Assembly (NCBI RefSeq): GCF_000236685.1
Contig: NC_016633.1
Location: 1 to 64,000 of the forward strand
DNA length: 64,000 bases
Direction of reading: 5' to 3'
DNA from: Sphaerochaeta pleomorpha str. Grapes
Lineage (GTDB): Bacteria; Spirochaetota; Spirochaetia; Sphaerochaetales; Sphaerochaetaceae
In this document: positions 1 to 64,000 of the stretch, piece after piece
How positions within the stretch are numbered: position 1 is the stretch's first letter
How the letters are laid out: each line of letters starts with the position of its first letter
The notes under the pieces: model-generated
What the model saw: only the letters and a program-made list of their open reading frames with translations
Told to the model about the DNA's origin: nothing
Databases searched by the model: none
Program-made: the position numbers and the translations under genes

Positions 1-68
1 TTCCAAATCGAGTTGGCAAGGGAATAAATTAAAACAATGTAAATTTATTGCATAAATATACGCAAATT

Positions 69-1127
69 TTAGGGTTGGTAGCGGACAATTTGCCAAAGTG
101 AATTGAATTTTTCCAAATCTTCACCTAAATCAATGTTGATATCTGAGTTCTTCATATCCTCAGCAGTGAAGGCGTAACGGGTATTTTCCATGTACTTTGC
201 AGCCTCCGTATTGGTAGTCGGAGGGAACCCGAATTCATCTAAAAACTGGGCATAGATTGCAGGGGTATGCATAAAATTAATGAATTTGAGGGCAGCGTCA
301 ATATGTTTGGATCCCTTGGGAATGACCATATTATCGATATACATCATCCCTCCTTCGCTCGGGATGAAGAAATCGATATCATCCCATTTGTCCTTGGGGA
401 TTTCTGAGAATATATTCTCACTGTAACACTGGGAAACCCAGAATTCCCCGCGTGCAAAGGATTTTGCAAAGGATTCAGAGTCAAATTTTACTATGTTTGG
501 TTTCCATTCGTTGACGATCAAATCAACAGCCTGTTGCAGTTCTTCCCCATCGGTGCTGTTGCCACTATAGCCAAGGTGTTTGAGCGCGCCGCCCATGACC
601 TCACGCATATCGTCAAGCATTGACATCCTGCCTTCCATGCGTTTGTCACCAAAAATTGCCCAGGTGCGACTATAGTTGGAGGGTGCATAGGCTTTATTAA
701 CCGCAATCCCGCTGGAACCCATGAAATAGGGAACCGAATAATTGAAATCCCTGTCGTAGGTTGCCTTTTCCTTGATAAGGGGGTTCACATACCTGATATT
801 GGGTACTTTTGCGTGGTCGATCTTTTCAAGCATCCCGAGCTTGATCATGATAGAGGTGTAATCAGAGGAAGGGAAGATGATGTCATAGCCTTCGTTTCCG
901 CCTGCCATGACTTTGGCAAACATCTCTTCATTGGAAGCAAAATTATCAATGATTACGTCAATGCCGGTTTCTTTTTCGAATTGTTCAACGACAGAATCAG
1001 GGGTGTAGTATGTCCAGTTGTACAGGTAAAGCTTTCCATTCTCAGAACTGTTTCTCTTGCAGCCGGTTAAAAATAGCGTAAAGAGTATTACAAAAGAAAG
1101 GATTAGCCTTCTCGTAAATCCGTACAT
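69..1127 (-). CDS. potD: Spermidine/putrescine ABC transporter substrate-binding lipoprotein
   Basis: Extracytoplasmic receptor that captures polyamines for the PotABC importer. The start used gives MYGFTRRLILSF, a hydrophobic stretch and lipobox LTGC, so the mature protein should be lipid-anchored. A strong AGGAGGTG (about 1132-1139) lies just upstream; an earlier in-frame ATG at 1157 is not preceded by a site. The mature part begins with a strand typical of PotD/PotF (LYLYNWTYY) and contains PYFMGSSGIAVN and YIDNMVIPKGSKH, both PotD-like. About 352 residues, normal for the family. It is the last gene of potABCD, 33 bases after potC. Substrate preference (spermidine or putrescine) cannot be read from the sequence. 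Confidence 0.9.
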   Translation of the reverse strand: MYGFTRRLILSFVILFTLFLTGCKRNSSENGKLYLYNWTYYTPDSVVEQFEKETGIDVIIDNFASNEEMFAKVMAGGNEGYDIIFPSSDYTSIMIKLGMLEKIDHAKVPNIRYVNPLIKEKATYDRDFNYSVPYFMGSSGIAVNKAYAPSNYSRTWAIFGDKRMEGRMSMLDDMREVMGGALKHLGYSGNSTDGEELQQAVDLIVNEWKPNIVKFDSESFAKSFARGEFWVSQCYSENIFSEIPKDKWDDIDFFIPSEGGMMYIDNMVIPKGSKHIDAALKFINFMHTPAIYAQFLDEFGFPPTTNTEAAKYMENTRYAFTAEDMKNSDINIDLGEDLEKFNSLWQIVRYQP

Positions 1128-1160
1128 AGAACACCTCCTGAATATATCTGCCTCCAAATA

Positions 1161-1964
1161 TTAGCTGCTTGCAGCCACAGTCTTAAGAAAACGCCTGAAG
1201 GTGAAAGCAATCACCATGGTACCCAGAATCATCACAAACGACAATGCGTTGATAACCGGCGAAACCCCATAGCGGATCATTGAATACACATAGAGCGGAA
1301 GGGTACCCGAACCAGGTCCGGATACAAAGAAGGTAATGACAAAGTCCTCCAGGGACATGGTAATACACATTAAGAATCCCGAAAGCACCGCGGGAAGGAT
1401 GCTCGGTATGATGACTTTCCTCAAGGTCTGTGATTCGTTCGCCCCCAGATCGCGCGCCGCCTCGATGGTTGAGAAATCAAACTCATCGAGCCTTGCTGAG
1501 ACCATCATGAAGACAAAGGGCAGGTTGAATGTCGTATGGGCCACGAATATGGTGAACATGCCCAAGCGTATCTTTACAGCCGAAAAGAAAATCAACATCG
1601 AGATACCGATGATTACCTCAGGCAATACCATCGGGAGATAACTGATTGTAGTGATATAGGATTTACCATGGAACCGATACCACTTGATACCGATCGAGGC
1701 AAGCGTTCCCAAAACCGTAGCGGAGATACTGCTGGTCAAGGCAATGATCAGACTGTTTCTGAAGGCCGCCCAGAGCGAGGGACTGTCAAATATCAGTTTC
1801 TCGTACCAAATCAGCGAAGCATGGTCCCATTCCATTCCTTTTGTACTGTTAAAGGAGTAGGCCACGACCACAAACAATGGTATGAAAAGAAAGATGATGA
1901 CTATGCCCAGCATCATATAGGAAAAGGAAAATCGGGAACTTTTCGTATGTTTTTGGTAGTTCAT
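1161..1964 (-). CDS. potC: Spermidine/putrescine ABC transporter permease PotC
   Basis: Inner-membrane permease subunit of the polyamine importer, about 267 residues with six hydrophobic segments. It carries the EAA loop that contacts the ATPase (EAARDLGANESQTLRKVIIP, about residues 167-186). The start overlaps the end of potB by 4 bases, so the two are translationally coupled. The C-terminus ends shortly after the last membrane segment, as usual for PotC. Confidence 0.92.
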   Translation of the reverse strand: MNYQKHTKSSRFSFSYMMLGIVIIFLFIPLFVVVAYSFNSTKGMEWDHASLIWYEKLIFDSPSLWAAFRNSLIIALTSSISATVLGTLASIGIKWYRFHGKSYITTISYLPMVLPEVIIGISMLIFFSAVKIRLGMFTIFVAHTTFNLPFVFMMVSARLDEFDFSTIEAARDLGANESQTLRKVIIPSILPAVLSGFLMCITMSLEDFVITFFVSGPGSGTLPLYVYSMIRYGVSPVINALSFVMILGTMVIAFTFRRFLKTVAASS

Positions 1965-2902
1965 TTCGTCCCCTTTGGCAAGTGATGGCGGCGAATGCTT
2001 TGTTCCAAAGACTCTTGCGTATTCTTTTTTACCCCTGAGCTTTTCTGAGCCTGTTCCCGTTTCCCGTTGTACAGCATCCAGAAAACGCCGATAAGGGAAA
2101 TCATGGTGAGCACCATGGAGAAAGCAGAGGCTAGCGGCCAGTTGCGTGTCTTCGATACCTGGTCGACGATGATATTGCCGATCATAGTCGATTCCTTACC
2201 GCCTACAAGAAGCGGAACGGTATAGGCCCCGAAGATAGGGATGAAGGTAAAAATGAATGAGGTGCTCAGTCCGCTCTTGATATTGGGAAACATAACCTTG
2301 GTTATTGCACCGAGCTTTGTCGCCCCTAAGTCTCGGGCAGCCTCGAGCAGGGAGAAGTCGAACTTGTCAATCGTGGTAAAGAGAGGAAGGATGGCGAAGG
2401 GCAGGTACATGTAGATCAAAACAAGTATGACAGCGCCATTGTTGTAGATCATATGCATCCCTTGGTCTATTATGCCCATTTTCATCAGGAGTGTGTTGAT
2501 GAACCCTTCTGTGGAAAGGATGGAAATCCAGGCATATATCCTGATGAGCGAGTTAGTCCAGAACGGGATAATGATCAAAAAGAGCAACATGGTCTGATGC
2601 TTGCTTTTTGCCATTGCATATCCACAGGGAATCGCAATCAGGATGCAGGCGAAGGTTGAGAATACACTGATCCATAAGGTTCTGAAAACAACCTTCCCGA
2701 AACTCGGATTAAACATCTGCCGATATGCATCAAGGGTGAATTTCCATTCCACCCCGCCATAGAGACCTCTTTTGAGGAAACTGTACAGAATGATTATACC
2801 CAAAGGAACGGTAAAGAAGAAGGTGAACCACAGACCCATAGGGAATGCATACACCGTTCCCAGCATCTTTTCCCTTTCCCTTGGTTTGCGAAACTTCTTC
2901 AT
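1961..2902 (-). CDS. potB: Spermidine/putrescine ABC transporter permease PotB
   Basis: Second permease of the polyamine importer, about 313 residues. It has the usual N-terminal membrane segment (MGLWFTFFFTVPLGIIILYS), a periplasmic loop, and an EAA loop (LLEAARDLGATKLGAITKV). It overlaps potA by 4 bases upstream and potC by 4 bases downstream. The C-terminal tail (about 35 charged residues after the last membrane segment) is somewhat longer than usual. Confidence 0.92.
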   Translation of the reverse strand: MKKFRKPREREKMLGTVYAFPMGLWFTFFFTVPLGIIILYSFLKRGLYGGVEWKFTLDAYRQMFNPSFGKVVFRTLWISVFSTFACILIAIPCGYAMAKSKHQTMLLFLIIIPFWTNSLIRIYAWISILSTEGFINTLLMKMGIIDQGMHMIYNNGAVILVLIYMYLPFAILPLFTTIDKFDFSLLEAARDLGATKLGAITKVMFPNIKSGLSTSFIFTFIPIFGAYTVPLLVGGKESTMIGNIIVDQVSKTRNWPLASAFSMVLTMISLIGVFWMLYNGKREQAQKSSGVKKNTQESLEQSIRRHHLPKGTK

Positions 2903-4029
2903 CTATCGACTACCTTTACCAGATATCCGTCTGCGGCGGTCCAGCTGACAAAGACTTTGTCTCTCCAGCTGATTTCAGGTCCTTCATCAAGGAAGGCTGT
3001 ATGTTGCTTGAAGACCTTGATAATACTATGTTTTTCATTATCCAGCCGTACATAGAACTTGGATTGGAAACCGGAATAAACAGGTTCGTCAACCATGCCG
3101 CAATAGATGTTCAATTCTTTATTCGTTGCCTTTGGCGCCTCAGCGGTAATCCTGATCTTTTCAGGTCTTACGGTGAAATCGATTTTTGCTCCGATAGGCT
3201 GACTGTCATAATCAGTTACCGAGACAATACCCCCAAGGGCAGGAACATCGACTTTGAGCATATATTCGCTATTGAAAGGCTCGCAGGACAGGACCGTACA
3301 GGGAAAACTGTTAGATTCCCCGATGAACTGAGCGACGAATCTGGTTGCAGGGGCCTCATAGATTTCATAGGGGGTTCCGATCTGCAGAACCTTTCCTTTG
3401 TTCATGACAGCTATCCTGTCAGAGACGGAAAGGGCTTCACTCTGGTCATGGGTGACATAGATGAAGGTAATACCGACTTTGTCATGGAGTTCATCCAATT
3501 CCACAAGAAGGTTTTGCCTGAGTTTTGCATCCAGGGCGGAAAGCGGCTCATCGAGTAAGAGAACCCTTGGTTCATTGATAAGGGCACGGGCTATGGCGAC
3601 ACGCTGTTTCTGTCCGCCGCTGAGCATCGATGGTTTTTTATGGATATGGTCATCCAACTGGACCAGATGGACATACTCTTTGACCTTCCGGTCTATTTCG
3701 TTTTTATCAACATGCTTCAGACGAAGGGGAAAAGCGATGTTTTCATAGACGGTAAGATGGGGGAACAAGGCATACGTTTGGAAAACGGTATTTGACTGCC
3801 GCTTATCTGGTGCCAAGGGAAGGATGTTTTTCCCGTCGAACTCTACTGTTCCATTATCCGGGTAATCAAACCCTGCAATAATCCGTAACAATGTGGTTTT
3901 ACCACATCCTGAGGGTCCAAGAAGCGAAAAGAATTCGCCTTTTTTAATCTGGACGCTCACGTCATCGAGTGCCTTGAAATCCCCATAGGCACGGGAGACT
4001 TGGCCGACTGTCACTTCAACACCTTTCAA
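2899..4029 (-). CDS. potA: Spermidine/putrescine ABC transporter ATP-binding protein PotA
   Basis: ATPase that drives the polyamine importer, 376 residues. Visible motifs are Walker A (GPSGCGKTT), Q-loop, signature LSGGQKQR, Walker B (VLLLDEPLSALD) and the switch histidine (YVTHD), followed by a C-terminal regulatory TOBE-type domain. The start is a TTG codon at 4027-4029, about 11 bases after GGAGGG; no ATG is in frame upstream. First gene of the potABCD operon by orientation and overlaps. Two minus-strand promoters lie upstream (4111-4139 and 4472-4500). Confidence 0.92.
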   Translation of the reverse strand: MKGVEVTVGQVSRAYGDFKALDDVSVQIKKGEFFSLLGPSGCGKTTLLRIIAGFDYPDNGTVEFDGKNILPLAPDKRQSNTVFQTYALFPHLTVYENIAFPLRLKHVDKNEIDRKVKEYVHLVQLDDHIHKKPSMLSGGQKQRVAIARALINEPRVLLLDEPLSALDAKLRQNLLVELDELHDKVGITFIYVTHDQSEALSVSDRIAVMNKGKVLQIGTPYEIYEAPATRFVAQFIGESNSFPCTVLSCEPFNSEYMLKVDVPALGGIVSVTDYDSQPIGAKIDFTVRPEKIRITAEAPKATNKELNIYCGMVDEPVYSGFQSKFYVRLDNEKHSIIKVFKQHTAFLDEGPEISWRDKVFVSWTAADGYLVKVVDR

Positions 4030-4486
4030 TCTTTTCCATTCCCTCCACTCGTTTCAGGCATAGAATTTCCGTGGGAATCCTCCCTGTCGGAACCTTTGCG
4101 ATTAATTGCGACTATCGAATATTTAGGTACTACTGTCAAGACTTTTGAATTAAAAAAAATACGATTGTAAAAAAAATAAATAAAATTATATAATAAAAAG
4201 ATATAATCAAGGAATTCCTGAGTAGGTTTTTTATAGATTCCAAGGGAATTTTCTAAGGGGAAATTGCAAGCATAAGCTGCATGGGGTCTGTCCCCGCTTG
4301 ATAAAATAAACGCATAGGAATTAACAATTTGCCTTGGAATATGGCTGGGGGTGTACACTTGGTTGAGCTTGTTTTCAATCCTCAATACCACCTCCTTTAT
4401 CGTTTGATACTTCCTTTTGTTTGAAGAGGTAAACCCGTCTCGTTTTTTTAAGTTGACTTGACTGGTAGGCAATTATACCATGTCAT
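4030..4486. other. Long intergenic region with possible leader ORF before potA
   Basis: About 457 bases between divergent transcription units. The minus strand has an extended -10 promoter (TGGTATAAT; TATAAT at 4472-4477, weak TTCATT at 4495-4500). Then comes a very strong ribosome site AAAGGAGGTGG (4388-4398) five bases before a TTG at 4383-4385. The frame opened there runs 119 codons and ends in a TTGA overlap with potA (stop 4026-4028). The product has no recognisable domain, its middle is low-complexity and AT-rich, and the inner pot promoter lies inside it. It could be a leader ORF or chance. On the plus strand TTGACT (4453-4458), 17 bases and TACCAT (4476-4481) could be the promoter for the DUF1232 gene, which would leave it almost no leader. 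Confidence 0.35.
4111..4139 (-). promoter_or_regulatory. Probable promoter of potABCD
   Basis: On the minus strand TTGACA (4134-4139) is followed after 17 bases by GATAGT (4111-4116). The perfect -35 box and ideal spacing place the start of transcription about 75 bases before potA. Confidence 0.6.
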
Positions 4487-5437
4487 ATGACCCAAATGAA
4501 AGACAGGAACGAACAGAAAGCAATCAAGCTTGCCAAACGCCTCGGAACCGAGGCAGACGAGAAAGACCTACAGAAGCTGGATAGCAGGCTACCAGATATG
4601 AATAGAGGTCCTATAGCAAAGATATGGGACAAAGTCCAGGACTTGTACAGCTCATTCATGAGCGAGGAAACCCCAAATTCACTTCGTGTGCTTATCATCG
4701 GGGGGTTGCTCTACTTGATTCTCCCGCTTGATGTGGTTCCCGATGCCATACCGGTGGCAGGTTTGCTCGACGATGCCGCAGTCATTGGTTTTATCTGGAA
4801 AAAGCTGGCAGGCCTTGCCAAAATCGGGGTGAAGGTTGCCTCGAAAGCCCTTCCTGCCAAGGTAGGGGAGCAAATTACCCAAGCTTATGCCAAGGCTTTT
4901 GCTGCCGCCTCATCCAAGATGGAAAGCCTATTGAAGAAACAAGAACGTAAAACTATCGTAAATTGTGCCATAAACCTTGGCATATTTCTGGTTGCTCTCC
5001 TTTTGCTTTCCCTGGAAGGCGACCTTCCTTTGTTGCTTGCCTCCCTGTGCATCTTGTTTACGATGCTCCGCTCGCTCTATTCCTTTTTCAAGGCGCTTCC
5101 GACGATGCTGCAGATTTTCAGGGTTTGGCGAAAAAAACGATCGATTAACGGGACTATCAGTGAATATCTGAGGGTGAGGTATCCTTTTATCGTACCCTTG
5201 GAAACAATGAAAGCCGAAATCAAGGTGCTGGAGGGTATTCCTTCACTTGAAACAATGGTGGGGATGCAACGCAAAGCACTTGCGAAAACAATGCTCTCCG
5301 TTGGTTTCTCGCTTTTGGCAGCAATTGTCCTTGTCTTTGTGCTGAGGCATCTGCTTCTTGCCCTCAACACTCCCTATACGTTTTGGGATTTGCTCTCTTA
5401 CCCGTTTGTCAGGTTCTGGAGTCTGTTTTTAAGATAA
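4487..5437 (+). CDS. DUF1232 (YkvA-type) membrane protein
   Basis: Protein of 316 residues. Its N-terminal part contains the DUF1232 signature (LLYLILPLDVVPDAIPVAGLLDDAAVIGFIWK, about residues 74-105, read here as LPLDVVPDAIP then LLDDAAVIG). The remainder has two hydrophobic hairpins (about 165-200 and 265-290). The family is widespread and of unknown biochemical function. No clear ribosome site precedes ATG 4487; ATG 4496 is an alternative. Its 3' end overlaps the end of convergent jetD by 40 bases, so the two transcripts are antisense at their tails. Confidence 0.75.
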   Translation: MTQMKDRNEQKAIKLAKRLGTEADEKDLQKLDSRLPDMNRGPIAKIWDKVQDLYSSFMSEETPNSLRVLIIGGLLYLILPLDVVPDAIPVAGLLDDAAVIGFIWKKLAGLAKIGVKVASKALPAKVGEQITQAYAKAFAAASSKMESLLKKQERKTIVNCAINLGIFLVALLLLSLEGDLPLLLASLCILFTMLRSLYSFFKALPTMLQIFRVWRKKRSINGTISEYLRVRYPFIVPLETMKAEIKVLEGIPSLETMVGMQRKALAKTMLSVGFSLLAAIVLVFVLRHLLLALNTPYTFWDLLSYPFVRFWSLFLR

Positions 5438-6564
5438 CCAAGGGAAATTCTCTCTTGTTCAAGCAAAAGTGGCCCTTCAGGGCCCTGTACCCGATGCAGG
5501 GCTTCTTTTTCTTCTGGTGTAAGGTTGCGGTATTCCCCTGGATAGGATTTTCCCTTGAGCAGGTAGGCGCAGTGATCTTCCAGGGTCTTTATGTCCATGC
5601 AGAACGATTTCGTTTGGGGATAGAGTGTCCTGAATTTGTCCAGTATGGCAAACCCGTGTTCATCAAGGTCCCCGAAATAATATATCCCGACAGTCTGGAA
5701 TAGTAAGCTACCCTTGCAGGCAAGGAGGGCATAGCCTCCTACATAAAGACACAGGTCTTCAGCCTCCAGGGGGAAAGTGAAAAACATAGTCTCGTTTTCG
5801 ACGATAAAGATACGTTTGGCGGCAAGGTTGAAGGAACGTAGGGATTCCGGTGTGAGTATAATGGTCGAGGTCTGCCCGCAGGATGAACTCCCCAGGTTCA
5901 CCGCAAAAGGCCTGTTTGACCGGATTTTTACCAATGACTCCTTTTTCCTGAGCCCAAGGCGGGTGAGGTCGTCATCGCCTTCGACAAGGGGTCGAAGGGA
6001 GCCCACCAGGCTTTTTACCAGTGCAAGGTTCGTTTCCAAAAACTTTGTCGGGGCTTCGGCGGGTAATTCCCGCGCAAAGAGGCCGCAGTTTGGATTGTCA
6101 ACCAGAAAACGGGTAATCTGGCAAAACCATTGACCATCGGTTCCTTCCCAACGGGAGAATACCTCCGACTTCTTTGCCAGCAGCCAAGGGATGAATTCCT
6201 CCTCAGGAAATGTTGCCTTCAGCATCGCCACGTTAGCAGAGAAAAGGGATCCTTTGTTTTCAGCTCCCAGAAGGTACAGAAAATCATCCTCTGTTTCAAC
6301 TAAGAGATTCGAAACGGCGGTTTGCCTGCCCATGGTCCGGGATTCTTTTGTTTCCGTCTCGACGATATAGCCTTTGCCTTTCTTTGCCTTGCTCTGGGCA
6401 AAAAGCGTTGCCAGGGCACTCTCACGCGTTTGGAAATCGTCATGGATCGAACCTTTGTCTGCACGAAGCGAGAGGGGAAAGAAAGGGGTTCCCAAAATCT
6501 TTGCCTTCAGATATTCGTTCTTCTTGTTTTCGACCTTCGTTTTGATTTCCGCTGGGCTGATCAT
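5398..6564 (-). CDS. jetD: Wadjet anti-plasmid system protein JetD (TOPRIM nuclease subunit)
   Basis: Nuclease subunit of the Wadjet complex, which recognises and cleaves closed circular DNA such as plasmids. The start gives a 388-residue protein, MISPAEIKTK, 2 bases after the jetC stop with GGGAG upstream; longer in-frame starts lie inside jetC. The N-terminal half matches the DUF3322 arm. The C-terminal half carries a TOPRIM-like catalytic set: IVENE (E256/E258), GDLDEHG (D299, D301) and LLEQE near residue 367, as expected for DUF2220/TopoVI-like JetD. Last gene of the operon. The acidic catalytic residues look intact, so the system should be active. Confidence 0.9.
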   Translation of the reverse strand: MISPAEIKTKVENKKNEYLKAKILGTPFFPLSLRADKGSIHDDFQTRESALATLFAQSKAKKGKGYIVETETKESRTMGRQTAVSNLLVETEDDFLYLLGAENKGSLFSANVAMLKATFPEEEFIPWLLAKKSEVFSRWEGTDGQWFCQITRFLVDNPNCGLFARELPAEAPTKFLETNLALVKSLVGSLRPLVEGDDDLTRLGLRKKESLVKIRSNRPFAVNLGSSSCGQTSTIILTPESLRSFNLAAKRIFIVENETMFFTFPLEAEDLCLYVGGYALLACKGSLLFQTVGIYYFGDLDEHGFAILDKFRTLYPQTKSFCMDIKTLEDHCAYLLKGKSYPGEYRNLTPEEKEALHRVQGPEGPLLLEQERISLGYLKNRLQNLTNG

Positions 6565-6566
6565 GC

Positions 6567-9500
6567 TTATCTCCCTAATTGTTCCCTCAGTTTTTCCTTG
6601 GTGAGGCTGTGCACAAAGGAATGGCATCCATCGTTGCACACGGTTATCTGCACGCTGTTGATATAGGGCTCCACCAGATTGACCTTGTCCTTGGGGGTTA
6701 CTACCATCAACTGGAGGTCCATTTTCTTGAATAAATCCATGGCATATCGGGAATTCTCGTCATCGCTCTTGCTGAAGGCCTCATCGACTATCACAAACCG
6801 GAAGGAACGTGAGACATTGGAAATGTCAAAGACATCGAACTGATGGGCAATTGCCGCTGCCAAGATGGTGTAGGCGAGCTTAGCTTTCTGACCGCCTGAG
6901 ATTCCGGCGCTGTCCTGGTAATAACGGACCTGTTTTTCTGTCTTGGAATCATATTCCTCTACGGCAAAGACAAACCAGCGACGGACATCCAATACTTTTT
7001 TACAGAACTGGTCATCTGTTTTCAATGTTTCCAAAAGGGTTTTGACTGCCTCAAAGAAGTGTTGGTTGGCGATTTCCTCTGCTTTCTCATTTCCTTGGAT
7101 TCTGCTTCCTGCATCAGGTATGGCCGCACTGAGCATCGAATTGAATTGTCGTATCTGGCTATCCTTAACCCGCTCTGCAGTGAGCTTGATCTTTGTCTCA
7201 GGGTGAATCTGGTAGATGATTGAAGAGAGACTGTCATTCAGTTCGACAATATTTTCCTTGATATGCCGTTCCCATTGACGCAGGGCTGTATTGAAATTGA
7301 TGATATCGCTCTTCATCTGACGAGAACGCAAGTTTGCAAACCGTTCCTTGTATTTGGGGAGGTCTTCACGCTCAAGTTTATCCAGCATGGCCAAGAACAT
7401 GTCCAAAGCCTCAATATCGGGCCTGAGGTCCGAGACGTCTCCAATCCAGGTCGGATAGGTTTGTGTCATTTTTGCATTGGGACGGACAAAATGGTCCATC
7501 AGGTTCTCGGTCTTTTTCTTTGATTGATCCCGTTTTGCCGAGATTTCCTCAATCTGGGAATCGAGTTTTGCCAATAGCTCGTTTCGTGTTTTCTTGATCT
7601 GTATCAAGCTCTCAAAGGTGGCAGGCAGCTTATAGCGAGCGGAAATCTTCTCGATCTGGTCCATATATTGGGCAAGGTCCAAATTGGCAAGTTGGTCGGC
7701 ATAGGTCTTTTTTTCCCGTTCGGCGTCTTTGCGTTCCTGTTGGTTCGCTCCCTGGCTTCTATAGAGTTCTTCTTGTTCCGATACGAGCCGGTCCCTGGCT
7801 ACCTCTGATTGCCTCAGTTGCTGTTTGAGAGAACTGAGGTCGTCCATTTCGCTTCTCAGGGCAAAGAGTTGATTATCGAGTACGTCTATCTGGGTTTCCA
7901 CCGATGCGGTGTCGATTTCACTGAATTCCTTAAATTCCTGGAGGCGCAAGATAGCGGCTTTCTGTGCCTCAAGGTGTTTCTTTTGTTTTCTCAAATCCTC
8001 CAGCACAGATTCAGTTTCTTTTTTGAGGTCATCCAATTGCACCAGTCGTGACCGAATGCGTTCTCTCTTTTCGCTGACATCCCATCCGAGGATGTGCAAC
8101 TCTTCCCCTTTTTTTGTAGCGCCCTTACAAAGGAGCGTTTCCTTATGAAATAGTCCGCGTTCACTGAAGGAAGCCGGGCTTTCCAGTACATGGGAGAGGT
8201 TGTCACAGGAATAATAGGGCACTTCCCTGCCAAGCAAATCCTTGATAAAGGGTGCAAAGGTACAACTCGGTTTGACTTCAAGCATCAAATCAAGCCGGTT
8301 TGGGGCATTGGTATCCTCAAAGAACACCTGCTCTTCATCATCGACGAGTTTGAGCTGATGCTTTTCGTCCTCATCGACCGGTAGGGCTTTGGTTCCTTCG
8401 ATAACCATTACATCGAGATGCAACTCCAATGCGTTATTCCAAAGATAGGTGGCGATTATCTGTTCCTGGTAGGGTTGTACGAGAAGGGTAAGGGCTAGTG
8501 TATGCAGTGCTGCGTTCGCCCCGGTTTCAAACGAAAGGCAATCTTGCCTGAGCTGAACCAACTCCCCGAGAAAGGGGACGTCGCTTTCTTTCAGCTGGAG
8601 ATCTTTGCAGAGTTGTTCCCGGCAGAGCAAGTATTCCAACGGGATGTTGGACTCCCTGTTTCCGATGGCATCGAGTTGACTCTGGACATTTTCCCGTTCC
8701 CGGTTACATGCCCCCAGTTGTTGCACTTGGTCGGTCTGGTCGTCCTCAATGTTCATCAGTTTGTTGGTAATCTTTTCCAGAAGATGGTCGGATTGAAAAC
8801 GGTTCTCCGTAAAGTCTGCCGAATTTTCACTAAGGGGAAGGTGAAGCATGTCAACAACTGTCTTGTAGTTGTTCCTGTTCGCTCTGGCGAGAGCGAGTTT
8901 GCTGGTAAGCCATTCACGCTGTCTTTTCAGTTCTTCTTCCCGCTCCACCCGTTTGTCGCTGGAGAGTGTACGATGCACTTCCTCGATAGTTTCCCTGATC
9001 GCTTCCGATTCCCTTTTATTCTCTGAAAGCCTGTCTGCTACCAGATCTTTCTGATTTTCGAGCCTGACGATTTCTTTCTGCAGGAATTGATCTGCACGCA
9101 ACCCTTCCCAGAAAGGTAGGGTATGCTTCTCGATTCCGAGTGATGCCAGCTTGGTGTCGAGATGAAGGAAGTCCTGTGCCTCCGTTTCAATTGCCTTGAG
9201 CTGGCGAATCTGTTCCTCTTCTTTCTCGATCAGCTTCTTGGTCCCCATCAGGGTTTCGAAATTGGCCAGTGTGCTGTTGAATTCCCCGATCATGTCCATC
9301 TCGACAAGCATACGGGTGCGGATGAACTCATTGAGGTTGGAAAGGTCTTTCATCCCAACGGTCTGGGAGAAAATCCTGAGTGCTTTTTCCCGGTCACGGA
9401 ACCCAAAGCGGGTAGCAAATTCAATGCTATAGGCTTTGAAAGTGTCGAAGAAATAGAGTTTGCAGGTGGAAGTAAATGCCGCGGTCATGCGCTTTTTCCA

Positions 9501-10019
9501 TCCGGGGGTGGCATCGAAGGCAACGTTACGTTCGGCCATGTCCTGTAAACTCAGGCTTCCCTCGCAGATGACGAAGAGTTTCTGCATTGTTCCGTTCAAG
9601 GTAAAATAGCGAATCTGCATCAACGTCAGGGGGAATTCTGCATTGTCATTATCAAATTGACCCAGCAATATGCTATGGCAGTTCTTGTCCCTGAGGTATT
9701 CTTTGTTCGCGGCATAGTCGCTTTCGCCTTTTGTCGTCGAATAGGCCCCGAGAACGTAGCTTTCCTCGGTTCTTCCGTCTTTTCCGTCCTGGCCGCTGGA
9801 TAGGTTGTAGGTCCTGTATTCCCTGGGGACGAGAAGGGTAAGCAAGGCATCGACCAAGGTGGTCTTGCCACTGCCGTTTGCTCCGGTGAGCAGAGTGTTC
9901 TCCCCTTGGAAATCCAGCGTTACGACATGGTCGGAGAAAGTTCCCCAGTTATAGATCTGGAAATGCGAGAGGCGGTATCCACTATGTTGGAGACCCAAAT
10001 CAAGTTCACTTTCAAGCAT
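6567..10019 (-). CDS. jetC: Wadjet anti-plasmid system protein JetC (SMC-like ATPase)
   Basis: SMC/MukB-like motor of the Wadjet complex, 1150 residues from ATG 10019, which lies inside the last codons of jetB (8-base overlap). Longer ORF starts upstream have no support. Visible motifs are Walker A GANGSGKTT (46-54), ABC signature ISGGQ (about 1040-1044) and Walker B FVIVDEAF (about 1075-1082), with several hundred residues of charged, coiled-coil-like sequence between, interrupted by a compact hinge-like region around the middle. Size and motif order match JetC of type I systems. All ATPase motifs are intact. Confidence 0.93.
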   Translation of the reverse strand: MLESELDLGLQHSGYRLSHFQIYNWGTFSDHVVTLDFQGENTLLTGANGSGKTTLVDALLTLLVPREYRTYNLSSGQDGKDGRTEESYVLGAYSTTKGESDYAANKEYLRDKNCHSILLGQFDNDNAEFPLTLMQIRYFTLNGTMQKLFVICEGSLSLQDMAERNVAFDATPGWKKRMTAAFTSTCKLYFFDTFKAYSIEFATRFGFRDREKALRIFSQTVGMKDLSNLNEFIRTRMLVEMDMIGEFNSTLANFETLMGTKKLIEKEEEQIRQLKAIETEAQDFLHLDTKLASLGIEKHTLPFWEGLRADQFLQKEIVRLENQKDLVADRLSENKRESEAIRETIEEVHRTLSSDKRVEREEELKRQREWLTSKLALARANRNNYKTVVDMLHLPLSENSADFTENRFQSDHLLEKITNKLMNIEDDQTDQVQQLGACNRERENVQSQLDAIGNRESNIPLEYLLCREQLCKDLQLKESDVPFLGELVQLRQDCLSFETGANAALHTLALTLLVQPYQEQIIATYLWNNALELHLDVMVIEGTKALPVDEDEKHQLKLVDDEEQVFFEDTNAPNRLDLMLEVKPSCTFAPFIKDLLGREVPYYSCDNLSHVLESPASFSERGLFHKETLLCKGATKKGEELHILGWDVSEKRERIRSRLVQLDDLKKETESVLEDLRKQKKHLEAQKAAILRLQEFKEFSEIDTASVETQIDVLDNQLFALRSEMDDLSSLKQQLRQSEVARDRLVSEQEELYRSQGANQQERKDAEREKKTYADQLANLDLAQYMDQIEKISARYKLPATFESLIQIKKTRNELLAKLDSQIEEISAKRDQSKKKTENLMDHFVRPNAKMTQTYPTWIGDVSDLRPDIEALDMFLAMLDKLEREDLPKYKERFANLRSRQMKSDIINFNTALRQWERHIKENIVELNDSLSSIIYQIHPETKIKLTAERVKDSQIRQFNSMLSAAIPDAGSRIQGNEKAEEIANQHFFEAVKTLLETLKTDDQFCKKVLDVRRWFVFAVEEYDSKTEKQVRYYQDSAGISGGQKAKLAYTILAAAIAHQFDVFDISNVSRSFRFVIVDEAFSKSDDENSRYAMDLFKKMDLQLMVVTPKDKVNLVEPYINSVQITVCNDGCHSFVHSLTKEKLREQLGR

Positions 10020-10620
10020 TGTCTTCCCCCTTGAGGTTTTCCAGACGGTTTTTAAAGGCAGAGAGGAAGGCCGAGGTAACCTTTGCCCGGATAATGGTAC
10101 GTATTTCATATTCCCGGTCATTCGGAGAGGAAAGGTTGTCGGATGTCGGTCGGTGAATGCATTTGATAAATTCCATTTGGGTCAGGCTTGCGAGCAGGGA
10201 TGCTACCATATCTGCATATTTCACTTTATCCTGGCTGTTCGGATAGTAGGATTCCATCAAATCTGCAATCTGTCCCTCATGGAGGATGAGTGCCCGGCTT
10301 GTGCTTCTGCTCATTTCGAATTTGTCGAGTTCGTCACGCAATATGACTAACAGCAGGGACTGTTCATAGGTAAGGGGGAATTTTCTGAGCAATCTCAGTC
10401 CGTCTCCGATGACATTGCCCTCCTCATCCTCGTTTTCCACCAGAAATGCATAGCCATCGTCAATGTTCAGCTGGAGGGTAAGGCCTATGACGGCAAAATA
10501 TGCATTGACTTGCTGCTGCCAGATGACAAGGCTTTCGAAATGATCGGGATTTTCTTCCCGAAAGAGAGGTGCGAGCAAAAGCCGTGTGCAGAGATTGCCC
10601 CATTCAGTTGTCAATTCCAT
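10012..10620 (-). CDS. jetB: Wadjet anti-plasmid system protein JetB (DUF4194)
   Basis: Kleisin-associated (KITE/MukE-like) subunit of the Wadjet SMC complex, 202 residues. It is called by its DUF4194-like winged-helix sequence (e.g. TYEQSLLLVILRDELDKFE) and by its place between jetA and jetC. It begins with AAGGTGGAAATCA before the ATG, inside the 3' end of jetA (17-base overlap), and overlaps jetC by 8 bases, so A, B and C are translationally coupled. Confidence 0.88.
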   Translation of the reverse strand: MELTTEWGNLCTRLLLAPLFREENPDHFESLVIWQQQVNAYFAVIGLTLQLNIDDGYAFLVENEDEEGNVIGDGLRLLRKFPLTYEQSLLLVILRDELDKFEMSRSTSRALILHEGQIADLMESYYPNSQDKVKYADMVASLLASLTQMEFIKCIHRPTSDNLSSPNDREYEIRTIIRAKVTSAFLSAFKNRLENLKGEDNA

Positions 10621-12130
10621 TGATTTCCACCTTTGGTATGGTAAGCGTGACAGGAGCCCCGTCTATCGCATTGGTATATGTTACTGTTTCTTTTCTTGTA
10701 TCATCAAACTCAGCCCAATCCTGTTTGGCTAACAAGGAGAGATAGGATACGATTTCTGCAAGTCCTTCTTTGACTGGGTGCCTGAGTAAAACAGTTCCTA
10801 ACGTTAATTGCCGTGTATGTTTTCGGTCAAATTCCAGGTTTTCAAGCAATTGGTTTTCATCGATCCTAGCTTCGTCAAACAAAGATTGGATATCGATATC
10901 AGCCGGTGCCCTCTCCTCTTCGTAGGTGGTTTTTTTGACCGTAGACTGGGTTTCTGGTAAGACAGGGTATCGTTGCAGGGATGAAAATATATCTGCCGAG
11001 CCATCAATTTGTGATAAGTTCTCTGTCTTGTAGGGAGGATTTCCTATTGCCAGGATTTTGATGGAATCGAGGGTTTCCTTTATCAGGCGGTATTCCTTGG
11101 AGTTGTATCGGGTAATCGCACGCTTAAGACGATCGGAAAGCAAACGGTTCTCTTCCAAGATCTCACGTCCCGCATCGATGAGGGTGTCTTCCAGATGGGC
11201 AAAGAACGGATAGTCGAATAGCTGGTTTCCCAACCGGGCTTTCAGGGCGTCTGCTTTTGCCCTGATGGAATTATCCTCAGGGTTGGAACAGAGGTAGTTC
11301 CAAAAAGAAGTGAAACTCTGGCCTTGGGGTGAGGTTTCCAGTTCTTCGCTTTTCTCCAGGGTGAAGGCCAGTAGTTCTCCCCTGCTTTCGGTGGACTGGA
11401 TCTGCTTGTGGCAGAGTTCCGAGAAGATTGCATGATTGTTGTCTTTCAGTTGCCTGAAGTCGGAAAGGAGTGCCCTTGCCGTTCGCTGCAAATTGTAGAG
11501 GCGTTCGGAAACTTTCTGTTCATTGAAGGTGGTCGCTGTTCCTGTCCGTTTGATTTCATCTATCTGTCTCTGCAGTTGGTCTTTCTGTTTCTCCAATTCG
11601 TCAATTTTGGCCCGTGGGTTGTCAATGGTGTTTATATCGAGTTCGCGAAACCCGTCCATGATCTGGGAGAAACGTGACTCGGTTCCTACAAACAGTCGTT
11701 TGGAGTCTACAACTTCCTCGAGAAACCGGAAAATCCTTTCGAGACCTGCTGACAGTTCGATGGTTTCAATGGCTGCTGCATCATAGTAACGCAACAGAAA
11801 ACCGTTTTTTTCATTACTCCAGGCCAGGATGAGATTCCTTGCCTTGTCACTGTAATCCAATTCGATAATCGAGGTTTCAAGGGTTTCCAGTTCATCTTCT
11901 TCTGCGAAATCCTCGGTGACCTGGAGAAAGCCAGAGAGCAATTGCTGCAGGTGTGATTGTTCGATACTGGTACGGTTCTGTTCTTTGAAGACATGATACA
12001 GGAAGGCGATAATCCTGGGAGCATTCTTACGCGAAAGCAAAGTGAGACCACTATCGTAATGGATTAACTGTTCAACAAAGGTACTATCAGATAACAAGGT
12101 TTTTCTCCCAAGAGAACTGGGTTTTTGCAT
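10604..12130 (-). CDS. jetA: Wadjet anti-plasmid system protein JetA (DUF3375)
   Basis: Kleisin (MukF-like) subunit of the Wadjet complex, 508 residues. The N-terminus (LLSRKNAPRIIAFLYHVFK) is the DUF3375 signature. The middle is helical and coiled-coil, and the C-terminus ends in a winged-helix-like segment. It starts only 3 bases after the stop of the upstream MFS gene, so expression depends on that gene's transcript. The order jetA-jetB-jetC-jetD is the type I arrangement. Confidence 0.9.
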   Translation of the reverse strand: MQKPSSLGRKTLLSDSTFVEQLIHYDSGLTLLSRKNAPRIIAFLYHVFKEQNRTSIEQSHLQQLLSGFLQVTEDFAEEDELETLETSIIELDYSDKARNLILAWSNEKNGFLLRYYDAAAIETIELSAGLERIFRFLEEVVDSKRLFVGTESRFSQIMDGFRELDINTIDNPRAKIDELEKQKDQLQRQIDEIKRTGTATTFNEQKVSERLYNLQRTARALLSDFRQLKDNNHAIFSELCHKQIQSTESRGELLAFTLEKSEELETSPQGQSFTSFWNYLCSNPEDNSIRAKADALKARLGNQLFDYPFFAHLEDTLIDAGREILEENRLLSDRLKRAITRYNSKEYRLIKETLDSIKILAIGNPPYKTENLSQIDGSADIFSSLQRYPVLPETQSTVKKTTYEEERAPADIDIQSLFDEARIDENQLLENLEFDRKHTRQLTLGTVLLRHPVKEGLAEIVSYLSLLAKQDWAEFDDTRKETVTYTNAIDGAPVTLTIPKVEINGIDN

Positions 12131-12133
12131 ATA

Positions 12134-13315
12134 CTAACTGCTTAATTCGTTTTTTTCCATACGTTTTTGTCCTAATAGCAGGAATATGAGGATAAAGGGG
12201 AATAGAGAACCGGCGATGAGCCCGGCTTTAAGCTGCATAACCGGGGCATGGTCTGCAACCAGGCCTATCAGGTAGGGGCCAATTGCAGCACCTGTATCCC
12301 CAGCCGCGGCCAAAAGGGCAAACATTCCGGCTCCTGCGAGGGGAAAGACCCTGGTTGACAATACGATTGAACCAGGCCAGAGCAGACTTGTGGCAAACCC
12401 GCAGGCCGAACAGGCAAAAAGGGAGACCAACGGGATAGGGGAAAGGGCGGCGACCAGATAACAGACCACAGCCAGCGACGAGCCAATGGTCATGAGGCGC
12501 CTTACGTTCCATTTTGAACCAAAGTGGCCGAAGAGAGCCCTGCCTGTGCCAAGGCAAGCTGCAAACAGGCAAAGTCCGATAAGGTCGCCTGTTGCCTTTG
12601 GCAAATGGAGGGCTTGCTCGGTAAAGGCACTGGTCCACTGACTCATGGAAACCTCAGCAGCCCCGCCAGCGAGAATTCCCAGAACCAGAAGGAAGAACAG
12701 AGGTGAAGCGAGCAATTCTTTTCCTTTGGTCCTTTCGTGTTCGGCTACCATCGGGGCCAAGGGGACAAAACAGAAATTGATGCCACCTGCCAAGGGAACA
12801 ATGGTCCAGAGTAGCATGACCCACTGCCACTGAAGTACAGTGAGCAAGAAGGTGGTAAGCACTACGACAAGGATGAATCCCCAGGCATAGAAGCTGTGCA
12901 AAAGAGCCATAGCCTTAGCTTTTTCCGGTCCAGGGATTGCCTGGATGATGGGGGAGAGCAACAGTTCCATAAGACCGCTGGCACAACTAAAGATTATGGT
13001 AGCAATGACAAAACCGACATAGGGCGAAGACGGGAAAAGGCGAGGGGACAAGGCAAACAGTGCCAGTCCGATTGCAGCAATGAAGTGGCCTGCCACGACA
13101 AAGCGTCGGGGCCCGTATTTGTCCACAGGACGGCTGAAGGCCAGGTCGGTGACTATCTGGGTAAAGAAATTGATAAGGGTAAGCCTACCGGCCATCTCGA
13201 AAGTCAGGCCATAGTCTGTCATCAGGGTAACAAAGAGCAAAGGGGTGAGGTTGCAGGCAAGGGCACCGACGAGATTCCCTTCATAACAGGCATGGATTGT
13301 ACGGTTATAGTTCAT
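12134..13315 (-). CDS. MFS transporter, first gene of the Wadjet operon
   Basis: Twelve-segment major facilitator protein of about 393 residues starting MNYNRTIHACYEG. GGGGG lies 9 bases upstream; an earlier ATG at 13369 has no site. The loop GRLTLINFFTQIVTDLAFSRPVDKYGPRR holds the MFS inter-helix motif (read in part as RPVDKYGPRR). It resembles sugar or drug-type MFS proteins of the FucP/permease type, but the substrate is not readable. Its stop codon is 3 bases before jetA, making it the lead cistron of an apparent five-gene operon. Whether it serves defence or only shares the promoter is unknown. Confidence 0.8.
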   Translation of the reverse strand: MNYNRTIHACYEGNLVGALACNLTPLLFVTLMTDYGLTFEMAGRLTLINFFTQIVTDLAFSRPVDKYGPRRFVVAGHFIAAIGLALFALSPRLFPSSPYVGFVIATIIFSCASGLMELLLSPIIQAIPGPEKAKAMALLHSFYAWGFILVVVLTTFLLTVLQWQWVMLLWTIVPLAGGINFCFVPLAPMVAEHERTKGKELLASPLFFLLVLGILAGGAAEVSMSQWTSAFTEQALHLPKATGDLIGLCLFAACLGTGRALFGHFGSKWNVRRLMTIGSSLAVVCYLVAALSPIPLVSLFACSACGFATSLLWPGSIVLSTRVFPLAGAGMFALLAAAGDTGAAIGPYLIGLVADHAPVMQLKAGLIAGSLFPFILIFLLLGQKRMEKNELSS

Positions 13316-13404
13316 GGAAAAATTACCCCCCTGGTAAAATTGCGACACGGTATCACTTCTGGCAATCATGGGGTATTTGCAAGCTTTTCACAAGGAGAAA
13401 TTTT

Positions 13405-13437
13405 CGGTAAATGTCCGATAAATGCCCGATAAATACC
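13405..13437. repeat. Three 11-bp tandem repeats upstream of the MFS-Wadjet operon
   Basis: Three adjacent copies CGGTAAATGTC, CGATAAATGCC and CGATAAATACC with a period of exactly 11 bases, about one helical turn. They lie about 90 bases before the MFS start and 170 before the divergent gene. This looks like a binding array for a regulator; no partner is known. Confidence 0.6.
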
Positions 13438-13604
13438 AGCAAATTCGTGTTTTTCCAGATTGGAAAGAGCAAAGCAAATTCTGCTTTCACGGTAGGTTCA
13501 AATTACTACAGGGGGGTGACACGGAATCTTCATACTGTTTTCTCTCATTCTCCACTTTTCTTTGGCACTGTATAAAGTATCAATTGAATCAAAGGAGTCA
13601 TTCC

Positions 13605-13997
13605 ATGAAAAAAGGTGCAATCGTAGTCCTTGTCTTCTCCACAATTCTGGTGCTGTGTGGCCTTGGCCTCATCATAGGAAGTTTCCTTTCGTCTTCCCCC
13701 GTTGGCGTTGTCCATCAAAATGCGTATGGCTTTATGGTAAACATGCGGTTTTCTTCCCCTATGCCAATGGCCTATGCAGGATCAGCCTCTCTTTCTTTGA
13801 TGCTCATGGTCTTGGGCTGTACGTTGCTAAATACCGGGGTAATCCTTCTAGCCTTGGGTCTGTATCTGTTTATGCATGTGCATGCAAAACCGGAATACAA
13901 GGTACGTGAAAAAAGGCAGGTAAGTGAGCTGCAGCCTGCAGTGAACGCATCCACTGAAGATAGGGGAAAAGTGGTCGACGTCGAGGAAAAACAATAA
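13605..13997 (+). CDS. Small membrane protein of unknown function
   Basis: Protein of 130 residues starting MKKGAIVVLVF, with AAAGGAG 7 bases upstream and TATAAA at 13571-13576 as a likely -10 box. Two hydrophobic segments (about residues 6-27 and 58-90) flank a short outside loop, followed by a charged cytoplasmic tail. No family recognised. It is transcribed divergently from the MFS-Wadjet operon and followed by a hairpin terminator. Confidence 0.7.
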   Translation: MKKGAIVVLVFSTILVLCGLGLIIGSFLSSSPVGVVHQNAYGFMVNMRFSSPMPMAYAGSASLSLMLMVLGCTLLNTGVILLALGLYLFMHVHAKPEYKVREKRQVSELQPAVNASTEDRGKVVDVEEKQ

Positions 13998-14024
13998 GAA
14001 GTTCTTTATTGAACGTATAGGGTG

Positions 14025-14058
14025 AAGATGGGATATCTGTAAGGGTAGCCCATCTTTT
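14025..14058 (+). terminator. Hairpin terminator after small membrane protein
   Basis: AAGATGGG (14025-14032) pairs with CCCATCTT (14049-14056), followed by a short T run. Confidence 0.5.
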
Positions 14059-14197
14059 GACATAAACTTTACAAAAACGAGATAAGAATATCAATATTGT
14101 TGAAAATACCTATAAATAGTCCTTATTTATTTTTCTTGACTCTCTAGTAGCTATAAGGTTTACCGTTACCGCAACATGCATGGAAGGACGGAAACGG

Positions 14198-15598
14198 ATG
14201 CCATCGAAAACGCTTATAACCAACGCCAAGGCTATTGTAACCTGTAATGAAACCGATACGGTGTATTACGATTCAGATATTCTCATTGAAGGACCTTGTA
14301 TCATAGCAATCGGAAAGAATCTGGACACAACCGGATGTACTTTGATCGATGCAAAAGGCAAATATGTCTACCCTGGATTGGTTAATACCCATCATCATTT
14401 TTTCCAGACGTTTGTACGCAACCTAATGACAATCGATTACCCGAATATGCTGGTGGTTGACTGGTTGGACAAGATATATCCGATTTTCCAGGAAATAGAC
14501 AGTGAGGTTATTTACTATTCATCGCTTGTTGCCATGGCAGATCTGCTCAAGCATGGGTGTACCTGTGCCTTTGACCACCAGTACTGCTATACCCAGAAAA
14601 CGGGAAAATCAGCTGTAGACAGGCAAATGGAAGCTTCCTCCCTGCTAGGGATCCGCTATCATGCCGGCAGAGGTTGCAACACCTTGCCGAAAAGCGAGGG
14701 AAGTACGATTCCAGACAAGATGCTGGAGACTACCAAAGAGTTTTTAGACGACTGCAATCGGCTCATCGGTCTTTACCATGATTCAAACCCCTTCAGTATG
14801 AGTCAGATTGTAGTCGCTCCCTGCCAACCCATAAACAGTTACCCTGAGACATTTATCGAGTCGGTGGCGTTGGCCCGGGACAAAAAAGTCCGTCTCCATA
14901 CTCACTTGGGGGAAGGGGAGAATCCCATTATGGAAGCAAGGTGGGGTATGAGAACCCTCCAATGGGCCCAGAAAATTGGATTTGTCGGTGAAGATGTATG
15001 GCTGGCCCATGGCTGGGAATTGAACAGGGAGGAGTACAAGGTAATGGCACAGACCAAAACCGGTCTTTCCCATTGTCCCGCCCCAGCTGTACTCGGTGGT
15101 TTTCCCATCCTCGATATTCCCTCGATGCAGAGAGAGGGCATGAATATATCACTTGGGTGTGACGGATCTGCAACCAATGACAGTTCAAACTTGTTGGATT
15201 CCTTACGAATGGCCTATCTGATGCAAGCCTATAACAGTAAAAGCAGGGGAGGCAGCCCATCTCCCTACGATATGCTTAAAATAGCGACAATAAACGGGGC
15301 AAAGACCCTTGGGCGTACTGACATTGGGTCCTTGCAGGTAGGGATGGGCGCCGACCTGTTTATGGTCGACACCCTTCCTTTGGAAATGGCGGGGACCCTG
15401 CATGATCCCAAAACATTGTTGGCAAGAACCGGGGTGACGGGGCCTGTCTATTTGACTATGGTCAACGGGAAGGTTGTCTACAGTGAGGGACATCTGACAG
15501 GGATCGACGAAGGAAAACTAGCAGAGGAAGCAGAAGCAGTATGTAATCGTGTGTTACGCTCTGAATTTCCTTCTGTATTTCCATCCATGCAACATTGA
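14198..15598 (+). CDS. Amidohydrolase of the 8-oxoguanine deaminase/AtzB type
   Basis: Metal-dependent cytosolic deaminase or hydrolase of about 466 residues. It has NTHHHFFQ (HxH metal site), LHTHLGEGE, LAHGWEL and LGCDGSATNDSSNLLD, the last a hallmark of the 8-oxoguanine deaminase/hydroxyatrazine hydrolase branch. The start at 14198 (MPSKTL) follows AAGGACG at good spacing; ATG 14180 is less likely. It is first in a run with a BMP-type nucleoside/purine ABC transporter, so it probably deaminates an imported purine or pterin. The exact substrate is an inference from context. Confidence 0.8.
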   Translation: MPSKTLITNAKAIVTCNETDTVYYDSDILIEGPCIIAIGKNLDTTGCTLIDAKGKYVYPGLVNTHHHFFQTFVRNLMTIDYPNMLVVDWLDKIYPIFQEIDSEVIYYSSLVAMADLLKHGCTCAFDHQYCYTQKTGKSAVDRQMEASSLLGIRYHAGRGCNTLPKSEGSTIPDKMLETTKEFLDDCNRLIGLYHDSNPFSMSQIVVAPCQPINSYPETFIESVALARDKKVRLHTHLGEGENPIMEARWGMRTLQWAQKIGFVGEDVWLAHGWELNREEYKVMAQTKTGLSHCPAPAVLGGFPILDIPSMQREGMNISLGCDGSATNDSSNLLDSLRMAYLMQAYNSKSRGGSPSPYDMLKIATINGAKTLGRTDIGSLQVGMGADLFMVDTLPLEMAGTLHDPKTLLARTGVTGPVYLTMVNGKVVYSEGHLTGIDEGKLAEEAEAVCNRVLRSEFPSVFPSMQH

Positions 15599-15651
15599 TT
15601 TTTGCATTCCTTTGGGGCGAATAACCCATTGATGATATGAGGAGACCTGAG

Positions 15652-16653
15652 ATGAAGAAAACTGCTTTGGTAATGTTCCTGATTCTGGTTGTAGCGTGCA
15701 CCGGTCTGTTTGCCGGTGGTAGTACAGAAAAGAAAGATGAAAACAGTGCTTTGAAGGTGGCTCTGTTGCTCAGTGGCCCTGCAAATGACCAAGGCTGGAA
15801 TGCAGTGGCTTTCGCAGGCCTCAAGGCCGCAGAGGAAGCATACAAAATCGAGACTGCTTATTCGGAAAACGTTGGCATTGCCGATGGCGAAGCTGCTTTT
15901 ACCGATTATGCCTCACAGGGGTATGATTTGGTTATCGGTCATGGTTTCCAGTTCGGCGACCCTGCAGTCCGCGTTTCAGCAAATTTCCCCAAGACCAAGT
16001 TTATGGCAATCGAATCGAATGTGTTTTCAGATAATGCCGCCAGCTATGTAATGGCTTGTGAACAAGCAGGCTACCTGATGGGAATGCTCAGTGCCTCGAT
16101 GTCCAAGACCGGTATAATCGGTATGGTTGGTGGTTTTGAACAGCCCTCGATAGTAAAGGTTGTGGAAGCCTATAAGTTGGGTGCCAAAGCTGTTAATCCT
16201 TCTGTCAAGGTTCTGGAAGTCTACATCAGTAGCTTTACCGATGTCTCTTTGGGTAAGGAAGCTGCACTTTCCATGGCCGACCAGGGAGCTGACGTTTTGA
16301 GCCACATTGCCAACCAGGCAGGCACAGGGGTTATCAAGGCAGCCGAGGAACGGGGTTTGCTTGCAACAGGCGACAGCTATGACCAGAATTCAATTGCACC
16401 GAACACTGTGATGGCTTCAACTATCTACAGTGTACCTGCCTTGGTTCTGTCTGCTGTAGAAAAGGTGAGCACAAAAACGTATGTGGGTGGTGTATTCAAT
16501 CTTGGGATGAAGGACGGGGTAGTCGATATCTCTGGATATAACTCCTTTGAATCGAAAATTCCTGCTACGACCAAGCAGTTGATCAGTGATACCCGTTTAC
16601 GGATTCTCGACGGAAGTTTCTCTGTTCCCTTGATCGAAACCAGAACCAAATAA
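15652..16653 (+). CDS. BMP-family nucleoside/purine-binding lipoprotein
   Basis: Periplasmic-side receptor of a PnrA/BmpA-type ABC importer, about 333 residues. GAGGAG lies 8 bases before ATG 15652. The N-terminus is a signal with VVAC as probable lipobox (Cys16); cleavage after LFAG is the alternative. The family pattern is clear: LLSGPANDQGWN near the start and GMVGGFEQPS, then VLSHIANQAGTGVIKAAEE. Proteins of this family bind nucleosides. A strong hairpin follows the gene and probably sets higher expression of the receptor than of the downstream transporter genes. Confidence 0.88.
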   Translation: MKKTALVMFLILVVACTGLFAGGSTEKKDENSALKVALLLSGPANDQGWNAVAFAGLKAAEEAYKIETAYSENVGIADGEAAFTDYASQGYDLVIGHGFQFGDPAVRVSANFPKTKFMAIESNVFSDNAASYVMACEQAGYLMGMLSASMSKTGIIGMVGGFEQPSIVKVVEAYKLGAKAVNPSVKVLEVYISSFTDVSLGKEAALSMADQGADVLSHIANQAGTGVIKAAEERGLLATGDSYDQNSIAPNTVMASTIYSVPALVLSAVEKVSTKTYVGGVFNLGMKDGVVDISGYNSFESKIPATTKQLISDTRLRILDGSFSVPLIETRTK

Positions 16654-16669
16654 GCTAGCTATTGTAATA

Positions 16670-16710
16670 GGTGCATGCAAGTTCTTACACTGCATGCACC
16701 GGTATTTTTC
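16670..16710 (+). terminator. Intra-operon hairpin between binding protein and ABC genes
   Basis: GGTGCATGCA (16670-16679) pairs perfectly with TGCATGCACC (16691-16700) and is followed by GGTATTTTTC. It looks like a partial terminator or mRNA 3'-end protector. Confidence 0.65.
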
Positions 16711-16737
16711 TCCCCTCGCACACACAAAGGAGTTTCC

Positions 16738-18240
16738 ATGGCATTGTTGAGCATGCGCGACATAGATAAATCCTTCTTTGGTAAGATGGCTAACGAGCAT
16801 GTCAACCTTGAGGTTGGATACAATGAAATCCATGCCCTGCTTGGCGAAAACGGGGCAGGTAAAACTACGTTGATGAATATCCTCTATGGGATATATACCC
16901 GTGACAGTGGCACCATTGAGATGGAAGGAAAACCAATAACCTTTTCCTCCCCTAAAGATGCAATCAAGAGTCATATCGGGATGGTCCACCAGCATTTTAC
17001 GCTTGTTCCGACGTTGACAGTATCAGAGAATATTACCCTTGGGTTGAAAAGCCCAGGCCACCCATTTCCCAACCGGAAAGTCCTGGATGAGCAGATTGCC
17101 TCCTTGTCTTGTCGGTACGGGCTGGATGTAGATCCAAAAGCTATTGTCGGACAACTGTCCGTAGGTGAGCAGCAACGGGTGGAAATCATAAAACTGCTCT
17201 ACAGAGATGCCAAACTTCTCATTCTTGATGAACCTACCGCTGTGTTGACTCCCCAGGAAACCGAGAGTTTCTTTACTGTTTTGCGCAGACTCCGCGAAGA
17301 CGGGCACTCAGTCATTATCATTACCCACCACATTCCAGAGGTCCTTTCCATAACCGACTCGATAACCGTCTTGCAGAACGGACGCAATGCAGGAACCGTC
17401 CAAACCAAAGAGACCAATGCCGAAGAGCTTTCCCGTCTGATGATAGGCCGGAAACTCCAAGGTTCAAAAAGAGAAATGATTTCCAAACAGAATAGGGGTA
17501 ACGGCCTTGTCCTGTCTGGGGTTTTCCTTTCCAAGGCCAAGCTGGGGCCCCTGTCTTTACAGGTTCCCCCAGGCTCAATCCTTGGCATAGCAGGGGTTGA
17601 CGGCAATGGCCAAAAGGAGCTGGCAGAGATCATTGTGGGGATTCGCATGCACCAAGGAGGGACGGTGTCCCTCTGTGGGGAATGTTTGGATCATCTCTCG
17701 GTCGAACAGCGGAAACGCAAAGGAATCGGATATATTTCCGATGACCGGCACAAAGACGGTTTGATCCTCGATATGGACTTGCAGGACAATATGCTTCTCA
17801 AGCTCTTCGGGGAAGAAGGAATCGTTACCCATGGCTTTGTGAATCGCCTGCTCCTTCGAAAACGTACCGAACAGGCTGTTGCAGAACACGCAATCAAAAC
17901 TTCTTCGCTCGAATGTCCCCTCCGTTATCTCTCAGGGGGAAACCAACAGAAACTGATTTTGGCAAGGGAAATGGCAGGAAACCCTTCTTTGGTAGTAGCT
18001 TGCCAGCCTACCCGTGGACTGGATATCGGATCGTCTGAAACTGTCCATAATATGTTGCTCAGATTGCGTAAAGAAGGGTGTTCAATCCTGTTGGTCTCCT
18101 CGGATCTGGATGAAATAGTATTGCTCAGTGATGAGATTGCCGTTATGCATGGTGGCAAGATTATGGACTGCCTGCCAAACGATAGGATTGATCTGACGAA
18201 AATTGGCCTGCTGATGGCCGGAAAAGGGATGGATGCATGA
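16738..18240 (+). CDS. ABC transporter ATP-binding protein, double-domain (nucleoside type)
   Basis: Two tandem ATPase domains in 500 residues, as in RbsA/NupA. The first has Walker A GENGAGKTT, signature LSVGEQQR and Walker B LLILDEPTAVLTP. The second has a degenerate P-loop (GVDGNGQKE), signature LSGGNQQK and CQPTRGLD in place of a full Walker B, the usual asymmetry of this class. Start ATG 16738 follows AAAGGAG. It overlaps the first permease by 4 bases. Confidence 0.9.
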   Translation: MALLSMRDIDKSFFGKMANEHVNLEVGYNEIHALLGENGAGKTTLMNILYGIYTRDSGTIEMEGKPITFSSPKDAIKSHIGMVHQHFTLVPTLTVSENITLGLKSPGHPFPNRKVLDEQIASLSCRYGLDVDPKAIVGQLSVGEQQRVEIIKLLYRDAKLLILDEPTAVLTPQETESFFTVLRRLREDGHSVIIITHHIPEVLSITDSITVLQNGRNAGTVQTKETNAEELSRLMIGRKLQGSKREMISKQNRGNGLVLSGVFLSKAKLGPLSLQVPPGSILGIAGVDGNGQKELAEIIVGIRMHQGGTVSLCGECLDHLSVEQRKRKGIGYISDDRHKDGLILDMDLQDNMLLKLFGEEGIVTHGFVNRLLLRKRTEQAVAEHAIKTSSLECPLRYLSGGNQQKLILAREMAGNPSLVVACQPTRGLDIGSSETVHNMLLRLRKEGCSILLVSSDLDEIVLLSDEIAVMHGGKIMDCLPNDRIDLTKIGLLMAGKGMDA

Positions 18241-19259
18241 AGGGAAAGACCAAGACGTTTGTCTCATATCTTGTTATCATAACGATTGTCCTGGTAGTTT
18301 CAGCTCTCCTTATCCTCTCGGTGGGTAGCAGTGTACAGAAATCGTTGCATAGTTTTCTCAAAGGAATTGCAGGTTCTGCATATGGTTTGAGTGAAGTATT
18401 GGTCCGAGCCACGCCGCTTATCCTTGCAGGCCTTGGCGTGGGCATCGCCTTCAGGACTGGGTTCATCAATATCGGTGCTGAGGGGCAATTGTATATGGGT
18501 GCCATTGCAGTTACTGCCTTGGGAATGTTTGCACCAAACCTACCAGCTTACCTGATGATTCCCCTTGCTTTGCTTCTTGGGTTTTTAGCCGGTGCTCTTT
18601 GGTCTTTTGTCCCCGGTTTGCTTAAGGCCAAATTTGGGATTTCAGAAGTAATCAATACGATTATGTTTAATTACATTGCCATAAACCTGGTAGGGATCTT
18701 GGTCAGGACGGTGCTCAAGGATGCTTCCTATCCTTACCCGATGTCTCCTGTTCTGCCAAAGGCCACTGTCCTGGCCCAATTGTTTCCCCCTAACAGGGTG
18801 CATGCAGGTTTTTTGATTGCTCTGGCTTTTGCAGTACTTCTCTACATTTTGTTATTCAAGACTTGGATGGGTTTTAGCATGCGGGCCGTTGGACTCAATG
18901 GCCGTGCTTGCCGGTGTGCAGGTATTTCGGTTTTCAAGAATGTTGCCCTTTCGTCGCTGTTAAGCGGTGGTCTTGCCGGCATTGCAGGTGTTTGTGAGGT
19001 GAGTGGCCTTCATCACCGCCTTATAGAGGGCATCAGTCCAAGCTATGGGTATCTGGCAATCATTGTAGCTCTGCTTGGGCAGAATCATCCGCTTTGGATT
19101 GTGGTATCAGCTTTGGGAATCTCTGCGTTGCAGGTGGGGTCGATGTCCATGCAGCGAAGTGCAGGGGTCCCCACTTCCATAGCCTCTATAATCATGGGGT
19201 TGGTCGTAGTCTTGATTCTGGCTCGCAAACAATTGTTCGCAACCGCAAGGGAGGCCTAG
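18237..19259 (+). CDS. Nucleoside ABC transporter permease 1
   Basis: Permease of the branched-chain/ribose (BPD_transp_2) superfamily, 340 residues and about 9 hydrophobic segments. Typical elements are GFINIGAEGQLYMGAIAVT and GLNGRACRCAGISV. Its start overlaps the ATPase gene (ATGA) and its stop is 3 bases before the second permease, so it forms a heterodimer with it. Confidence 0.88.
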   Translation: MKGKTKTFVSYLVIITIVLVVSALLILSVGSSVQKSLHSFLKGIAGSAYGLSEVLVRATPLILAGLGVGIAFRTGFINIGAEGQLYMGAIAVTALGMFAPNLPAYLMIPLALLLGFLAGALWSFVPGLLKAKFGISEVINTIMFNYIAINLVGILVRTVLKDASYPYPMSPVLPKATVLAQLFPPNRVHAGFLIALAFAVLLYILLFKTWMGFSMRAVGLNGRACRCAGISVFKNVALSSLLSGGLAGIAGVCEVSGLHHRLIEGISPSYGYLAIIVALLGQNHPLWIVVSALGISALQVGSMSMQRSAGVPTSIASIIMGLVVVLILARKQLFATAREA

Positions 19260-19262
19260 GGT

Positions 19263-20201
19263 ATGGATATTACGCTGCTTGCAACCAGTACTGCTTTTTT
19301 GGCTGCTACGATCAGGATGGCAACCCCGATAGCCCTCGCCGGTCTCGGGGAAACGATAAGCGAGAAGAGTGGAGTTATCAACATCGGAGTCGAGGCGATA
19401 ATGTTGAGCGGCGCTTTCTTCAGCTTCCTGGGCATGTTTTCAACAGGGAGTGTCCTGCTTGGTTTGCTCTTTGGTATGCTCGGGGGAGTAGGGGCCAGTA
19501 TGCTCCATGCTTTTTTGAGCATACGCTGCAAAGCGAATCAGACGATTGCCGGGCTTGCCTTGAATTTCCTCCTTTTGGGCCTGACCAGTTTTCTATTTTT
19601 AATGAAGTTCGGGCAGACTACCACCCTGCCTTCGATTACGGTTATACCGACGGTAAAAATTCCTTTGTTGTCCCGGTTACCCCTACTCGGGGAGTCTTTG
19701 TTCAACCAAGATCCTTTTGTCTATCTCCTGCTTTTCCTGGTGCTTGCCATAGGGATTCTTTTCTACAAGACTGAGTGGGGGGTGATTCTCCATGCGGTGG
19801 GAGAAAACCCAAGGGCTGCAGACACTGCAGGTATCAGTGTGAACAAGGTGAGGTACCTTGCCTGTTTTGCCAATGGGATTCTCGGAGGTCTGGGCGGGAC
19901 CTATCTTTCCATGGTGAAGCTGGGGTTTTTTATGGAAAACCTTACGGCAGGCAAGGGGTATATTGCCTTGGTGACGGTTATTCTTGGCAGAAGGAATCCT
20001 CTCGGGGTGATAGGTGCAGCTTTGGTCATAGGTTCTGCCGAGGCTCTGCAGATCAGGTTGCAGACGATGGGAACGAGTATTCCTTCCCAGGCTTTTTCGA
20101 TGCTTCCGTATGTGGTGACGGTCATTGTCCTTTTGTTTTCCATCGGAAGGAACCAAGACCCTACTGCTTTGGGAATTCCTTATGAGCGCGACAAGCGTTG
20201 A
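19263..20201 (+). CDS. Nucleoside ABC transporter permease 2
   Basis: Second permease, 312 residues, with GLGETISEKSGVINIGVEA and VGENPRAADTAGISV, the pair-mates of the motifs in permease 1. It matches NupQ/YufQ-type subunits. It closes the transporter block; the MerR regulator follows 32 bases later on the same strand. Confidence 0.88.
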   Translation: MDITLLATSTAFLAATIRMATPIALAGLGETISEKSGVINIGVEAIMLSGAFFSFLGMFSTGSVLLGLLFGMLGGVGASMLHAFLSIRCKANQTIAGLALNFLLLGLTSFLFLMKFGQTTTLPSITVIPTVKIPLLSRLPLLGESLFNQDPFVYLLLFLVLAIGILFYKTEWGVILHAVGENPRAADTAGISVNKVRYLACFANGILGGLGGTYLSMVKLGFFMENLTAGKGYIALVTVILGRRNPLGVIGAALVIGSAEALQIRLQTMGTSIPSQAFSMLPYVVTVIVLLFSIGRNQDPTALGIPYERDKR

Positions 20202-20233
20202 CAGTGTAAAGCTTCTGTTGCTAAGGTTTGATC

Positions 20234-20998
20234 ATGAAAGAGATTTTTTCCATTGGTGAATTCAGCGAATTGTTTCATGTTGATGTCCAGACCCTACGGT
20301 ATTATGACTCGATCGGGTTGCTGGTTCCTTCCTCAAGAGATCCGAAAACGGGTTACAGGCACTACCGGTTTGACCAGGTGTACCAATTGTCAACCATCAG
20401 ATATCTGCGGCGTCTCGGCTATTCGTTGAAGCAAATCCACGATTACCTTGACTCGAGGAGTCTGGGGAATACCATGGGATATCTGAGGCAACAGTCGGAG
20501 GCGCTCAAAAACCAATGGAATGAGCTCTACACCATAGATTTGGCTATCAGGCGAAAACTTGAGTTCATTGAGGGGCAGGTTGCCAAACTTGATGTGTCGA
20601 GCATTTCTATAAAGACCTTTGCCGAACGGCAGTATCTCGATATCGGTTCCGAGGAGACGCTGTATGGTTCGGAGTCGTTTTATCTTTATCCGACGTTGGT
20701 GTTCTATGTTGGCATGAATAAACATTTTGGAGCCTATCTATTCAATTACAAGGACGATGATGAACAGGAAGCAGGAAGGTTTTCCACTACACCCGCTTGC
20801 ATAAAAGCGGGAAGGTTTTTATGCGGTTATCATCAAGGAGCATATGAATCTATCCCGACTTCCTTTGAAAGAATCCGTCAGGCTGGGAAGGGCCTTTGCT
20901 TGAGTCCCCATTACATGAATTTCAACATTATCGACCAATTTGTGGAACGCGATAGCAAAAACTTCGTGACAGAGATTCAGATTGCGATCTGGGATTGA
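20234..20998 (+). CDS. MerR-family transcriptional regulator
   Basis: Protein of about 254 residues. The N-terminal winged helix has IGEFSELFHVDVQTLRYYD and GYRHYRFDQVYQL, then a coiled-coil helix, and a C-terminal half resembling the BmrR/GyrI effector domain. ATG 20234 follows AAGG at 7 bases; an in-frame TTG at 20228 is possible. Its position directly after the purine-type transporter genes suggests that it regulates this operon or the downstream aldolase gene, probably sensing a small ligand. Confidence 0.82.
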   Translation: MKEIFSIGEFSELFHVDVQTLRYYDSIGLLVPSSRDPKTGYRHYRFDQVYQLSTIRYLRRLGYSLKQIHDYLDSRSLGNTMGYLRQQSEALKNQWNELYTIDLAIRRKLEFIEGQVAKLDVSSISIKTFAERQYLDIGSEETLYGSESFYLYPTLVFYVGMNKHFGAYLFNYKDDDEQEAGRFSTTPACIKAGRFLCGYHQGAYESIPTSFERIRQAGKGLCLSPHYMNFNIIDQFVERDSKNFVTEIQIAIWD

Positions 20999-21183
20999 TT
21001 GTGCATACGGAACGTCTTACACGACTGATGTCGATAGGTTCAGGGTATTTTGTTGTTCCCTGAATGATGAAATTGGTCTATGCTTTGGCTGTAGGGTAGC
21101 GAAAAGGGAAAAACGGAAAGCGTACACCAACGTACCCTTACAAAGCAAAACAGTATATTTCTGTTTCTAAGGAGATTATCTGC

Positions 21184-21987
21184 ATGGTATTGAAAGAAAA
21201 TCTTATACGTTCGCTTTTGGAAAAAGACAGGCCGTCCGTAGCTACGAGGCTTTGGACTACTTCGACTTTTTTTGTTGAGGCTTTAGCCTCTACCGGTAAT
21301 TTCGATTATGCAGAGTTTGTTGCAGAGTATGCTCCCTATACGTTGTATGATTTACAGAACTTCTGCATTGCTGCGGAATTGCATGGAATGGGTTCCATGA
21401 TTAAGGTCGATTTCCAGAATCGTGGGTTTGTCGCCCAGAAGGCCATTGCCAGTGGATTCCAGGCTATTAACTTCACTGATTGCCAAACAGCTGAGGATGT
21501 CAAAGAATCTATTCGCCTGACGATGCCCGAAACCCCGGAGGATGGCGGTCGCTTTGGCTTTCCCAACAATCGGTTCATTGGGTTCCAACCCAAGATGCCC
21601 CAGATGTTGCATGCCGAACGTGAGAGGAAAGTAGTTCGTTGTTTTATGATTGAAAAAGCTGTAGCCGTAGAAAATATTGAAGCGATTTGTGCTATCCCTG
21701 GGGTAGATATGGTTCAGTTTGGTCCCTCTGACTTTAGCATGAGTTCTGGCTGGAATGTCAACGAGCATGTTGCTGAGGTTAAAGAAGCTGAGCGCCATGT
21801 CATCGAGGTTGCTCTCAAACATGGGGTTCAGCCCCGTTGTGAGATTCAATCAGTCGAGGCGGCAGGGTATTATATTGCACTGGGGGTAAAGCATTTCTGC
21901 CTAGGAGACCAGTTGGTCCAATTGACTTCCTTCTGGGAGAAGGATGGGAAACAACTGAGAGGTATAGCTGACAAGCTAGGTAACTGA
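21184..21987 (+). CDS. HpcH/HpaI aldolase/citrate lyase family protein
   Basis: Cytosolic class II pyruvate-type aldolase, 267 residues, starting after AAGGAG. Motifs include MIEKAVAVENIEAICAIPG and DMVQFGPSDFSMSSG (the metal and phosphate end of the barrel) and GVKHFCLGDQ. The N-terminal part (VATRLWTTS) takes the place of the usual GxWxxxxSP of HpaI. Substrate unknown. It lies 185 bases after the MerR gene and has its own terminator. Confidence 0.75.
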   Translation: MVLKENLIRSLLEKDRPSVATRLWTTSTFFVEALASTGNFDYAEFVAEYAPYTLYDLQNFCIAAELHGMGSMIKVDFQNRGFVAQKAIASGFQAINFTDCQTAEDVKESIRLTMPETPEDGGRFGFPNNRFIGFQPKMPQMLHAERERKVVRCFMIEKAVAVENIEAICAIPGVDMVQFGPSDFSMSSGWNVNEHVAEVKEAERHVIEVALKHGVQPRCEIQSVEAAGYYIALGVKHFCLGDQLVQLTSFWEKDGKQLRGIADKLGN

Positions 21988-22030
21988 GTAGGGTAGCCAG
22001 ATAATAATGGGATGTTTGTATGCTATAAGA

Positions 22031-22066
22031 AGCCCCAAGTGTAATTTGAATGCACTTGGGGCTTTT
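22031..22066. terminator. Strong intrinsic terminator
   Basis: AGCCCCAAGTG (22031-22041) pairs with CACTTGGGGCT (22053-22063), then TTTT. It ends the aldolase transcript and lies 24 bases past the 3' end of the convergent gene, so it may serve both. Confidence 0.85.
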
Positions 22067-22089
22067 CTAACTGAGTGAAGTTTTACTAG

Positions 22090-22602
22090 TTATTTTTTTC
22101 CTCCACCGGTTCCAGTATTACCATTGCTATTTCCAGTATCAGGATTTCCCATCTGATTGTTTGAACTCCCCCCACTGGGGTTCTGCCGTAATTGTAGCTG
22201 GAGTTGTTCTTCCTGGTATGTTCTCAGCTGGGTTCTTTCCTGCACAGAGAGCTGTATAGGATCGTCGATGGAAATCCGCTCTTGGTTTCTCACGATCAAT
22301 CGGGCAAACAGTTTTTCTTGTGTTCTGTTTTGGGTTGTGGAGCCGAGAAAAACACCTTCGATTTGGATTCTTTCCCGATTACGAAGTTGCAGTTGTGTAA
22401 CAGCACCTACTGGAAGCAGGATTTCAATTTTGGTTCCATCATCTTGTACTAGGTAAACAGTAGGCTGCCCGCCGGGATTCTGGATCAACTCTATGGTTCC
22501 TTCCAACGATGTTATTTTCTCGAGGATTTCCACGTTTCCCTGGGCGAAGACTGACATGCTTACAAGCAAGAGAAGGACAACGAGTAACAAGTATTTTTTC
22601 AT
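22090..22602 (-). CDS. Small secreted Gln/Arg-rich protein of unknown function
   Basis: Protein of 170 residues with a clear signal peptide (MKKYLLLVVLLLLVSMSVFAQG). The middle has beta-strand character (GTIELIQNPGGQPTVYLVQD, IEGVFLGS) suggesting a small OB-like fold. Then comes a Gln/Arg/Glu-rich helix and a Gly/Asn/Ser-rich tail. GGGGAG precedes ATG 22602; an earlier in-frame ATG at 22638 lacks a site. No family recognised. Confidence 0.7.
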   Translation of the reverse strand: MKKYLLLVVLLLLVSMSVFAQGNVEILEKITSLEGTIELIQNPGGQPTVYLVQDDGTKIEILLPVGAVTQLQLRNRERIQIEGVFLGSTTQNRTQEKLFARLIVRNQERISIDDPIQLSVQERTQLRTYQEEQLQLQLRQNPSGGSSNNQMGNPDTGNSNGNTGTGGGKK

Positions 22603-22738
22603 GATAATTCTCCCCAATGAAATAGTATGATTTTTCAAACCTCCCTATGAAAGATAACAAGTAGTATTCGATACTGTTACAAATTAATAATTTTGTAATG
22701 TTTGGAAATGACCTAGGGCAGTTGGGTGTGTAGGATAA

Positions 22739-22763
22739 GAAAAAGAAAAAGAAAAAGAAAAAG
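22739..22763 (+). repeat. Hexanucleotide repeat (GAAAAA)4
   Basis: Four perfect units of GAAAAA plus a trailing G, 84 bases before the GNAT gene start. A short simple-sequence tract in a promoter region; such tracts can change length by slippage. Confidence 0.8.
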
Positions 22764-22847
22764 ATGCAGCTTGGAAAGAGGTGACTCCCTATCAGCTTTA
22801 TGTGGTAGAGTGAGAAGCAGCAATGAAGAAATTGGTGGGGGATGACT

Positions 22848-23360
22848 ATGCATCTAAGATTAGCTAACATGGATGACCTGCCTCAGCTTAAAGCAGTCTA
22901 TGGGGAAATAGTAGATACTATGCATAAAAACAATATCAAAATCTGGGATGCCATATATCCCTGTGAGTTTTTTTGCAATGATATTGAAAATACTCGGCTG
23001 TATGTTTTGGAAGAGAATGAAGAAATAGCTTCAGCCTTTGCTTTATGCACTGCAAATGCAGGAGCAGATTATGTAAAATGGGAAGACAAGCAGGCAAAGG
23101 CAGTATATGTTGACCGGTTTGGTGTCAATGTCAAGTTTTCAAGAAAAGGAATTGGCAGCATGATGCTTAAAAGAGCAATTGCCCTTGCAAGGGAGAAGGG
23201 CTTTGCCTATGTAAGGCTTTTTGTCGTTGATATAAACGAACCTGCGATAAACCTTTATATAAAGAACGGTTTTACAAGGGTTGATGGAATCTATGATCAA
23301 ATAATTACTGATGATATTACCTTGCATGAGTTTGGATTTGAAATAAAAACAGGTTTGTAA
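22848..23360 (+). CDS. GNAT-family N-acetyltransferase
   Basis: Acetyltransferase of about 170 residues. The acetyl-CoA site is visible as RFGVNVKFSRKGIGSMML (motif A R-K-G-I-G-S), followed by AREKGFAYVRLFV and NLYIKNGF, all typical. GGTGGGGG suits ATG 22848 better than ATG 22842. Substrate unknown. The last host gene before the tRNA-Arg island. Confidence 0.85.
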   Translation: MHLRLANMDDLPQLKAVYGEIVDTMHKNNIKIWDAIYPCEFFCNDIENTRLYVLEENEEIASAFALCTANAGADYVKWEDKQAKAVYVDRFGVNVKFSRKGIGSMMLKRAIALAREKGFAYVRLFVVDINEPAINLYIKNGFTRVDGIYDQIITDDITLHEFGFEIKTGL

Positions 23361-23541
23361 TACAGCTCAATAATACAACCAACAGTCTTTCTAATGTCTG
23401 TGTATACCCTTGAGTATGGGAGTAAGTCAGCTTCTCTATGTTTTATTCAATGGGTGAAGGGCTATGCTGTTTGTATTTCATGGAAAAGAGCAGGCGTTTA
23501 TACCTATGAAAATATATAGAATTCTATGTTAAGCCTTGTGT

Positions 23542-23684
23542 TGTTCGTTTTGATGTGTGGCAAAAGAGGGAAGCTCAGAGTGGAAAAAAGATACCATCTC
23601 AATGAGTGGTATCTCAATATTCGATTAGAATGTCTTTTACTATGCCAAGTAGGAGGCGACCCTACGACCTACTGCTTAGAAGGC
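23542..23684 (-). repeat. attL: displaced 3' half of tRNA-Arg with its terminator
   Basis: A diverged direct copy of 27176-27321. It holds the 3' part of a tRNA-Arg (3' acceptor strand, T arm, anticodon loop; 23637-23684) and the hairpin AGATACCA/TGGTATCT that ends the gene. The inner 24 bases (23661-23684) are identical to 27298-27321, the likely crossover core. This is the host's original 3' end, pushed away when the island inserted, and it now drifts. Confidence 0.85.
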
Positions 23685-23790
23685 CCAAAATTAGGTTTAT
23701 CAATCATTATCAATAGATGTAATAAAGTATTAATATAAAACAAGATAAAGGTATTAAAGAATAAATGGATTTATCAATAGTTATCAGAGA

Positions 23791-23842
23791 TTCTACATCA
23801 ATATTAGGGGGTATTAGGATTTTTGATGTAGAATTGATGTAG
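23791..23842. repeat. Inverted and direct repeats of TTGATGTAG at island left end
   Basis: TTCTACATCAA (23791-23801) is mirrored by TTGATGTAGAA (23823-23833), directly followed by a further TTGATGTAG (23834-23842). It lies just beyond the 3' end of the ATPase gene. It may be integrase arm sites or a transcript end hairpin; there is no T run. Confidence 0.5.
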
Positions 23843-23844
23843 AT

Positions 23845-26037
23845 TCAAGAATGATTGATATCTTGTAAAATTGTAAGAATCTTCGTTGCCTCTTTACTTA
23901 AATTGCTTTCTGAAATATCAAGTGCAGGCTGGAATAGGTTGAAATTACCTTCAAAGTGGTTGAATTCATTTAATAGTGTCTTTTTCGACGTTAATTGAAC
24001 TCGGAATTTTTGATCTTGAACACCACTTAATGCTTTATAAATATAATCACCTAGTAATTCACATTTTTTTGTTCTTTCTGGGAATTTATCGTGTAATGTT
24101 TTTTCCACATGTAAGCGTAGATAGAGGAAAGTTAAAGATTGTTTTAAAGTCTTCTCAAGTAAAGGGAATTGAGAACCTGTGAAAAATTCAATATTAGAAA
24201 GATCAAGAGCAATAATGTCTTGGGCTGAAATGATACATGCTTCCTCAATTTTCTTTGAAAAAACAAGATTGTATATATTTGTTAAATTAACTTCACGATT
24301 TTCTTTGCCATGCATAAGACATGTTAATTGTTCTTTTATTGGCACATAATCTTCTGGCGGGTTTGGAGGGTCTAATCTCATAATTTTAACCAAAGCACGC
24401 ATGAATGGTATAAGAGAAACCATAAATAATTTATTATCTGTAATATAGTCATCAATTATATTTGTTCTTAGTAATTCCAAGAGCTTATCAAAATAAAGAA
24501 CGATATCTCTTTCTTCAGAAGCAATAGGAATAAATCCACAATTGCTTGGATTGTTTTGTAAGAAATAGGCGTTGAAACAATGAGTTTTCTGAACATCAAG
24601 TAAACGAACTAAATCTAAGTTATGTGTGAAAATAAGAGCTTGTTTATTATCTAAGATTTTTAATAAACAATATGCAATCTTATTTTTATAGATTGAATCG
24701 GAACTAGATATTGGATCATCAATTAAAATTATATGTGCAGTAGAATTTTTAGCCTTTAGCAATTCGAACGTCAAGGATATGAAATTTTGTTCACCAGTGC
24801 TTAAAGGTAAATCTTCTCTAGGATTATCAATTAATTGAACATCACCTAATTTAATTATGATATTGTTTTCTACATCTCTTTCAAGATTTACTTTTCTATC
24901 AAGGGTATCGATAATCATATTCTCTATAATCATCTCATCTTCAGATTCTAAACTTAATTTCTTTTTAACTAATTGGTTATATTCATTATATGTTTCTTCA
25001 ATTTTCAATTCTTTCCAAAGGCTGAGAAGTGAATTTGTAATTTGTATTTCTAAGTTATTTTGATATTCTTTTAAAGAATTTTTAATTGATTGTAGATGTT
25101 CAATGTTCCCAGAGGTTAAGATTTCTGTTAAATCCATAATGAAATTAAAAGGATCTTCCTGTGGGGTTAATTTCCCTATAATATTTTCGAGAATTGATTT
25201 TGTTTCTGAATTTAAAGACAAAATTAGTTGTTCATTTTTAAAAGATTTGCTTTTAATCAATAACTCAGGTTCAATACCCTCAGTATCACAAACAATACAT
25301 TGGCTTGAGTCTATGTATTTGTTTAAAATTGTGATCGCTGTTTTATTGCTTTCAAAGGTTTTAATACTTCTCGAAGAAATAATTTTATTTTCTGGGATAA
25401 CTTTAATTTGTTCGATTAATGAATCTGCTATAGACATATCCTTTAGAAAAAATTTTATGTTATCAGCTGGAAGGTTTTCGTATTCTTGGATAGAGAAACT
25501 TAAAAAATATTCAATCCATTGCGAAATTTTGATAGAATTTACCTTTGTTGAGCGATTTGCTGTCACACTGATTACTTTTTTGAGATTTGAGTTTGATATC
25601 GAATCTATAAAGGGTGTGCTTTTTTTTGAACAAAAATATTCATTTTTTAAGATATCCTTTGTTCTAGCAAAGAAATTTCCAAAAACTGTATCAAGAGAAT
25701 TTTTAAGCTCTCGTTCTTTACGGATATTATCGCCTAAAATAAATTCATCGGTATTACCTTTTATTATATTCCGAGAGATTTGATCATTTATAACATGAAA
25801 TAAAGAAGTACTAGTATTTATATCATATTGAGTACCTTCATAAACACCGCCAAATTCAGTTCTAGCCTTTCCTTTGCAAATATTGGTTATTGTTGTTTTA
25901 CCTTCTCCGTTTGGTGCATAAGCTATGGCAATACCCTGTTGAGAAAAAGATATTACGTTATTTGTTTCAAGATTCTTGAATGCGTCAGATAATCTTGGTC
26001 CATCGACTAGGCGATTGATTATAAGTTCTTTGCCCAT
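23845..26037 (-). CDS. AAA_13 (RloC/PrrC-like) ATPase, candidate anticodon nuclease
   Basis: Intact 730-residue protein with an ABC-type ATPase split by an insert: Walker A APNGEGKTT (41-49), signature LSTGEQ (412-417), Walker B IILIDDP (436-442) and switch histidine THNLD (471-475). The helical insert between them contains CIVC (247-250), like the zinc-hook cysteines of RloC. After the ATPase is a helical C-terminal domain with R641 and E645 (RLHVE) and H694 (NEFNHFEG), the same order as the Arg-Glu-His set proposed for the PrrC/RloC nuclease. AAA_13 proteins are annotated as wobble-nucleotide-excising tRNases; the nuclease call here is inference. The gene is visibly AT-richer than its surroundings and sits inside the tRNA-Arg island. 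Ribosome site AAAGGA lies 12 bases before the ATG. Confidence 0.8.
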   Translation of the reverse strand: MGKELIINRLVDGPRLSDAFKNLETNNVISFSQQGIAIAYAPNGEGKTTITNICKGKARTEFGGVYEGTQYDINTSTSLFHVINDQISRNIIKGNTDEFILGDNIRKERELKNSLDTVFGNFFARTKDILKNEYFCSKKSTPFIDSISNSNLKKVISVTANRSTKVNSIKISQWIEYFLSFSIQEYENLPADNIKFFLKDMSIADSLIEQIKVIPENKIISSRSIKTFESNKTAITILNKYIDSSQCIVCDTEGIEPELLIKSKSFKNEQLILSLNSETKSILENIIGKLTPQEDPFNFIMDLTEILTSGNIEHLQSIKNSLKEYQNNLEIQITNSLLSLWKELKIEETYNEYNQLVKKKLSLESEDEMIIENMIIDTLDRKVNLERDVENNIIIKLGDVQLIDNPREDLPLSTGEQNFISLTFELLKAKNSTAHIILIDDPISSSDSIYKNKIAYCLLKILDNKQALIFTHNLDLVRLLDVQKTHCFNAYFLQNNPSNCGFIPIASEERDIVLYFDKLLELLRTNIIDDYITDNKLFMVSLIPFMRALVKIMRLDPPNPPEDYVPIKEQLTCLMHGKENREVNLTNIYNLVFSKKIEEACIISAQDIIALDLSNIEFFTGSQFPLLEKTLKQSLTFLYLRLHVEKTLHDKFPERTKKCELLGDYIYKALSGVQDQKFRVQLTSKKTLLNEFNHFEGNFNLFQPALDISESNLSKEATKILTILQDINHS

Positions 26038-26301
26038 ACTCTTATGCCATCCTTTCAGAAAATTCGCTTAGCGTATAATAGCATATATTTATTATGTTTT
26101 GGAAATAATATAGCTAATAGCATAGGCAAAATTTTGCGATATGGACACTATGGTTTATCTATTATTCCATATCTCGCCGTTTCTCCTGTTTTCTAGGCTT
26201 TATCCCAATACCTCAGAACTATAAGCCTTCGTATTTTGAGAATGTACTCTTTCCAAAATCACCTAGTGTAGCGGTCTTATATTTCTCTTGTTTTTTCTTA
26301 A

Positions 26302-27173
26302 TCAAAAAAGCTTATCAAAAGCATCTTCATGCTCAAGTATCCTGCTATAACTATCCTTCAGGGAGGGATGGTTGTAGCGTTCTGTCATGCTCTCTGAACT
26401 ATGACCTGTGGTCGCTTGGAGAATATCAATCGGGAGAACATTTCTGAGTAGGGTATTATAGCTATGGCGGAAACTATGAATTACAAGATTCCTACCATCG
26501 GTCTTAATCTCTGCTTTCTGTAGAGCCTTCTGGAATCTGTTCTGCAGCGTTTTCCCCATAATATGCCTGTTGCCATTGTTGCCATAGAAGATTAAATCAT
26601 CTGAATCTGAGAAAGGCGTACTCGCTTTGCAATGTTCCAGATACTCCTCGGCTCTCTGGCACAATACTACCACTCTTGCTTTCCCTGTCTTGGTTGTGCC
26701 TGTGGTATCATCATCCTTTACAGCTTCCTCAATCAATAATCCGTTTCGCTGTTCATTAATGATTACATGCTTCCACTTCAAAGCTCTGCCTTAACCTCTT
26801 CTCATACCAGTTGTTGCCAGGATGAAAAAGTAATATGCATACTCTTCCTCTCTCCAAATCTTCGTCAGTGCTTCGAGGTCGCTCGGAAACAGCTTCTTCA
26901 GTTCCTCCTGGGAAAATACATCTCTGGCTTTTGTTTGTCCCACCCAGACAAAGAACGTCTTGGTGTAGTATTCAACGGTCTGTTCATTGGATGACCGGTG
27001 GGTAAGAAACTTCTCGACAACTGTTATCGCTTCATGCTACAGGGATTTCCCTGTTGACTTCGCTTTTCTCGTCCCATTGTCTTCATGGAAATAACAAAAC
27101 CAAACTACCAAATAATGTCTTTCTTGTTCTTGGCATCTTTGTAGCGCTTGAAAAGAGTGTATGCATGTCTCAT
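26302..27173 (-). pseudogene. Degraded tyrosine recombinase (integrase) of the island
   Basis: Reading the minus strand from ATG 27173 gives MRHAYTLFKRYKDAKNK, an integrase-like N-terminus. A frameshift near 27105 leads into a frame with FHEDNGTRKAKSTGKSL, then a TAG (about 27037-27039), a SAM-like core-binding region, and LATTGMRRG holding the first catalytic Arg, directly followed by a TAA (26791-26793) where Glu is expected. After it the frame is open for 159 codons with HSFRHSYN, TGHSS and the catalytic Tyr in MTERYNHPS. All catalytic residues are still readable, but no full-length protein can be made. It sits next to attR, as integrases usually do. Confidence 0.88.
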
Positions 27174-27175
27174 GG

Positions 27176-27351
<176 letters not shown>

Positions 27352-27697
27352 ATGAACATACAGGATAAGTGTATGAAGCTATGAAACAATATCGTAATTA
27401 ATGAGAAAGGTAAAGACAGGATTGAAATTTTTAGTGAATTCTCGGTTTTTATTTTGCATTGGCAGAATGGAAATACCTTATCATGTGTTTTCATTTTCTT
27501 GAAAATGAGCAGGCGCCCAAGTATCTGCAAAAATTGTTCAGATAATGTACAAAAAGTGCTAATAATCTATAAAAAGACTGTAAAATCCAAAAAGAGAGCG
27601 GAACAATGCAATAAAACTGACTGATTCCCTATTGTATAGGTTGCCTTTTATTAGTAAAGTTACAGTATAAACAAAGGTAATAAAAAAGGAAAAAATC
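27352..27697. other. Intergenic region, mostly empty
   Basis: 346 bases of AT-rich DNA between tRNA-Arg and the next gene. Apart from the tRNA promoter and, near the right end, a possible -35/-10 pair (TTGCCT ... TATAAA) before the next gene, nothing recognisable is seen. Confidence 0.5.
27362..27389 (-). promoter_or_regulatory. Possible promoter of tRNA-Arg
   Basis: Minus strand TTGTTT (27384-27389), 16-base spacer, TATCCT (27362-27367), ending 11 bases before the tRNA. Confidence 0.4.
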
Positions 27698-28111
27698 ATG
27701 AAGACAAATGATGAACTAAAGAAAGAGAGTATTGAATATCTGATTAAGAGCACCGACATGTTCTCAGCAGTAGATTATAAACGACTTGAAGCACAAATAG
27801 AAGGTCACCGGTATTTTTTAGGGAAAGATCTGAAAAACCCTATTACCTGGGATGAAGCAGTCTATTCCTGGATGGGAAATATTTACCTTCCTATCAGTGA
27901 AGTGATGGAGAACTGGACAACTTTGATGAGCTTCCCCGGCAGAAGGCGTGCAGACGTTTTCTTTGAATTGTGTGACCACTTGTACTTCCTCAGCCTCCAG
28001 AAACAGAGCGATGTAAATATTTATGATGCTGTTCTTGACTATGATGCAAATTACGGCCGTTCAATCGGCAGGATCCTTGCCCGCATGTTCAACGGAAGGC
28101 GCGCAGCGTAA
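27698..28111 (+). CDS. Conserved-looking small soluble protein, function unknown
   Basis: Protein of 137 residues after AAAGGA and 7 bases spacing. Soluble, mixed helical, rich in aromatic residues (WDEAVYSWMGNIYLP, ENWTTLMSFPGRRR, FFELCDHLYFLS), with a basic C-terminus (ILARMFNGRRAA). No family recognised. Codon use resembles the host genes, so it lies outside the island. It is followed by a good terminator. Confidence 0.7.
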   Translation: MKTNDELKKESIEYLIKSTDMFSAVDYKRLEAQIEGHRYFLGKDLKNPITWDEAVYSWMGNIYLPISEVMENWTTLMSFPGRRRADVFFELCDHLYFLSLQKQSDVNIYDAVLDYDANYGRSIGRILARMFNGRRAA

Positions 28112-28138
28112 CTGGAACTTAGGAATCTATATAGATTG

Positions 28139-28163
28139 AAAGGCGGCCGAGAGGTCGCCTTTT
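28139..28163 (+). terminator. Intrinsic terminator
   Basis: AAAGGCG (28139-28145) pairs with CGCCTTT (28156-28162), then T residues. Confidence 0.75.
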
Positions 28164-28177
28164 GCTGTCTCAATTAA

Positions 28178-28217
28178 CAAGGAAGGAAGTCGCTTTTTCA
28201 AGCAACTTCCTTCCTTG
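28178..28217. repeat. Perfect 13-bp inverted repeat between convergent genes
   Basis: CAAGGAAGGAAGT (28178-28190) and ACTTCCTTCCTTG (28205-28217). No T run on either side; probably a transcript-end hairpin for the tctA operon. Confidence 0.55.
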
Positions 28218-28247
28218 TAGTCATACATTTGTCATTTCCTGTTTTAT

Positions 28248-29726
28248 TCAGGCTGTTTTTTTCCTTGACTTGATATATGCCGAAACATAGGGCATAAACA
28301 AAGTGAATACGATCAAAGCGATAAAGACAATTGTAATTGTAGATGAGAAGAAAATAGTATAGCTTCCCTCAGACATGAGAAGAGCCCGTCTGAAATTTGA
28401 CTCTGCCATTGGTCCGAGGATGATTCCAAGGACTGCAGGGGAGACTGATATATCGGCTTTTTGCATGAAAAAACCAAGGATACCGAAGAACAACATAACC
28501 CCAACATCAAAGAAGCTCGTGTTGATTGCATATGAACCAACAATACAAAGTATGAAAATCATCGGGGTTAATATTGTCTTCGGTACCGAAAGAACCTTAA
28601 CAAATAACTTTAAGCACGAAAGACCCAGGATAAGCATGGTACAGTTGGCAACGAACATACCTAGGAATATCGAATACACTAACGTTGTATGTTCGGTGAA
28701 CAATAGCGGCCCGGGTTGCAATCCCTGGACAGTGAGGGCACCGATTAGAATTGCAGCAACTGCATCACCAGGGACGCCCATGGTCAACATCGGGATCAAG
28801 GCTCCTCCGGTGACACCGTTGTTGCCAGCCTCTGGGGCCGCGACTCCGTCGGGGATACCGGTTCCAAACAACTCAGGATATTTTGAGAACCTCTTTGCCT
28901 GGCTGTAGGATACGAAAGCACCAATCTCAGCCCCAGCTCCAGGGACAATGCCAATCAATGTCCCGATAACTCCGCTGATCGGAGCCGTCTTGAAAATGAT
29001 TTTCCAATCAGATCTGGTTGGCCATACCTTGGTGACTTTCTGGGAAACCTCATCGGCTGAAAAAATATTTTCAACCGTCGAGAAAGCCTGGGACATAGCG
29101 AAAAGACCGATCATGACCGGAATGAAAGACATGCCGCTGAGCAGGTTGATATTATTGAAGGTGAAACGGGGATACCCTGTGATACTGTCGATTCCTATGA
29201 AGGAAAGCGAAATGCCGAGAGCGCCGCACAACAATCCTTTTGCAAGTGAGTTTCCCGAGATGCTTGAGATGATACTCAACCCGAAAACCGCAAGGAGGAA
29301 GAATTCAGGGGCGCTGAATTTCAAGGCAAGCTTTGCCAACTGTGGGGAGATAAGCCAAAGGGCGGCTACACTGACAAGGCCGCCAATAAAGGATGAGATC
29401 GTGGAAATGCCCAGGGCCCTGCCACTTTCGCCCCGTTTTGAGAATTCATAACCGTCCAAGACTGTTGCAGCGGCAGCGGGAGTGCCAGGAGTCCTGAGGA
29501 GGATGGCTGATATCGAGCCGCCGTAGATGGCTCCGACATATACACCGATCAAAAGCAAAATGCCAGGGGCGGCATCCATGCCAAAGGTGAGGGGAAGTAC
29601 CAAGGCAACACCCATGGTAGCGGTCAGCCCCGGAAGTGAACCGATACAAATTCCCGTAAATACGCCTATGATTATGAAAAGTAGAATCTGGAAGTTAAAA
29701 ACATCGGAAATAACGGTAAGCAACAT
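28248..29726 (-). CDS. tctA: Tripartite tricarboxylate transporter, TctA large permease
   Basis: Large membrane subunit, 492 residues and about 12 hydrophobic segments. Characteristic stretches are GSLPGLTATMGVALVLPLTF near the N-terminus and GIVPGAGAEIGAFVSY in the middle. AAAAGGAGAAC precedes the ATG. Takes up a carboxylate using an ion gradient together with TctB and the TctC receptor. Here it ends an operon with KDG kinase and KDPG aldolase genes, so a sugar acid is a likelier substrate than citrate (inference). Confidence 0.9.
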   Translation of the reverse strand: MLLTVISDVFNFQILLFIIIGVFTGICIGSLPGLTATMGVALVLPLTFGMDAAPGILLLIGVYVGAIYGGSISAILLRTPGTPAAAATVLDGYEFSKRGESGRALGISTISSFIGGLVSVAALWLISPQLAKLALKFSAPEFFLLAVFGLSIISSISGNSLAKGLLCGALGISLSFIGIDSITGYPRFTFNNINLLSGMSFIPVMIGLFAMSQAFSTVENIFSADEVSQKVTKVWPTRSDWKIIFKTAPISGVIGTLIGIVPGAGAEIGAFVSYSQAKRFSKYPELFGTGIPDGVAAPEAGNNGVTGGALIPMLTMGVPGDAVAAILIGALTVQGLQPGPLLFTEHTTLVYSIFLGMFVANCTMLILGLSCLKLFVKVLSVPKTILTPMIFILCIVGSYAINTSFFDVGVMLFFGILGFFMQKADISVSPAVLGIILGPMAESNFRRALLMSEGSYTIFFSSTITIVFIALIVFTLFMPYVSAYIKSRKKTA

Positions 29727-29744
29727 AGTCTGTTCTCCTTTTCT

Positions 29745-30197
29745 TTACACCAGAAATCCATAGCGCATCGGTACATTCAGGACAGAGCCGAACAAACCGT
29801 AAATAGCCAATGTGAATATGACTGAGATAATGGCACATTTCCACCAGGACCGCTTGCTGAACCATTTAATGAACAAGAAAAGCATTACCGATGTCGTGGA
29901 GATAAACCCTACATTGGGGAGAAGTACCACATAGACAATCAACCCAGCCATCGTAATATAGACATTCATTACTTTGGGTGAGACCAAGTCAATTGCAGTA
30001 TCCTGTGATTTCGGCATCTTGAGTGTTGCAAGGAACAAAGTCAGTGAAGCGATAATAATCAAGGACGCAACGATAATCGGGAACATCCCGGGACCGGGGA
30101 CCCCATGGTTACTTGGTGGATACCCAATGGCAATGGCAATAATAAATATGGCAAATGCAATAAAAACACCTGATACAATGAAATTAGCTTTTCTCAT
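29745..30197 (-). CDS. tctB: Tripartite tricarboxylate transporter, TctB small subunit
   Basis: Membrane protein of 150 residues with four hydrophobic segments. It has GPGMFPIIVASLIIIASLTL, the conserved part of TctB, near residue 36. It lies 18 bases before tctA and 88 after tctC. Confidence 0.88.
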   Translation of the reverse strand: MRKANFIVSGVFIAFAIFIIAIAIGYPPSNHGVPGPGMFPIIVASLIIIASLTLFLATLKMPKSQDTAIDLVSPKVMNVYITMAGLIVYVVLLPNVGFISTTSVMLFLFIKWFSKRSWWKCAIISVIFTLAIYGLFGSVLNVPMRYGFLV

Positions 30198-30285
30198 AGG
30201 TTGATTCCTTTTCCGTTACCAAATAAAACTGACCCAGGCCACTAACAGGAATTCTGGACGTGGCCCGGGGAAATGAAGATTACGC

Positions 30286-31257
30286 TTATTGCTGTTTAAG
30301 ACCCAGCTCATTGATCAAGGCTTTGAACATATCATTGTCAACAACCAGTTTCTTTTGGAAAGAAGCACTGTCCATAACGTCAATGATATTGTTGCTCTTG
30401 TTCATAAAGGCAACAAAAGAGTCAGACTTGGCAGCAGTATTGAAAATGGTGTAGATCTTGTTAACGATGGCATCCGGAGTATCCTTGGGAACGCCAAGTC
30501 CTCTCCAGGTTCCGATGGCAACATCATAACCAAGTTCTTTTGCGGTTGGGATATCGGGAGTAGCAGCAATGCGCTCTGGAGCCAGAACTGCCAAAACCTT
30601 GAGATTACCAGCGGCAACCTGGGAAGCTACTTCAGCATAGCTAACCGTTACTGCATCAATATGTCCACCCAGCAGACTCGTAATTGCAGGGGCAGCACCG
30701 TCAAACGGGATGTGGTTGAATGTTACGTTGGCAGTTTTGGCAAGGCCAGCGGCTGCGAGGTGCCAGATGGCTCCGACGCCTGAGTTACCGATTTTCATGG
30801 TCTTGCTTTTTGCTGCATCGAGGAACTCATTGAGCGTGTTCCAGGGAGCATCAGCTTTAACCGTTACTGCACTGTAGGCACTGTTTACCATCATGATAGG
30901 TTTGAATTGATCATAATACAGACCTGCACCGGTTCCGGTGTGGGGGAGGGTGACCAATTCAACAGTTATCATTCCGATTACACTGCCATCAGCTTTTGCA
31001 TTGGCAGCATAGGACATGCCTACAGCTCCACCACCGCCAGTCCTGTTTTCAACAGCGATATTCTTAGGAAAGGAGTCCTTCGCTGCGTCAACGAGGGCAC
31101 GGGCAACCAAATCAGTTCCGCCACCAGCGGAATAAGGGACAATTACAGATACAGGTCCTGACGGATAGGTATCAGCCGATACTTCAGCAGTTCCGTTAGC
31201 GAATGCTGAGCCACAAACCAGAGCGAGAACGGAGATGAGTACAAAAAGTTTTCTCAT
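30286..31257 (-). CDS. tctC: Tripartite tricarboxylate transporter, TctC (Bug) receptor
   Basis: Secreted substrate-binding protein of 323 residues. Signal peptide MRKLFVLISVLALVCGSAFANG. The family motifs VIVPYSAGGGTDLVARAL, VENRTGGGGAVG and HIPFDGAAPAITSLLGGHID are clear. AAAGGGG lies 6 bases before the ATG. It catches the substrate for TctAB; the bound acid is not readable but the operon points to a keto-sugar acid or uronate. Confidence 0.9.
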   Translation of the reverse strand: MRKLFVLISVLALVCGSAFANGTAEVSADTYPSGPVSVIVPYSAGGGTDLVARALVDAAKDSFPKNIAVENRTGGGGAVGMSYAANAKADGSVIGMITVELVTLPHTGTGAGLYYDQFKPIMMVNSAYSAVTVKADAPWNTLNEFLDAAKSKTMKIGNSGVGAIWHLAAAGLAKTANVTFNHIPFDGAAPAITSLLGGHIDAVTVSYAEVASQVAAGNLKVLAVLAPERIAATPDIPTAKELGYDVAIGTWRGLGVPKDTPDAIVNKIYTIFNTAAKSDSFVAFMNKSNNIIDVMDSASFQKKLVVDNDMFKALINELGLKQQ

Positions 31258-31300
31258 TTTCTTACCCCTTTACAATATGTTTTATGCTAAAAGCACAAAA

Positions 31301-31936
31301 TTACAAACAATTAGCCTGCGTGATGAATTCCTTTGCGCGTTTTGTTATCTCTTGAAAATTGCCAGATTCAGAAAGTGAAGGACTTGCAAGGGAAGAACCT
31401 ACCCCGACAGCATAGGCCCCGGCCTTCATGAAAGCAGCCGTGTTATCGGTTGCAACGCCACCTACTGGAAGTAGTTTCAATCCAGCAAAGGGTCCCAGAA
31501 GATCTTTGATGAATTGGGGACCTACCGTACCTACCGGGAATACCTTGATCAATTCTGCCCCGGCTTCTTTTGCGATAAAGAGCTCAGTCGGGCTAAAGAT
31601 TCCAGGGACCGGGAGAATATCCCTTTCATTGCAGTAGCGAATTATTTCCACCGACAAGCATGGGGATAGAATAAACTGGGCTCCTGCATCAATGGCCTTT
31701 TTTGCATCGTCAAGCGTCAGTACAGTTCCTGCCCCAACTAGAATATTGCTTCGTTGCCTGGCCTCTTCTATCATTTTCAGGGCTCCGGGAGTGTTCATCG
31801 TAATCTCCAGGCATTGGATTCCACCCTCTAGCAATGCATCGATGAGCCTCGTAGCATGCTCTTCCTTGATTCCCCGGATAATGGATATGACCTTGGTCTC
31901 ACCAATCTTTTGTAATACAGATTCTTTCTTTCCCAT
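31301..31936 (-). CDS. eda: 2-dehydro-3-deoxyphosphogluconate (KDPG) aldolase
   Basis: Cleaves KDPG to pyruvate and glyceraldehyde 3-phosphate. 211 residues, TIM barrel, with VLVGAGTVLTLDDAKKAIDAGAQFILSP and FPVGTVGPQFIKDLLGPF (the latter holding the substrate-phosphate region). The Schiff-base Lys lies in ELIKVFP. Acts after the kinase encoded 9 bases upstream. Confidence 0.9.
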   Translation of the reverse strand: MGKKESVLQKIGETKVISIIRGIKEEHATRLIDALLEGGIQCLEITMNTPGALKMIEEARQRSNILVGAGTVLTLDDAKKAIDAGAQFILSPCLSVEIIRYCNERDILPVPGIFSPTELFIAKEAGAELIKVFPVGTVGPQFIKDLLGPFAGLKLLPVGGVATDNTAAFMKAGAYAVGVGSSLASPSLSESGNFQEITKRAKEFITQANCL

Positions 31937-31945
31937 ATTTGGTTC

Positions 31946-32893
31946 CTATCGTTGTGTTTCTTTGATATTTGAGGCAACACGGTCGAAAGTCTTCCTATTC
32001 GGAAGGCCTTCGACATCACCTGGACTTGAAACCGCGAAGGCTCCCATTATCGAAGCCATCTTGCCACATTCCTCTACTGGTCGATTTTCCAGAAGTCCGC
32101 TTATAAAGCCTGCATTGAAAGCATCCCCTGCTCCGATGGTATCTACAACCTTCATAGGGAAAATGGGTATGGAAAATTCGTTTTCTGAATCTGCCACATA
32201 TGCGCCTTCTTTACCTTTTTTTACAGCAATCCAGCGTACGTTGAGTTTCCTGAGAGCTTCAACGATTTTTTCTTGGTCGGTTTCCCCTAGAAGAATATTG
32301 GCCTCATCATCACCGAGAAGGACTATGTCGCTCAAAGACAATATCGGTAATAATGTCATCCTTGCTGCATCCTCGTTCCATAGCTTCCTTCTGATATTGG
32401 GGTCAAAACAAACGAGGACTTTATTGGCTCTGGCAATTTCAATTGCCCTGAGCACTGTTTCTTTACAGGAATTACTCAATGCAGGCGTAATACCTGAAAT
32501 AAGCAGGATTCTGGCTTGTTTGATATATTCCTCATCGAGGTCTTCAGGGCAAAGCAAGCTGGCAGCAGAGCCCTTGCGATAATAAAAAACCGATGATTCC
32601 TTATCAGAGGATAGCTGTTTGAACATAATTCCCGTAGGTGCTAAATTTGTTCGGAGTACCCTGGAAGTATCGACTCCTTCCCCACGCAATTCACGTAAGA
32701 TGAACTCACCGAATTCATCATCACCGAGCTTGCTGATCCAGCCGCTCGTGTGTCCAAGTTTCGAGAGTCCCACCGAAACATTGCTTTCTGCGCCGGCAGT
32801 TACTTTTCCAAATGAATTTACATACCTTAAATAGGTATTGGAGTTTGGAATGAAAGCTACCATTGTCTCTCCGATTGTAACAACTTCTATCAT
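31946..32893 (-). CDS. kdgK: 2-keto-3-deoxygluconate kinase (PfkB family)
   Basis: Sugar kinase of 315 residues. PfkB motif 2 is intact (VVDTIGAGDAFNAGF, catalytic Asp in GAGD), and motif 1 is near the N-terminus (AGAESNVSVGLSKLG). GGAGAG lies 8 bases before the ATG. Its pairing with KDPG aldolase makes KDG the expected substrate. Closely related ribokinase-like enzymes act on other sugars, so the substrate is by context. Confidence 0.86.
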   Translation of the reverse strand: MIEVVTIGETMVAFIPNSNTYLRYVNSFGKVTAGAESNVSVGLSKLGHTSGWISKLGDDEFGEFILRELRGEGVDTSRVLRTNLAPTGIMFKQLSSDKESSVFYYRKGSAASLLCPEDLDEEYIKQARILLISGITPALSNSCKETVLRAIEIARANKVLVCFDPNIRRKLWNEDAARMTLLPILSLSDIVLLGDDEANILLGETDQEKIVEALRKLNVRWIAVKKGKEGAYVADSENEFSIPIFPMKVVDTIGAGDAFNAGFISGLLENRPVEECGKMASIMGAFAVSSPGDVEGLPNRKTFDRVASNIKETQR

Positions 32894-32907
32894 GTATACG
32901 GTCTCTC

Positions 32908-33687
32908 CTAACTATAGTTCCACTGGTTCTTGTTGGTAGCGATGATCTTTTCGATATCTCGTTTTGCCGTAAGGAGCAAGCTTTTAAAAAGGATTTCCCG
33001 TTCTGCATCATATCTGAATTCAGGTACTGCCAGGCTTACCCCTGCCAGAATTTTTCCTTCGAGTGCAATAGGTACTGCTACACATTGGATTCCGATAGTC
33101 GATTCTCCTTTTTCATACGAAAAACCTGTCTTTCGAATACCCTCGAGCTGAGTATTCAATTCCTCAACAGTGGGTATTGTATTAGCCGTGATAGGCGGAA
33201 GAGTCCCTTCGGGGTAGAAAGCGTTGATTTGTTCCGGGGAAAACTGGCTCAACAGCGCTTTTCCATATCCTGTCGAATAGGCGGGTAGTTTATTGCCAGG
33301 ATTGCTGATTACCCTGAATTTGGAATACTGGTCGGCTTTTATAAGATAGAGAACGTCCAATTTGGAAAGGATTCCGAAATAGAGGGTTTCTTTTGTCTGT
33401 TCCGAGATGGAAAGCAGGACAGTCCTGATGTTTTCCAAAATATCGGTTTCATTGACGAACCTATTTCCCATGATAAAAAGGCTTTCACCCAAAAAATAAC
33501 GTTGCTCACGTTTATTGTACATAAGGTATTTTCGATCAGCGAGTGTGTTGACCAAGGGAAAGATGCTGCTTTTTGGGGCTTCAAGCAAACGCCCGATTTC
33601 GCTGAGGGTTAACCCGTCAGGATATTCTGATACAGCTTCCAATATGTCAAGAATTCTGCCTGTTGTTCTGTGTTCACTATATGGCAT
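32908..33687 (-). CDS. IclR-family transcriptional regulator (KdgR-like)
   Basis: Protein of 259 residues from ATG 33687. An N-terminal winged helix (TGRILDILEAVSEYPDGLTLSEIGRLL) precedes an IclR effector domain (GYGKALLSQFSPEQ, FSYEKGESTIGIQCVAVPI). The longer open frame upstream contains the operator and is not coding. First gene of the KDG operon. Two operator-like palindromes lie just upstream, so it probably represses its own operon until a KDG-type inducer binds. Confidence 0.88.
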   Translation of the reverse strand: MPYSEHRTTGRILDILEAVSEYPDGLTLSEIGRLLEAPKSSIFPLVNTLADRKYLMYNKREQRYFLGESLFIMGNRFVNETDILENIRTVLLSISEQTKETLYFGILSKLDVLYLIKADQYSKFRVISNPGNKLPAYSTGYGKALLSQFSPEQINAFYPEGTLPPITANTIPTVEELNTQLEGIRKTGFSYEKGESTIGIQCVAVPIALEGKILAGVSLAVPEFRYDAEREILFKSLLLTAKRDIEKIIATNKNQWNYS

Positions 33688-33709
33688 ACTATAAACAACC
33701 CCTTTTGTA

Positions 33710-33742
33710 TTCGTATATACGAACAGTATTCGCAGATACGAC
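33710..33742. promoter_or_regulatory. Two operator-like palindromes upstream of the IclR gene
   Basis: TTCGTATATACGAA (33710-33723, perfect) and TTCGCAGATACGAC (33729-33742, imperfect), 19 bases centre to centre, each preceded by GTA. Same face of the helix, 23 bases before the start codon. Confidence 0.65.
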
Positions 33743-34023
33743 CAACATTGATAGTTTACACCAATATTCTGATTTGAAAAGGGTTTTTTTTGTTTTTTAA
33801 CAGAAACCTCCGATTCAGAAGAAAAGTTTGTTACGTTGCTTTGTGTGCATATAGCAGCGAACTGCTGCACAGCGTTGGCTCCAACCTTTTTATATAGGTT
33901 CTCATTAAAGGTAGAACAATTGGGATTCCTGGATTGGTTCTTGCCTGGAGGGCGTGAGGTAGAAAGGATTCACAAAGTTGAAACTACCGTGGAATAGGTG
34001 TATGTCCTTTACTCTGCTGGCAC

Positions 34024-34057
34024 AAAAAAACCGCTGCATCACATCAGTGAACAGCGG
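34024..34057 (-). terminator. Terminator of tRNA-Pro
   Basis: Minus strand stem CCGCTG/CAGCGG (34052-34057 and 34031-34036) followed by seven T. Confidence 0.85.
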
Positions 34058-34070
34058 CTTTCTCAAATAG

Positions 34071-34143
34071 TCGGGGCGAAAGGACTCGAACCTTCGATAT
34101 CCTGCTCCCAAAGCAGGCGCCATAGCCACTAGGCTACGCCCCG
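34071..34143 (-). tRNA. tRNA-Pro (anticodon TGG)
   Basis: 73-nt cloverleaf on the minus strand: acceptor CGGGGCG/CGCCCCG, anticodon arm CCTGC-TTTGGGA-GCAGG (anticodon TGG), T loop TTCGAGT, discriminator A; CCA not encoded. Confidence 0.95.
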
Positions 34144-34202
34144 TAAAATCTACTGGAGTATAAGCACTTGAGGCTAAGAGCGTCAAGGGGTAGAATAAAA
34201 GA

Positions 34203-34850
34203 ATGACTGAAAAGCAACAAAAGACACTCGCTATATTTGAAATATTGGACAATCTGTACCCGCAAACGATACGTTTCCTCAATCAGACTGACCCGTTTCG
34301 TTTTATGATAAGCGTAGTCCTCTCCGCCCAGACGACTGACAAGACGGTTAACCAGGTTGTAGTGCGTCTGTTTGAAGAATACCCAACGGTTGAGAGCCTT
34401 GCGCAGGCATCCTTGCCACAGGTTGAAAACATTATTCACCCTACGGGTTTTTACAGGATGAAGGCAAAGAATATTGTAGCCTGTGCCCAGGCACTGGTTG
34501 GCAAAGAGATTCCTTCAAATATTGAAGAGTTGGTCAAACTTCCGGGAGTGGGGCGAAAGACTGCAAATTGTGTAATCGGTGAGGTGTTTCACCGACCTGC
34601 CATCATTGTAGATACGCATTTCGGCAGGGTAGTCTACAGGCTCGGCCTTGTATCAAGCAAAGACCCTGATAAAACTGAAAAAGAAATCAGTTTGTTGCTT
34701 GCTGATACCTTGCACTATCGCTTCTCGATGGCGGCAAACCTGTTTGGACGCACTACCTGCCATGCGAAGAAACCCAGTTGCCCGATCTGCCCGCTTGTCA
34801 GCCTTTGTCCTTCTGCAGATGCTTTTCTGCAAGGATCCTCCAAAGTGTAA
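34203..34850 (+). CDS. nth: Endonuclease III
   Basis: Base-excision repair glycosylase/AP lyase for oxidised pyrimidines, 215 residues. The helix-hairpin-helix LPGVGRKTAN holds the catalytic Lys, the catalytic Asp is in IIVDTHFGR, and the 4Fe-4S cluster motif C-x6-C-x2-C-x5-C is complete (CHAKKPSCPICPLVSLC). Its 3' end overlaps the convergent hypothetical gene by 53 bases. Confidence 0.95.
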   Translation: MTEKQQKTLAIFEILDNLYPQTIRFLNQTDPFRFMISVVLSAQTTDKTVNQVVVRLFEEYPTVESLAQASLPQVENIIHPTGFYRMKAKNIVACAQALVGKEIPSNIEELVKLPGVGRKTANCVIGEVFHRPAIIVDTHFGRVVYRLGLVSSKDPDKTEKEISLLLADTLHYRFSMAANLFGRTTCHAKKPSCPICPLVSLCPSADAFLQGSSKV

Positions 34851-35241
34851 GCCCTTGCGATTCCTTATATTCCAACAGGGCCAGACGGAGGTCGTTGACG
34901 AAAGGGATAGCTCGTTCAATTTGCAGGTCACTCTTTCCTAGGATTATCCCCGAGAAAGGGTAGGAGACCTCCAATTGATTTCTGATCGGTTGCAGTATGT
35001 GCCCTTCGATCGGGAAAAACAAGAAACCTTCCTTGAAGATAGCTTTCTTGCCGATTTCGAAAGGAAGCGAAGGACAGGGCACGGCAGGCGGAAGCGTTGT
35101 AGCCTCTGTTTCTCCCAGGATGATACAAGGGGGTAAGGACCGGAAGGACCTATCACCGGTACTTTGAAATAATTCTGTTCGCAGGCAGTTTACGGCGGTT
35201 CTGGTTGCTTGGGGCAGAAGAAGGCAATAAAAGTTAGGCAT
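34798..35241 (-). CDS. Hypothetical protein, weakly supported
   Basis: Open frame of 147 residues filling the space between nth and the rpmB leader. Composition is protein-like (ILGETEATTLPPAVPCPSL, VNDLRLALLEYKESQGLT) but no family is recognised. No Shine-Dalgarno site precedes the ATG and the end overlaps nth by 53 bases. Confidence 0.45.
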   Translation of the reverse strand: MPNFYCLLLPQATRTAVNCLRTELFQSTGDRSFRSLPPCIILGETEATTLPPAVPCPSLPFEIGKKAIFKEGFLFFPIEGHILQPIRNQLEVSYPFSGIILGKSDLQIERAIPFVNDLRLALLEYKESQGLTLWRILAEKHLQKDKG

Positions 35242-35381
35242 ATTGCTAGCATACTAAGAAATAGGTAGGCCAGCAAGGTAGTTTTTAATAAAAGATAGGC
35301 TCCTTGTCTTTACACAAACGCCGTTATCTGATAATTTGGCTAAGGTTGAAGTCGTAATAGCAATCGCCTTGCAATTATGCT

Positions 35382-35440
35382 CACGGGTAAGCCGTTGCCC
35401 GTGCAAGGATAGCCTTGACTTTGACAGGCCAGTATTTGGC
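35382..35440 (+). promoter_or_regulatory. Possible structured leader of rpmB
   Basis: Two short hairpins lie in the region before rpmB: CACGGG...CCCGTG (about 35382-35403) and GGCCAGTATTTGGCC (about 35427-35441), with TTGACTTTGACA between them. A promoter or a ribosomal-protein autoregulatory leader is possible; neither is established. Confidence 0.3.
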
Positions 35441-35478
35441 CAGACGAAAGAATTTAACTGGATAAGGTGGATATAGCT

Positions 35479-35709
35479 ATGGCTCGTAGATGTGAGATTT
35501 GCGGAAAAGGAACTGTTGCAGGAAATAGTGTTCCAAGAAAAGGTCAGGCCAAGAAGCACGGCGGCGTAGGCCAGCACATTGGCGTAACCACAAAACGCGT
35601 ATTCCGCCCGAATCTCGTGACGGTCAAGACTTTGGTTAACGGGACTCCCCGTACCATCAAGATTTGTACCCGTTGCCTGAGGAGCGGACGTATCGAGAAA
35701 ATCGTATAA
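35479..35709 (+). CDS. rpmB: 50S ribosomal protein L28
   Basis: 76 residues from ATG 35479 after AAGGTGG. Typical L28: MARRCEICGKG at the start, RRFRPNL-like RVFRPNLVTVK, and CTRCLRSGRI near the end. The C-x2-C pairs (CEIC and CTRC) indicate the zinc-binding form. Ends at a strong terminator. Confidence 0.95.
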   Translation: MARRCEICGKGTVAGNSVPRKGQAKKHGGVGQHIGVTTKRVFRPNLVTVKTLVNGTPRTIKICTRCLRSGRIEKIV

Positions 35710-35739
35710 TTTTATAATCTTTACGATATTTCGATCGAC

Positions 35740-35764
35740 AAAGAGCCCTTGTTGGGCTCTTTTT
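35740..35764 (+). terminator. Terminator of rpmB
   Basis: AAAGAGCCC (35740-35748) pairs with GGGCTCTTT (35754-35762), T-run after. Confidence 0.9.
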
Positions 35765-35829
35765 GTATATTCTGACAACACGTTTGTTCACTGTCTTGTT
35801 CAGTATTTCAAACCGTAGGAGTGTATTTC

Positions 35830-38226
35830 GTGAATGATATAAGAGTACATGCCGTAGATGCCTCGAATCTGGTCTCAAAGGAAGGGTGCGAGAAACTGGT
35901 GGAAATCTATCGTTCCTATTCGGAACACCACCAGGTGTTTGTCCTTTCCCCAGTCAGGGACAGCCAATTGGAAATAGGTTCTCTTCTATTATTGGCCCGA
36001 CACCACGATGAACGGCTCTGGTCCATGCTGGAAAAACGGTTTTCTGTCTGGACAGAACTTGTGGACCGGCTCCTAGCCCGTCTTGCCGGCGAGAAAGTGC
36101 TGCAACGCATAAAAGAAGGTTTTGCCAATATCGAGGATTTGTTACGCGCCGTCTGGCTCGTCGAGGACATTTCCTCAGGTTCAAAGAATTATATCGACAT
36201 GGTAGTGAGCTCTTGGGTAGCAGATGTGCTCTGCCATTACGTCACCGCCTTGAAAATTACCTCAAACTTACTTGATTATCAGTTTGCCTTGAGGGAAACG
36301 GGAGTGAAGCAGGATTGTCTCTTTGTTTCGGGACTGCTTCCCCAGGCTGAAAATTTCTCACCCTCTGATGGGATAGCCGAATATGCTGCCTCAATGCTGG
36401 CAGCTTCCTTGCAGGCAAAAGGCCTGACCTTCTGGAACGACATGGCGTTATTGCGTAATGCCGATGTCCTGGAGGTACCTTCGGCAAAGATAATCCGCTC
36501 GCTTTCCTATGCCGAGGCAACAGAACTATCCTTTTTTGGAGCTCCCCTTATCCATCCGCAGGCCTTGCTTCCCGCAATCGAAGCTTCCATCGACGTACAG
36601 TTGCGTTGGTGGGCTGATATAGAGGCAGAAGGTACGGTCATATCCAAGCAGGGTGACGGGATGTCCCCTAACCGGGTGAAAGGCTTCAGTATCATCCATG
36701 ATGTAGCCCTTATCAACGTAGAGGGTGCCGGTATGAGCGGGGTCATTGGCATTGCAAGCAGACTCTTTACTGCAATGCGTGAAGCCTCCATTTCAGTAAT
36801 ACTCATCAGCCAGGCATCCAGTGAATATTCTATTTGCTTTGCTGTCCCCGAAAAACAAATGCGACTTGCCGTAGAGACGGCAAAGGTAGCTTTTGCCCAT
36901 GAACTGGGTGACCATATGATACAGAGCATAGACGGGGAAATCGGGTGTGCCATCCTGGCCGCTGTTGGAAAACAGATGACCGGGCAAGCTGGTGTTGCAG
37001 GCAAGTTTTTCTCCTCCTTGGGTAAGGCTGGGGTAAATGTCCGTGCCATTGCCCAAGGATCGAGTGAAACCAACATCAGTGTAGTGATCAAAGGTTCTGA
37101 CTCGAAGAAGGCTCTGCGGGCATTGCATGCCGGCTTCTTCCTTTCCAAGCAAGCCCTTTCGGTTGGGCTGTTTGGCCCTGGAAACATTGGCGGCACGCTG
37201 CTTGACCAGATTGCCAGCGAAACAGTTCGCCTAAAGGAGCAGTTCGGACTCGATATCCATATCAGAGGTATAGCCAATTCAAGAAAAATGCTTCTTGATG
37301 AGGAAGGCATAGACCTTTCGCGGTGGAAAGAGCGGTTTGAAAACGAAGCGGTAGACTTGAAAATGGAAGATTTCATCAACCATATCGGTGCTACCTATTT
37401 TCCCCATTCTTTACTGGTCGATTGTACAACCAGCAGCCAGTTGGCTGAGAAGTACGTCAGCTGGCTTGAACGTGGCATTCACATTATTACACCGAACAAG
37501 AAGGCTGGCACCACCAACTATACGTACTATCGTAGCCTTCTCGATACTTGTCTGAGAACCGGTCGCCGTTTTTTATACGAGACGACTGTAGGGGCGGGGC
37601 TCCCGGTTATCTGTACCCTCAAGGACCTTGTACAGACCGGCGACCGTGTGCACCGCATCGAGGGAATTGTCAGTGGTACCCTTGCCTGGCTGTTTAACCA
37701 GTATGACGGGAATGTCCCTTTCAGCTCGCTTGTCAGAAAAGCCAAGGAAATGGGGTACACCGAACCAGACCCCCGGGACGATCTTTCGGGAATGGATGTC
37801 GGTCGCAAGACCGTGATATTGGCCAGGGAACTTGGCTATGCGGTGGAAGTATCTGATATCCCTATCGAAAGCCTGGTTCCTATCCAATTGCAAGACGCTT
37901 CGCTGTCAGAATTTATGTCCAGACTCGAGGAGTTGGACGAGCCCATGCTCAAACTGTTCAGAGAAGCAGAGGGCAGGGGAGAAAAACTGCGCTATGTCGG
38001 TTGTGTCGATGAACAGGGACATTGTTCTGCATCGTTGAAAAGTTTCGTCGCAGATCATCCCTTTGCCCAGGCGACTGGAACCGACAATGTAATCTGCTAT
38101 ACGACCGATCGATATTTTTCCCAACCCTTGGTTATCAAGGGGCCGGGGGCCGGCCGCGATGTAACAGCCGGGGGTGTGTTTTCTGACATTTTACGTTTGG
38201 CCGCCTATCTTGGCGCCAGAATCTGA
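35830..38226 (+). CDS. Homoserine dehydrogenase fused to a degenerate aspartokinase domain
   Basis: ThrA/MetL-type architecture in 798 residues from GTG 35830 (TAGGAG 8 bases before). The C-terminal homoserine dehydrogenase looks active: GPGNIGG (about 449), TPNKKAG with the catalytic Lys, YETTVGAGLP, EGIVSGTLAWLFN and YTEPDPRDDLSGMD. Two ACT domains (about 285-440) are well kept. The N-terminal kinase part has the right length and local similarity (SLSYAEATELSFFGAPLIHP). But KFGGTS is VHAVDASNL, the GRNGSDYSA region is SPSDGIAEYAA, and TDVDGVYTxDPR is NDMALLRNADVLE. Aspartokinase activity is therefore unlikely; the domain may only regulate. thrC follows 11 bases later. Confidence 0.85.
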   Translation: MNDIRVHAVDASNLVSKEGCEKLVEIYRSYSEHHQVFVLSPVRDSQLEIGSLLLLARHHDERLWSMLEKRFSVWTELVDRLLARLAGEKVLQRIKEGFANIEDLLRAVWLVEDISSGSKNYIDMVVSSWVADVLCHYVTALKITSNLLDYQFALRETGVKQDCLFVSGLLPQAENFSPSDGIAEYAASMLAASLQAKGLTFWNDMALLRNADVLEVPSAKIIRSLSYAEATELSFFGAPLIHPQALLPAIEASIDVQLRWWADIEAEGTVISKQGDGMSPNRVKGFSIIHDVALINVEGAGMSGVIGIASRLFTAMREASISVILISQASSEYSICFAVPEKQMRLAVETAKVAFAHELGDHMIQSIDGEIGCAILAAVGKQMTGQAGVAGKFFSSLGKAGVNVRAIAQGSSETNISVVIKGSDSKKALRALHAGFFLSKQALSVGLFGPGNIGGTLLDQIASETVRLKEQFGLDIHIRGIANSRKMLLDEEGIDLSRWKERFENEAVDLKMEDFINHIGATYFPHSLLVDCTTSSQLAEKYVSWLERGIHIITPNKKAGTTNYTYYRSLLDTCLRTGRRFLYETTVGAGLPVICTLKDLVQTGDRVHRIEGIVSGTLAWLFNQYDGNVPFSSLVRKAKEMGYTEPDPRDDLSGMDVGRKTVILARELGYAVEVSDIPIESLVPIQLQDASLSEFMSRLEELDEPMLKLFREAEGRGEKLRYVGCVDEQGHCSASLKSFVADHPFAQATGTDNVICYTTDRYFSQPLVIKGPGAGRDVTAGGVFSDILRLAAYLGARI

Positions 38227-38237
38227 GGAGGACTGTC

Positions 38238-39509
38238 ATGAATTTTGTATCTACGAGAAAGAAATCACCAGCTGTCAGTGCAAGTGAAGCAATATTGCAG
38301 GGACTTGCCCCAGATGGAGGACTCTATATTCCGGAAACGTTTCCCTCCTTGGAAAACCTGAGGATCAATGAAATTTCATCGTATCCTGAGCTTGCCTTTG
38401 AAGTACTCTATCCCTTTTTCGAAACCGATATACTCAAAGATGATCTTGCAGAGATTTGTATCGAGGCCTTCAATTTTCCTGTCCCGCTTGTTCAGGTAAA
38501 GGACAAACAGACCATTTTGGAGCTCTACCATGGACCTACGGCAGCTTTCAAAGACTTTGGTGCCCGTTTCCTTGCCTGTGCCATGGAAAAACTGCTGGAG
38601 AAGCAGGAAAGAAAACTTACCATTTTGGTTGCAACCAGCGGGGATACCGGTGGGGCTGTTGCCGCGGCCTTTGCCAACCGCAAGGGAATCGAGGTAAAAG
38701 TCCTGTTCCCCAAAGGAAGGGTGAGCAAACGGCAGAAACAGCAATTGACCTGCTGGGGTGGGAATATCAAGGCCTATGAAGTAGACGGTTCCTTTGATGA
38801 CTGCCAGAAAATGGTCAAGGACGCTTTTATGGATACCGAGCTCAAAGAAACCTGGGGCCTGAGCAGTGCCAATAGCATCAATTTGGGGAGATTGCTTCCC
38901 CAGAGTGTCTATTATGTCTATGCTGCGCACCTGTTCTCCCAGAGCTTTGGAATAAAGCCGACCTTCATCATTCCCAGCGGAAACGTAGGGAACAGTTGCG
39001 GTGCCTACTGGGCTTTTTCCATGGGAGCCCCGATAGAACGCATCGCGCTTGCAGTGAATGCAAACAAGACCATCCCCGATTATCTTGAAGAAGGTGAATA
39101 TAAGCCAAGGAGCAGTGTGGCAACCCTTGCCAACGCTATGGATGTAGGATCCCCTAGCAATATGGAACGGCTTTTCGCCCTGTATGGTGACATCGAGACG
39201 TTCCGCAGGCAAGTCAGTGCCTGGTCGGTCGATGACGAGACCATCAAGCAGACAATCAAAGAAGTGTATGACGAAAACGGGTATATCCTGTGTCCCCATA
39301 CCGCTACAGCCGAGCGGGTGAGGCGAGACCACTTTGCCGACAAAGGGACGATTGTTGTCTCTACCGCTCATCCTGCAAAGTTTGAAGCTGTAGTCGAACC
39401 CCTTATTGGCAAAGAGGTTCCCGTCCCCGAGAACCTTGCTGCCTTGTTCGACAAAAAGAGTGAATACAAATCAGTGGGCTGTAATTACAAAGAACTTTTT
39501 GTTGACTGA
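38238..39509 (+). CDS. thrC: Threonine synthase
   Basis: PLP enzyme converting O-phosphohomoserine to threonine, 423 residues, starting after AGGAGGAC. The PLP lysine lies in HGPTAAFKDFGARF, and ATSGDTGGAVAAAF and PSGNVGNSCG bind the cofactor and phosphate. Class with N-terminal SxSEAILQGLAPDGGLY (here VSASEAILQGLAPDGG). Second gene of the threonine operon. Confidence 0.94.
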   Translation: MNFVSTRKKSPAVSASEAILQGLAPDGGLYIPETFPSLENLRINEISSYPELAFEVLYPFFETDILKDDLAEICIEAFNFPVPLVQVKDKQTILELYHGPTAAFKDFGARFLACAMEKLLEKQERKLTILVATSGDTGGAVAAAFANRKGIEVKVLFPKGRVSKRQKQQLTCWGGNIKAYEVDGSFDDCQKMVKDAFMDTELKETWGLSSANSINLGRLLPQSVYYVYAAHLFSQSFGIKPTFIIPSGNVGNSCGAYWAFSMGAPIERIALAVNANKTIPDYLEEGEYKPRSSVATLANAMDVGSPSNMERLFALYGDIETFRRQVSAWSVDDETIKQTIKEVYDENGYILCPHTATAERVRRDHFADKGTIVVSTAHPAKFEAVVEPLIGKEVPVPENLAALFDKKSEYKSVGCNYKELFVD

Positions 39510-39534
39510 TAGGAAATACAGGTACGTAAAAGGG

Positions 39535-39562
39535 AAAGCAGGCAAAAGCCTGCTTTTTCTTT
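39535..39562. terminator. Terminator after thrC
   Basis: AAAGCAGGC (39535-39543), AAAA loop, GCCTGCTTT (39548-39556), then T-rich. Directly beside the 3' end of the convergent gene, so probably bidirectional. Confidence 0.85.
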
Positions 39563-40309
39563 TTAGCCCAACAGCAACCGGATTGTTCTTGCATACTTGT
39601 GGAGCACAGGGGTCCCCCTCCCGTTTCTGATAGCCTTGAGGGTATTGGGAAGGTCGACAGGGACTGTGCCTGAGAGCATGCTGATCGGCAGGTCTTTGTA
39701 GATTTTGGGCTGCATAATCGTGGAAGGTCCCATAAGGACCGTGGGGATTTCTTTTCCTTCCAAGTGTTCGAAAACAGACTCAGTACTGTTTGTAATGACA
39801 CTCGTGGCTGTGAGGATAAGTGCCTCCGCATGGTTCTTTGCCCAGCAATAGAATTCTTTCTCACTCCCTATTTTCTTTCCGATATCATAGGCAACCACCT
39901 CGATTCCATTCTTTCCCAGTTGCCGTACGATTGGTTCAAAATATCCGACCATGGCAACTTTGCTTCCCTTTGCAAGATGCAAATCTTTCTCCAAGGTCTT
40001 TGGGTCATCCGGGCACACTGCAGCAAACGAAGCATTCAACGCATTTACCAACGCAATTGCCATGGTTCTATCTAAAAGATTATCCGATAGTATTTCTTGC
40101 AACAGCATCAGGGCATTCTGCTGCTCGTAATCGAGAGGATTTTTATTCACGGAACAGGAGCTGGCATGTTCAAGGAATGTGCAACAAAGGCCGCATCGGC
40201 CATCGGTGAGGGTAATGGCACTGTAACCAAGCCCGAGATGGATTTCATCAATGACCGAATTTTTTGCTTCTGGTGCAAAGAAATCAAATATCTGCTGGTT
40301 TACATCCAT
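39563..40309 (-). CDS. DUF4213/DUF364 family protein
   Basis: 248 residues. An N-terminal part (IDEIHLGLGYSAITLTDGRCGL) of the DUF4213 type is followed by a Rossmann-like DUF364 part (VAMVGYFEPIVRQL, ILTATSVITNSTE, VLMGPSTIMQP). The family is thought to bind metal or a metal-cofactor precursor, but no reaction is established. AAGGATGG precedes the ATG. Single gene; TATACT at 40328-40333 is a possible -10 box. Confidence 0.8.
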   Translation of the reverse strand: MDVNQQIFDFFAPEAKNSVIDEIHLGLGYSAITLTDGRCGLCCTFLEHASSCSVNKNPLDYEQQNALMLLQEILSDNLLDRTMAIALVNALNASFAAVCPDDPKTLEKDLHLAKGSKVAMVGYFEPIVRQLGKNGIEVVAYDIGKKIGSEKEFYCWAKNHAEALILTATSVITNSTESVFEHLEGKEIPTVLMGPSTIMQPKIYKDLPISMLSGTVPVDLPNTLKAIRNGRGTPVLHKYARTIRLLLG

Positions 40310-40377
40310 TGGTTTTCCATCCTTTTGTATAGTATACCGTTATTTATACCTACATGCATTGAAAAGAAGGAACTGAT

Positions 40378-40404
40378 GAAAAAAGAACCTGCCCGAAGGC
40401 AGGT
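40378..40404 (-). terminator. Terminator of galTK
   Basis: Minus strand stem ACCTGCC/GGCAGGT (40398-40404 and 40387-40393) with TTCG loop and T-rich tail. Confidence 0.85.
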
Positions 40405-40415
40405 CCCCTAGTACA

Positions 40416-41690
40416 TTATTCTGCGATGCAACAGGTTGGTTTTTGCCTGATGCAAATAGCGGTGACACTTCCCTTTCCAAAGACAGTTTCCATGGATTTG
40501 GTATAGCTTTGTATCTTATTCAGGGGGACATAGGCCTGAATGGTCCCGGCGAATCCTCCGCCATGGACACGGGCAACGTATTGTTCCCCGAGAATATTCC
40601 TTGTCAGGGCAATAGCCAGGCTCAACCCCTGTTCTTTGGGGTTTGATGCCGGGTACAGGTTCTGTAAAAAGCAGAAAGAGCTTTCCCCGCTTGCTTTGAC
40701 CAAGGCGAGATAGGAAGGGAAATCATTCTTCTGCAAAGCGGTAACCATGGAGGAAACCCGCTCGTTTTCACTGTAGAAATGAATTGCCCTCAGCAAAGCC
40801 CTGTCATTATTGAGGGTTGCCCGCAATTGGGGTAATTTAGCCTCAAATTCTTCCTTGGAGATCTGACGCAGGTTCTCTTTACCAAACTGGGCTGCGACAA
40901 GACGCATTTCCTTGGGAACCGCGGCGTACTCGGGGGTAAGGTCTGCATGGTTTCCCCCAGTATCGACGATTGCCAGGGCATAGCCATGTTGGCTGAATGA
41001 GAAGGGGACCGGGACGACAACCGGGTTGTCACCGTCCCTGAAGTCAATACCGACAATCCCCCCGTTGGCACAGGCAATCTGGTCCATAAGTCCGGAAGGC
41101 TTGCCGAAATATTCGTTTTCGCTGAATTTCCCGATTATTGCAAGCTCTACTGGAGTGAGTACGTCCTCATTGTACAGATGGTTGAAAATAGTTCCGCACA
41201 GGATTTCGATTGCAGCGCTCGAAGAAAGCCCTGAACCTTTGAGAACCCTGCTGGTCGTATTGGCTTCCCAGCCCCCGATGGAAAGGCCGCGCTTGGAGAA
41301 TGCTGCACCGATGCCGCGGACTAAAGCCTGCGTCGTGTTCTCTTCGCTGCTTACTTTCCCAAGGTTGGAAAGGTCCACCTCTACTGCAGGGTAACCTTCG
41401 CTGATCAAGACAACCTTTGTATCATTTCGAGGCGAGACTGCCGCAATGGTATCGAGATTGATCGTAGCGGCTATCACTTTGCCAAGGTTGTGGTCGGTAT
41501 GGTTCCCCCCGAGTTCGCTTCTTCCAGCTGTGCTGAAGAGCTTGGCATCAGTCTTGGAGAACAAAGCGGCATGGGTTTCCAAAAGGGAAGCAAAACGGTT
41601 GTCCATATCGGTTTCATCGAAATCGAATCCGTATAAAAAGGGATATACAGAGTGCAACGCGCCATTTTTGATAGTTTGAGGATTTGCCAT
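40416..41690 (-). CDS. galK: Galactokinase
   Basis: GHMP kinase phosphorylating galactose, 424 residues. The sugar-binding motif is GRSELGGNHTDHNLGKV (the family normally has GRxNxxGEHTDY, so the acidic residue after Gly is Asn here). The ATP loop is VLKGSGLSSSAAIE. A C-terminal GHMP domain contains VHGGGFAGTIQAYV. It lies 8 bases after galT. The changed sugar motif matches the longer galactokinase branch seen in some Firmicutes and spirochaetes and does not by itself imply another substrate. Confidence 0.88.
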   Translation of the reverse strand: MANPQTIKNGALHSVYPFLYGFDFDETDMDNRFASLLETHAALFSKTDAKLFSTAGRSELGGNHTDHNLGKVIAATINLDTIAAVSPRNDTKVVLISEGYPAVEVDLSNLGKVSSEENTTQALVRGIGAAFSKRGLSIGGWEANTTSRVLKGSGLSSSAAIEILCGTIFNHLYNEDVLTPVELAIIGKFSENEYFGKPSGLMDQIACANGGIVGIDFRDGDNPVVVPVPFSFSQHGYALAIVDTGGNHADLTPEYAAVPKEMRLVAAQFGKENLRQISKEEFEAKLPQLRATLNNDRALLRAIHFYSENERVSSMVTALQKNDFPSYLALVKASGESSFCFLQNLYPASNPKEQGLSLAIALTRNILGEQYVARVHGGGFAGTIQAYVPLNKIQSYTKSMETVFGKGSVTAICIRQKPTCCIAE

Positions 41691-41698
41691 AGAATCTC

Positions 41699-42748
41699 CT
41701 ACTCTTTTTCTGTGTAATGGATGGGACTGACACTACAAAGGGTCTTTGCAGCCCCTTCGGCGGTAATATCCCTTTGTGGCATTGCCAACATCTCATATCC
41801 TACCATGAATTTCTTGACTGTGGCAGAGCGAAGTAGTGGTGGAAAGTAATGAATATGCATAATACAGCCTGGATAGTCTTTGCCATCAGTCGGTTTCTGG
41901 TGAATTCCCATGGAATAGGGAAAACTGGTTTCGAACAGATTGTCGTAGCGTATACCCACTTCCTTCATAAGTGAAGCTAGGTTGGTTTTTTCCCCATTGG
42001 TCAAGGTGCCGATGTCCGTAATGCCCCTTTGTAGCGGAAGGATGAGCGCTTCATAAGGCCAAACTGCCCAGAACGGTACTACCGCGATGAAATCATCATT
42101 GCTGGCGAATACCCGTTCGTTCTTCTGCTTTTCATATTGGGCATATTCAAGAAGCATGGCCGTATTGTGTGTTTCAAAATAGGTTCTCTGGTTTTCCAGT
42201 TCACGGGCAGGAATATCAGGGATAATCTCCTCGGCCCAGATCTGGGAGTGGGGATGGGGATTCGAGCACCCCATGATAGCCTCTCTGTTCTCAAAGATCT
42301 GGACATGGTTGATAAACGGTTTTTCTCCCAGTTCCTTATACTGTTCTGCCCAGACAGTGAGCACTTTCTCAATTTCATTGATTGCCATCTTTGCCAGTGT
42401 CAAATCATGCCGGGGTGAGAAACAGATTACCTTGCAGATGCCTTTTTCGCTCTTCGCCCGAAGTAACCCGTTGGGCCCTTCATCGAGGCTTCCGCTTTCG
42501 GTGGTTTCAAGCAAGGAAGAGAAATCATTCTGGAATACAAAGGTATCTGCATAGTCTGGGTTGACCTGTCCTTTTGAGCGTGCATTTTTCGGGCAAAGAT
42601 AACACGATGCATCGTAGGTAGGCCTTACCTCGACAGGCTGTTTCTCCACTTGGCCGTTCCATGGTCGCTTTGTCCTGTGGGGCGAGATTTTCACCCATTC
42701 GCCAAGCAATGGGTTGTAACGGTTGTGCGTATCTGACTGTATATCCAC
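41699..42748 (-). CDS. galT: Galactose-1-phosphate uridylyltransferase
   Basis: Leloir enzyme, 349 residues from GTG 42748, five bases after GGGAGG; the open frame upstream crosses the operator. Motifs: NPLLGEWVKISPHRTKRPW near the start, CYLCP zinc ligands, and GCSNPHPHSQIWA with the nucleotidylated His (HPH). A C-terminal GIHQKPTDG-like stretch supplies further ligands. First gene of galTK. Confidence 0.93.
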   Translation of the reverse strand: MDIQSDTHNRYNPLLGEWVKISPHRTKRPWNGQVEKQPVEVRPTYDASCYLCPKNARSKGQVNPDYADTFVFQNDFSSLLETTESGSLDEGPNGLLRAKSEKGICKVICFSPRHDLTLAKMAINEIEKVLTVWAEQYKELGEKPFINHVQIFENREAIMGCSNPHPHSQIWAEEIIPDIPARELENQRTYFETHNTAMLLEYAQYEKQKNERVFASNDDFIAVVPFWAVWPYEALILPLQRGITDIGTLTNGEKTNLASLMKEVGIRYDNLFETSFPYSMGIHQKPTDGKDYPGCIMHIHYFPPLLRSATVKKFMVGYEMLAMPQRDITAEGAAKTLCSVSPIHYTEKE

Positions 42749-42779
42749 GTATTCCTCCCGAACATGTCTTGCAATAGGA

Positions 42780-42821
42780 AATGTACACGTGTACATTACT
42801 CAAATGCCTCTCTACTGTCAA
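42780..42821 (-). promoter_or_regulatory. galT promoter with overlapping LacI-type operator
   Basis: Minus strand TTGACA (42816-42821), 17 bases, TAATGT (42793-42798). The perfect 18-bp palindrome AATGTACACGTGTACATT (42780-42797) covers the -10 box and start site, so binding would block transcription. Confidence 0.85.
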
Positions 42822-42904
42822 TGCAAGTAACCAGGTTTTCTTGGGAGAAAGCATTGAAACTTTTTATTTCTGGTTTACACTTTGAAAACCAAAAAGGAGA
42901 GTCC

Positions 42905-43888
42905 ATGACTCCAACGAGAAACCAAGTAGCCGAGAAAGCCAAGGTCAGTTCAGCCACGGTATCGAGGGTATTCAATAAAAGTGGCAGCGTATCGCCTCAG
43001 CTTCGCGATGCCGTACTTGCAGCTGCAAAAGAGCTTGGCTACACTCCGAACAAAGCCGCCGGAATGCTCAGAAGAAGGGGGACAGGGGTTATTGCCTTTG
43101 TCGAGATCAAAAAAGGGGCAAGACCCTATTACTGGGGAAACCTGAGTAGTTTTGACTGGTTTTTCGGCAGGGCCCTGCGTGGAATCCAGGAGGCGGTTAA
43201 GGAATCTTCCTGGCAACTGCGGTTTTATTCGGTTTCCTCAAAACAGGAATTGGTTGCCCTTTGCAACCAATGTGATGGGATCTTGGCATATGATGTAGAT
43301 ACAATTGCCGAAGCGCAACTGTTTGAAGGCCTTCCCATTCCCTATGTCCTGGCGCACCATCTGGAGGACTATCATGACCAGCATTGCATCTATACCGACA
43401 ACGTGCTCGGGGGAAAGTTGCAGGGGAAATTCTTACAGGAGAGGGGCTGTGTATCCCCGCTGTATATTACCGGGTATACTGACAGTGTCATGGCGCACAA
43501 ACATCGACTTGAAGGGTTCCTTTCAGTCTTTCCAAAAGCGGAAATACTGAATAGCGAGGTTGGAAGTGAACACGCCATCGATGGTATTCTTTCCTTTGTA
43601 AAAGAAAAGGTAAGCCGTAAGGAAATCGATTCCATTGCTGCGGTAAATGACCTTACCTTGTTTGAGTTGCTGTTGAAAATGCCTTGTTCCCTGCCAAGTG
43701 TTGGCTATGATGCATCTCCGTTCTACCGGTTGTTTTCAGGGCCTGTGGCCAGTGTAGATATCCAAAGCGGAGAGTTGTATAAGGTTGCCTGCAGGCAATT
43801 GGTTTCTGTACTCAACGGGGGGGAAGTGAAACGACTTTCCATCGAGCCGAAGCTAGTGTTGCTAGGGAAGCAAAGAGATTACGTATAA
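42905..43888 (+). CDS. LacI/GalR-family repressor of the gal genes
   Basis: 327 residues from ATG 42905 (AAAGGAG). N-terminal helix-turn-helix QVAEKAKVSSATVSRVFN with hinge helix AAGMLRRRGTG, then a sugar-binding periplasmic-protein-like core (GILAYDVDTIAE, VLAHHLEDYHDQHCIYTDN). Divergent from galT; the 18-bp palindrome between them is the obvious target. Probable galactose-responsive repressor. Confidence 0.88.
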   Translation: MTPTRNQVAEKAKVSSATVSRVFNKSGSVSPQLRDAVLAAAKELGYTPNKAAGMLRRRGTGVIAFVEIKKGARPYYWGNLSSFDWFFGRALRGIQEAVKESSWQLRFYSVSSKQELVALCNQCDGILAYDVDTIAEAQLFEGLPIPYVLAHHLEDYHDQHCIYTDNVLGGKLQGKFLQERGCVSPLYITGYTDSVMAHKHRLEGFLSVFPKAEILNSEVGSEHAIDGILSFVKEKVSRKEIDSIAAVNDLTLFELLLKMPCSLPSVGYDASPFYRLFSGPVASVDIQSGELYKVACRQLVSVLNGGEVKRLSIEPKLVLLGKQRDYV

Positions 43889-43899
43889 GGGGAATTTGT

Positions 43900-44265
43900 A
43901 TGAAATTCTGTTGGAGCACACTTACCGTTAGCGATATGGCAACCTCACTTTCGTTTTATAAAGAGATAGTGGGATTGGAGATTGACAATCAAATGCAAGT
44001 AGGCAACGGTACACAAATTGTCTTTCTGGGCAAAGGAGAAACCAAGGTTGAATTGATTTGCCATGGGGGAAAGAAAGAGACCGATATGGGTAAAGATATC
44101 TCCCTCGGCTTTGAAGTACCTTCGCTCGACAAACAATTGGCCTTGGTGCAGGAAAAGGGTATCGCAGTAACGTCAGGCCCTTTCCAACCTAATCCCTTCA
44201 TACGCTTTTTCTATGTCAGTGACCCTGATGGCCTGTCCATCCAGTTTGTCGAACAACTTCGCTAA
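43900..44265 (+). CDS. VOC-superfamily (glyoxalase/bleomycin-resistance fold) protein
   Basis: 121 residues, single-domain pair of beta-alpha-beta-beta-beta units: FCWSTLTVSDMATSLSFYKEIVGLE and FFYVSDPDGLSIQFVEQL. Possible metal ligands are at the starts and ends of these units, with the C-terminal Glu present. It starts 11 bases after the repressor gene and probably shares its transcript. Function not readable. Confidence 0.82.
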   Translation: MKFCWSTLTVSDMATSLSFYKEIVGLEIDNQMQVGNGTQIVFLGKGETKVELICHGGKKETDMGKDISLGFEVPSLDKQLALVQEKGIAVTSGPFQPNPFIRFFYVSDPDGLSIQFVEQLR

Positions 44266-44268
44266 TTC

Positions 44269-44490
44269 TTAGGCCGGGGGCTTTCCATCGGGAACAAACT
44301 CGAACAAGTCCCCTGGCTGGCAGGAGAGCGCTTCGCAGATTGCATTCATAGTCTGCAACCGGACTGCACTGACTTTTTCATTCTTGAGGTTCGAAAGGTT
44401 TGAAAGGGTAATCCCAACCTTTTGGGACAATTCGTTCAAGCTCATCTTCCTGTCTGCCATTACCCTGTCCAGGCGTATGATTATAGCCAT
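44269..44490 (-). CDS. Small Cro/CI-type DNA-binding protein (YozG-like)
   Basis: 73 residues, almost all helix-turn-helix (MSLNELSQKVGITLSNLSNLK and LQTMNAICEALSCQPGDLFEF). It is the usual partner of DUF2975 membrane proteins and follows that gene by 2 bases. Likely autoregulator; see the inverted repeat upstream of the pair. Confidence 0.88.
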   Translation of the reverse strand: MAIIIRLDRVMADRKMSLNELSQKVGITLSNLSNLKNEKVSAVRLQTMNAICEALSCQPGDLFEFVPDGKPPA

Positions 44491-44492
44491 GC

Positions 44493-45014
44493 TCAGATTG
44501 TCCTGTCATACTCATCTTGGAGTATGCAACCATAGTGAAAAATGCCGGAAAGCAGGAACAGGACCAAGACAATGATCAGGTTCGAGGGAAGCAGGGTAAA
44601 GCGGCCCGAGATTCCTTGTCCCTGCAGTCCTGAGGCAATGAGGTACACGACCAGTTGTTTGCAGTAGGTCGCAACCAGTAACAAGAGAGCCATTACCTTT
44701 AGTCGCTTTGCATTTGCAAGAGTGAATGGTGTTTCTTTTTTAAGGGAATTTGCAATCTTATATATCAGAAACAGGATACCAAGTGTCGAGAACATGGCAA
44801 TAAGGCTTGCAATGACCAAGGGAGCATTTCGTTCGAGGGGTTGGTTCAGTGCAAGGGAAAAACCTTCTCCCTGGATCTGGTCGATAGCCCAAAATCCCAG
44901 TGAGGGGAAAAGCAGAATGAAGGTTGTAGCAAGCACAGCTACAGCGGCAATCCAGAAAAAGATGGCAGTTATGATTCCAAATTGTTTTGTACGCTTTGGG
45001 ACTTGTGTTTCCAT
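44493..45014 (-). CDS. DUF2975 membrane protein
   Basis: 173 residues and four hydrophobic segments, starting METQVPKR after AAGGAG. It contains LKKETPFTLANAKRLKVMALLLL, the conserved DUF2975 loop. It is coupled to the YozG-like regulator; the pair is common in Gram-positive bacteria and spirochaetes and its role is unknown. Confidence 0.85.
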   Translation of the reverse strand: METQVPKRTKQFGIITAIFFWIAAVAVLATTFILLFPSLGFWAIDQIQGEGFSLALNQPLERNAPLVIASLIAMFSTLGILFLIYKIANSLKKETPFTLANAKRLKVMALLLLVATYCKQLVVYLIASGLQGQGISGRFTLLPSNLIIVLVLFLLSGIFHYGCILQDEYDRTI

Positions 45015-45070
45015 GAGTGGCTCCTTGTAGGAGTACAATACACAAAAAATATTCGCAAATCAATAGAAAA

Positions 45071-45087
45071 TTATCGTATAACGATAA
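45071..45087. promoter_or_regulatory. Inverted repeat upstream of DUF2975/YozG pair
   Basis: TTATCGT-ATA-ACGATAA, 56 bases before the DUF2975 start. A plausible operator for the small regulator. Confidence 0.5.
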
Positions 45088-45165
45088 AAATATAACAAAA
45101 AACAAAATTTTATAGAGAATGTTCATTCTCTTGGACACAAATTTCTGGCAACCAGGTTTTCCTAG

Positions 45166-46650
45166 TCAGTTCTTGCCCCTTTGTTTTTGCTGGCTGCATG
45201 GCAATGCTTCTCTAAAAGCCTTTCTTGATAGAAACAACCTGCGTCTGGGCAATTTGGAGAGATGCAGTATTCCTTGAAACACCAGGATTTCGATGGCAGC
45301 GGTCAGTTCCGGTTCTTTCCAGGAAAAAAGGATTCCCGAACGGCTGTCTCCTTTTTCTTTGGTCAAGAGAAGTGTGGAGAGGCGCATAGGAGAATACGAA
45401 AAGGGTCTTGCCCTCACCGTCTGCAGTATTTGTCTGTAACCATCTGGATGGGAGAAGAAGATGCCATTGCAAAAATCGCAACCATTACACGATTCGATTT
45501 CGCTGTTTAGCAAAGCAACCAATTGCTTGCGAAAGCAGTCGTTCCGATGATAAAAGATTGCATAGAGTGCATTAAATGAAAGTTCTCCTTTTTGATAATG
45601 CATCTGTTCCTCCAGACCTAACAGGACATAGGCATTGGCAATCGCTCCGTCCCTGCCTGCCCGGCCACTTTCCTGCAGATAGGATTCTGCATTGTTGCAC
45701 AGGGTCCTATGGATAACTGTCCTGATATTTTTTTTATCAACCCCCATTCCGAATGCACAGGTGGCAAAGAGAACAGCCCCCTTTTGGTCGTTGAACCAGT
45801 TCTCCAGATAGGACCTTGCTTCCCTGCTCAACCCTGCATGGTAATAGCGGCAGGGAACGGTAGGGTAGGAAGAAAGGAATTGGTCGCAGGCAATCTCACA
45901 TTCGCGCCTGGTAGAACAAAAGACTACCGCCGGACGGGAGCGAGGAAAAGCGAGGATCATGGCGATGGAATGGGGTTTCGACAGGGTTTCTTGGCAATGG
46001 TAGATGATGTTTTCCCTGTCGGCGTTGCCCCGTACGATATGGGGGCGGACGTTTGAGAACAACATGGGAACCAAGGCCTCAGTTATTTTTTCGCTGGCAG
46101 TGGCAGTAAAGGCAAGGATTTGTCGTACACGGAGAAAGGAGATGATACTTCCCAGGTTTTGGTAGGAGGGGCGGAATGTCTTGCCCCATTGCACTACTGT
46201 ATGTGCCTCGTCAACAACCAGCAAGCTGATCTGATATGAGGAAAGCTTGGAGATGACCTCTGTTGTTCCCATGCATTCGGCATTTGTAATGATAACCCTG
46301 GCTTTTTTTTGCTCCAGAGAAGACCAAATCTCTGACCGTTGCGCCCTGGTCTGTCCCCCGCGGATGCAGACGCAGTTGATTTTACCATTTTCAAACCGGC
46401 GGACTTGGTCGTTCATCAAGGAGAGGAGGGGATAGACAATTACGGTGAGACCAGAAACCAACAAAGAAGGTAACATGAAGCAGACACTCTTGCCCGACCC
46501 GGTAGGCAGGATGACCAGCATTCCTTTGTGGTCTGACATTTCCTTGTCCTGTTCCAGGATTCTCTGGATTACGAGACTCTGGTAGGGAAAAAGCGAGGTA
46601 AGTCCAAATTGCTCAGTAGCTATCGCATCGATGGTTTCTTGAAGGTCCAT
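45166..46650 (-). CDS. RecQ-type DNA helicase, short form
   Basis: ATP-dependent 3'-5' DNA helicase of 494 residues. It has motif 0 (LFPYQSLVIQRIL), Walker A LPTGSGKS, DEAH in VVDEAHTVVQWGKTFRPSY, LAFTATA, and motif VI YLQESGRAGRDG. Zinc ligands (CFRKQ...CNGCDFC) are present. There is no C-terminal HRDC domain and only a short winged-helix region, so this is the reduced RecQ type. No ribosome site before the ATG. A 64-codon open frame ends one base upstream, but it is not convincing as a gene. Confidence 0.85.
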   Translation of the reverse strand: MDLQETIDAIATEQFGLTSLFPYQSLVIQRILEQDKEMSDHKGMLVILPTGSGKSVCFMLPSLLVSGLTVIVYPLLSLMNDQVRRFENGKINCVCIRGGQTRAQRSEIWSSLEQKKARVIITNAECMGTTEVISKLSSYQISLLVVDEAHTVVQWGKTFRPSYQNLGSIISFLRVRQILAFTATASEKITEALVPMLFSNVRPHIVRGNADRENIIYHCQETLSKPHSIAMILAFPRSRPAVVFCSTRRECEIACDQFLSSYPTVPCRYYHAGLSREARSYLENWFNDQKGAVLFATCAFGMGVDKKNIRTVIHRTLCNNAESYLQESGRAGRDGAIANAYVLLGLEEQMHYQKGELSFNALYAIFYHRNDCFRKQLVALLNSEIESCNGCDFCNGIFFSHPDGYRQILQTVRARPFSYSPMRLSTLLLTKEKGDSRSGILFSWKEPELTAAIEILVFQGILHLSKLPRRRLFLSRKAFREALPCSQQKQRGKN

Positions 46651-46962
46651 ACTATACGAAGGAATAGAAATGTATTTTCTGCTTCACGGAAACCAAAAGG
46701 CGGTTAGCTTGAAAAGCCTCCCCTGTCTCTGTCCTGCCTTTCTGCAGATGGTTTACCTTACCTAATTTGGCCAAGAGATGTGCAATCGTGGCATAAACCA
46801 ATAAATACATGACAGGAGAAAAAATCTCAGTGGACATCGAGGGCAATGTGAATTAAAGTGTTCATTTATGGACCTCCCTTTGTTTGCAGCAGCTGTATAC
46901 AGGATGTTTTAGATAATTTCTGTATGCACGGTGAATTCAGATTATGTATGTAAGGATAGGTT
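46651..46962. other. Intergenic region between recQ-like and response-regulator genes
   Basis: 312 bases with divergent promoters presumably inside. The only distinct element is the perfect palindrome CTGTATACAG (46893-46902), about 60 bases before the response-regulator start. Confidence 0.4.
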
Positions 46963-47700
46963 ATGTTGAATATCGCCCTATGCGATGATGAGCCTAATCA
47001 GCTGGCTCTCATTGCATTGTATACGTCAGAATGTATGCAATCGAATCAGTATGAATGTACGATTCGTCAGTTTCTCCATCCCGATGAGCTACTCAGAACC
47101 TGTGAAAAACAAAGGTTCCATCTCTATGTCCTCGATATTGTGATGCCTCTGGTAAATGGTATCGAGGTAGGGAAGGCTATCAGGAAACTTGATCGTGAGG
47201 CTCAGATTATCTATGCTACCACCGAACCTGGTTTTGCCTTGCAATCATTTGTAGCAAACCCTATCAATTATTTGCTCAAACCAATCGACAAACAGCAATT
47301 CTTCAAAACCCTTACTCTGGCAATATCGAAATTGGATGTACAAAGGGAAAGTACCTTCTTGGTGAAGACCCATGAAGGAATGCGCATCCTCAGGTTGTCT
47401 GAAGTGGTTTATTGTGAGTATACAAGCCACACGGTTATCTACACCCTTGTAGATGCGAAGATTGTTACCACGTGTATCCTCAAGGGTACCTTTGCCCAAC
47501 ATATTACACCGTTATTACAGGATAAGCGTTTTTTGAGGCCCCATACGTCCTACGTATTGAACATGGACTATGTAGAAAGCTTTGGTAAAAACAAATTCAC
47601 CCTTCGCAATGGATATACAGTTCCTATCGTTGCCAAACAATACAGTGTAGTGCGGGATATCTATATGGACTATCTTCTGGCAAAGGAGAGTTCCCGATGA
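46963..47700 (+). CDS. LytTR-type response regulator (AgrA-like)
   Basis: 245 residues after AAGGAT. The receiver domain has CDDE near the start, the phospho-acceptor Asp in LYVLDIVMP (about residue 56) and the switch Lys in YLLKPI. The C-terminal LytTR DNA-binding domain has VYCEYTSHTVIYT and LLQDKRFLRPHTSYVLNMDYV. It overlaps the kinase gene by 4 bases. Confidence 0.92.
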   Translation: MLNIALCDDEPNQLALIALYTSECMQSNQYECTIRQFLHPDELLRTCEKQRFHLYVLDIVMPLVNGIEVGKAIRKLDREAQIIYATTEPGFALQSFVANPINYLLKPIDKQQFFKTLTLAISKLDVQRESTFLVKTHEGMRILRLSEVVYCEYTSHTVIYTLVDAKIVTTCILKGTFAQHITPLLQDKRFLRPHTSYVLNMDYVESFGKNKFTLRNGYTVPIVAKQYSVVRDIYMDYLLAKESSR

Positions 47701-48983
47701 TTGATATGCTGAGCAATATCCTTCGGGGTAGCGTTACCTCTGTCATGGATGTATTTCTCCTGTTTACCCTGGCAAAGCCAAAGTTTGGCCGATGCACCAC
47801 TGTTATCGTTGCCAGTATCGTATTATTGGTGAATATTGCCAGTAATATCTGGTTCTATAGGATTGGAGACCTAACCGCACTGTCTAGGTTTGACGTTGTA
47901 ATGTTTATGGTAGTCGGCCTTGCTTTGAAACCTCTGACAAAGTCCAGTTTCATGCAGTGGTGTTTCAATTTTATCACTACTATCAATATTCTGATGATCA
48001 TCATCATTCTCAGCTTTCATCTGGGTAAATTATTTCCCTATCCCCAGTATGCCCATACTGCCCTTCGGCTGGGATTCTATAGCATCGTGATATTTCTCTT
48101 CCAAAGATACTTGCTTCCCTTGTATCAATCAGTTGTCAATAACTGGCCGGTATTTTCAGGTTTGGTGTTATGTATTTTCTTCAATTTATCCTATTACTTT
48201 TACTTTACGGATGATATTGAGAATACTTTGCTTGTTTGTAAGTGGCCGTTATTTCTGTTGGTCACGCTTTCCTTGGCTGCTTATAGCACTGTTTTCTATT
48301 CCCTGAAAAAAATCACGGCAATCTATGCCTTGGAAAATGAGAACCTGAGAATTCAGAATGATGCGGTCCTGCTTTCACAAGCAGCTTCAACTATGGCAGA
48401 AAAATTGGAACTTATGGACAAGGTAGCCTGTCAGAACAGTATAGCATCCCATGACCGCCGGCATTTCAACAGCATGATCCTGGGACTATTGGAGCAAGGT
48501 GACCTGGATGAGGCTGTATCCTGTTTGCGTAAACAGAATGCAATACAACCGCATCCAAACAAGAACTATTGTGAAAATAAAGCAGTAAACGCCGCTATAA
48601 GCTATTATGTAGATATGGCAGGGCAGAGGGGAATACAAACAAAGATACACTTTACCCTGCCGCTGGATATGGATGTCGATTCTTTGGAGTTGGCTGTAGT
48701 GGTCTCGAACCTTTTTGAAAATGCCATCCATGGCGTTGCTCTCTTGCCGGAAGGCCAAGAAAGATATATTCATGTTACCTGCCTGCAGGTAGGAAGGTTG
48801 ATGCTCGAGATGTGCAATCCTTGTGTCGATACTGTGACATTAGGTGAGGATGGGCTTCCTTTTTCAAGTCAGGAAGGCCATGGGGTAGGGACTAAGAGCA
48901 TCTGTGCGTTTGCAAACGCACATGCTGCAGAGTTGCTCTACCATGTTGAGAACGGTCTGTTCAGAGTGAGATTGCTTATCTGA
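47697..48983 (+). CDS. AgrC-type (GHKL) sensor histidine kinase
   Basis: 428 residues: six to seven membrane segments in the first 210 residues, a coiled-coil linker, the phospho-acceptor His in ASHDRRHFNSM, and a GHKL ATPase domain with N-box VSNLFENAIHGV and G-box GHGVGTKS. Typical of peptide-sensing systems, but no signal peptide gene is seen next to it. It probably phosphorylates the adjacent LytTR regulator. Confidence 0.9.
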   Translation: MIDMLSNILRGSVTSVMDVFLLFTLAKPKFGRCTTVIVASIVLLVNIASNIWFYRIGDLTALSRFDVVMFMVVGLALKPLTKSSFMQWCFNFITTINILMIIIILSFHLGKLFPYPQYAHTALRLGFYSIVIFLFQRYLLPLYQSVVNNWPVFSGLVLCIFFNLSYYFYFTDDIENTLLVCKWPLFLLVTLSLAAYSTVFYSLKKITAIYALENENLRIQNDAVLLSQAASTMAEKLELMDKVACQNSIASHDRRHFNSMILGLLEQGDLDEAVSCLRKQNAIQPHPNKNYCENKAVNAAISYYVDMAGQRGIQTKIHFTLPLDMDVDSLELAVVVSNLFENAIHGVALLPEGQERYIHVTCLQVGRLMLEMCNPCVDTVTLGEDGLPFSSQEGHGVGTKSICAFANAHAAELLYHVENGLFRVRLLI

Positions 48984-49073
48984 ATACCTATCACCATTGG
49001 TTTTTTAAGTAGAAAATCGCGTCTTTTAGGAAAATCGTCCCATTTTTTTGATGGTCCTGCTAGGCTTCCCCTT

Positions 49074-49085
49074 CAGTACGTACTG
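49074..49085. promoter_or_regulatory. Palindrome CAGTACGTACTG before surface-protein genes
   Basis: Perfect 12-bp palindrome 60 bases before the 49146 gene start. Could be an operator or be chance. Confidence 0.35.
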
Positions 49086-49145
49086 TATTGATTCTTCCTG
49101 ATGCTATGCAAAATGGCTTCAGGAGTTACTTTCGGGGGTGTGGTG

Positions 49146-50258
49146 ATGGTTTCTAGATTGCGAAAATCAGTTTGTATTGGTTTTCTATTTTTTGTATCTG
49201 CCGTATATGTCTTTGCTTCGGGAAATCCCCTAAGCATTTTGATCAAACCGACGTCTGAGACGGTAAAGGCCTTTCGTTACTTGAGTGGGCCAACCAGTGA
49301 TGGTTTATGGACAGAAGTCGATATTTCCAGTCCTAGTATTGTCCTTGAAGGCTTTGACAGCATACATGATGCATTATACGTGCAGCAAACCGAAGATTTT
49401 GTAACTTGGAGTGGTACCTATACGTATCGATACGATTCCACTAAGAAGGCTTGGAATGTTTTGCTCGAGGAAAACAAACGAGCTTTGATTCCCGAACATA
49501 CAAAGAATCCTCTCAATATTTTGATCAAACCGACATCTGAGACGGTAAAGGCCTTTCGTTACCAGAGCGGACAAAACAGTGATGGTTTGTGGACACAAGC
49601 CGATATTTCCAGTCCTAGTATTGTCCTTGAAGGGTTTGACAGTATTAATGATGCATTGTACGTGCAGCAAAGCGAAGATCTTGCCACGTGGAGCGATAGC
49701 TACCTATACACATACAATCCAACGCAAAATACCTGGGGTGTTTCCCTTCCTGCCACCAAAAAGACAAGCTTTGTCGATTCTCTTGAGGTGAAGCTTTATG
49801 GCCTGTACCCCTATGGGAAGAGTGCAACCTATTACTCCTATGTACTGGGAGCGGGTCTCAAAATGAACGTTGCCTTGGACACAGAGAAAAAGCTCATCGG
49901 ATATGGCGAAGCAACCTATAGCCGGGGACCTTCTGAGACTGACTGGGTCGATTCCATGCAGGCAATAGGGCTCTCAGTCGGGATGGGGTACAAAATTTCG
50001 CTCGGTAGCAAAATGCAGGTTACCCCCGAACTCGGGTATGGGGTTCTATTCCATATTTTCGATGCAGACTTCGATGAAGACGGTGAAAACAAATTCGAGG
50101 TGTTTGCAGACCAGCAGGTTCGCCTTTCCTTGAACCTGTGCTTTGCACTCGGGGACAAATACGAGTTGTTCTTTGCCCCTTTGGGAGTCCTTTTCTTCGA
50201 GGATGGGGATATCGGGACGATGTTCGGCTGCCAGAGCGGCCTTCGGTTCAATTTCTAG
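49146..50258 (+). CDS. Exported protein with two tandem repeats and a C-terminal beta-barrel
   Basis: 370 residues from ATG 49146 (GGGGGTG upstream), signal peptide ending VYVFASG. Two tandem units of about 93 residues follow (each beginning NPLxILIKPTSETVKAFRY and containing SSPSIVLEGFDS), nearly identical also at DNA level. The last 170 residues alternate strands (LGAGLKMNVALDTEKKLIGYGEATYS) and end in Phe (LRFNF), typical of outer-membrane barrels. It precedes a large surface lipoprotein by 9 bases, so the pair may act together at the surface. No family recognised for the repeats. Confidence 0.75.
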   Translation: MVSRLRKSVCIGFLFFVSAVYVFASGNPLSILIKPTSETVKAFRYLSGPTSDGLWTEVDISSPSIVLEGFDSIHDALYVQQTEDFVTWSGTYTYRYDSTKKAWNVLLEENKRALIPEHTKNPLNILIKPTSETVKAFRYQSGQNSDGLWTQADISSPSIVLEGFDSINDALYVQQSEDLATWSDSYLYTYNPTQNTWGVSLPATKKTSFVDSLEVKLYGLYPYGKSATYYSYVLGAGLKMNVALDTEKKLIGYGEATYSRGPSETDWVDSMQAIGLSVGMGYKISLGSKMQVTPELGYGVLFHIFDADFDEDGENKFEVFADQQVRLSLNLCFALGDKYELFFAPLGVLFFEDGDIGTMFGCQSGLRFNF

Positions 50259-50267
50259 GGGGTTGCC

Positions 50268-53200
50268 ATGAAAAAGACTAACAAAAAACATATATTACTG
50301 GTAATTGTATCGATATTGCTTTGCTTTGTCGGTTGTAGCGACATGATGGAGAAACTGGGAAAGATTTCCCTCCATATCGAATTAGACAACCACGAGGTCT
50401 CCGTTGCCTCCTATACTTTGACTGGGACACAAGGAAGCGTAACGCTTAATCCTGAAGTCCCTGAATCCCTCAACGTTGACTTGTCATCCTTGAAGCCTGG
50501 GACATGGTCGCTTACGGTAAAAGCCTTTGACAGTGGAAGTACGCAGATTGGTACCGGGACACAGGAAGTTAATCTCAAGGAAGGACAGGTTCTGGACACT
50601 ACCTTGCTGGTTGTGTTTACCCAGCCAGACCCAGAGGTTACAGATTTCACGCTGTTATCCCCCTCTCGTTTTGATACCACTGATGGCAAGATTAAAGATA
50701 CTACGGCAAAAATGGAATACAAGCTTGCTTCGTCTGGGGATGAGGCCTATGTTGCCTGTACCGAAGGTGAAACTATTTTGCCTCCGGGAACCTATCTGGT
50801 CAGGTATGCCGCAGCTCGAGGCTTTGATGCAAGTGAACCCCTTGCGATAACAATACCGGAATATGAACCGATCCAACTGACAATCGAAGACCCGACGTTG
50901 ACCACCACCAAAGTCTATGACGGTACTATCGATATCACCGGTACCGTGACTGCGGGTGCTCTGATCGGGGTAAAGGGAACAGATGCTGTATCAGTGAGTG
51001 CAACAGCAAGCTATGATTCAACCAATGCAGAGAATGGGAAAACCATAACAGTAACCTATACACTGGATGGGGCAGACAAGGAGAACTACAAGAAGCCGGT
51101 AGACAAAACAGTTGCTGGCGTAATCGAGAAGAAACAGCTTACCGTCGCAGACCCGACGTTGACCACAACCAAAGTATATGACGGAACTGTCGGTATCGCG
51201 GGTACCGTGACTGCGGGCGCTCTGATTGGAATTAATGGAACAGATGCTGTAACAGTGAGTGCAACAGCAAGCTATGATTCAACCACTGCGGAGAATGAAA
51301 AAACCATATCTGTCGGGTACACACTAAGCGGAGGTGACAAAGACAACTATTTCAAGCCTGTTAATAAAACGGTAGCGGGCGTTATAGAAAAGAAGCTGCT
51401 CACCGTTTCAGCTACCGCTACAGAGAAGGTCTACGACGGGACAATCAATGCTACCGGAATTCTGTCTTTGGAAGGGGTTGTCGGTTCGGATGAGGTACGT
51501 GCAACAGGCACTTATGCCTTCGCCGATGCCAATGTTGGTACCTCGAAGACAGTCAACGTGACCGGGATAACGCTTTCTGGTGCAAAGGCATCAAACTATT
51601 CGCTTTCGGCAACCACAGCTACGGCTACTGCTGCTATCACCAAAGCCACCTACGACATGAGCAAGATCAGCTTCAGCGGGGCATCGCCAACCTATGATGG
51701 GAATCCCCATTCCCTCTCAATCTCTGGCACCCTGCCTTCCGGAGTATCTGTTTCCTATAGCGGGAATGCGATGACCGATGCAGGGACTTACACGGTGATT
51801 GCAAGCTTCACCGGAGACAGCTCGAACTATGAGGCAATCGCAAGCAAGAGTGCGACACTTGCCATCGGCAAGGCAACCTACGATATGAGCGGTATCAGCT
51901 TCAACGGAGCATCGCCAACCTATGATGGGAATCCCCAGTCCCTCTCAATCTCGGGTAGCCTGCCCTTCGGGGTCAGTGTTTCCTACAGCGGGAATGCGAA
52001 GACCGATGTAGGGACCTACACGGTGGTTGCAAGCTTCTCTGGCGACAGTGCGAACTATACTGCGATTGAAAGCAAGAGTGCGACACTTGCCATAGGCAAG
52101 GCCACCTACGACATGAGCAAGATCAGCTTCAGCGGGGCATCGCCAACCTATGATGGGAATCCCCATTCCCTCTCAATCTCGGGCATCCTGCCTCCCGGAG
52201 TATCTGTTTCCTATAGCGGGAATGCGAGGACCGATGCAGGGACCTACACGGTGATTGCAAGCTTCACCGGAGACAGCTCGAACTATGAGGCAATCGCAAG
52301 CAAGAGTGCGACACTTACAATCAGCAAGGCTACCATGACAGGGACTGTGTCGGTTTCCGGGACTGCAAGGTATGGCGAAATCTTGACAGCGCAACCGAGT
52401 CTTTCCAACGCAGGGACGCCGACCTACCAGTGGAAACGTAGTGGGAATGTGATAAGCGGGGCAACAGGTTTGACCTATACCCTGGCCTCGGCTGACATTG
52501 GGTCGGCAATCACTGTTGTGGCGACCGCAGATGGCGTGAATTATACAGGTTCGATTACCAGCGCAACGACGGATACCGTCACCAAGGCAGTCTTGACCGC
52601 GACGGTTGGCGATTTCACGAGATCCTATGGTGAAGCCAATCCCTCGCTCGCTGTTTCGGTCACCGGATTCGTTAATAGTGAGAGTCCCTCCACTGCAAGT
52701 GGCTATGTGGCGCCGACGGCATCTGCTGCGGCTACAGCCTCCACCGGTTTGGGTTCCTATGGAATCACCCTTGCGGGCGGCAGTGCAGACAATTACAGTT
52801 TCGATACCAGCGACACGGGGACACTGACCATCCAGCAGAAGACGCTCTCGGTTACAACGATGGTAAGCGGCAAGACTTATGACGGAAATACACAGGGGTC
52901 GGGGAATTTCTTTATTGGAGGGGTCGTCGGCTCGGATGAGGTCGGTGTAACCGGTACCTTCACTTTTGAGGATGCCAATGCCGGTAATATAAAGACAGTC
53001 AACGTGACCGGGATAACCCTCACGGGTGCACAGAAAGCAAATTACTCGCTTGCGTCGACGACAGCTACCGGAAGGGTTTCGATTTATAAGAAGACGCTCA
53101 CCGTTACAGCGGCGGCTGATGGGAAGCTCTACGACGGGACAATCAATGCCACCGGAAGTCTGTCTTTAGGAGGGATTGTCGGTTCGGATGAGGTAAGTGC

Positions 53201-54416
53201 AACCGGTACCTTCGCTTTCGCCGATGTCAATGCAGGTTCTTCCAAGACAGTGAATGTGACCGGGATAACGCTTTCTGGTGCGAAGGCATCCAACTATTCG
53301 CTTTCGGCAACCACAGCTACGACTACTGCTGCTATCACCAAGGCCACCATGACAGGAACTGTCTCGATTACCGGTACAGCCAAATATGGTGAAACCTTGA
53401 CAGCGGTAGCGAGCCTGACTAATGCAGGGACGCCGACCTACCAGTGGAAACGTGGTGGAGTTGCGATAAGCGGTGCAACCGGTACGACCTATATCCTCAC
53501 TGCTTCTGATACCGGATATACTATTACGGTAACCGCGACCGCAGGTGGTTCCAATTACCAGGGGAGCATTACCAGCTTGGCAACAGCTGTGGTAGAAAAA
53601 AATGCTGGAGAATCCATAAGTGATTCTCCCCTCGGATATTTCCCATCCTTGCCTGCAACCCAAACAATCATAAACTTCACAGGTTTTACTGAAAACCTTG
53701 CCGGAATTGAAGCCTGTGTTTCTCTCAATGGTTCGCCATATGGTAGTTATGCAGATGTTGAAGTGGATAGCCGCGGCAGGGCGATGATTTTGGTAGGCTC
53801 TGATGTTACAACCGCTACAAAAGTCCAGTTCAGGAAAAAGGAGACAAACACTACGTATGCTGGACCTTCGAAAGAGATTTCTATATCTGAACAGGCTCTT
53901 TCAATTGGAGACTATTATCAAGGCGGAGTTGTTGCCTATCTCTACACTTCAGGATTTGGATATGTCAGTGGTGAAGTCCATGGCATAATTGCAGCGAAAA
54001 ATAACCAAGGTTCGATTCGCTGGTACAATGGAACTAATGAGCTTGTAGGCGTGTCAAATACCTCGGTAGGTGCCGGTTTAGCAAATACCAATGCAATTAT
54101 TGCAAAACAAGGAGCGGTTTCTACCAGTTATGCTGCAGGTCTTGCTCGCTCCTATACTGGAGGTGGCTATGCTGATTGGTTCCTGCCCTCTCTAGGTGAG
54201 TTAACTCTGCTGTATCATAATAGTGCACTCATAGGAAATCTCAATCTAGATGGAAGTAATTACTGGAGTTCCAATGAATCTATCCAGTATGGTTATGAAC
54301 CAGCGATATATGCAGCGGGTCGTCTGTTCAGTACTACAGTAAATCCTACGTATGATAACATATACGCGTTTTGGAAAACGGATATTTTGCTTGTACGCCC
54401 AATAAGGTATTTCTAA
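50268..54416 (+). CDS. Large surface lipoprotein with YDG and MBG repeats and a C-terminal Lcl/DUF1566-like domain
   Basis: 1382 residues. Signal peptide with lipobox FVGC (Cys23), a short N-terminal domain, then about 1000 residues of Ig-like repeats. First come YDG-type units (TKVYDGTIDITGTVTAGAL and relatives), then three 76-residue MBG-type units with exact period (residues 459-686), and then mixed units. The end (about 1213-1382) has GYADWFLPSLGELTLLYHN and NYWSSNE, the pattern of the DUF1566/Lcl-type carbohydrate- or ligand-binding fold. It looks like an adhesin or surface-display protein presenting a terminal binding domain on a long stalk. Start ATG follows AGGGGG. Confidence 0.85.
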   Translation: MKKTNKKHILLVIVSILLCFVGCSDMMEKLGKISLHIELDNHEVSVASYTLTGTQGSVTLNPEVPESLNVDLSSLKPGTWSLTVKAFDSGSTQIGTGTQEVNLKEGQVLDTTLLVVFTQPDPEVTDFTLLSPSRFDTTDGKIKDTTAKMEYKLASSGDEAYVACTEGETILPPGTYLVRYAAARGFDASEPLAITIPEYEPIQLTIEDPTLTTTKVYDGTIDITGTVTAGALIGVKGTDAVSVSATASYDSTNAENGKTITVTYTLDGADKENYKKPVDKTVAGVIEKKQLTVADPTLTTTKVYDGTVGIAGTVTAGALIGINGTDAVTVSATASYDSTTAENEKTISVGYTLSGGDKDNYFKPVNKTVAGVIEKKLLTVSATATEKVYDGTINATGILSLEGVVGSDEVRATGTYAFADANVGTSKTVNVTGITLSGAKASNYSLSATTATATAAITKATYDMSKISFSGASPTYDGNPHSLSISGTLPSGVSVSYSGNAMTDAGTYTVIASFTGDSSNYEAIASKSATLAIGKATYDMSGISFNGASPTYDGNPQSLSISGSLPFGVSVSYSGNAKTDVGTYTVVASFSGDSANYTAIESKSATLAIGKATYDMSKISFSGASPTYDGNPHSLSISGILPPGVSVSYSGNARTDAGTYTVIASFTGDSSNYEAIASKSATLTISKATMTGTVSVSGTARYGEILTAQPSLSNAGTPTYQWKRSGNVISGATGLTYTLASADIGSAITVVATADGVNYTGSITSATTDTVTKAVLTATVGDFTRSYGEANPSLAVSVTGFVNSESPSTASGYVAPTASAAATASTGLGSYGITLAGGSADNYSFDTSDTGTLTIQQKTLSVTTMVSGKTYDGNTQGSGNFFIGGVVGSDEVGVTGTFTFEDANAGNIKTVNVTGITLTGAQKANYSLASTTATGRVSIYKKTLTVTAAADGKLYDGTINATGSLSLGGIVGSDEVSATGTFAFADVNAGSSKTVNVTGITLSGAKASNYSLSATTATTTAAITKATMTGTVSITGTAKYGETLTAVASLTNAGTPTYQWKRGGVAISGATGTTYILTASDTGYTITVTATAGGSNYQGSITSLATAVVEKNAGESISDSPLGYFPSLPATQTIINFTGFTENLAGIEACVSLNGSPYGSYADVEVDSRGRAMILVGSDVTTATKVQFRKKETNTTYAGPSKEISISEQALSIGDYYQGGVVAYLYTSGFGYVSGEVHGIIAAKNNQGSIRWYNGTNELVGVSNTSVGAGLANTNAIIAKQGAVSTSYAAGLARSYTGGGYADWFLPSLGELTLLYHNSALIGNLNLDGSNYWSSNESIQYGYEPAIYAAGRLFSTTVNPTYDNIYAFWKTDILLVRPIRYF
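51642..52325 (+). repeat. Three 228-bp direct repeats in the surface lipoprotein gene
   Basis: Units 51642-51869, 51870-52097 and 52098-52325, in frame (76 codons). Units 1 and 3 are almost identical; unit 2 differs more. Such repeats can expand or contract by recombination. Confidence 0.92.
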
Positions 54417-54641
54417 TAGTGACCTCTCTGTCGGGCTTTTGTCTGGCAGCCTATGGGGTTGAAAAAAGCTATCCTGTATTGTCAGTTGGGAGTCATGAAA
54501 GATTCGTGACACCTACAAGACAAGAGGGATAGCTCTTTATTTTACCTGCAATAATCAAAGGAATTGCGAGAAGGAATAGCTCAAAGAGCGATGCTCCGAC
54601 ATACCTATCTACGGTAATATTTTATTCGTGCCGGAAGGTTC
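54417..54641. other. Intergenic region between convergent genes
   Basis: 225 bases; no convincing terminator hairpin or other feature seen. Confidence 0.4.
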
Positions 54642-55583
54642 CTATTCCTTGAGCAGGCCTTGGGCAAGGTCCTCTGCCATGGAGAGCAGATTCATATTCA
54701 GTCTTCTGTGGGCAGCCTGCTTTCTTAAAAACCTGGAGAGGCTGTCAGGAGCCTGCAACTCATCTGCCCATCGGTCGGGAATGGAGTCCGGACCATAAAA
54801 AGCCCCGGCCAGAGCTCCATAGATAGCTGCATTGGAACAGGCGGAACCACCTTTCATCATAATCTGTAGCATACCTTCTTCAAAGGAAGACGTTTCGAGA
54901 AAGGCCTTGAGTGCAACATGCAAGGCAAGCAAGACAGAATCCTTATCCTTGCCATCGCAGGCAATAGGTGTGGTTTTCATTACACTTCTGAGGGTGTTCT
55001 GAATCCGGTCGTCAAAATGATATTTCGAAGCGCAAACCTGCAAATATCCAACCAGCTCTTCCTTGCCGACTTCTTCGGTGATTACCTTGGCAAGGGCTAG
55101 GACATAGAGCTTACTGCTATCAATGCAGACTTGGCTTAGATGGGTAATCATACACTCTGTCTCTGCCATTTCCATCAGGGTTTTCAAGGGCTTGCTTGCC
55201 CCATAGATTGCCACAGGAATAATGCGGACCAAATCACCATTTGAATCGCTTTTGGGAAGCGGGGAAGTTTCCAATGCAATTTTCAACGAAGGCCTTACCA
55301 ATGAGGGGTCTTCCCCCAGCCATTTTCGGTAGGCACCCTTGATATTGTCGGCATCGAAACGGTTGTTCAGAAGAATGCTTTGTGCAAGCAGGATTGCGAG
55401 TTCACTCCCTTCGGTAATTTCTCCACATTCCCCAAAGATACGATCCTTGGTGTACATTTCCCCAATTTCCTGAGGGAAATCTGTGACAAGGTCGGCTTCC
55501 AGCAAACCTTCACACTGGGTTCCCAGGGCATCACCGACAAATAAGCCCAGCAAGGCTCCTTTCGCTCTATCCAATTCTTCCAT
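54642..55583 (-). CDS. ADP-ribosylglycohydrolase (DraG)-fold protein lacking metal ligands
   Basis: 313 residues from ATG 55583 (AGGAGAAG upstream). The fold is recognisable: DRAKGALLGLFVGDALG at the start, NGDLVRIIPVAIY in the middle, THLS, and NAAIYGALAGAFYGPDSIP near the end. The two Mg-binding motifs are changed: the usual TDDT is TEGS (57-60) and the usual GGDTDT is GGSACS (245-250). The classic hydrolase reaction is therefore doubtful, although the protein is full-length. Confidence 0.82.
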   Translation of the reverse strand: MEELDRAKGALLGLFVGDALGTQCEGLLEADLVTDFPQEIGEMYTKDRIFGECGEITEGSELAILLAQSILLNNRFDADNIKGAYRKWLGEDPSLVRPSLKIALETSPLPKSDSNGDLVRIIPVAIYGASKPLKTLMEMAETECMITHLSQVCIDSSKLYVLALAKVITEEVGKEELVGYLQVCASKYHFDDRIQNTLRSVMKTTPIACDGKDKDSVLLALHVALKAFLETSSFEEGMLQIMMKGGSACSNAAIYGALAGAFYGPDSIPDRWADELQAPDSLSRFLRKQAAHRRLNMNLLSMAEDLAQGLLKE

Positions 55584-55703
55584 ACCTATAACTTCTCCTG
55601 ACAACATGATGACGAATGACAACAATAAAGTATAGCTCAAAAAATAACGAGCCCTTTGCCCTAGAAAGGGGGTGCAACCAGAAAAAAAAGAAGAAAGGGG
55701 AAA

Positions 55704-55738
55704 CAAAAACTGCCTGGAATGAATCCGGGCAGTTTTTG
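55704..55738. terminator. Bidirectional terminator
   Basis: CAAAAACTGCC (55704-55714) pairs with GGCAGTTTTTG (55728-55738). It ends the aldo/keto reductase transcript on the minus strand. Confidence 0.85.
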
Positions 55739-55765
55739 TACACTTTGTTACTCGGTTCTATCCTG

Positions 55766-56896
55766 TTAGCATTGCGGACTGGACAATTCCTGCTGGGCCC
55801 GTTTCAAATCGCTTGGAATATCGATATGCTGCGGACAAAGAGGCACACACCTGCCGCACTCTGTGCAAGAAAGTGGTCTTTCCTTCTGGCTTGCTTCATT
55901 TTGCCAGCTGTTTTTCACAGCTTCAAAATTCTGGAACATCCGGTACTTGTTCCAGAGGGAAAAATTACCTGGAATATCGACACCGAAAGGACACGGCATA
56001 CAGTACTTGCAACCGGTACAACCATTCCCGGCACGGCTTTTCATGATATTGCTGATTTCCAGCACAGTCTTTGCTTCCTTCTTATCCAAAGGTTTGAAAT
56101 TCTTGAAAGTCTTGAGATTATCCTCCACCTGTTCAAGCGTGGACATCCCGCTCAAAATGACCTTGACATTATCATGGCTGCCAACCCACCGCAGGGCATA
56201 GGAAGCAGAAGAAGCTTCACTGTCCAAAGATTTCAGCTTATTCTCAAGGTCGGGGGGAAGTTGCGCAAGGGATCCTCCTTTTATAGGTTCCATGACAATG
56301 AGAGGAACTGCCAGTTTCTCGGTAAGGTCATAGCCACGTTGCCCCGCCTGATCCTCTGTATCGAGGTAGTTATACTGGAGTTGGCAGAAATCCCAATCGG
56401 TATAGGTAAGCATTTTTTCGAAATCCTCATAGGAGGAGTGGAAGGAGAATCCAAGGTATCTGATTTTTCCTTCCTTTTTCAGATCTTGTAGGTAGGCAAC
56501 CACCCCATAGGACACCATCCTCTCAAAAGCTTTCCAGTCCATAGAATGGAGCAGATAGAAATCAACATAGTCTGTCTGCAAACGAACCAGCTGTTCTTCA
56601 AAAATCCGTTTTGCATCATCAAGGTTTTTGATAAGCCATTGGGGGAGTTTCGTGGCAAGGAAAAACGAATCCCTTGCATATTTTTTCAATACCCTGCCCA
56701 CAAAAGGCTCGCTATCCCCATTATGGTAAGGATAGGCAGTGTCGATATAGTTCACTCCGTTCGCAATTGCAAGGTCGAGCATTTTTTCAGCCAAAGGCTC
56801 ATCGATCTTCCCATCCTCGGTAAGAGGGAGGCGCATTGCCCCGAAACCGAGTAAAGAGGTGCTAATATCCAATTCTTCAAAATACCGTTTTTCCAT
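55766..56896 (-). CDS. Aldo/keto reductase with C-terminal ferredoxin domain
   Basis: 376 residues. The AKR barrel carries the catalytic Asp and Tyr in NYIDTAYPYHNG, the Lys in FLATKLP and the His in YLLHSMD. The C-terminal 4Fe-4S part has CTGCKYCMPCP and CTECGRCVPLCPQHIDIP. This is the YwhB-like 'ferredoxin-type' AKR class common in anaerobes; substrate unknown. Monocistronic. Confidence 0.9.
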   Translation of the reverse strand: MEKRYFEELDISTSLLGFGAMRLPLTEDGKIDEPLAEKMLDLAIANGVNYIDTAYPYHNGDSEPFVGRVLKKYARDSFFLATKLPQWLIKNLDDAKRIFEEQLVRLQTDYVDFYLLHSMDWKAFERMVSYGVVAYLQDLKKEGKIRYLGFSFHSSYEDFEKMLTYTDWDFCQLQYNYLDTEDQAGQRGYDLTEKLAVPLIVMEPIKGGSLAQLPPDLENKLKSLDSEASSASYALRWVGSHDNVKVILSGMSTLEQVEDNLKTFKNFKPLDKKEAKTVLEISNIMKSRAGNGCTGCKYCMPCPFGVDIPGNFSLWNKYRMFQNFEAVKNSWQNEASQKERPLSCTECGRCVPLCPQHIDIPSDLKRAQQELSSPQC

Positions 56897-57031
56897 TGCG
56901 AGAACTCCTTACTGTGCAGAATATGCCAGTTAAACCTAACAGTAGCTGGACTTTTTCCCTACTGCTCTTACCATATCATACCTTTTTGCATTGGTCCAAA
57001 GGGAGTTCCCCCGAGACGATTTTCTAGTGTC

Positions 57032-57769
57032 CTAGTACACCCCTGTGACATACATGATTGCTGCACTGAAATCCATAAACAAATGTAACAGTGCAAGATA
57101 GGGAAGCATCCTTGGTCTCCATCTGAGCAGGGCTCCTACAAAAAAAGCGAAAGGAAGGAACATCAAGGCACGCCAGAGAATGAATCGCCAGTCAGGCAGA
57201 AAAGGGATCATGCTATGCTGGAAACCAAGAAAGACACAGCAACTGCAGTAAGCCAAAACCGCGTTGTCTGTCTTTTCTTCGATTTTTGGCATGCAGTAGA
57301 GGAAATAAAAAGCAAGTTCTACCAGAGCTTGGGTAAGGGGGAATAAAACCAAGGCCACTGAGTATATCGCCCATTTCGGTAAAGGAAGCAGAAACATTCC
57401 CATAGGGATTTGCATGCCGCCAAAGAGTACTTTTGCAAGCAATAGGTTCGGGGCCATTGAAATAGGAATAATGAGAAGAAGGCTGCCTGCAAAAACCAAT
57501 GTATCCTTTTTCAGTGATGGCCTTTCAAACTTGAAAATATCTCTATACTTTCTATTGTCGGCTTTGAAGAGACGAACCAGAAAGTATAGGCAAGTAAAAT
57601 TCGTGAAGGTCACAAAAAGCGTCCACCAGGCTGAAGCCGAGCTCCATGCTTGCCGGCTCCCTAAAACCAGAAACAGCAAGGCAATGAAAGCTTGGAACGT
57701 GAGAAACAGTAGGGTTCTCCCTCCCATCACAATCCAAGGAGAACGTCTGAGAAGAGTAGTCACTTGCAT
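57032..57769 (-). CDS. CPBP-like membrane protein under TetR control
   Basis: 245 residues with about 7-8 hydrophobic segments, from ATG 57769 (AAGGA, 6 bases). The stretch LVELAFYFLYCMPKIEE and later FLGFQHSMIPFL and HLFMDFSAA recall CPBP/CAAX-protease-like proteins, but the EExxxR motif is not intact, so protease activity is doubtful. Divergent from the TetR gene; the intervening region carries the TetR palindrome. Confidence 0.65.
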   Translation of the reverse strand: MQVTTLLRRSPWIVMGGRTLLFLTFQAFIALLFLVLGSRQAWSSASAWWTLFVTFTNFTCLYFLVRLFKADNRKYRDIFKFERPSLKKDTLVFAGSLLLIIPISMAPNLLLAKVLFGGMQIPMGMFLLPLPKWAIYSVALVLFPLTQALVELAFYFLYCMPKIEEKTDNAVLAYCSCCVFLGFQHSMIPFLPDWRFILWRALMFLPFAFFVGALLRWRPRMLPYLALLHLFMDFSAAIMYVTGVY

Positions 57770-57854
57770 GGTGTATCCTTTTTGTGTTGTAGTATACCTT
57801 TGGTTTTCATGATTCTCCAGCATTTTCCCAGATAAAAAAGGGCATTGCATTTTT

Positions 57855-57870
57855 GTAACCATAAGGTTAC
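57855..57870. promoter_or_regulatory. TetR operator 1
   Basis: Palindrome GTAACCATAAGGTTAC, 8 bases before the tetR start and in the shared divergent region. Near-identical to 60730-60745. Confidence 0.8.
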
Positions 57871-57878
57871 TATAAAGT

Positions 57879-58529
57879 ATGGACACAGTTACACCAAAAC
57901 GGGAAAGAAACAAAGAACAGACCCAGCAGCGACTTATCAATGCAACCATCGAATTATTGAAAACCGATGGCTTTGCATCTTTGGGAATCAATGCCATAGC
58001 AGCTCAAGCCAAGGTGAACAAAGCCTTGATCTATCGGTATTTTGACGGTCTTCCCGGCCTCATGCGCGCCGCCGCTAATGAACTCGACCTGACCCAAACA
58101 AAATTGATAGACTTTTCCCTGCCACAAACCGAGGGAAAAATTGACCTCAAAGAGTATCTCGTTGAAATCTTTCAAAGCCTTCACCAGAATTTGCAGAACG
58201 ATTCCCTTGCCCAGAAATTAATGATACAGGAATTAAGCGAGGAAAACGAAATGACTAGGACCTTCGCAGAAGCGAGGGAACAGCAAGGATTGGAAGTTAC
58301 CGAACAGTCGAAGGTTCTGTTCTCAAATCTTGCAGGGAAAGAGAAGATGGATGCCTTTGATTTGCAGTCAGCCTTGGCTATTACGTCTGCAGCCATCTAC
58401 TACCTTACCATGCGCTCTACTACCGTGCAGATGTTCAATGGGGTAGATATCCAAAGCAAGGAAGGCTGGGATAGGATTTGTTCCACACTTGCAACCTTTT
58501 TTGAAAAGGCCTTAACTTCCCCTGTCTAA
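57879..58529 (+). CDS. TetR-family transcriptional regulator
   Basis: 216 residues. N-terminal helix-turn-helix: RLINATIELLKTDGFASLGI, AIAAQAKVNKALIYRYFDG. Ligand domain without recognisable specificity. The operator lies directly before its start, indicating autoregulation. The same palindrome sits over the promoter of the lipoprotein operon 3 kb away. Confidence 0.9.
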   Translation: MDTVTPKRERNKEQTQQRLINATIELLKTDGFASLGINAIAAQAKVNKALIYRYFDGLPGLMRAAANELDLTQTKLIDFSLPQTEGKIDLKEYLVEIFQSLHQNLQNDSLAQKLMIQELSEENEMTRTFAEAREQQGLEVTEQSKVLFSNLAGKEKMDAFDLQSALAITSAAIYYLTMRSTTVQMFNGVDIQSKEGWDRICSTLATFFEKALTSPV

Positions 58530-58590
58530 GTAGCAAAATTGTTGATTCCTTCAAGCCAATCTTTCTTTGCCTACAAAAAGTAGTAGGAAA

Positions 58591-58624
58591 ACAGCCTGCA
58601 ACACAACTGCTTGTTACAGGCTGT
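58591..58624 (-). terminator. Terminator of lipoprotein/barrel operon
   Basis: ACAGCCTG/CAGGCTGT stem (58617-58624 with 58591-58598), T-rich on the minus strand. Confidence 0.7.
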
Positions 58625-58669
58625 AAAAATGGATTTCATACGTAAGTAGGAAATACTGATAGCTTCTGC

Positions 58670-59188
58670 CTAGAACCTCCAGGCAAGTCCAAAATGGAGA
58701 GCCTTACTGGTAATCCTGTCGATCCTTTCGACACTCAATTCACTTCCTTGATAGCCTTCACTGTATTCGACATACCCATATCGGCAGCCAATGGTGAAAA
58801 GCAGATCCTGCCTAAGGAACGTAAAATGCCATCCAAGGTCGACGCCGAGGGCAGGAAGAATGAGAAAGCCTCCATCGGAATTAAAACCTGTCAATTCTCC
58901 AAATACTCCCAACTCAAACGGCGAAGAGGGCAGGAAGAAGCTCTGACGGATACGGACTACCCCTCCGAGAGGAAGGCTTTCTGCTTCCTTGACAAAGGAC
59001 ACGCCACCTTGGATTGAACTTGCCATATAGGTAGAGTAATCAAAACGTACACCATAGGTAAGATCCTTTACCGTTATTTGCGATTGTTGGGTAACCTCGG
59101 TTGCTCCCAGACTCTGTAGTGAAGCAATCAAGAGCAACATTATACCTAACAAAAAAGCGGGATTTGTTTTTGATCCAATTATTTTCAT
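58670..59188 (-). CDS. Small outer-membrane beta-barrel-like protein
   Basis: 172 residues with a signal segment (FLLGIMLLLIASLQSLGA) and alternating-hydrophobic strands (YGVRFDYSTYM, ALGVDLGWHFTFL, LHFGLAWRF) ending in Phe, the usual barrel C-terminus. Overlaps the upstream lipoprotein gene by 4 bases. Third gene of the TetR-linked operon. Confidence 0.72.
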   Translation of the reverse strand: MKIIGSKTNPAFLLGIMLLLIASLQSLGATEVTQQSQITVKDLTYGVRFDYSTYMASSIQGGVSFVKEAESLPLGGVVRIRQSFFLPSSPFELGVFGELTGFNSDGGFLILPALGVDLGWHFTFLRQDLLFTIGCRYGYVEYSEGYQGSELSVERIDRITSKALHFGLAWRF

Positions 59189-59907
59189 AAGACCTGTACC
59201 TTTACCGTTTTGACAATGTCTTTTGCGGTTGTAATCTGGGAAAGATCAGTATAGATGGTACCATTTCCTGCCTTTCCCGGTTCGCTATAACCGACAAGTT
59301 CGAATTCGACGGTTTTTGATGCATCGCTTTCTCTATCGATAACTGCACAGTATACCAAGGCAGGTTGTCCGCTTCCCCCGATTCCCCCAGAATAATTTGA
59401 GGCGTTCATATCGTTTACCCCTTCAAGGAAAAAGCTGTTGTAATCCAAGGAATGGTTGATCTCCAGGTAGAGTTTACATTTTTTCAAATCGGAGGAGGGT
59501 ATTACCTTGTAGGAACTGGAAGCCAATGGGGTAGCCCCGGTTATTTCATCGGGTGCAGGAGTTTCTTTCGTAGGTTGTCCACCCCGTACAAAGGAATAGA
59601 GAGGCAAAGCTTCTTCGCGCGGGTCATCATTGGCAATCCAGGATACCTCGCCGAATTTCTTGGTAACGAAAATGGTATCGATATAGTTGTCCGATTCATC
59701 GGTAACCCACAGGGCAAAGGTAGGGGGATTCTTCATGGCAATGGGACCCAAAAGGGGATAATCGTGGAGCCATTCATCTCCGCTTTCCATTGTTATCTTG
59801 AGGCTTCCCGTTTCGAATTCCAAGCTTTGCATGCTACAGGACTGAAGTACTAGCAGCACTACCATTGCAACTAGTAGGGAACTAGATAAAACACGTGATT
59901 TTTTCAT
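59185..59907 (-). CDS. Lipoprotein B of the TetR-linked operon
   Basis: 240 residues with lipobox LQSC (Cys24). Its core (FALWVTDESDNYIDTIFVTKKFG, SSDLKKCKLYLEINHSLDYN, GSGQPALVYCAVI) is a clear paralogue of the neighbouring lipoprotein A. The strand pattern recalls DUF2271-type domains, but this is not certain. Confidence 0.75.
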   Translation of the reverse strand: MKKSRVLSSSLLVAMVVLLVLQSCSMQSLEFETGSLKITMESGDEWLHDYPLLGPIAMKNPPTFALWVTDESDNYIDTIFVTKKFGEVSWIANDDPREEALPLYSFVRGGQPTKETPAPDEITGATPLASSSYKVIPSSDLKKCKLYLEINHSLDYNSFFLEGVNDMNASNYSGGIGGSGQPALVYCAVIDRESDASKTVEFELVGYSEPGKAGNGTIYTDLSQITTAKDIVKTVKVQVL

Positions 59908-59927
59908 TAAATTTTCCTTGTTCTTTT

Positions 59928-60707
59928 TCAGTTTGCTTTGTAAACCTTGGGGGAAATTGATTCGATGATCCCCAGGGCACTGTCAATTCCCTGCATATCG
60001 GTATAGATGTTTCCATCTGTTCCCGAGGGAGAGCTGTGGCCAATGAGTTCAAAGGTTTTGCTCGATAGTTCAGGATTGGTGAAATTTACGTAGGCTCGGT
60101 AGACCAAAGCGGGCTGCCCACTTCCCATTACGCCTCCATTGTAGTTTTCGCTTCCAATCTGTTCATCAGCTGTATATGTATCGTTGAAATCGGTTGAATG
60201 GTTTACCTCGAAATACAGATATACCTCATCGTAGGATTTTGCTAAGTCGGTCCTTACCGAGAAATCAGCTTTAGGGGAGGCATGGGTGATAGCATCGGGC
60301 ATTGGAGTGTCACTGGTCGGCAGGGGCAGACCATCAGAAGCAAGCACCCCACGTTTCCATTCCCATACAGGAAGGGCTTCCAGCCGCCTGATCTGGCCAT
60401 CTCCGACTGGATCTTTCGATGCCTTCATCCATTTCATCGTTCCGATTTTCTCGGTTACCATCAAGGTGTCTATGAATTGGCCCTCGGTGGTCTCTGCCCA
60501 TAAAACCATCTGCGGCGGGTTATGCAGGGAAATAAACAAAAAGAGAGGGAACTCATGCAGGTAGTCGGGACCTGGGTTTACCAGGATTTCTACCTGTGAA
60601 AGAGTCGGGTCCACAGTATCCATTCCATAGGATATTTCCTTCGTGCCTGTAGAGCAACCTGTGCTCAAAACTATCGTGAGTAACAAAAAAGCTATACATT
60701 TTCTCAT
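59928..60707 (-). CDS. Lipoprotein A of the TetR-linked operon
   Basis: 259 residues with lipobox LSTGC (Cys18). Shares with lipoprotein B the blocks HEFPLFLFISLHNPPQMVLWAE, FIDTLMVTEKIGTMKW, YLYFEVNHSTDFND and GSGQPALVYRAYV. First gene of the operon, behind a TTGACC-17-TATAGT promoter with the TetR palindrome at the start site. Function unknown. Confidence 0.75.
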   Translation of the reverse strand: MRKCIAFLLLTIVLSTGCSTGTKEISYGMDTVDPTLSQVEILVNPGPDYLHEFPLFLFISLHNPPQMVLWAETTEGQFIDTLMVTEKIGTMKWMKASKDPVGDGQIRRLEALPVWEWKRGVLASDGLPLPTSDTPMPDAITHASPKADFSVRTDLAKSYDEVYLYFEVNHSTDFNDTYTADEQIGSENYNGGVMGSGQPALVYRAYVNFTNPELSSKTFELIGHSSPSGTDGNIYTDMQGIDSALGIIESISPKVYKAN

Positions 60708-60729
60708 AGTAATTCCTCTTGTAAAGTAT

Positions 60730-60778
60730 GTAACCTAATGGTTACTTGGACTATACAAATTGGCACCATCTTGGTCAA
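60730..60778 (-). promoter_or_regulatory. Promoter with TetR operator 2
   Basis: Minus strand TTGACC (60773-60778), 17 bases, TATAGT (60750-60755). The palindrome GTAACCTAATGGTTAC (60730-60745) covers the expected start site. A further half-site GGTTAC is at 60789-60794. Confidence 0.82.
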
Positions 60779-60891
60779 GTATCCAGACGGTTACATATGA
60801 AAATATTTTATTTTCCTCGTTTTCTCTTCGAATGATATTTCAGCCTACACTCTTTTCCAGGTGAAAGACAAACGAGTATAGTTTGCAAAGA

Positions 60892-61773
60892 TTATCTTCC
60901 TGCTCGCAAGAAAATGGGTTGTATCCAGGCAATGAAGAATAGAATCATTCCAAGCAAAGAGATATACCATCCCAGAGATAAAGAGCCCAAAAGGGAAATA
61001 TATCCCTCGAGAGGGAATTGTGCCTGTTGTAGAATTGTGGGGAGGGAGAAAAGAAACAGGGCAAGGGCGGAAAAAGAAACAAGACAACCGACCCCCAGAA
61101 ACAGGCGAGAGGCCACAAGGCTGGCGGTCAAGGAAATGGAAGCACCCAATACCAGTAAAATCTGCACGATTCTCACCAAACTCACTTCGAAATCCTCACT
61201 GGTGTTTCCTGCACTGGAAATAACTGTCCTGCGAATAAAATCCATGGGCAAAATCTCAAAACGATACTGTTTTCCCCCCATGCTAGTTTCTGTTTGGAAC
61301 AGAGCGAACAAGGGTTTGAAGAAAGCCAGGCCAAAAGCGGAAAGTATGAGGATTGCCCCTAGGATGCCTAGCAAGCGAAAGAGTAATCCATTGCCTGCAG
61401 CCAAGTCTGTAGAGCCAAGGGGGGCAGGTTGTATCCAGAAAGAGTAGGCCAGCAGAAATGCGGTAGCTAGCAACATTGGACCTGGAATATACCAAAGTCT
61501 CCCCACGGTTGTGAAGCAGATAACTGAGGGAATGAATACACCCAGGAAAATTGCCAGCCTGCTGTTATTCCCCAAGGAGGGGAGACTCCGCGCTGAAAGG
61601 ATTGACACCAAGGCAAGAACACTCAACAACAGGGTCACAAACCCCAGAATAACCGGATTTTCCTTGTTCCCGATCCACTCTCTGATCAGGAATCCGATAC
61701 TTAATTCGATTATTCCACTAAGAATCCCAAGTATGCTTGCCCAAATTCCAATCTGGATGGTAAGTTTGTACAT
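60892..61773 (-). CDS. Polytopic membrane protein, unknown
   Basis: 293 residues from ATG 61773 (AAGGGGA, 10 bases; a TTG at 61779 is possible), about 7-8 hydrophobic segments with one soluble loop between the two halves (SMGGKQYRFEILPMDF). No family recognised. It follows the 61803 gene by 29 bases, so the two form a unit upstream of the TetR-controlled promoter. Confidence 0.65.
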   Translation of the reverse strand: MYKLTIQIGIWASILGILSGIIELSIGFLIREWIGNKENPVILGFVTLLLSVLALVSILSARSLPSLGNNSRLAIFLGVFIPSVICFTTVGRLWYIPGPMLLATAFLLAYSFWIQPAPLGSTDLAAGNGLLFRLLGILGAILILSAFGLAFFKPLFALFQTETSMGGKQYRFEILPMDFIRRTVISSAGNTSEDFEVSLVRIVQILLVLGASISLTASLVASRLFLGVGCLVSFSALALFLFSLPTILQQAQFPLEGYISLLGSLSLGWYISLLGMILFFIAWIQPIFLRAGR

Positions 61774-61802
61774 TTGCAATAGTTCCCCTTGCTAGAACAG
61801 TA

Positions 61803-62477
61803 CTATGCTTTCTCACGTTTGTCTTTGCATTCAATCAGTATTGCACCCAGTGAGAAAAGAAATGCTATTCCCCCTAGCATGGTTCCCAGCATAAGATAGC
61901 GGCTCTTTATAATAAAACCAAGCAGACCGATAAGGCAGAAAACCCCGTTCATGATCAGGAGAACCCCAGAGACCTTTTTATTATTTCCAAAAAGGGAAAG
62001 GCCGGCAAGCAGGGACGGAATTCCCAGAACCGCATATGCCAGACCATTGGCAAAGGCAACCAGGGAAAAAGAATAGGCATGGATGAAATTTACCATGAAG
62101 TCAAAATCCTCAGCTGTTGCCAAAGTCTTCTGGGCCAGAGAGGGAATAAGGAAAACTTGACTCGCATAGCAACATACATTGAGCGCACCATAGAGAATTA
62201 CAAAGGTAAAACAGGTTTTCTTGTAGTTTCCAAATTCAAAATCCAAATATGATAATAAATTGTAGAAGAACCACACGGCAACAAGCGTGAGCAAGGTTGC
62301 ATTACCATAATTTATCAAAAAGAAAATATCAGGGTGTGATGCCCACCGCAGGAAATCCCCTGAGGTCCATTCTGATTTTACCTGTGACATCGAGATGAAC
62401 GTAAAAACCAACCAGACAATGGTTTGGAACAAAAGGAAAACAGTCGATATTCTCAGTTTCGTTTGCGTTTTTTCCAT
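61803..62477 (-). CDS. Polytopic membrane protein (DUF4386-like), unknown
   Basis: 224 residues from ATG 62477 (GGAG upstream), six hydrophobic segments, starting MEKTQTKLRISTVFLLFQTI. It resembles the general topology of DUF4386 proteins, but this rests on topology only. First gene of the pair. Confidence 0.6.
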   Translation of the reverse strand: MEKTQTKLRISTVFLLFQTIVWLVFTFISMSQVKSEWTSGDFLRWASHPDIFFLINYGNATLLTLVAVWFFYNLLSYLDFEFGNYKKTCFTFVILYGALNVCCYASQVFLIPSLAQKTLATAEDFDFMVNFIHAYSFSLVAFANGLAYAVLGIPSLLAGLSLFGNNKKVSGVLLIMNGVFCLIGLLGFIIKSRYLMLGTMLGGIAFLFSLGAILIECKDKREKA

Positions 62478-62676
62478 GGTTCTTGTTCTCCGGAAAACAG
62501 AATAGTAGCACTGACTGTTTCTGTCTTTCATAAAACCGATGTTCCGCCATACTCATTGTAACAGGAGAAATCCCCTTTGGCGATATTTGGACTTCCCTGT
62601 AAAAAGATGTTATGACTCAGTAATATTTCTGGTTTTACTACTATCGCCGGATACGTTGCTCTGTTATAGTTCTGGT

Positions 62677-63363
62677 ATGAAATTATCAGAGCGATTCATG
62701 AATGCATTGTTCCGTACCCTATTTCGGATGTTTTTTCGAATAAACCTAGGGGAACTGGAAAAGATTCCAAGAAAGGGTCCTTATTTGATGATGGTCAACC
62801 ATACTTCAGCCTTGGACGGTCCTATGCTGTATGTGTTTTTGCAGCCCATGAAATTGGTTGCCTTGGCAAAAAAGCAGCTTTGGGAAAAAAAATTTACCGC
62901 GTATGTAATGAATTCCTGGCATAGCATCCCCGTCGACCGTGAAAATATGGGGCGTGAAACCATGGAAGCTTGTTTTTCCGTGCTTGACCGTGGGGATGTC
63001 CTTGCGATGGCACCGGAAGGGACGAGAAGCCATGATGGGAATCTGCAGCAAGGAAAGGCCGGTATTGCCTACATTGCCCATAAAAAACAGATTCCTATGG
63101 TACCTGTTGCGGTATATGGATTTAATGACCCTTCCTACAAAAAGAAACTTTTCAGGCGTAGGCCGATAACGATTGCCGTGGGAAAACCCTTTGAAATCAT
63201 CCAGAAGGGTGGTCGCCTCGATGCTTCCATGCGTCAGGAAATCATTGACGAAATCATGCTGAGATTGGCAGAGAACATGCCCAAGAAACATTGGGGGTAC
63301 TATAAGGACCATGTCATAGACTACCAGCTTACCAAGACGCTGCAAGAGGGTTTGCTCTCCTGA
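62677..63363 (+). CDS. plsC: 1-acyl-sn-glycerol-3-phosphate acyltransferase
   Basis: 228 residues from ATG 62677. Catalytic NHTSALD (NHx4D) and APEGTRS (PEGTR) motifs are intact, with the N-terminal hydrophobic anchor LFRTLFRMFFRINLG. Acylates lysophosphatidate at the membrane. Ribosome site is weak. One base separates its end from the convergent serpin gene. Confidence 0.88.
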   Translation: MKLSERFMNALFRTLFRMFFRINLGELEKIPRKGPYLMMVNHTSALDGPMLYVFLQPMKLVALAKKQLWEKKFTAYVMNSWHSIPVDRENMGRETMEACFSVLDRGDVLAMAPEGTRSHDGNLQQGKAGIAYIAHKKQIPMVPVAVYGFNDPSYKKKLFRRRPITIAVGKPFEIIQKGGRLDASMRQEIIDEIMLRLAENMPKKHWGYYKDHVIDYQLTKTLQEGLLS

Positions 63364-63364
63364 T

Positions 63365-64000
63365 TCATTGACCAGTGGGATTGTCCAATATCCCCAGGAA
63401 CAGCGGGATTCCCTCCTGCCTGTCCATGATCCCGTATACAAACGGTCTGTCAAAGACAAGCGGCATACTCTGTATTGGCATGCTCGTTGCCTTCATCATC
63501 ACAGCGGTCACTGCTGCCGCTTCAGACCCTTTCTCATCAACGCGTATGAACGTTTTGTGAAGGATTTCGTCAAGTACGAGATCCTTTGTCTTGTTTTCAG
63601 TCATAAGCGAAAAATCTGCCAGTTGGGAATCGAAAGCAATCGACATTCCCATGCTCTTCAAGGAATCTGATACACTGGTCTTGTACCTTGCTATGAATTT
63701 TGGAATACTCAGTTCTATCTGTTTTTGGATGCTCTCGTCGATCATGGAAACAAGCAGACCACAGAACGACGCATCAGATTGACCTTGCAACCATTGCCGT
63801 ACCGTAAAGGGGGAAGCGGGGAGCAAGGCAAAGAAAACAAATCGTTCGTTCTTATAAGGGAGTACTATCAACTGGCTCTCATCCACATTGCTATATAAAA
63901 ATGACCCGTTTCGGTACATAAAAGGGGTTGTAATTGTTCCTGTAGGAGTATGGAAGATATTCTCACGAGTGTTCGATCTTTCAAAGGGAGTGCGCCAGTC
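63365..64000 (-). CDS. Serpin (serine protease inhibitor), C-terminal part; continues past right edge
   Basis: The reading frame stays open to base 64000, so only the C-terminal 211 residues are in the window. Serpin landmarks: F-x-Y-S stretch (GSFLYSNVDESQLIVLPYKNER), IPKFIARYKTSVSDSLKSMG, the shutter/breach region IRVDEKGSEAAAVTAV (hinge of the reactive loop) and FDRPFVYGIMDRQ then FLGILDNP. The hinge small residues (GSEAAAVTA) suggest an inhibitory serpin. Counting from the hinge puts P1-P1' at Thr-Ser in KATSMP. Confidence 0.88.
   Translation of the reverse strand, partial: DWRTPFERSNTRENIFHTPTGTITTPFMYRNGSFLYSNVDESQLIVLPYKNERFVFFALLPASPFTVRQWLQGQSDASFCGLLVSMIDESIQKQIELSIPKFIARYKTSVSDSLKSMGMSIAFDSQLADFSLMTENKTKDLVLDEILHKTFIRVDEKGSEAAAVTAVMMKATSMPIQSMPLVFDRPFVYGIMDRQEGIPLFLGILDNPTGQ

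Follow-up and report, generated by a model that had tools for sequence, protein, structure and literature searches.

A complete type I Wadjet operon in Sphaerochaeta pleomorpha and the MFS transporter gene that precedes it

Wadjet, encoded by jetABCD, is a plasmid-cleaving SMC complex of which all four subunits are required in B. subtilis, and which has been reconstituted from purified proteins (PMC10586767). Wadjet operons consist of three SMC-complex genes plus jetD (PMC12287153). A transporter is not part of the system in either of these accounts (PMC10586767, PMC12287153).

The window analysed here (the whole stretch of 64,000 nucleotides from the Sphaerochaeta pleomorpha Grapes genome) carries jetA, jetB, jetC and jetD head to tail on the minus strand, from 12130 to 5398, and the ORF list and domain searches indicate that all four genes are full-length. 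The first, jetA (10604-12130), encodes a kleisin-like DUF3375 protein (Pfam PF11855, E=1.9e-70; PADLOC JetA1, E=1.5e-81) and jetB (10012-10620) a KITE/MukE-like protein of the DUF4194/MksE type (PF13835, E=8e-35; JetB1, E=1.3e-65). They are followed by jetC (6567-10019), which encodes an SMC/MukB-like ATPase (JetC1, E=3.6e-244), and jetD (5398-6564), which encodes the TOPRIM nuclease subunit (PF11795 and PF09983, i.e. DUF3322 and JetD_C; JetD1, E=1.2e-109). Kleisin, KITE, SMC and TOPRIM genes all lie within this one operon. The assignment to type I follows from the PADLOC profiles, as JetA1, JetB1, JetC1 and JetD1 are the best matches, while JetC2, JetD2 and JetD3 are far weaker. In JetC, the Walker A motif (GANGSGKTT), the signature (SGGQKAKLAYTILAAAIA) and the Walker B motif (FRFVIVDEAFSKSD) are all intact and were invariant in our homologue comparison, and sequence comparison matches the protein to the solved JetC chains 8dk2 and 8as8. 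JetD keeps the ENE and GDLDEHGF motifs, with its TOPRIM acidic residues intact, matches the solved MksG nuclease 8b7f across the TOPRIM region, and is single-copy in the 3.59-Mb genome. The type I Wadjet at this locus is complete and ordinary, an anti-plasmid defence operon whose activity we infer. This agrees with the sequence-only reading of the window, which had described four full-length Jet proteins (ORFs, Pfam and PADLOC type I profiles concur), together with the ATPase motifs of JetC and the TOPRIM acids of JetD (all present and intact). At three other loci (L131, L132, and L133) the Wadjet order is permuted, with jetD directly upstream of jetA. Elsewhere in the window, a 730-aa ORF on the minus strand (23845-26037) looks foreign, with 28.9% GC (GC3 0.21) versus 46% GC for the window, and Pfam gives for it only a sub-threshold SMC_N match.

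The genes are tightly packed, as had been noted from the sequence: jetA shares 17 nt with jetB, and only 2 nt separate the jetC stop from the start of jetD. The ORF of jetC is open to 10121, but its homologues start at a position corresponding to ATG 10019, which is preceded by AGGGGG and is most likely the start codon. With this start, JetC is 1150 aa long instead of 1184 and jetB and jetC overlap by 8 nt, so that both overlaps claimed between jetA, jetB and jetC are present. The start of jetA also calls for revision. ATG 12130, which leaves a 3-nt gap after the stop codon of the upstream MFS gene, has no evident ribosome-binding site, whereas aligned JetA homologues begin at MxSD, that is at TTG 12097, with GGGAG upstream. 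The true start is likely to be TTG 12097 and not ATG 12130. Because homologues favour the former, the gap is probably 36 nt; the 3 bases originally counted hold only for ATG 12130. The revised starts of jetA and jetC leave the operon reading unchanged.

The gene directly upstream of jetA, on the same strand, encodes a 393-aa MFS transporter that is not part of Wadjet (12134-13315, minus strand; PF07690, MFS_1, E=1.6e-34); no relative of this protein was found by sequence among solved structures. A sequence scan found no terminator-like site between the two genes, and a consensus scan, of a kind that misses many promoters, found no sigma-70-like site on the minus strand in the stretch from jetA to the MFS start. 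As neither kind of site was found there, read-through from the MFS promoter into the jet genes is plausible. Upstream of the MFS gene, a weak promoter-like site, TTGTGA-17-CATGAT, was read by eye (8/12, below the scan threshold), and three tandem 11-bp repeats (ATTTATCGGGC, ATTTATCGGAC and ATTTACCGAAA; 13398-13434, minus strand), found at no other locus fetched, form a possible operator. Together with the 3-36 nt gap, these features argue for a single transcription unit: the defence genes would be driven by the MFS promoter, perhaps via the 11-bp repeats, with no part for the MFS protein. On the other hand, such scans overlook many promoters, and the promoter-like sites that ours returned equal the shuffled mean in number. 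Folding of the MFS-jetA junction gave no clear advantage over shuffled sequence (z -1.31), and Rfam gave no match. We give the single unit an even chance. It concerns expression only and is compatible with the explanation that we prefer for the locus (see below). The earlier description of the transporter gene as first cistron of the jet unit is thus plausible, given the shared strand, the short gap and the failure to find a terminator-like site at the junction.

The same tight same-strand spacing and lack of a terminator-like site could also mean that the transporter is a functional accessory of Wadjet, for example one that carries signals or products through the membrane. The sequence-only reading had proposed that the gene might be either an accessory or just a promoter donor, and had pointed to jetA neighbourhoods as the place to look for the same MFS family. 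There, however, the family is absent: an MFS homologue lies upstream of jetA at none of the 60 other jetA loci where the preceding gene could be read (12 from the same family, 26 from a phylum survey and 22 from a broader scan), and at the four nearest Wadjets (JetC 41-44% identical) the 240-620 bp that were read ahead of jetA contain no MFS frame. Upstream neighbours of jetA are varied, including a Kdo transferase gene that overlaps jetA and a PhoU gene beside a Na/Pi cotransporter gene. Unrelated transporters do occur near a few other jet loci (MatE, Na/Pi cotransporter, SSF symporter), which is what chance would give.

Relatives of S. pleomorpha, moreover, keep the MFS gene elsewhere. Of 139 Sphaerochaetaceae genomes surveyed, 18 had a JetA hit and 50 a hit to the MFS transporter. 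Within the genus, leaving aside the S. pleomorpha Grapes genome, MFS homologues (51-62% identical, mostly single-copy) are carried by 22 of the 25 genomes and JetA by only three of the 25, and most genus genomes thus have the transporter without Wadjet. Wherever the two co-occur (G106, G115, G122, G088-G090, and G097), they are unlinked, located on different contigs or megabases apart. Finally, the published reconstitution of Wadjet, reviewed in PMC10586767, required JetABCD alone. Among the loci surveyed, the MFS-jetA adjacency is peculiar to the S. pleomorpha genome. On these neighbourhood surveys we reject the transporter as a Wadjet accessory, a role that we consider very improbable; the sequence-only reading had itself named absence of the MFS gene next to jetABCD in most relatives as a refutation, and this is what the surveys show. 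What survives of the original proposal is that the gene stands upstream incidentally and may act as promoter donor.

At the MFS loci read in relatives, the neighbours of the gene are sbcD-sbcC in five genomes (G091, G092, G095, G100, and G101), a beta-galactosidase operon in G113-G115, and HAD/phosphoglucomutase-like genes in G122, G124, G088-G090, and G121; in G093 and G110, a 485-aa ORF lies between sbcDC and the MFS gene. At five loci of genus members (L031-L033, L044, and L045), the homologue comes directly after sbcD-sbcC, either overlapping or at a distance of 14-39 nt. On the other side of the MFS gene, most genus members read have a convergent gene for a cNMP-binding protein. S. pleomorpha has these genus-typical partners without the MFS gene (the cNMP-binding gene at 2.56 Mb and sbcDC at 0.94 Mb), which is consistent with relocation or replacement of the latter. 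Its composition is not foreign (GC3 0.58, equal to that of jetC). Every relative read has a rearranged gene order around the jet site. The MFS gene was probably placed before jetABCD after a local rearrangement, by relocation or replacement. In phylogenetic tests, a sister relationship with the copy of the nearest relative, G106, was rejected (AU p=0.006), a grouping with G105 and G106 gave AU p=0.04, and a single-genus origin was not rejected (AU p=0.31); the S. pleomorpha copy lies on a long branch, and its position in the tree is therefore uncertain. The MFS gene could be a replacement or an acquisition, and could then have a history in common with the Wadjet genes. As for the latter, JetC is approximately 44% identical to the nearest relative found. 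No Wadjet like that of S. pleomorpha was found in viral contigs, and plasmids yielded mostly distant JetC relatives (below 30% identity) and one short 62.5% stretch in Treponema.

We thus regard it as very likely that the locus is an ordinary type I Wadjet and that the MFS gene upstream represents a transporter lineage found across the family, has an unrelated role of its own and was placed in front of jetABCD by rearrangement. Two observations run counter to such a chance neighbourhood: the MFS gene lies very near jetA on the same strand and no terminator separates the two, as in a true operon, and the S. pleomorpha MFS copy does not group with those of its nearest relatives. According to the established mechanism of the family, JetABC would act on small circular DNA by extruding loops; completion of extrusion would activate JetD, which would cut the circular DNA, and the cell would resist plasmids. 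If the MFS and jet genes share a transcript, the MFS promoter would help express the latter.

The other flank of the operon provides a second candidate partner. A gene for a DUF1232 membrane protein (4487-5437, plus strand; about four transmembrane stretches by hydropathy) is convergent with jetD and overlaps its 3' end by 40 nt. In G078 and G081, two genomes from a different genus, a homologue occupies the same convergent position next to jetD, and the two proteins show similar divergence: JetC is 43% identical between S. pleomorpha and these genomes and 69.5% between the latter two, compared with 44-46% and 70% for DUF1232. Both the shared position and this co-divergence suggest a linked accessory of the S. 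pleomorpha Wadjet lineage. However, the gene is found beside jetD in only three of the 44 JetA-bearing genomes (two genera), in the near relative G106 a 74% identical copy stands without any jet remnant next to it, and the convergent orientation excludes ordinary co-transcription. We find a linked accessory unlikely, and quite unlikely the more specific possibility that the protein serves a Wadjet subgroup as a lineage-specific membrane partner, tethering the complex to the membrane or modulating it. In the literature collection searched in full text, no paper names both Wadjet and DUF1232, nor both Wadjet and Sphaerochaeta. As a lead to any membrane partner that Wadjet may have in this lineage, the DUF1232 gene is weak, but better than the MFS gene. 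Separately, the window encodes a probable large surface protein of 1382 aa, with five YDG repeats and an MBG domain (50268-54416, plus strand).

With this locus, the known type I Wadjets gain a complete and divergent member, and the transporter gene illustrates that a conspicuous neighbour may look like part of an operon and yet stand there by chance. In its jetA-B-C-D order, domains, catalytic motifs and overlapping genes, it resembles known type I Wadjet systems such as MksBEFG of Corynebacterium glutamicum and EptABCD of mycobacteria; unlike them, it is divergent in sequence and preceded by an MFS gene, an arrangement seen only here. The transporter, in turn, resembles the MFS_1 proteins of the Sphaerochaetaceae (a family that includes Pleomorphochaeta), with 51-62% identity to the homologues within the genus, but its gene precedes jetABCD, whereas theirs lie beside sbcDC or sugar genes.
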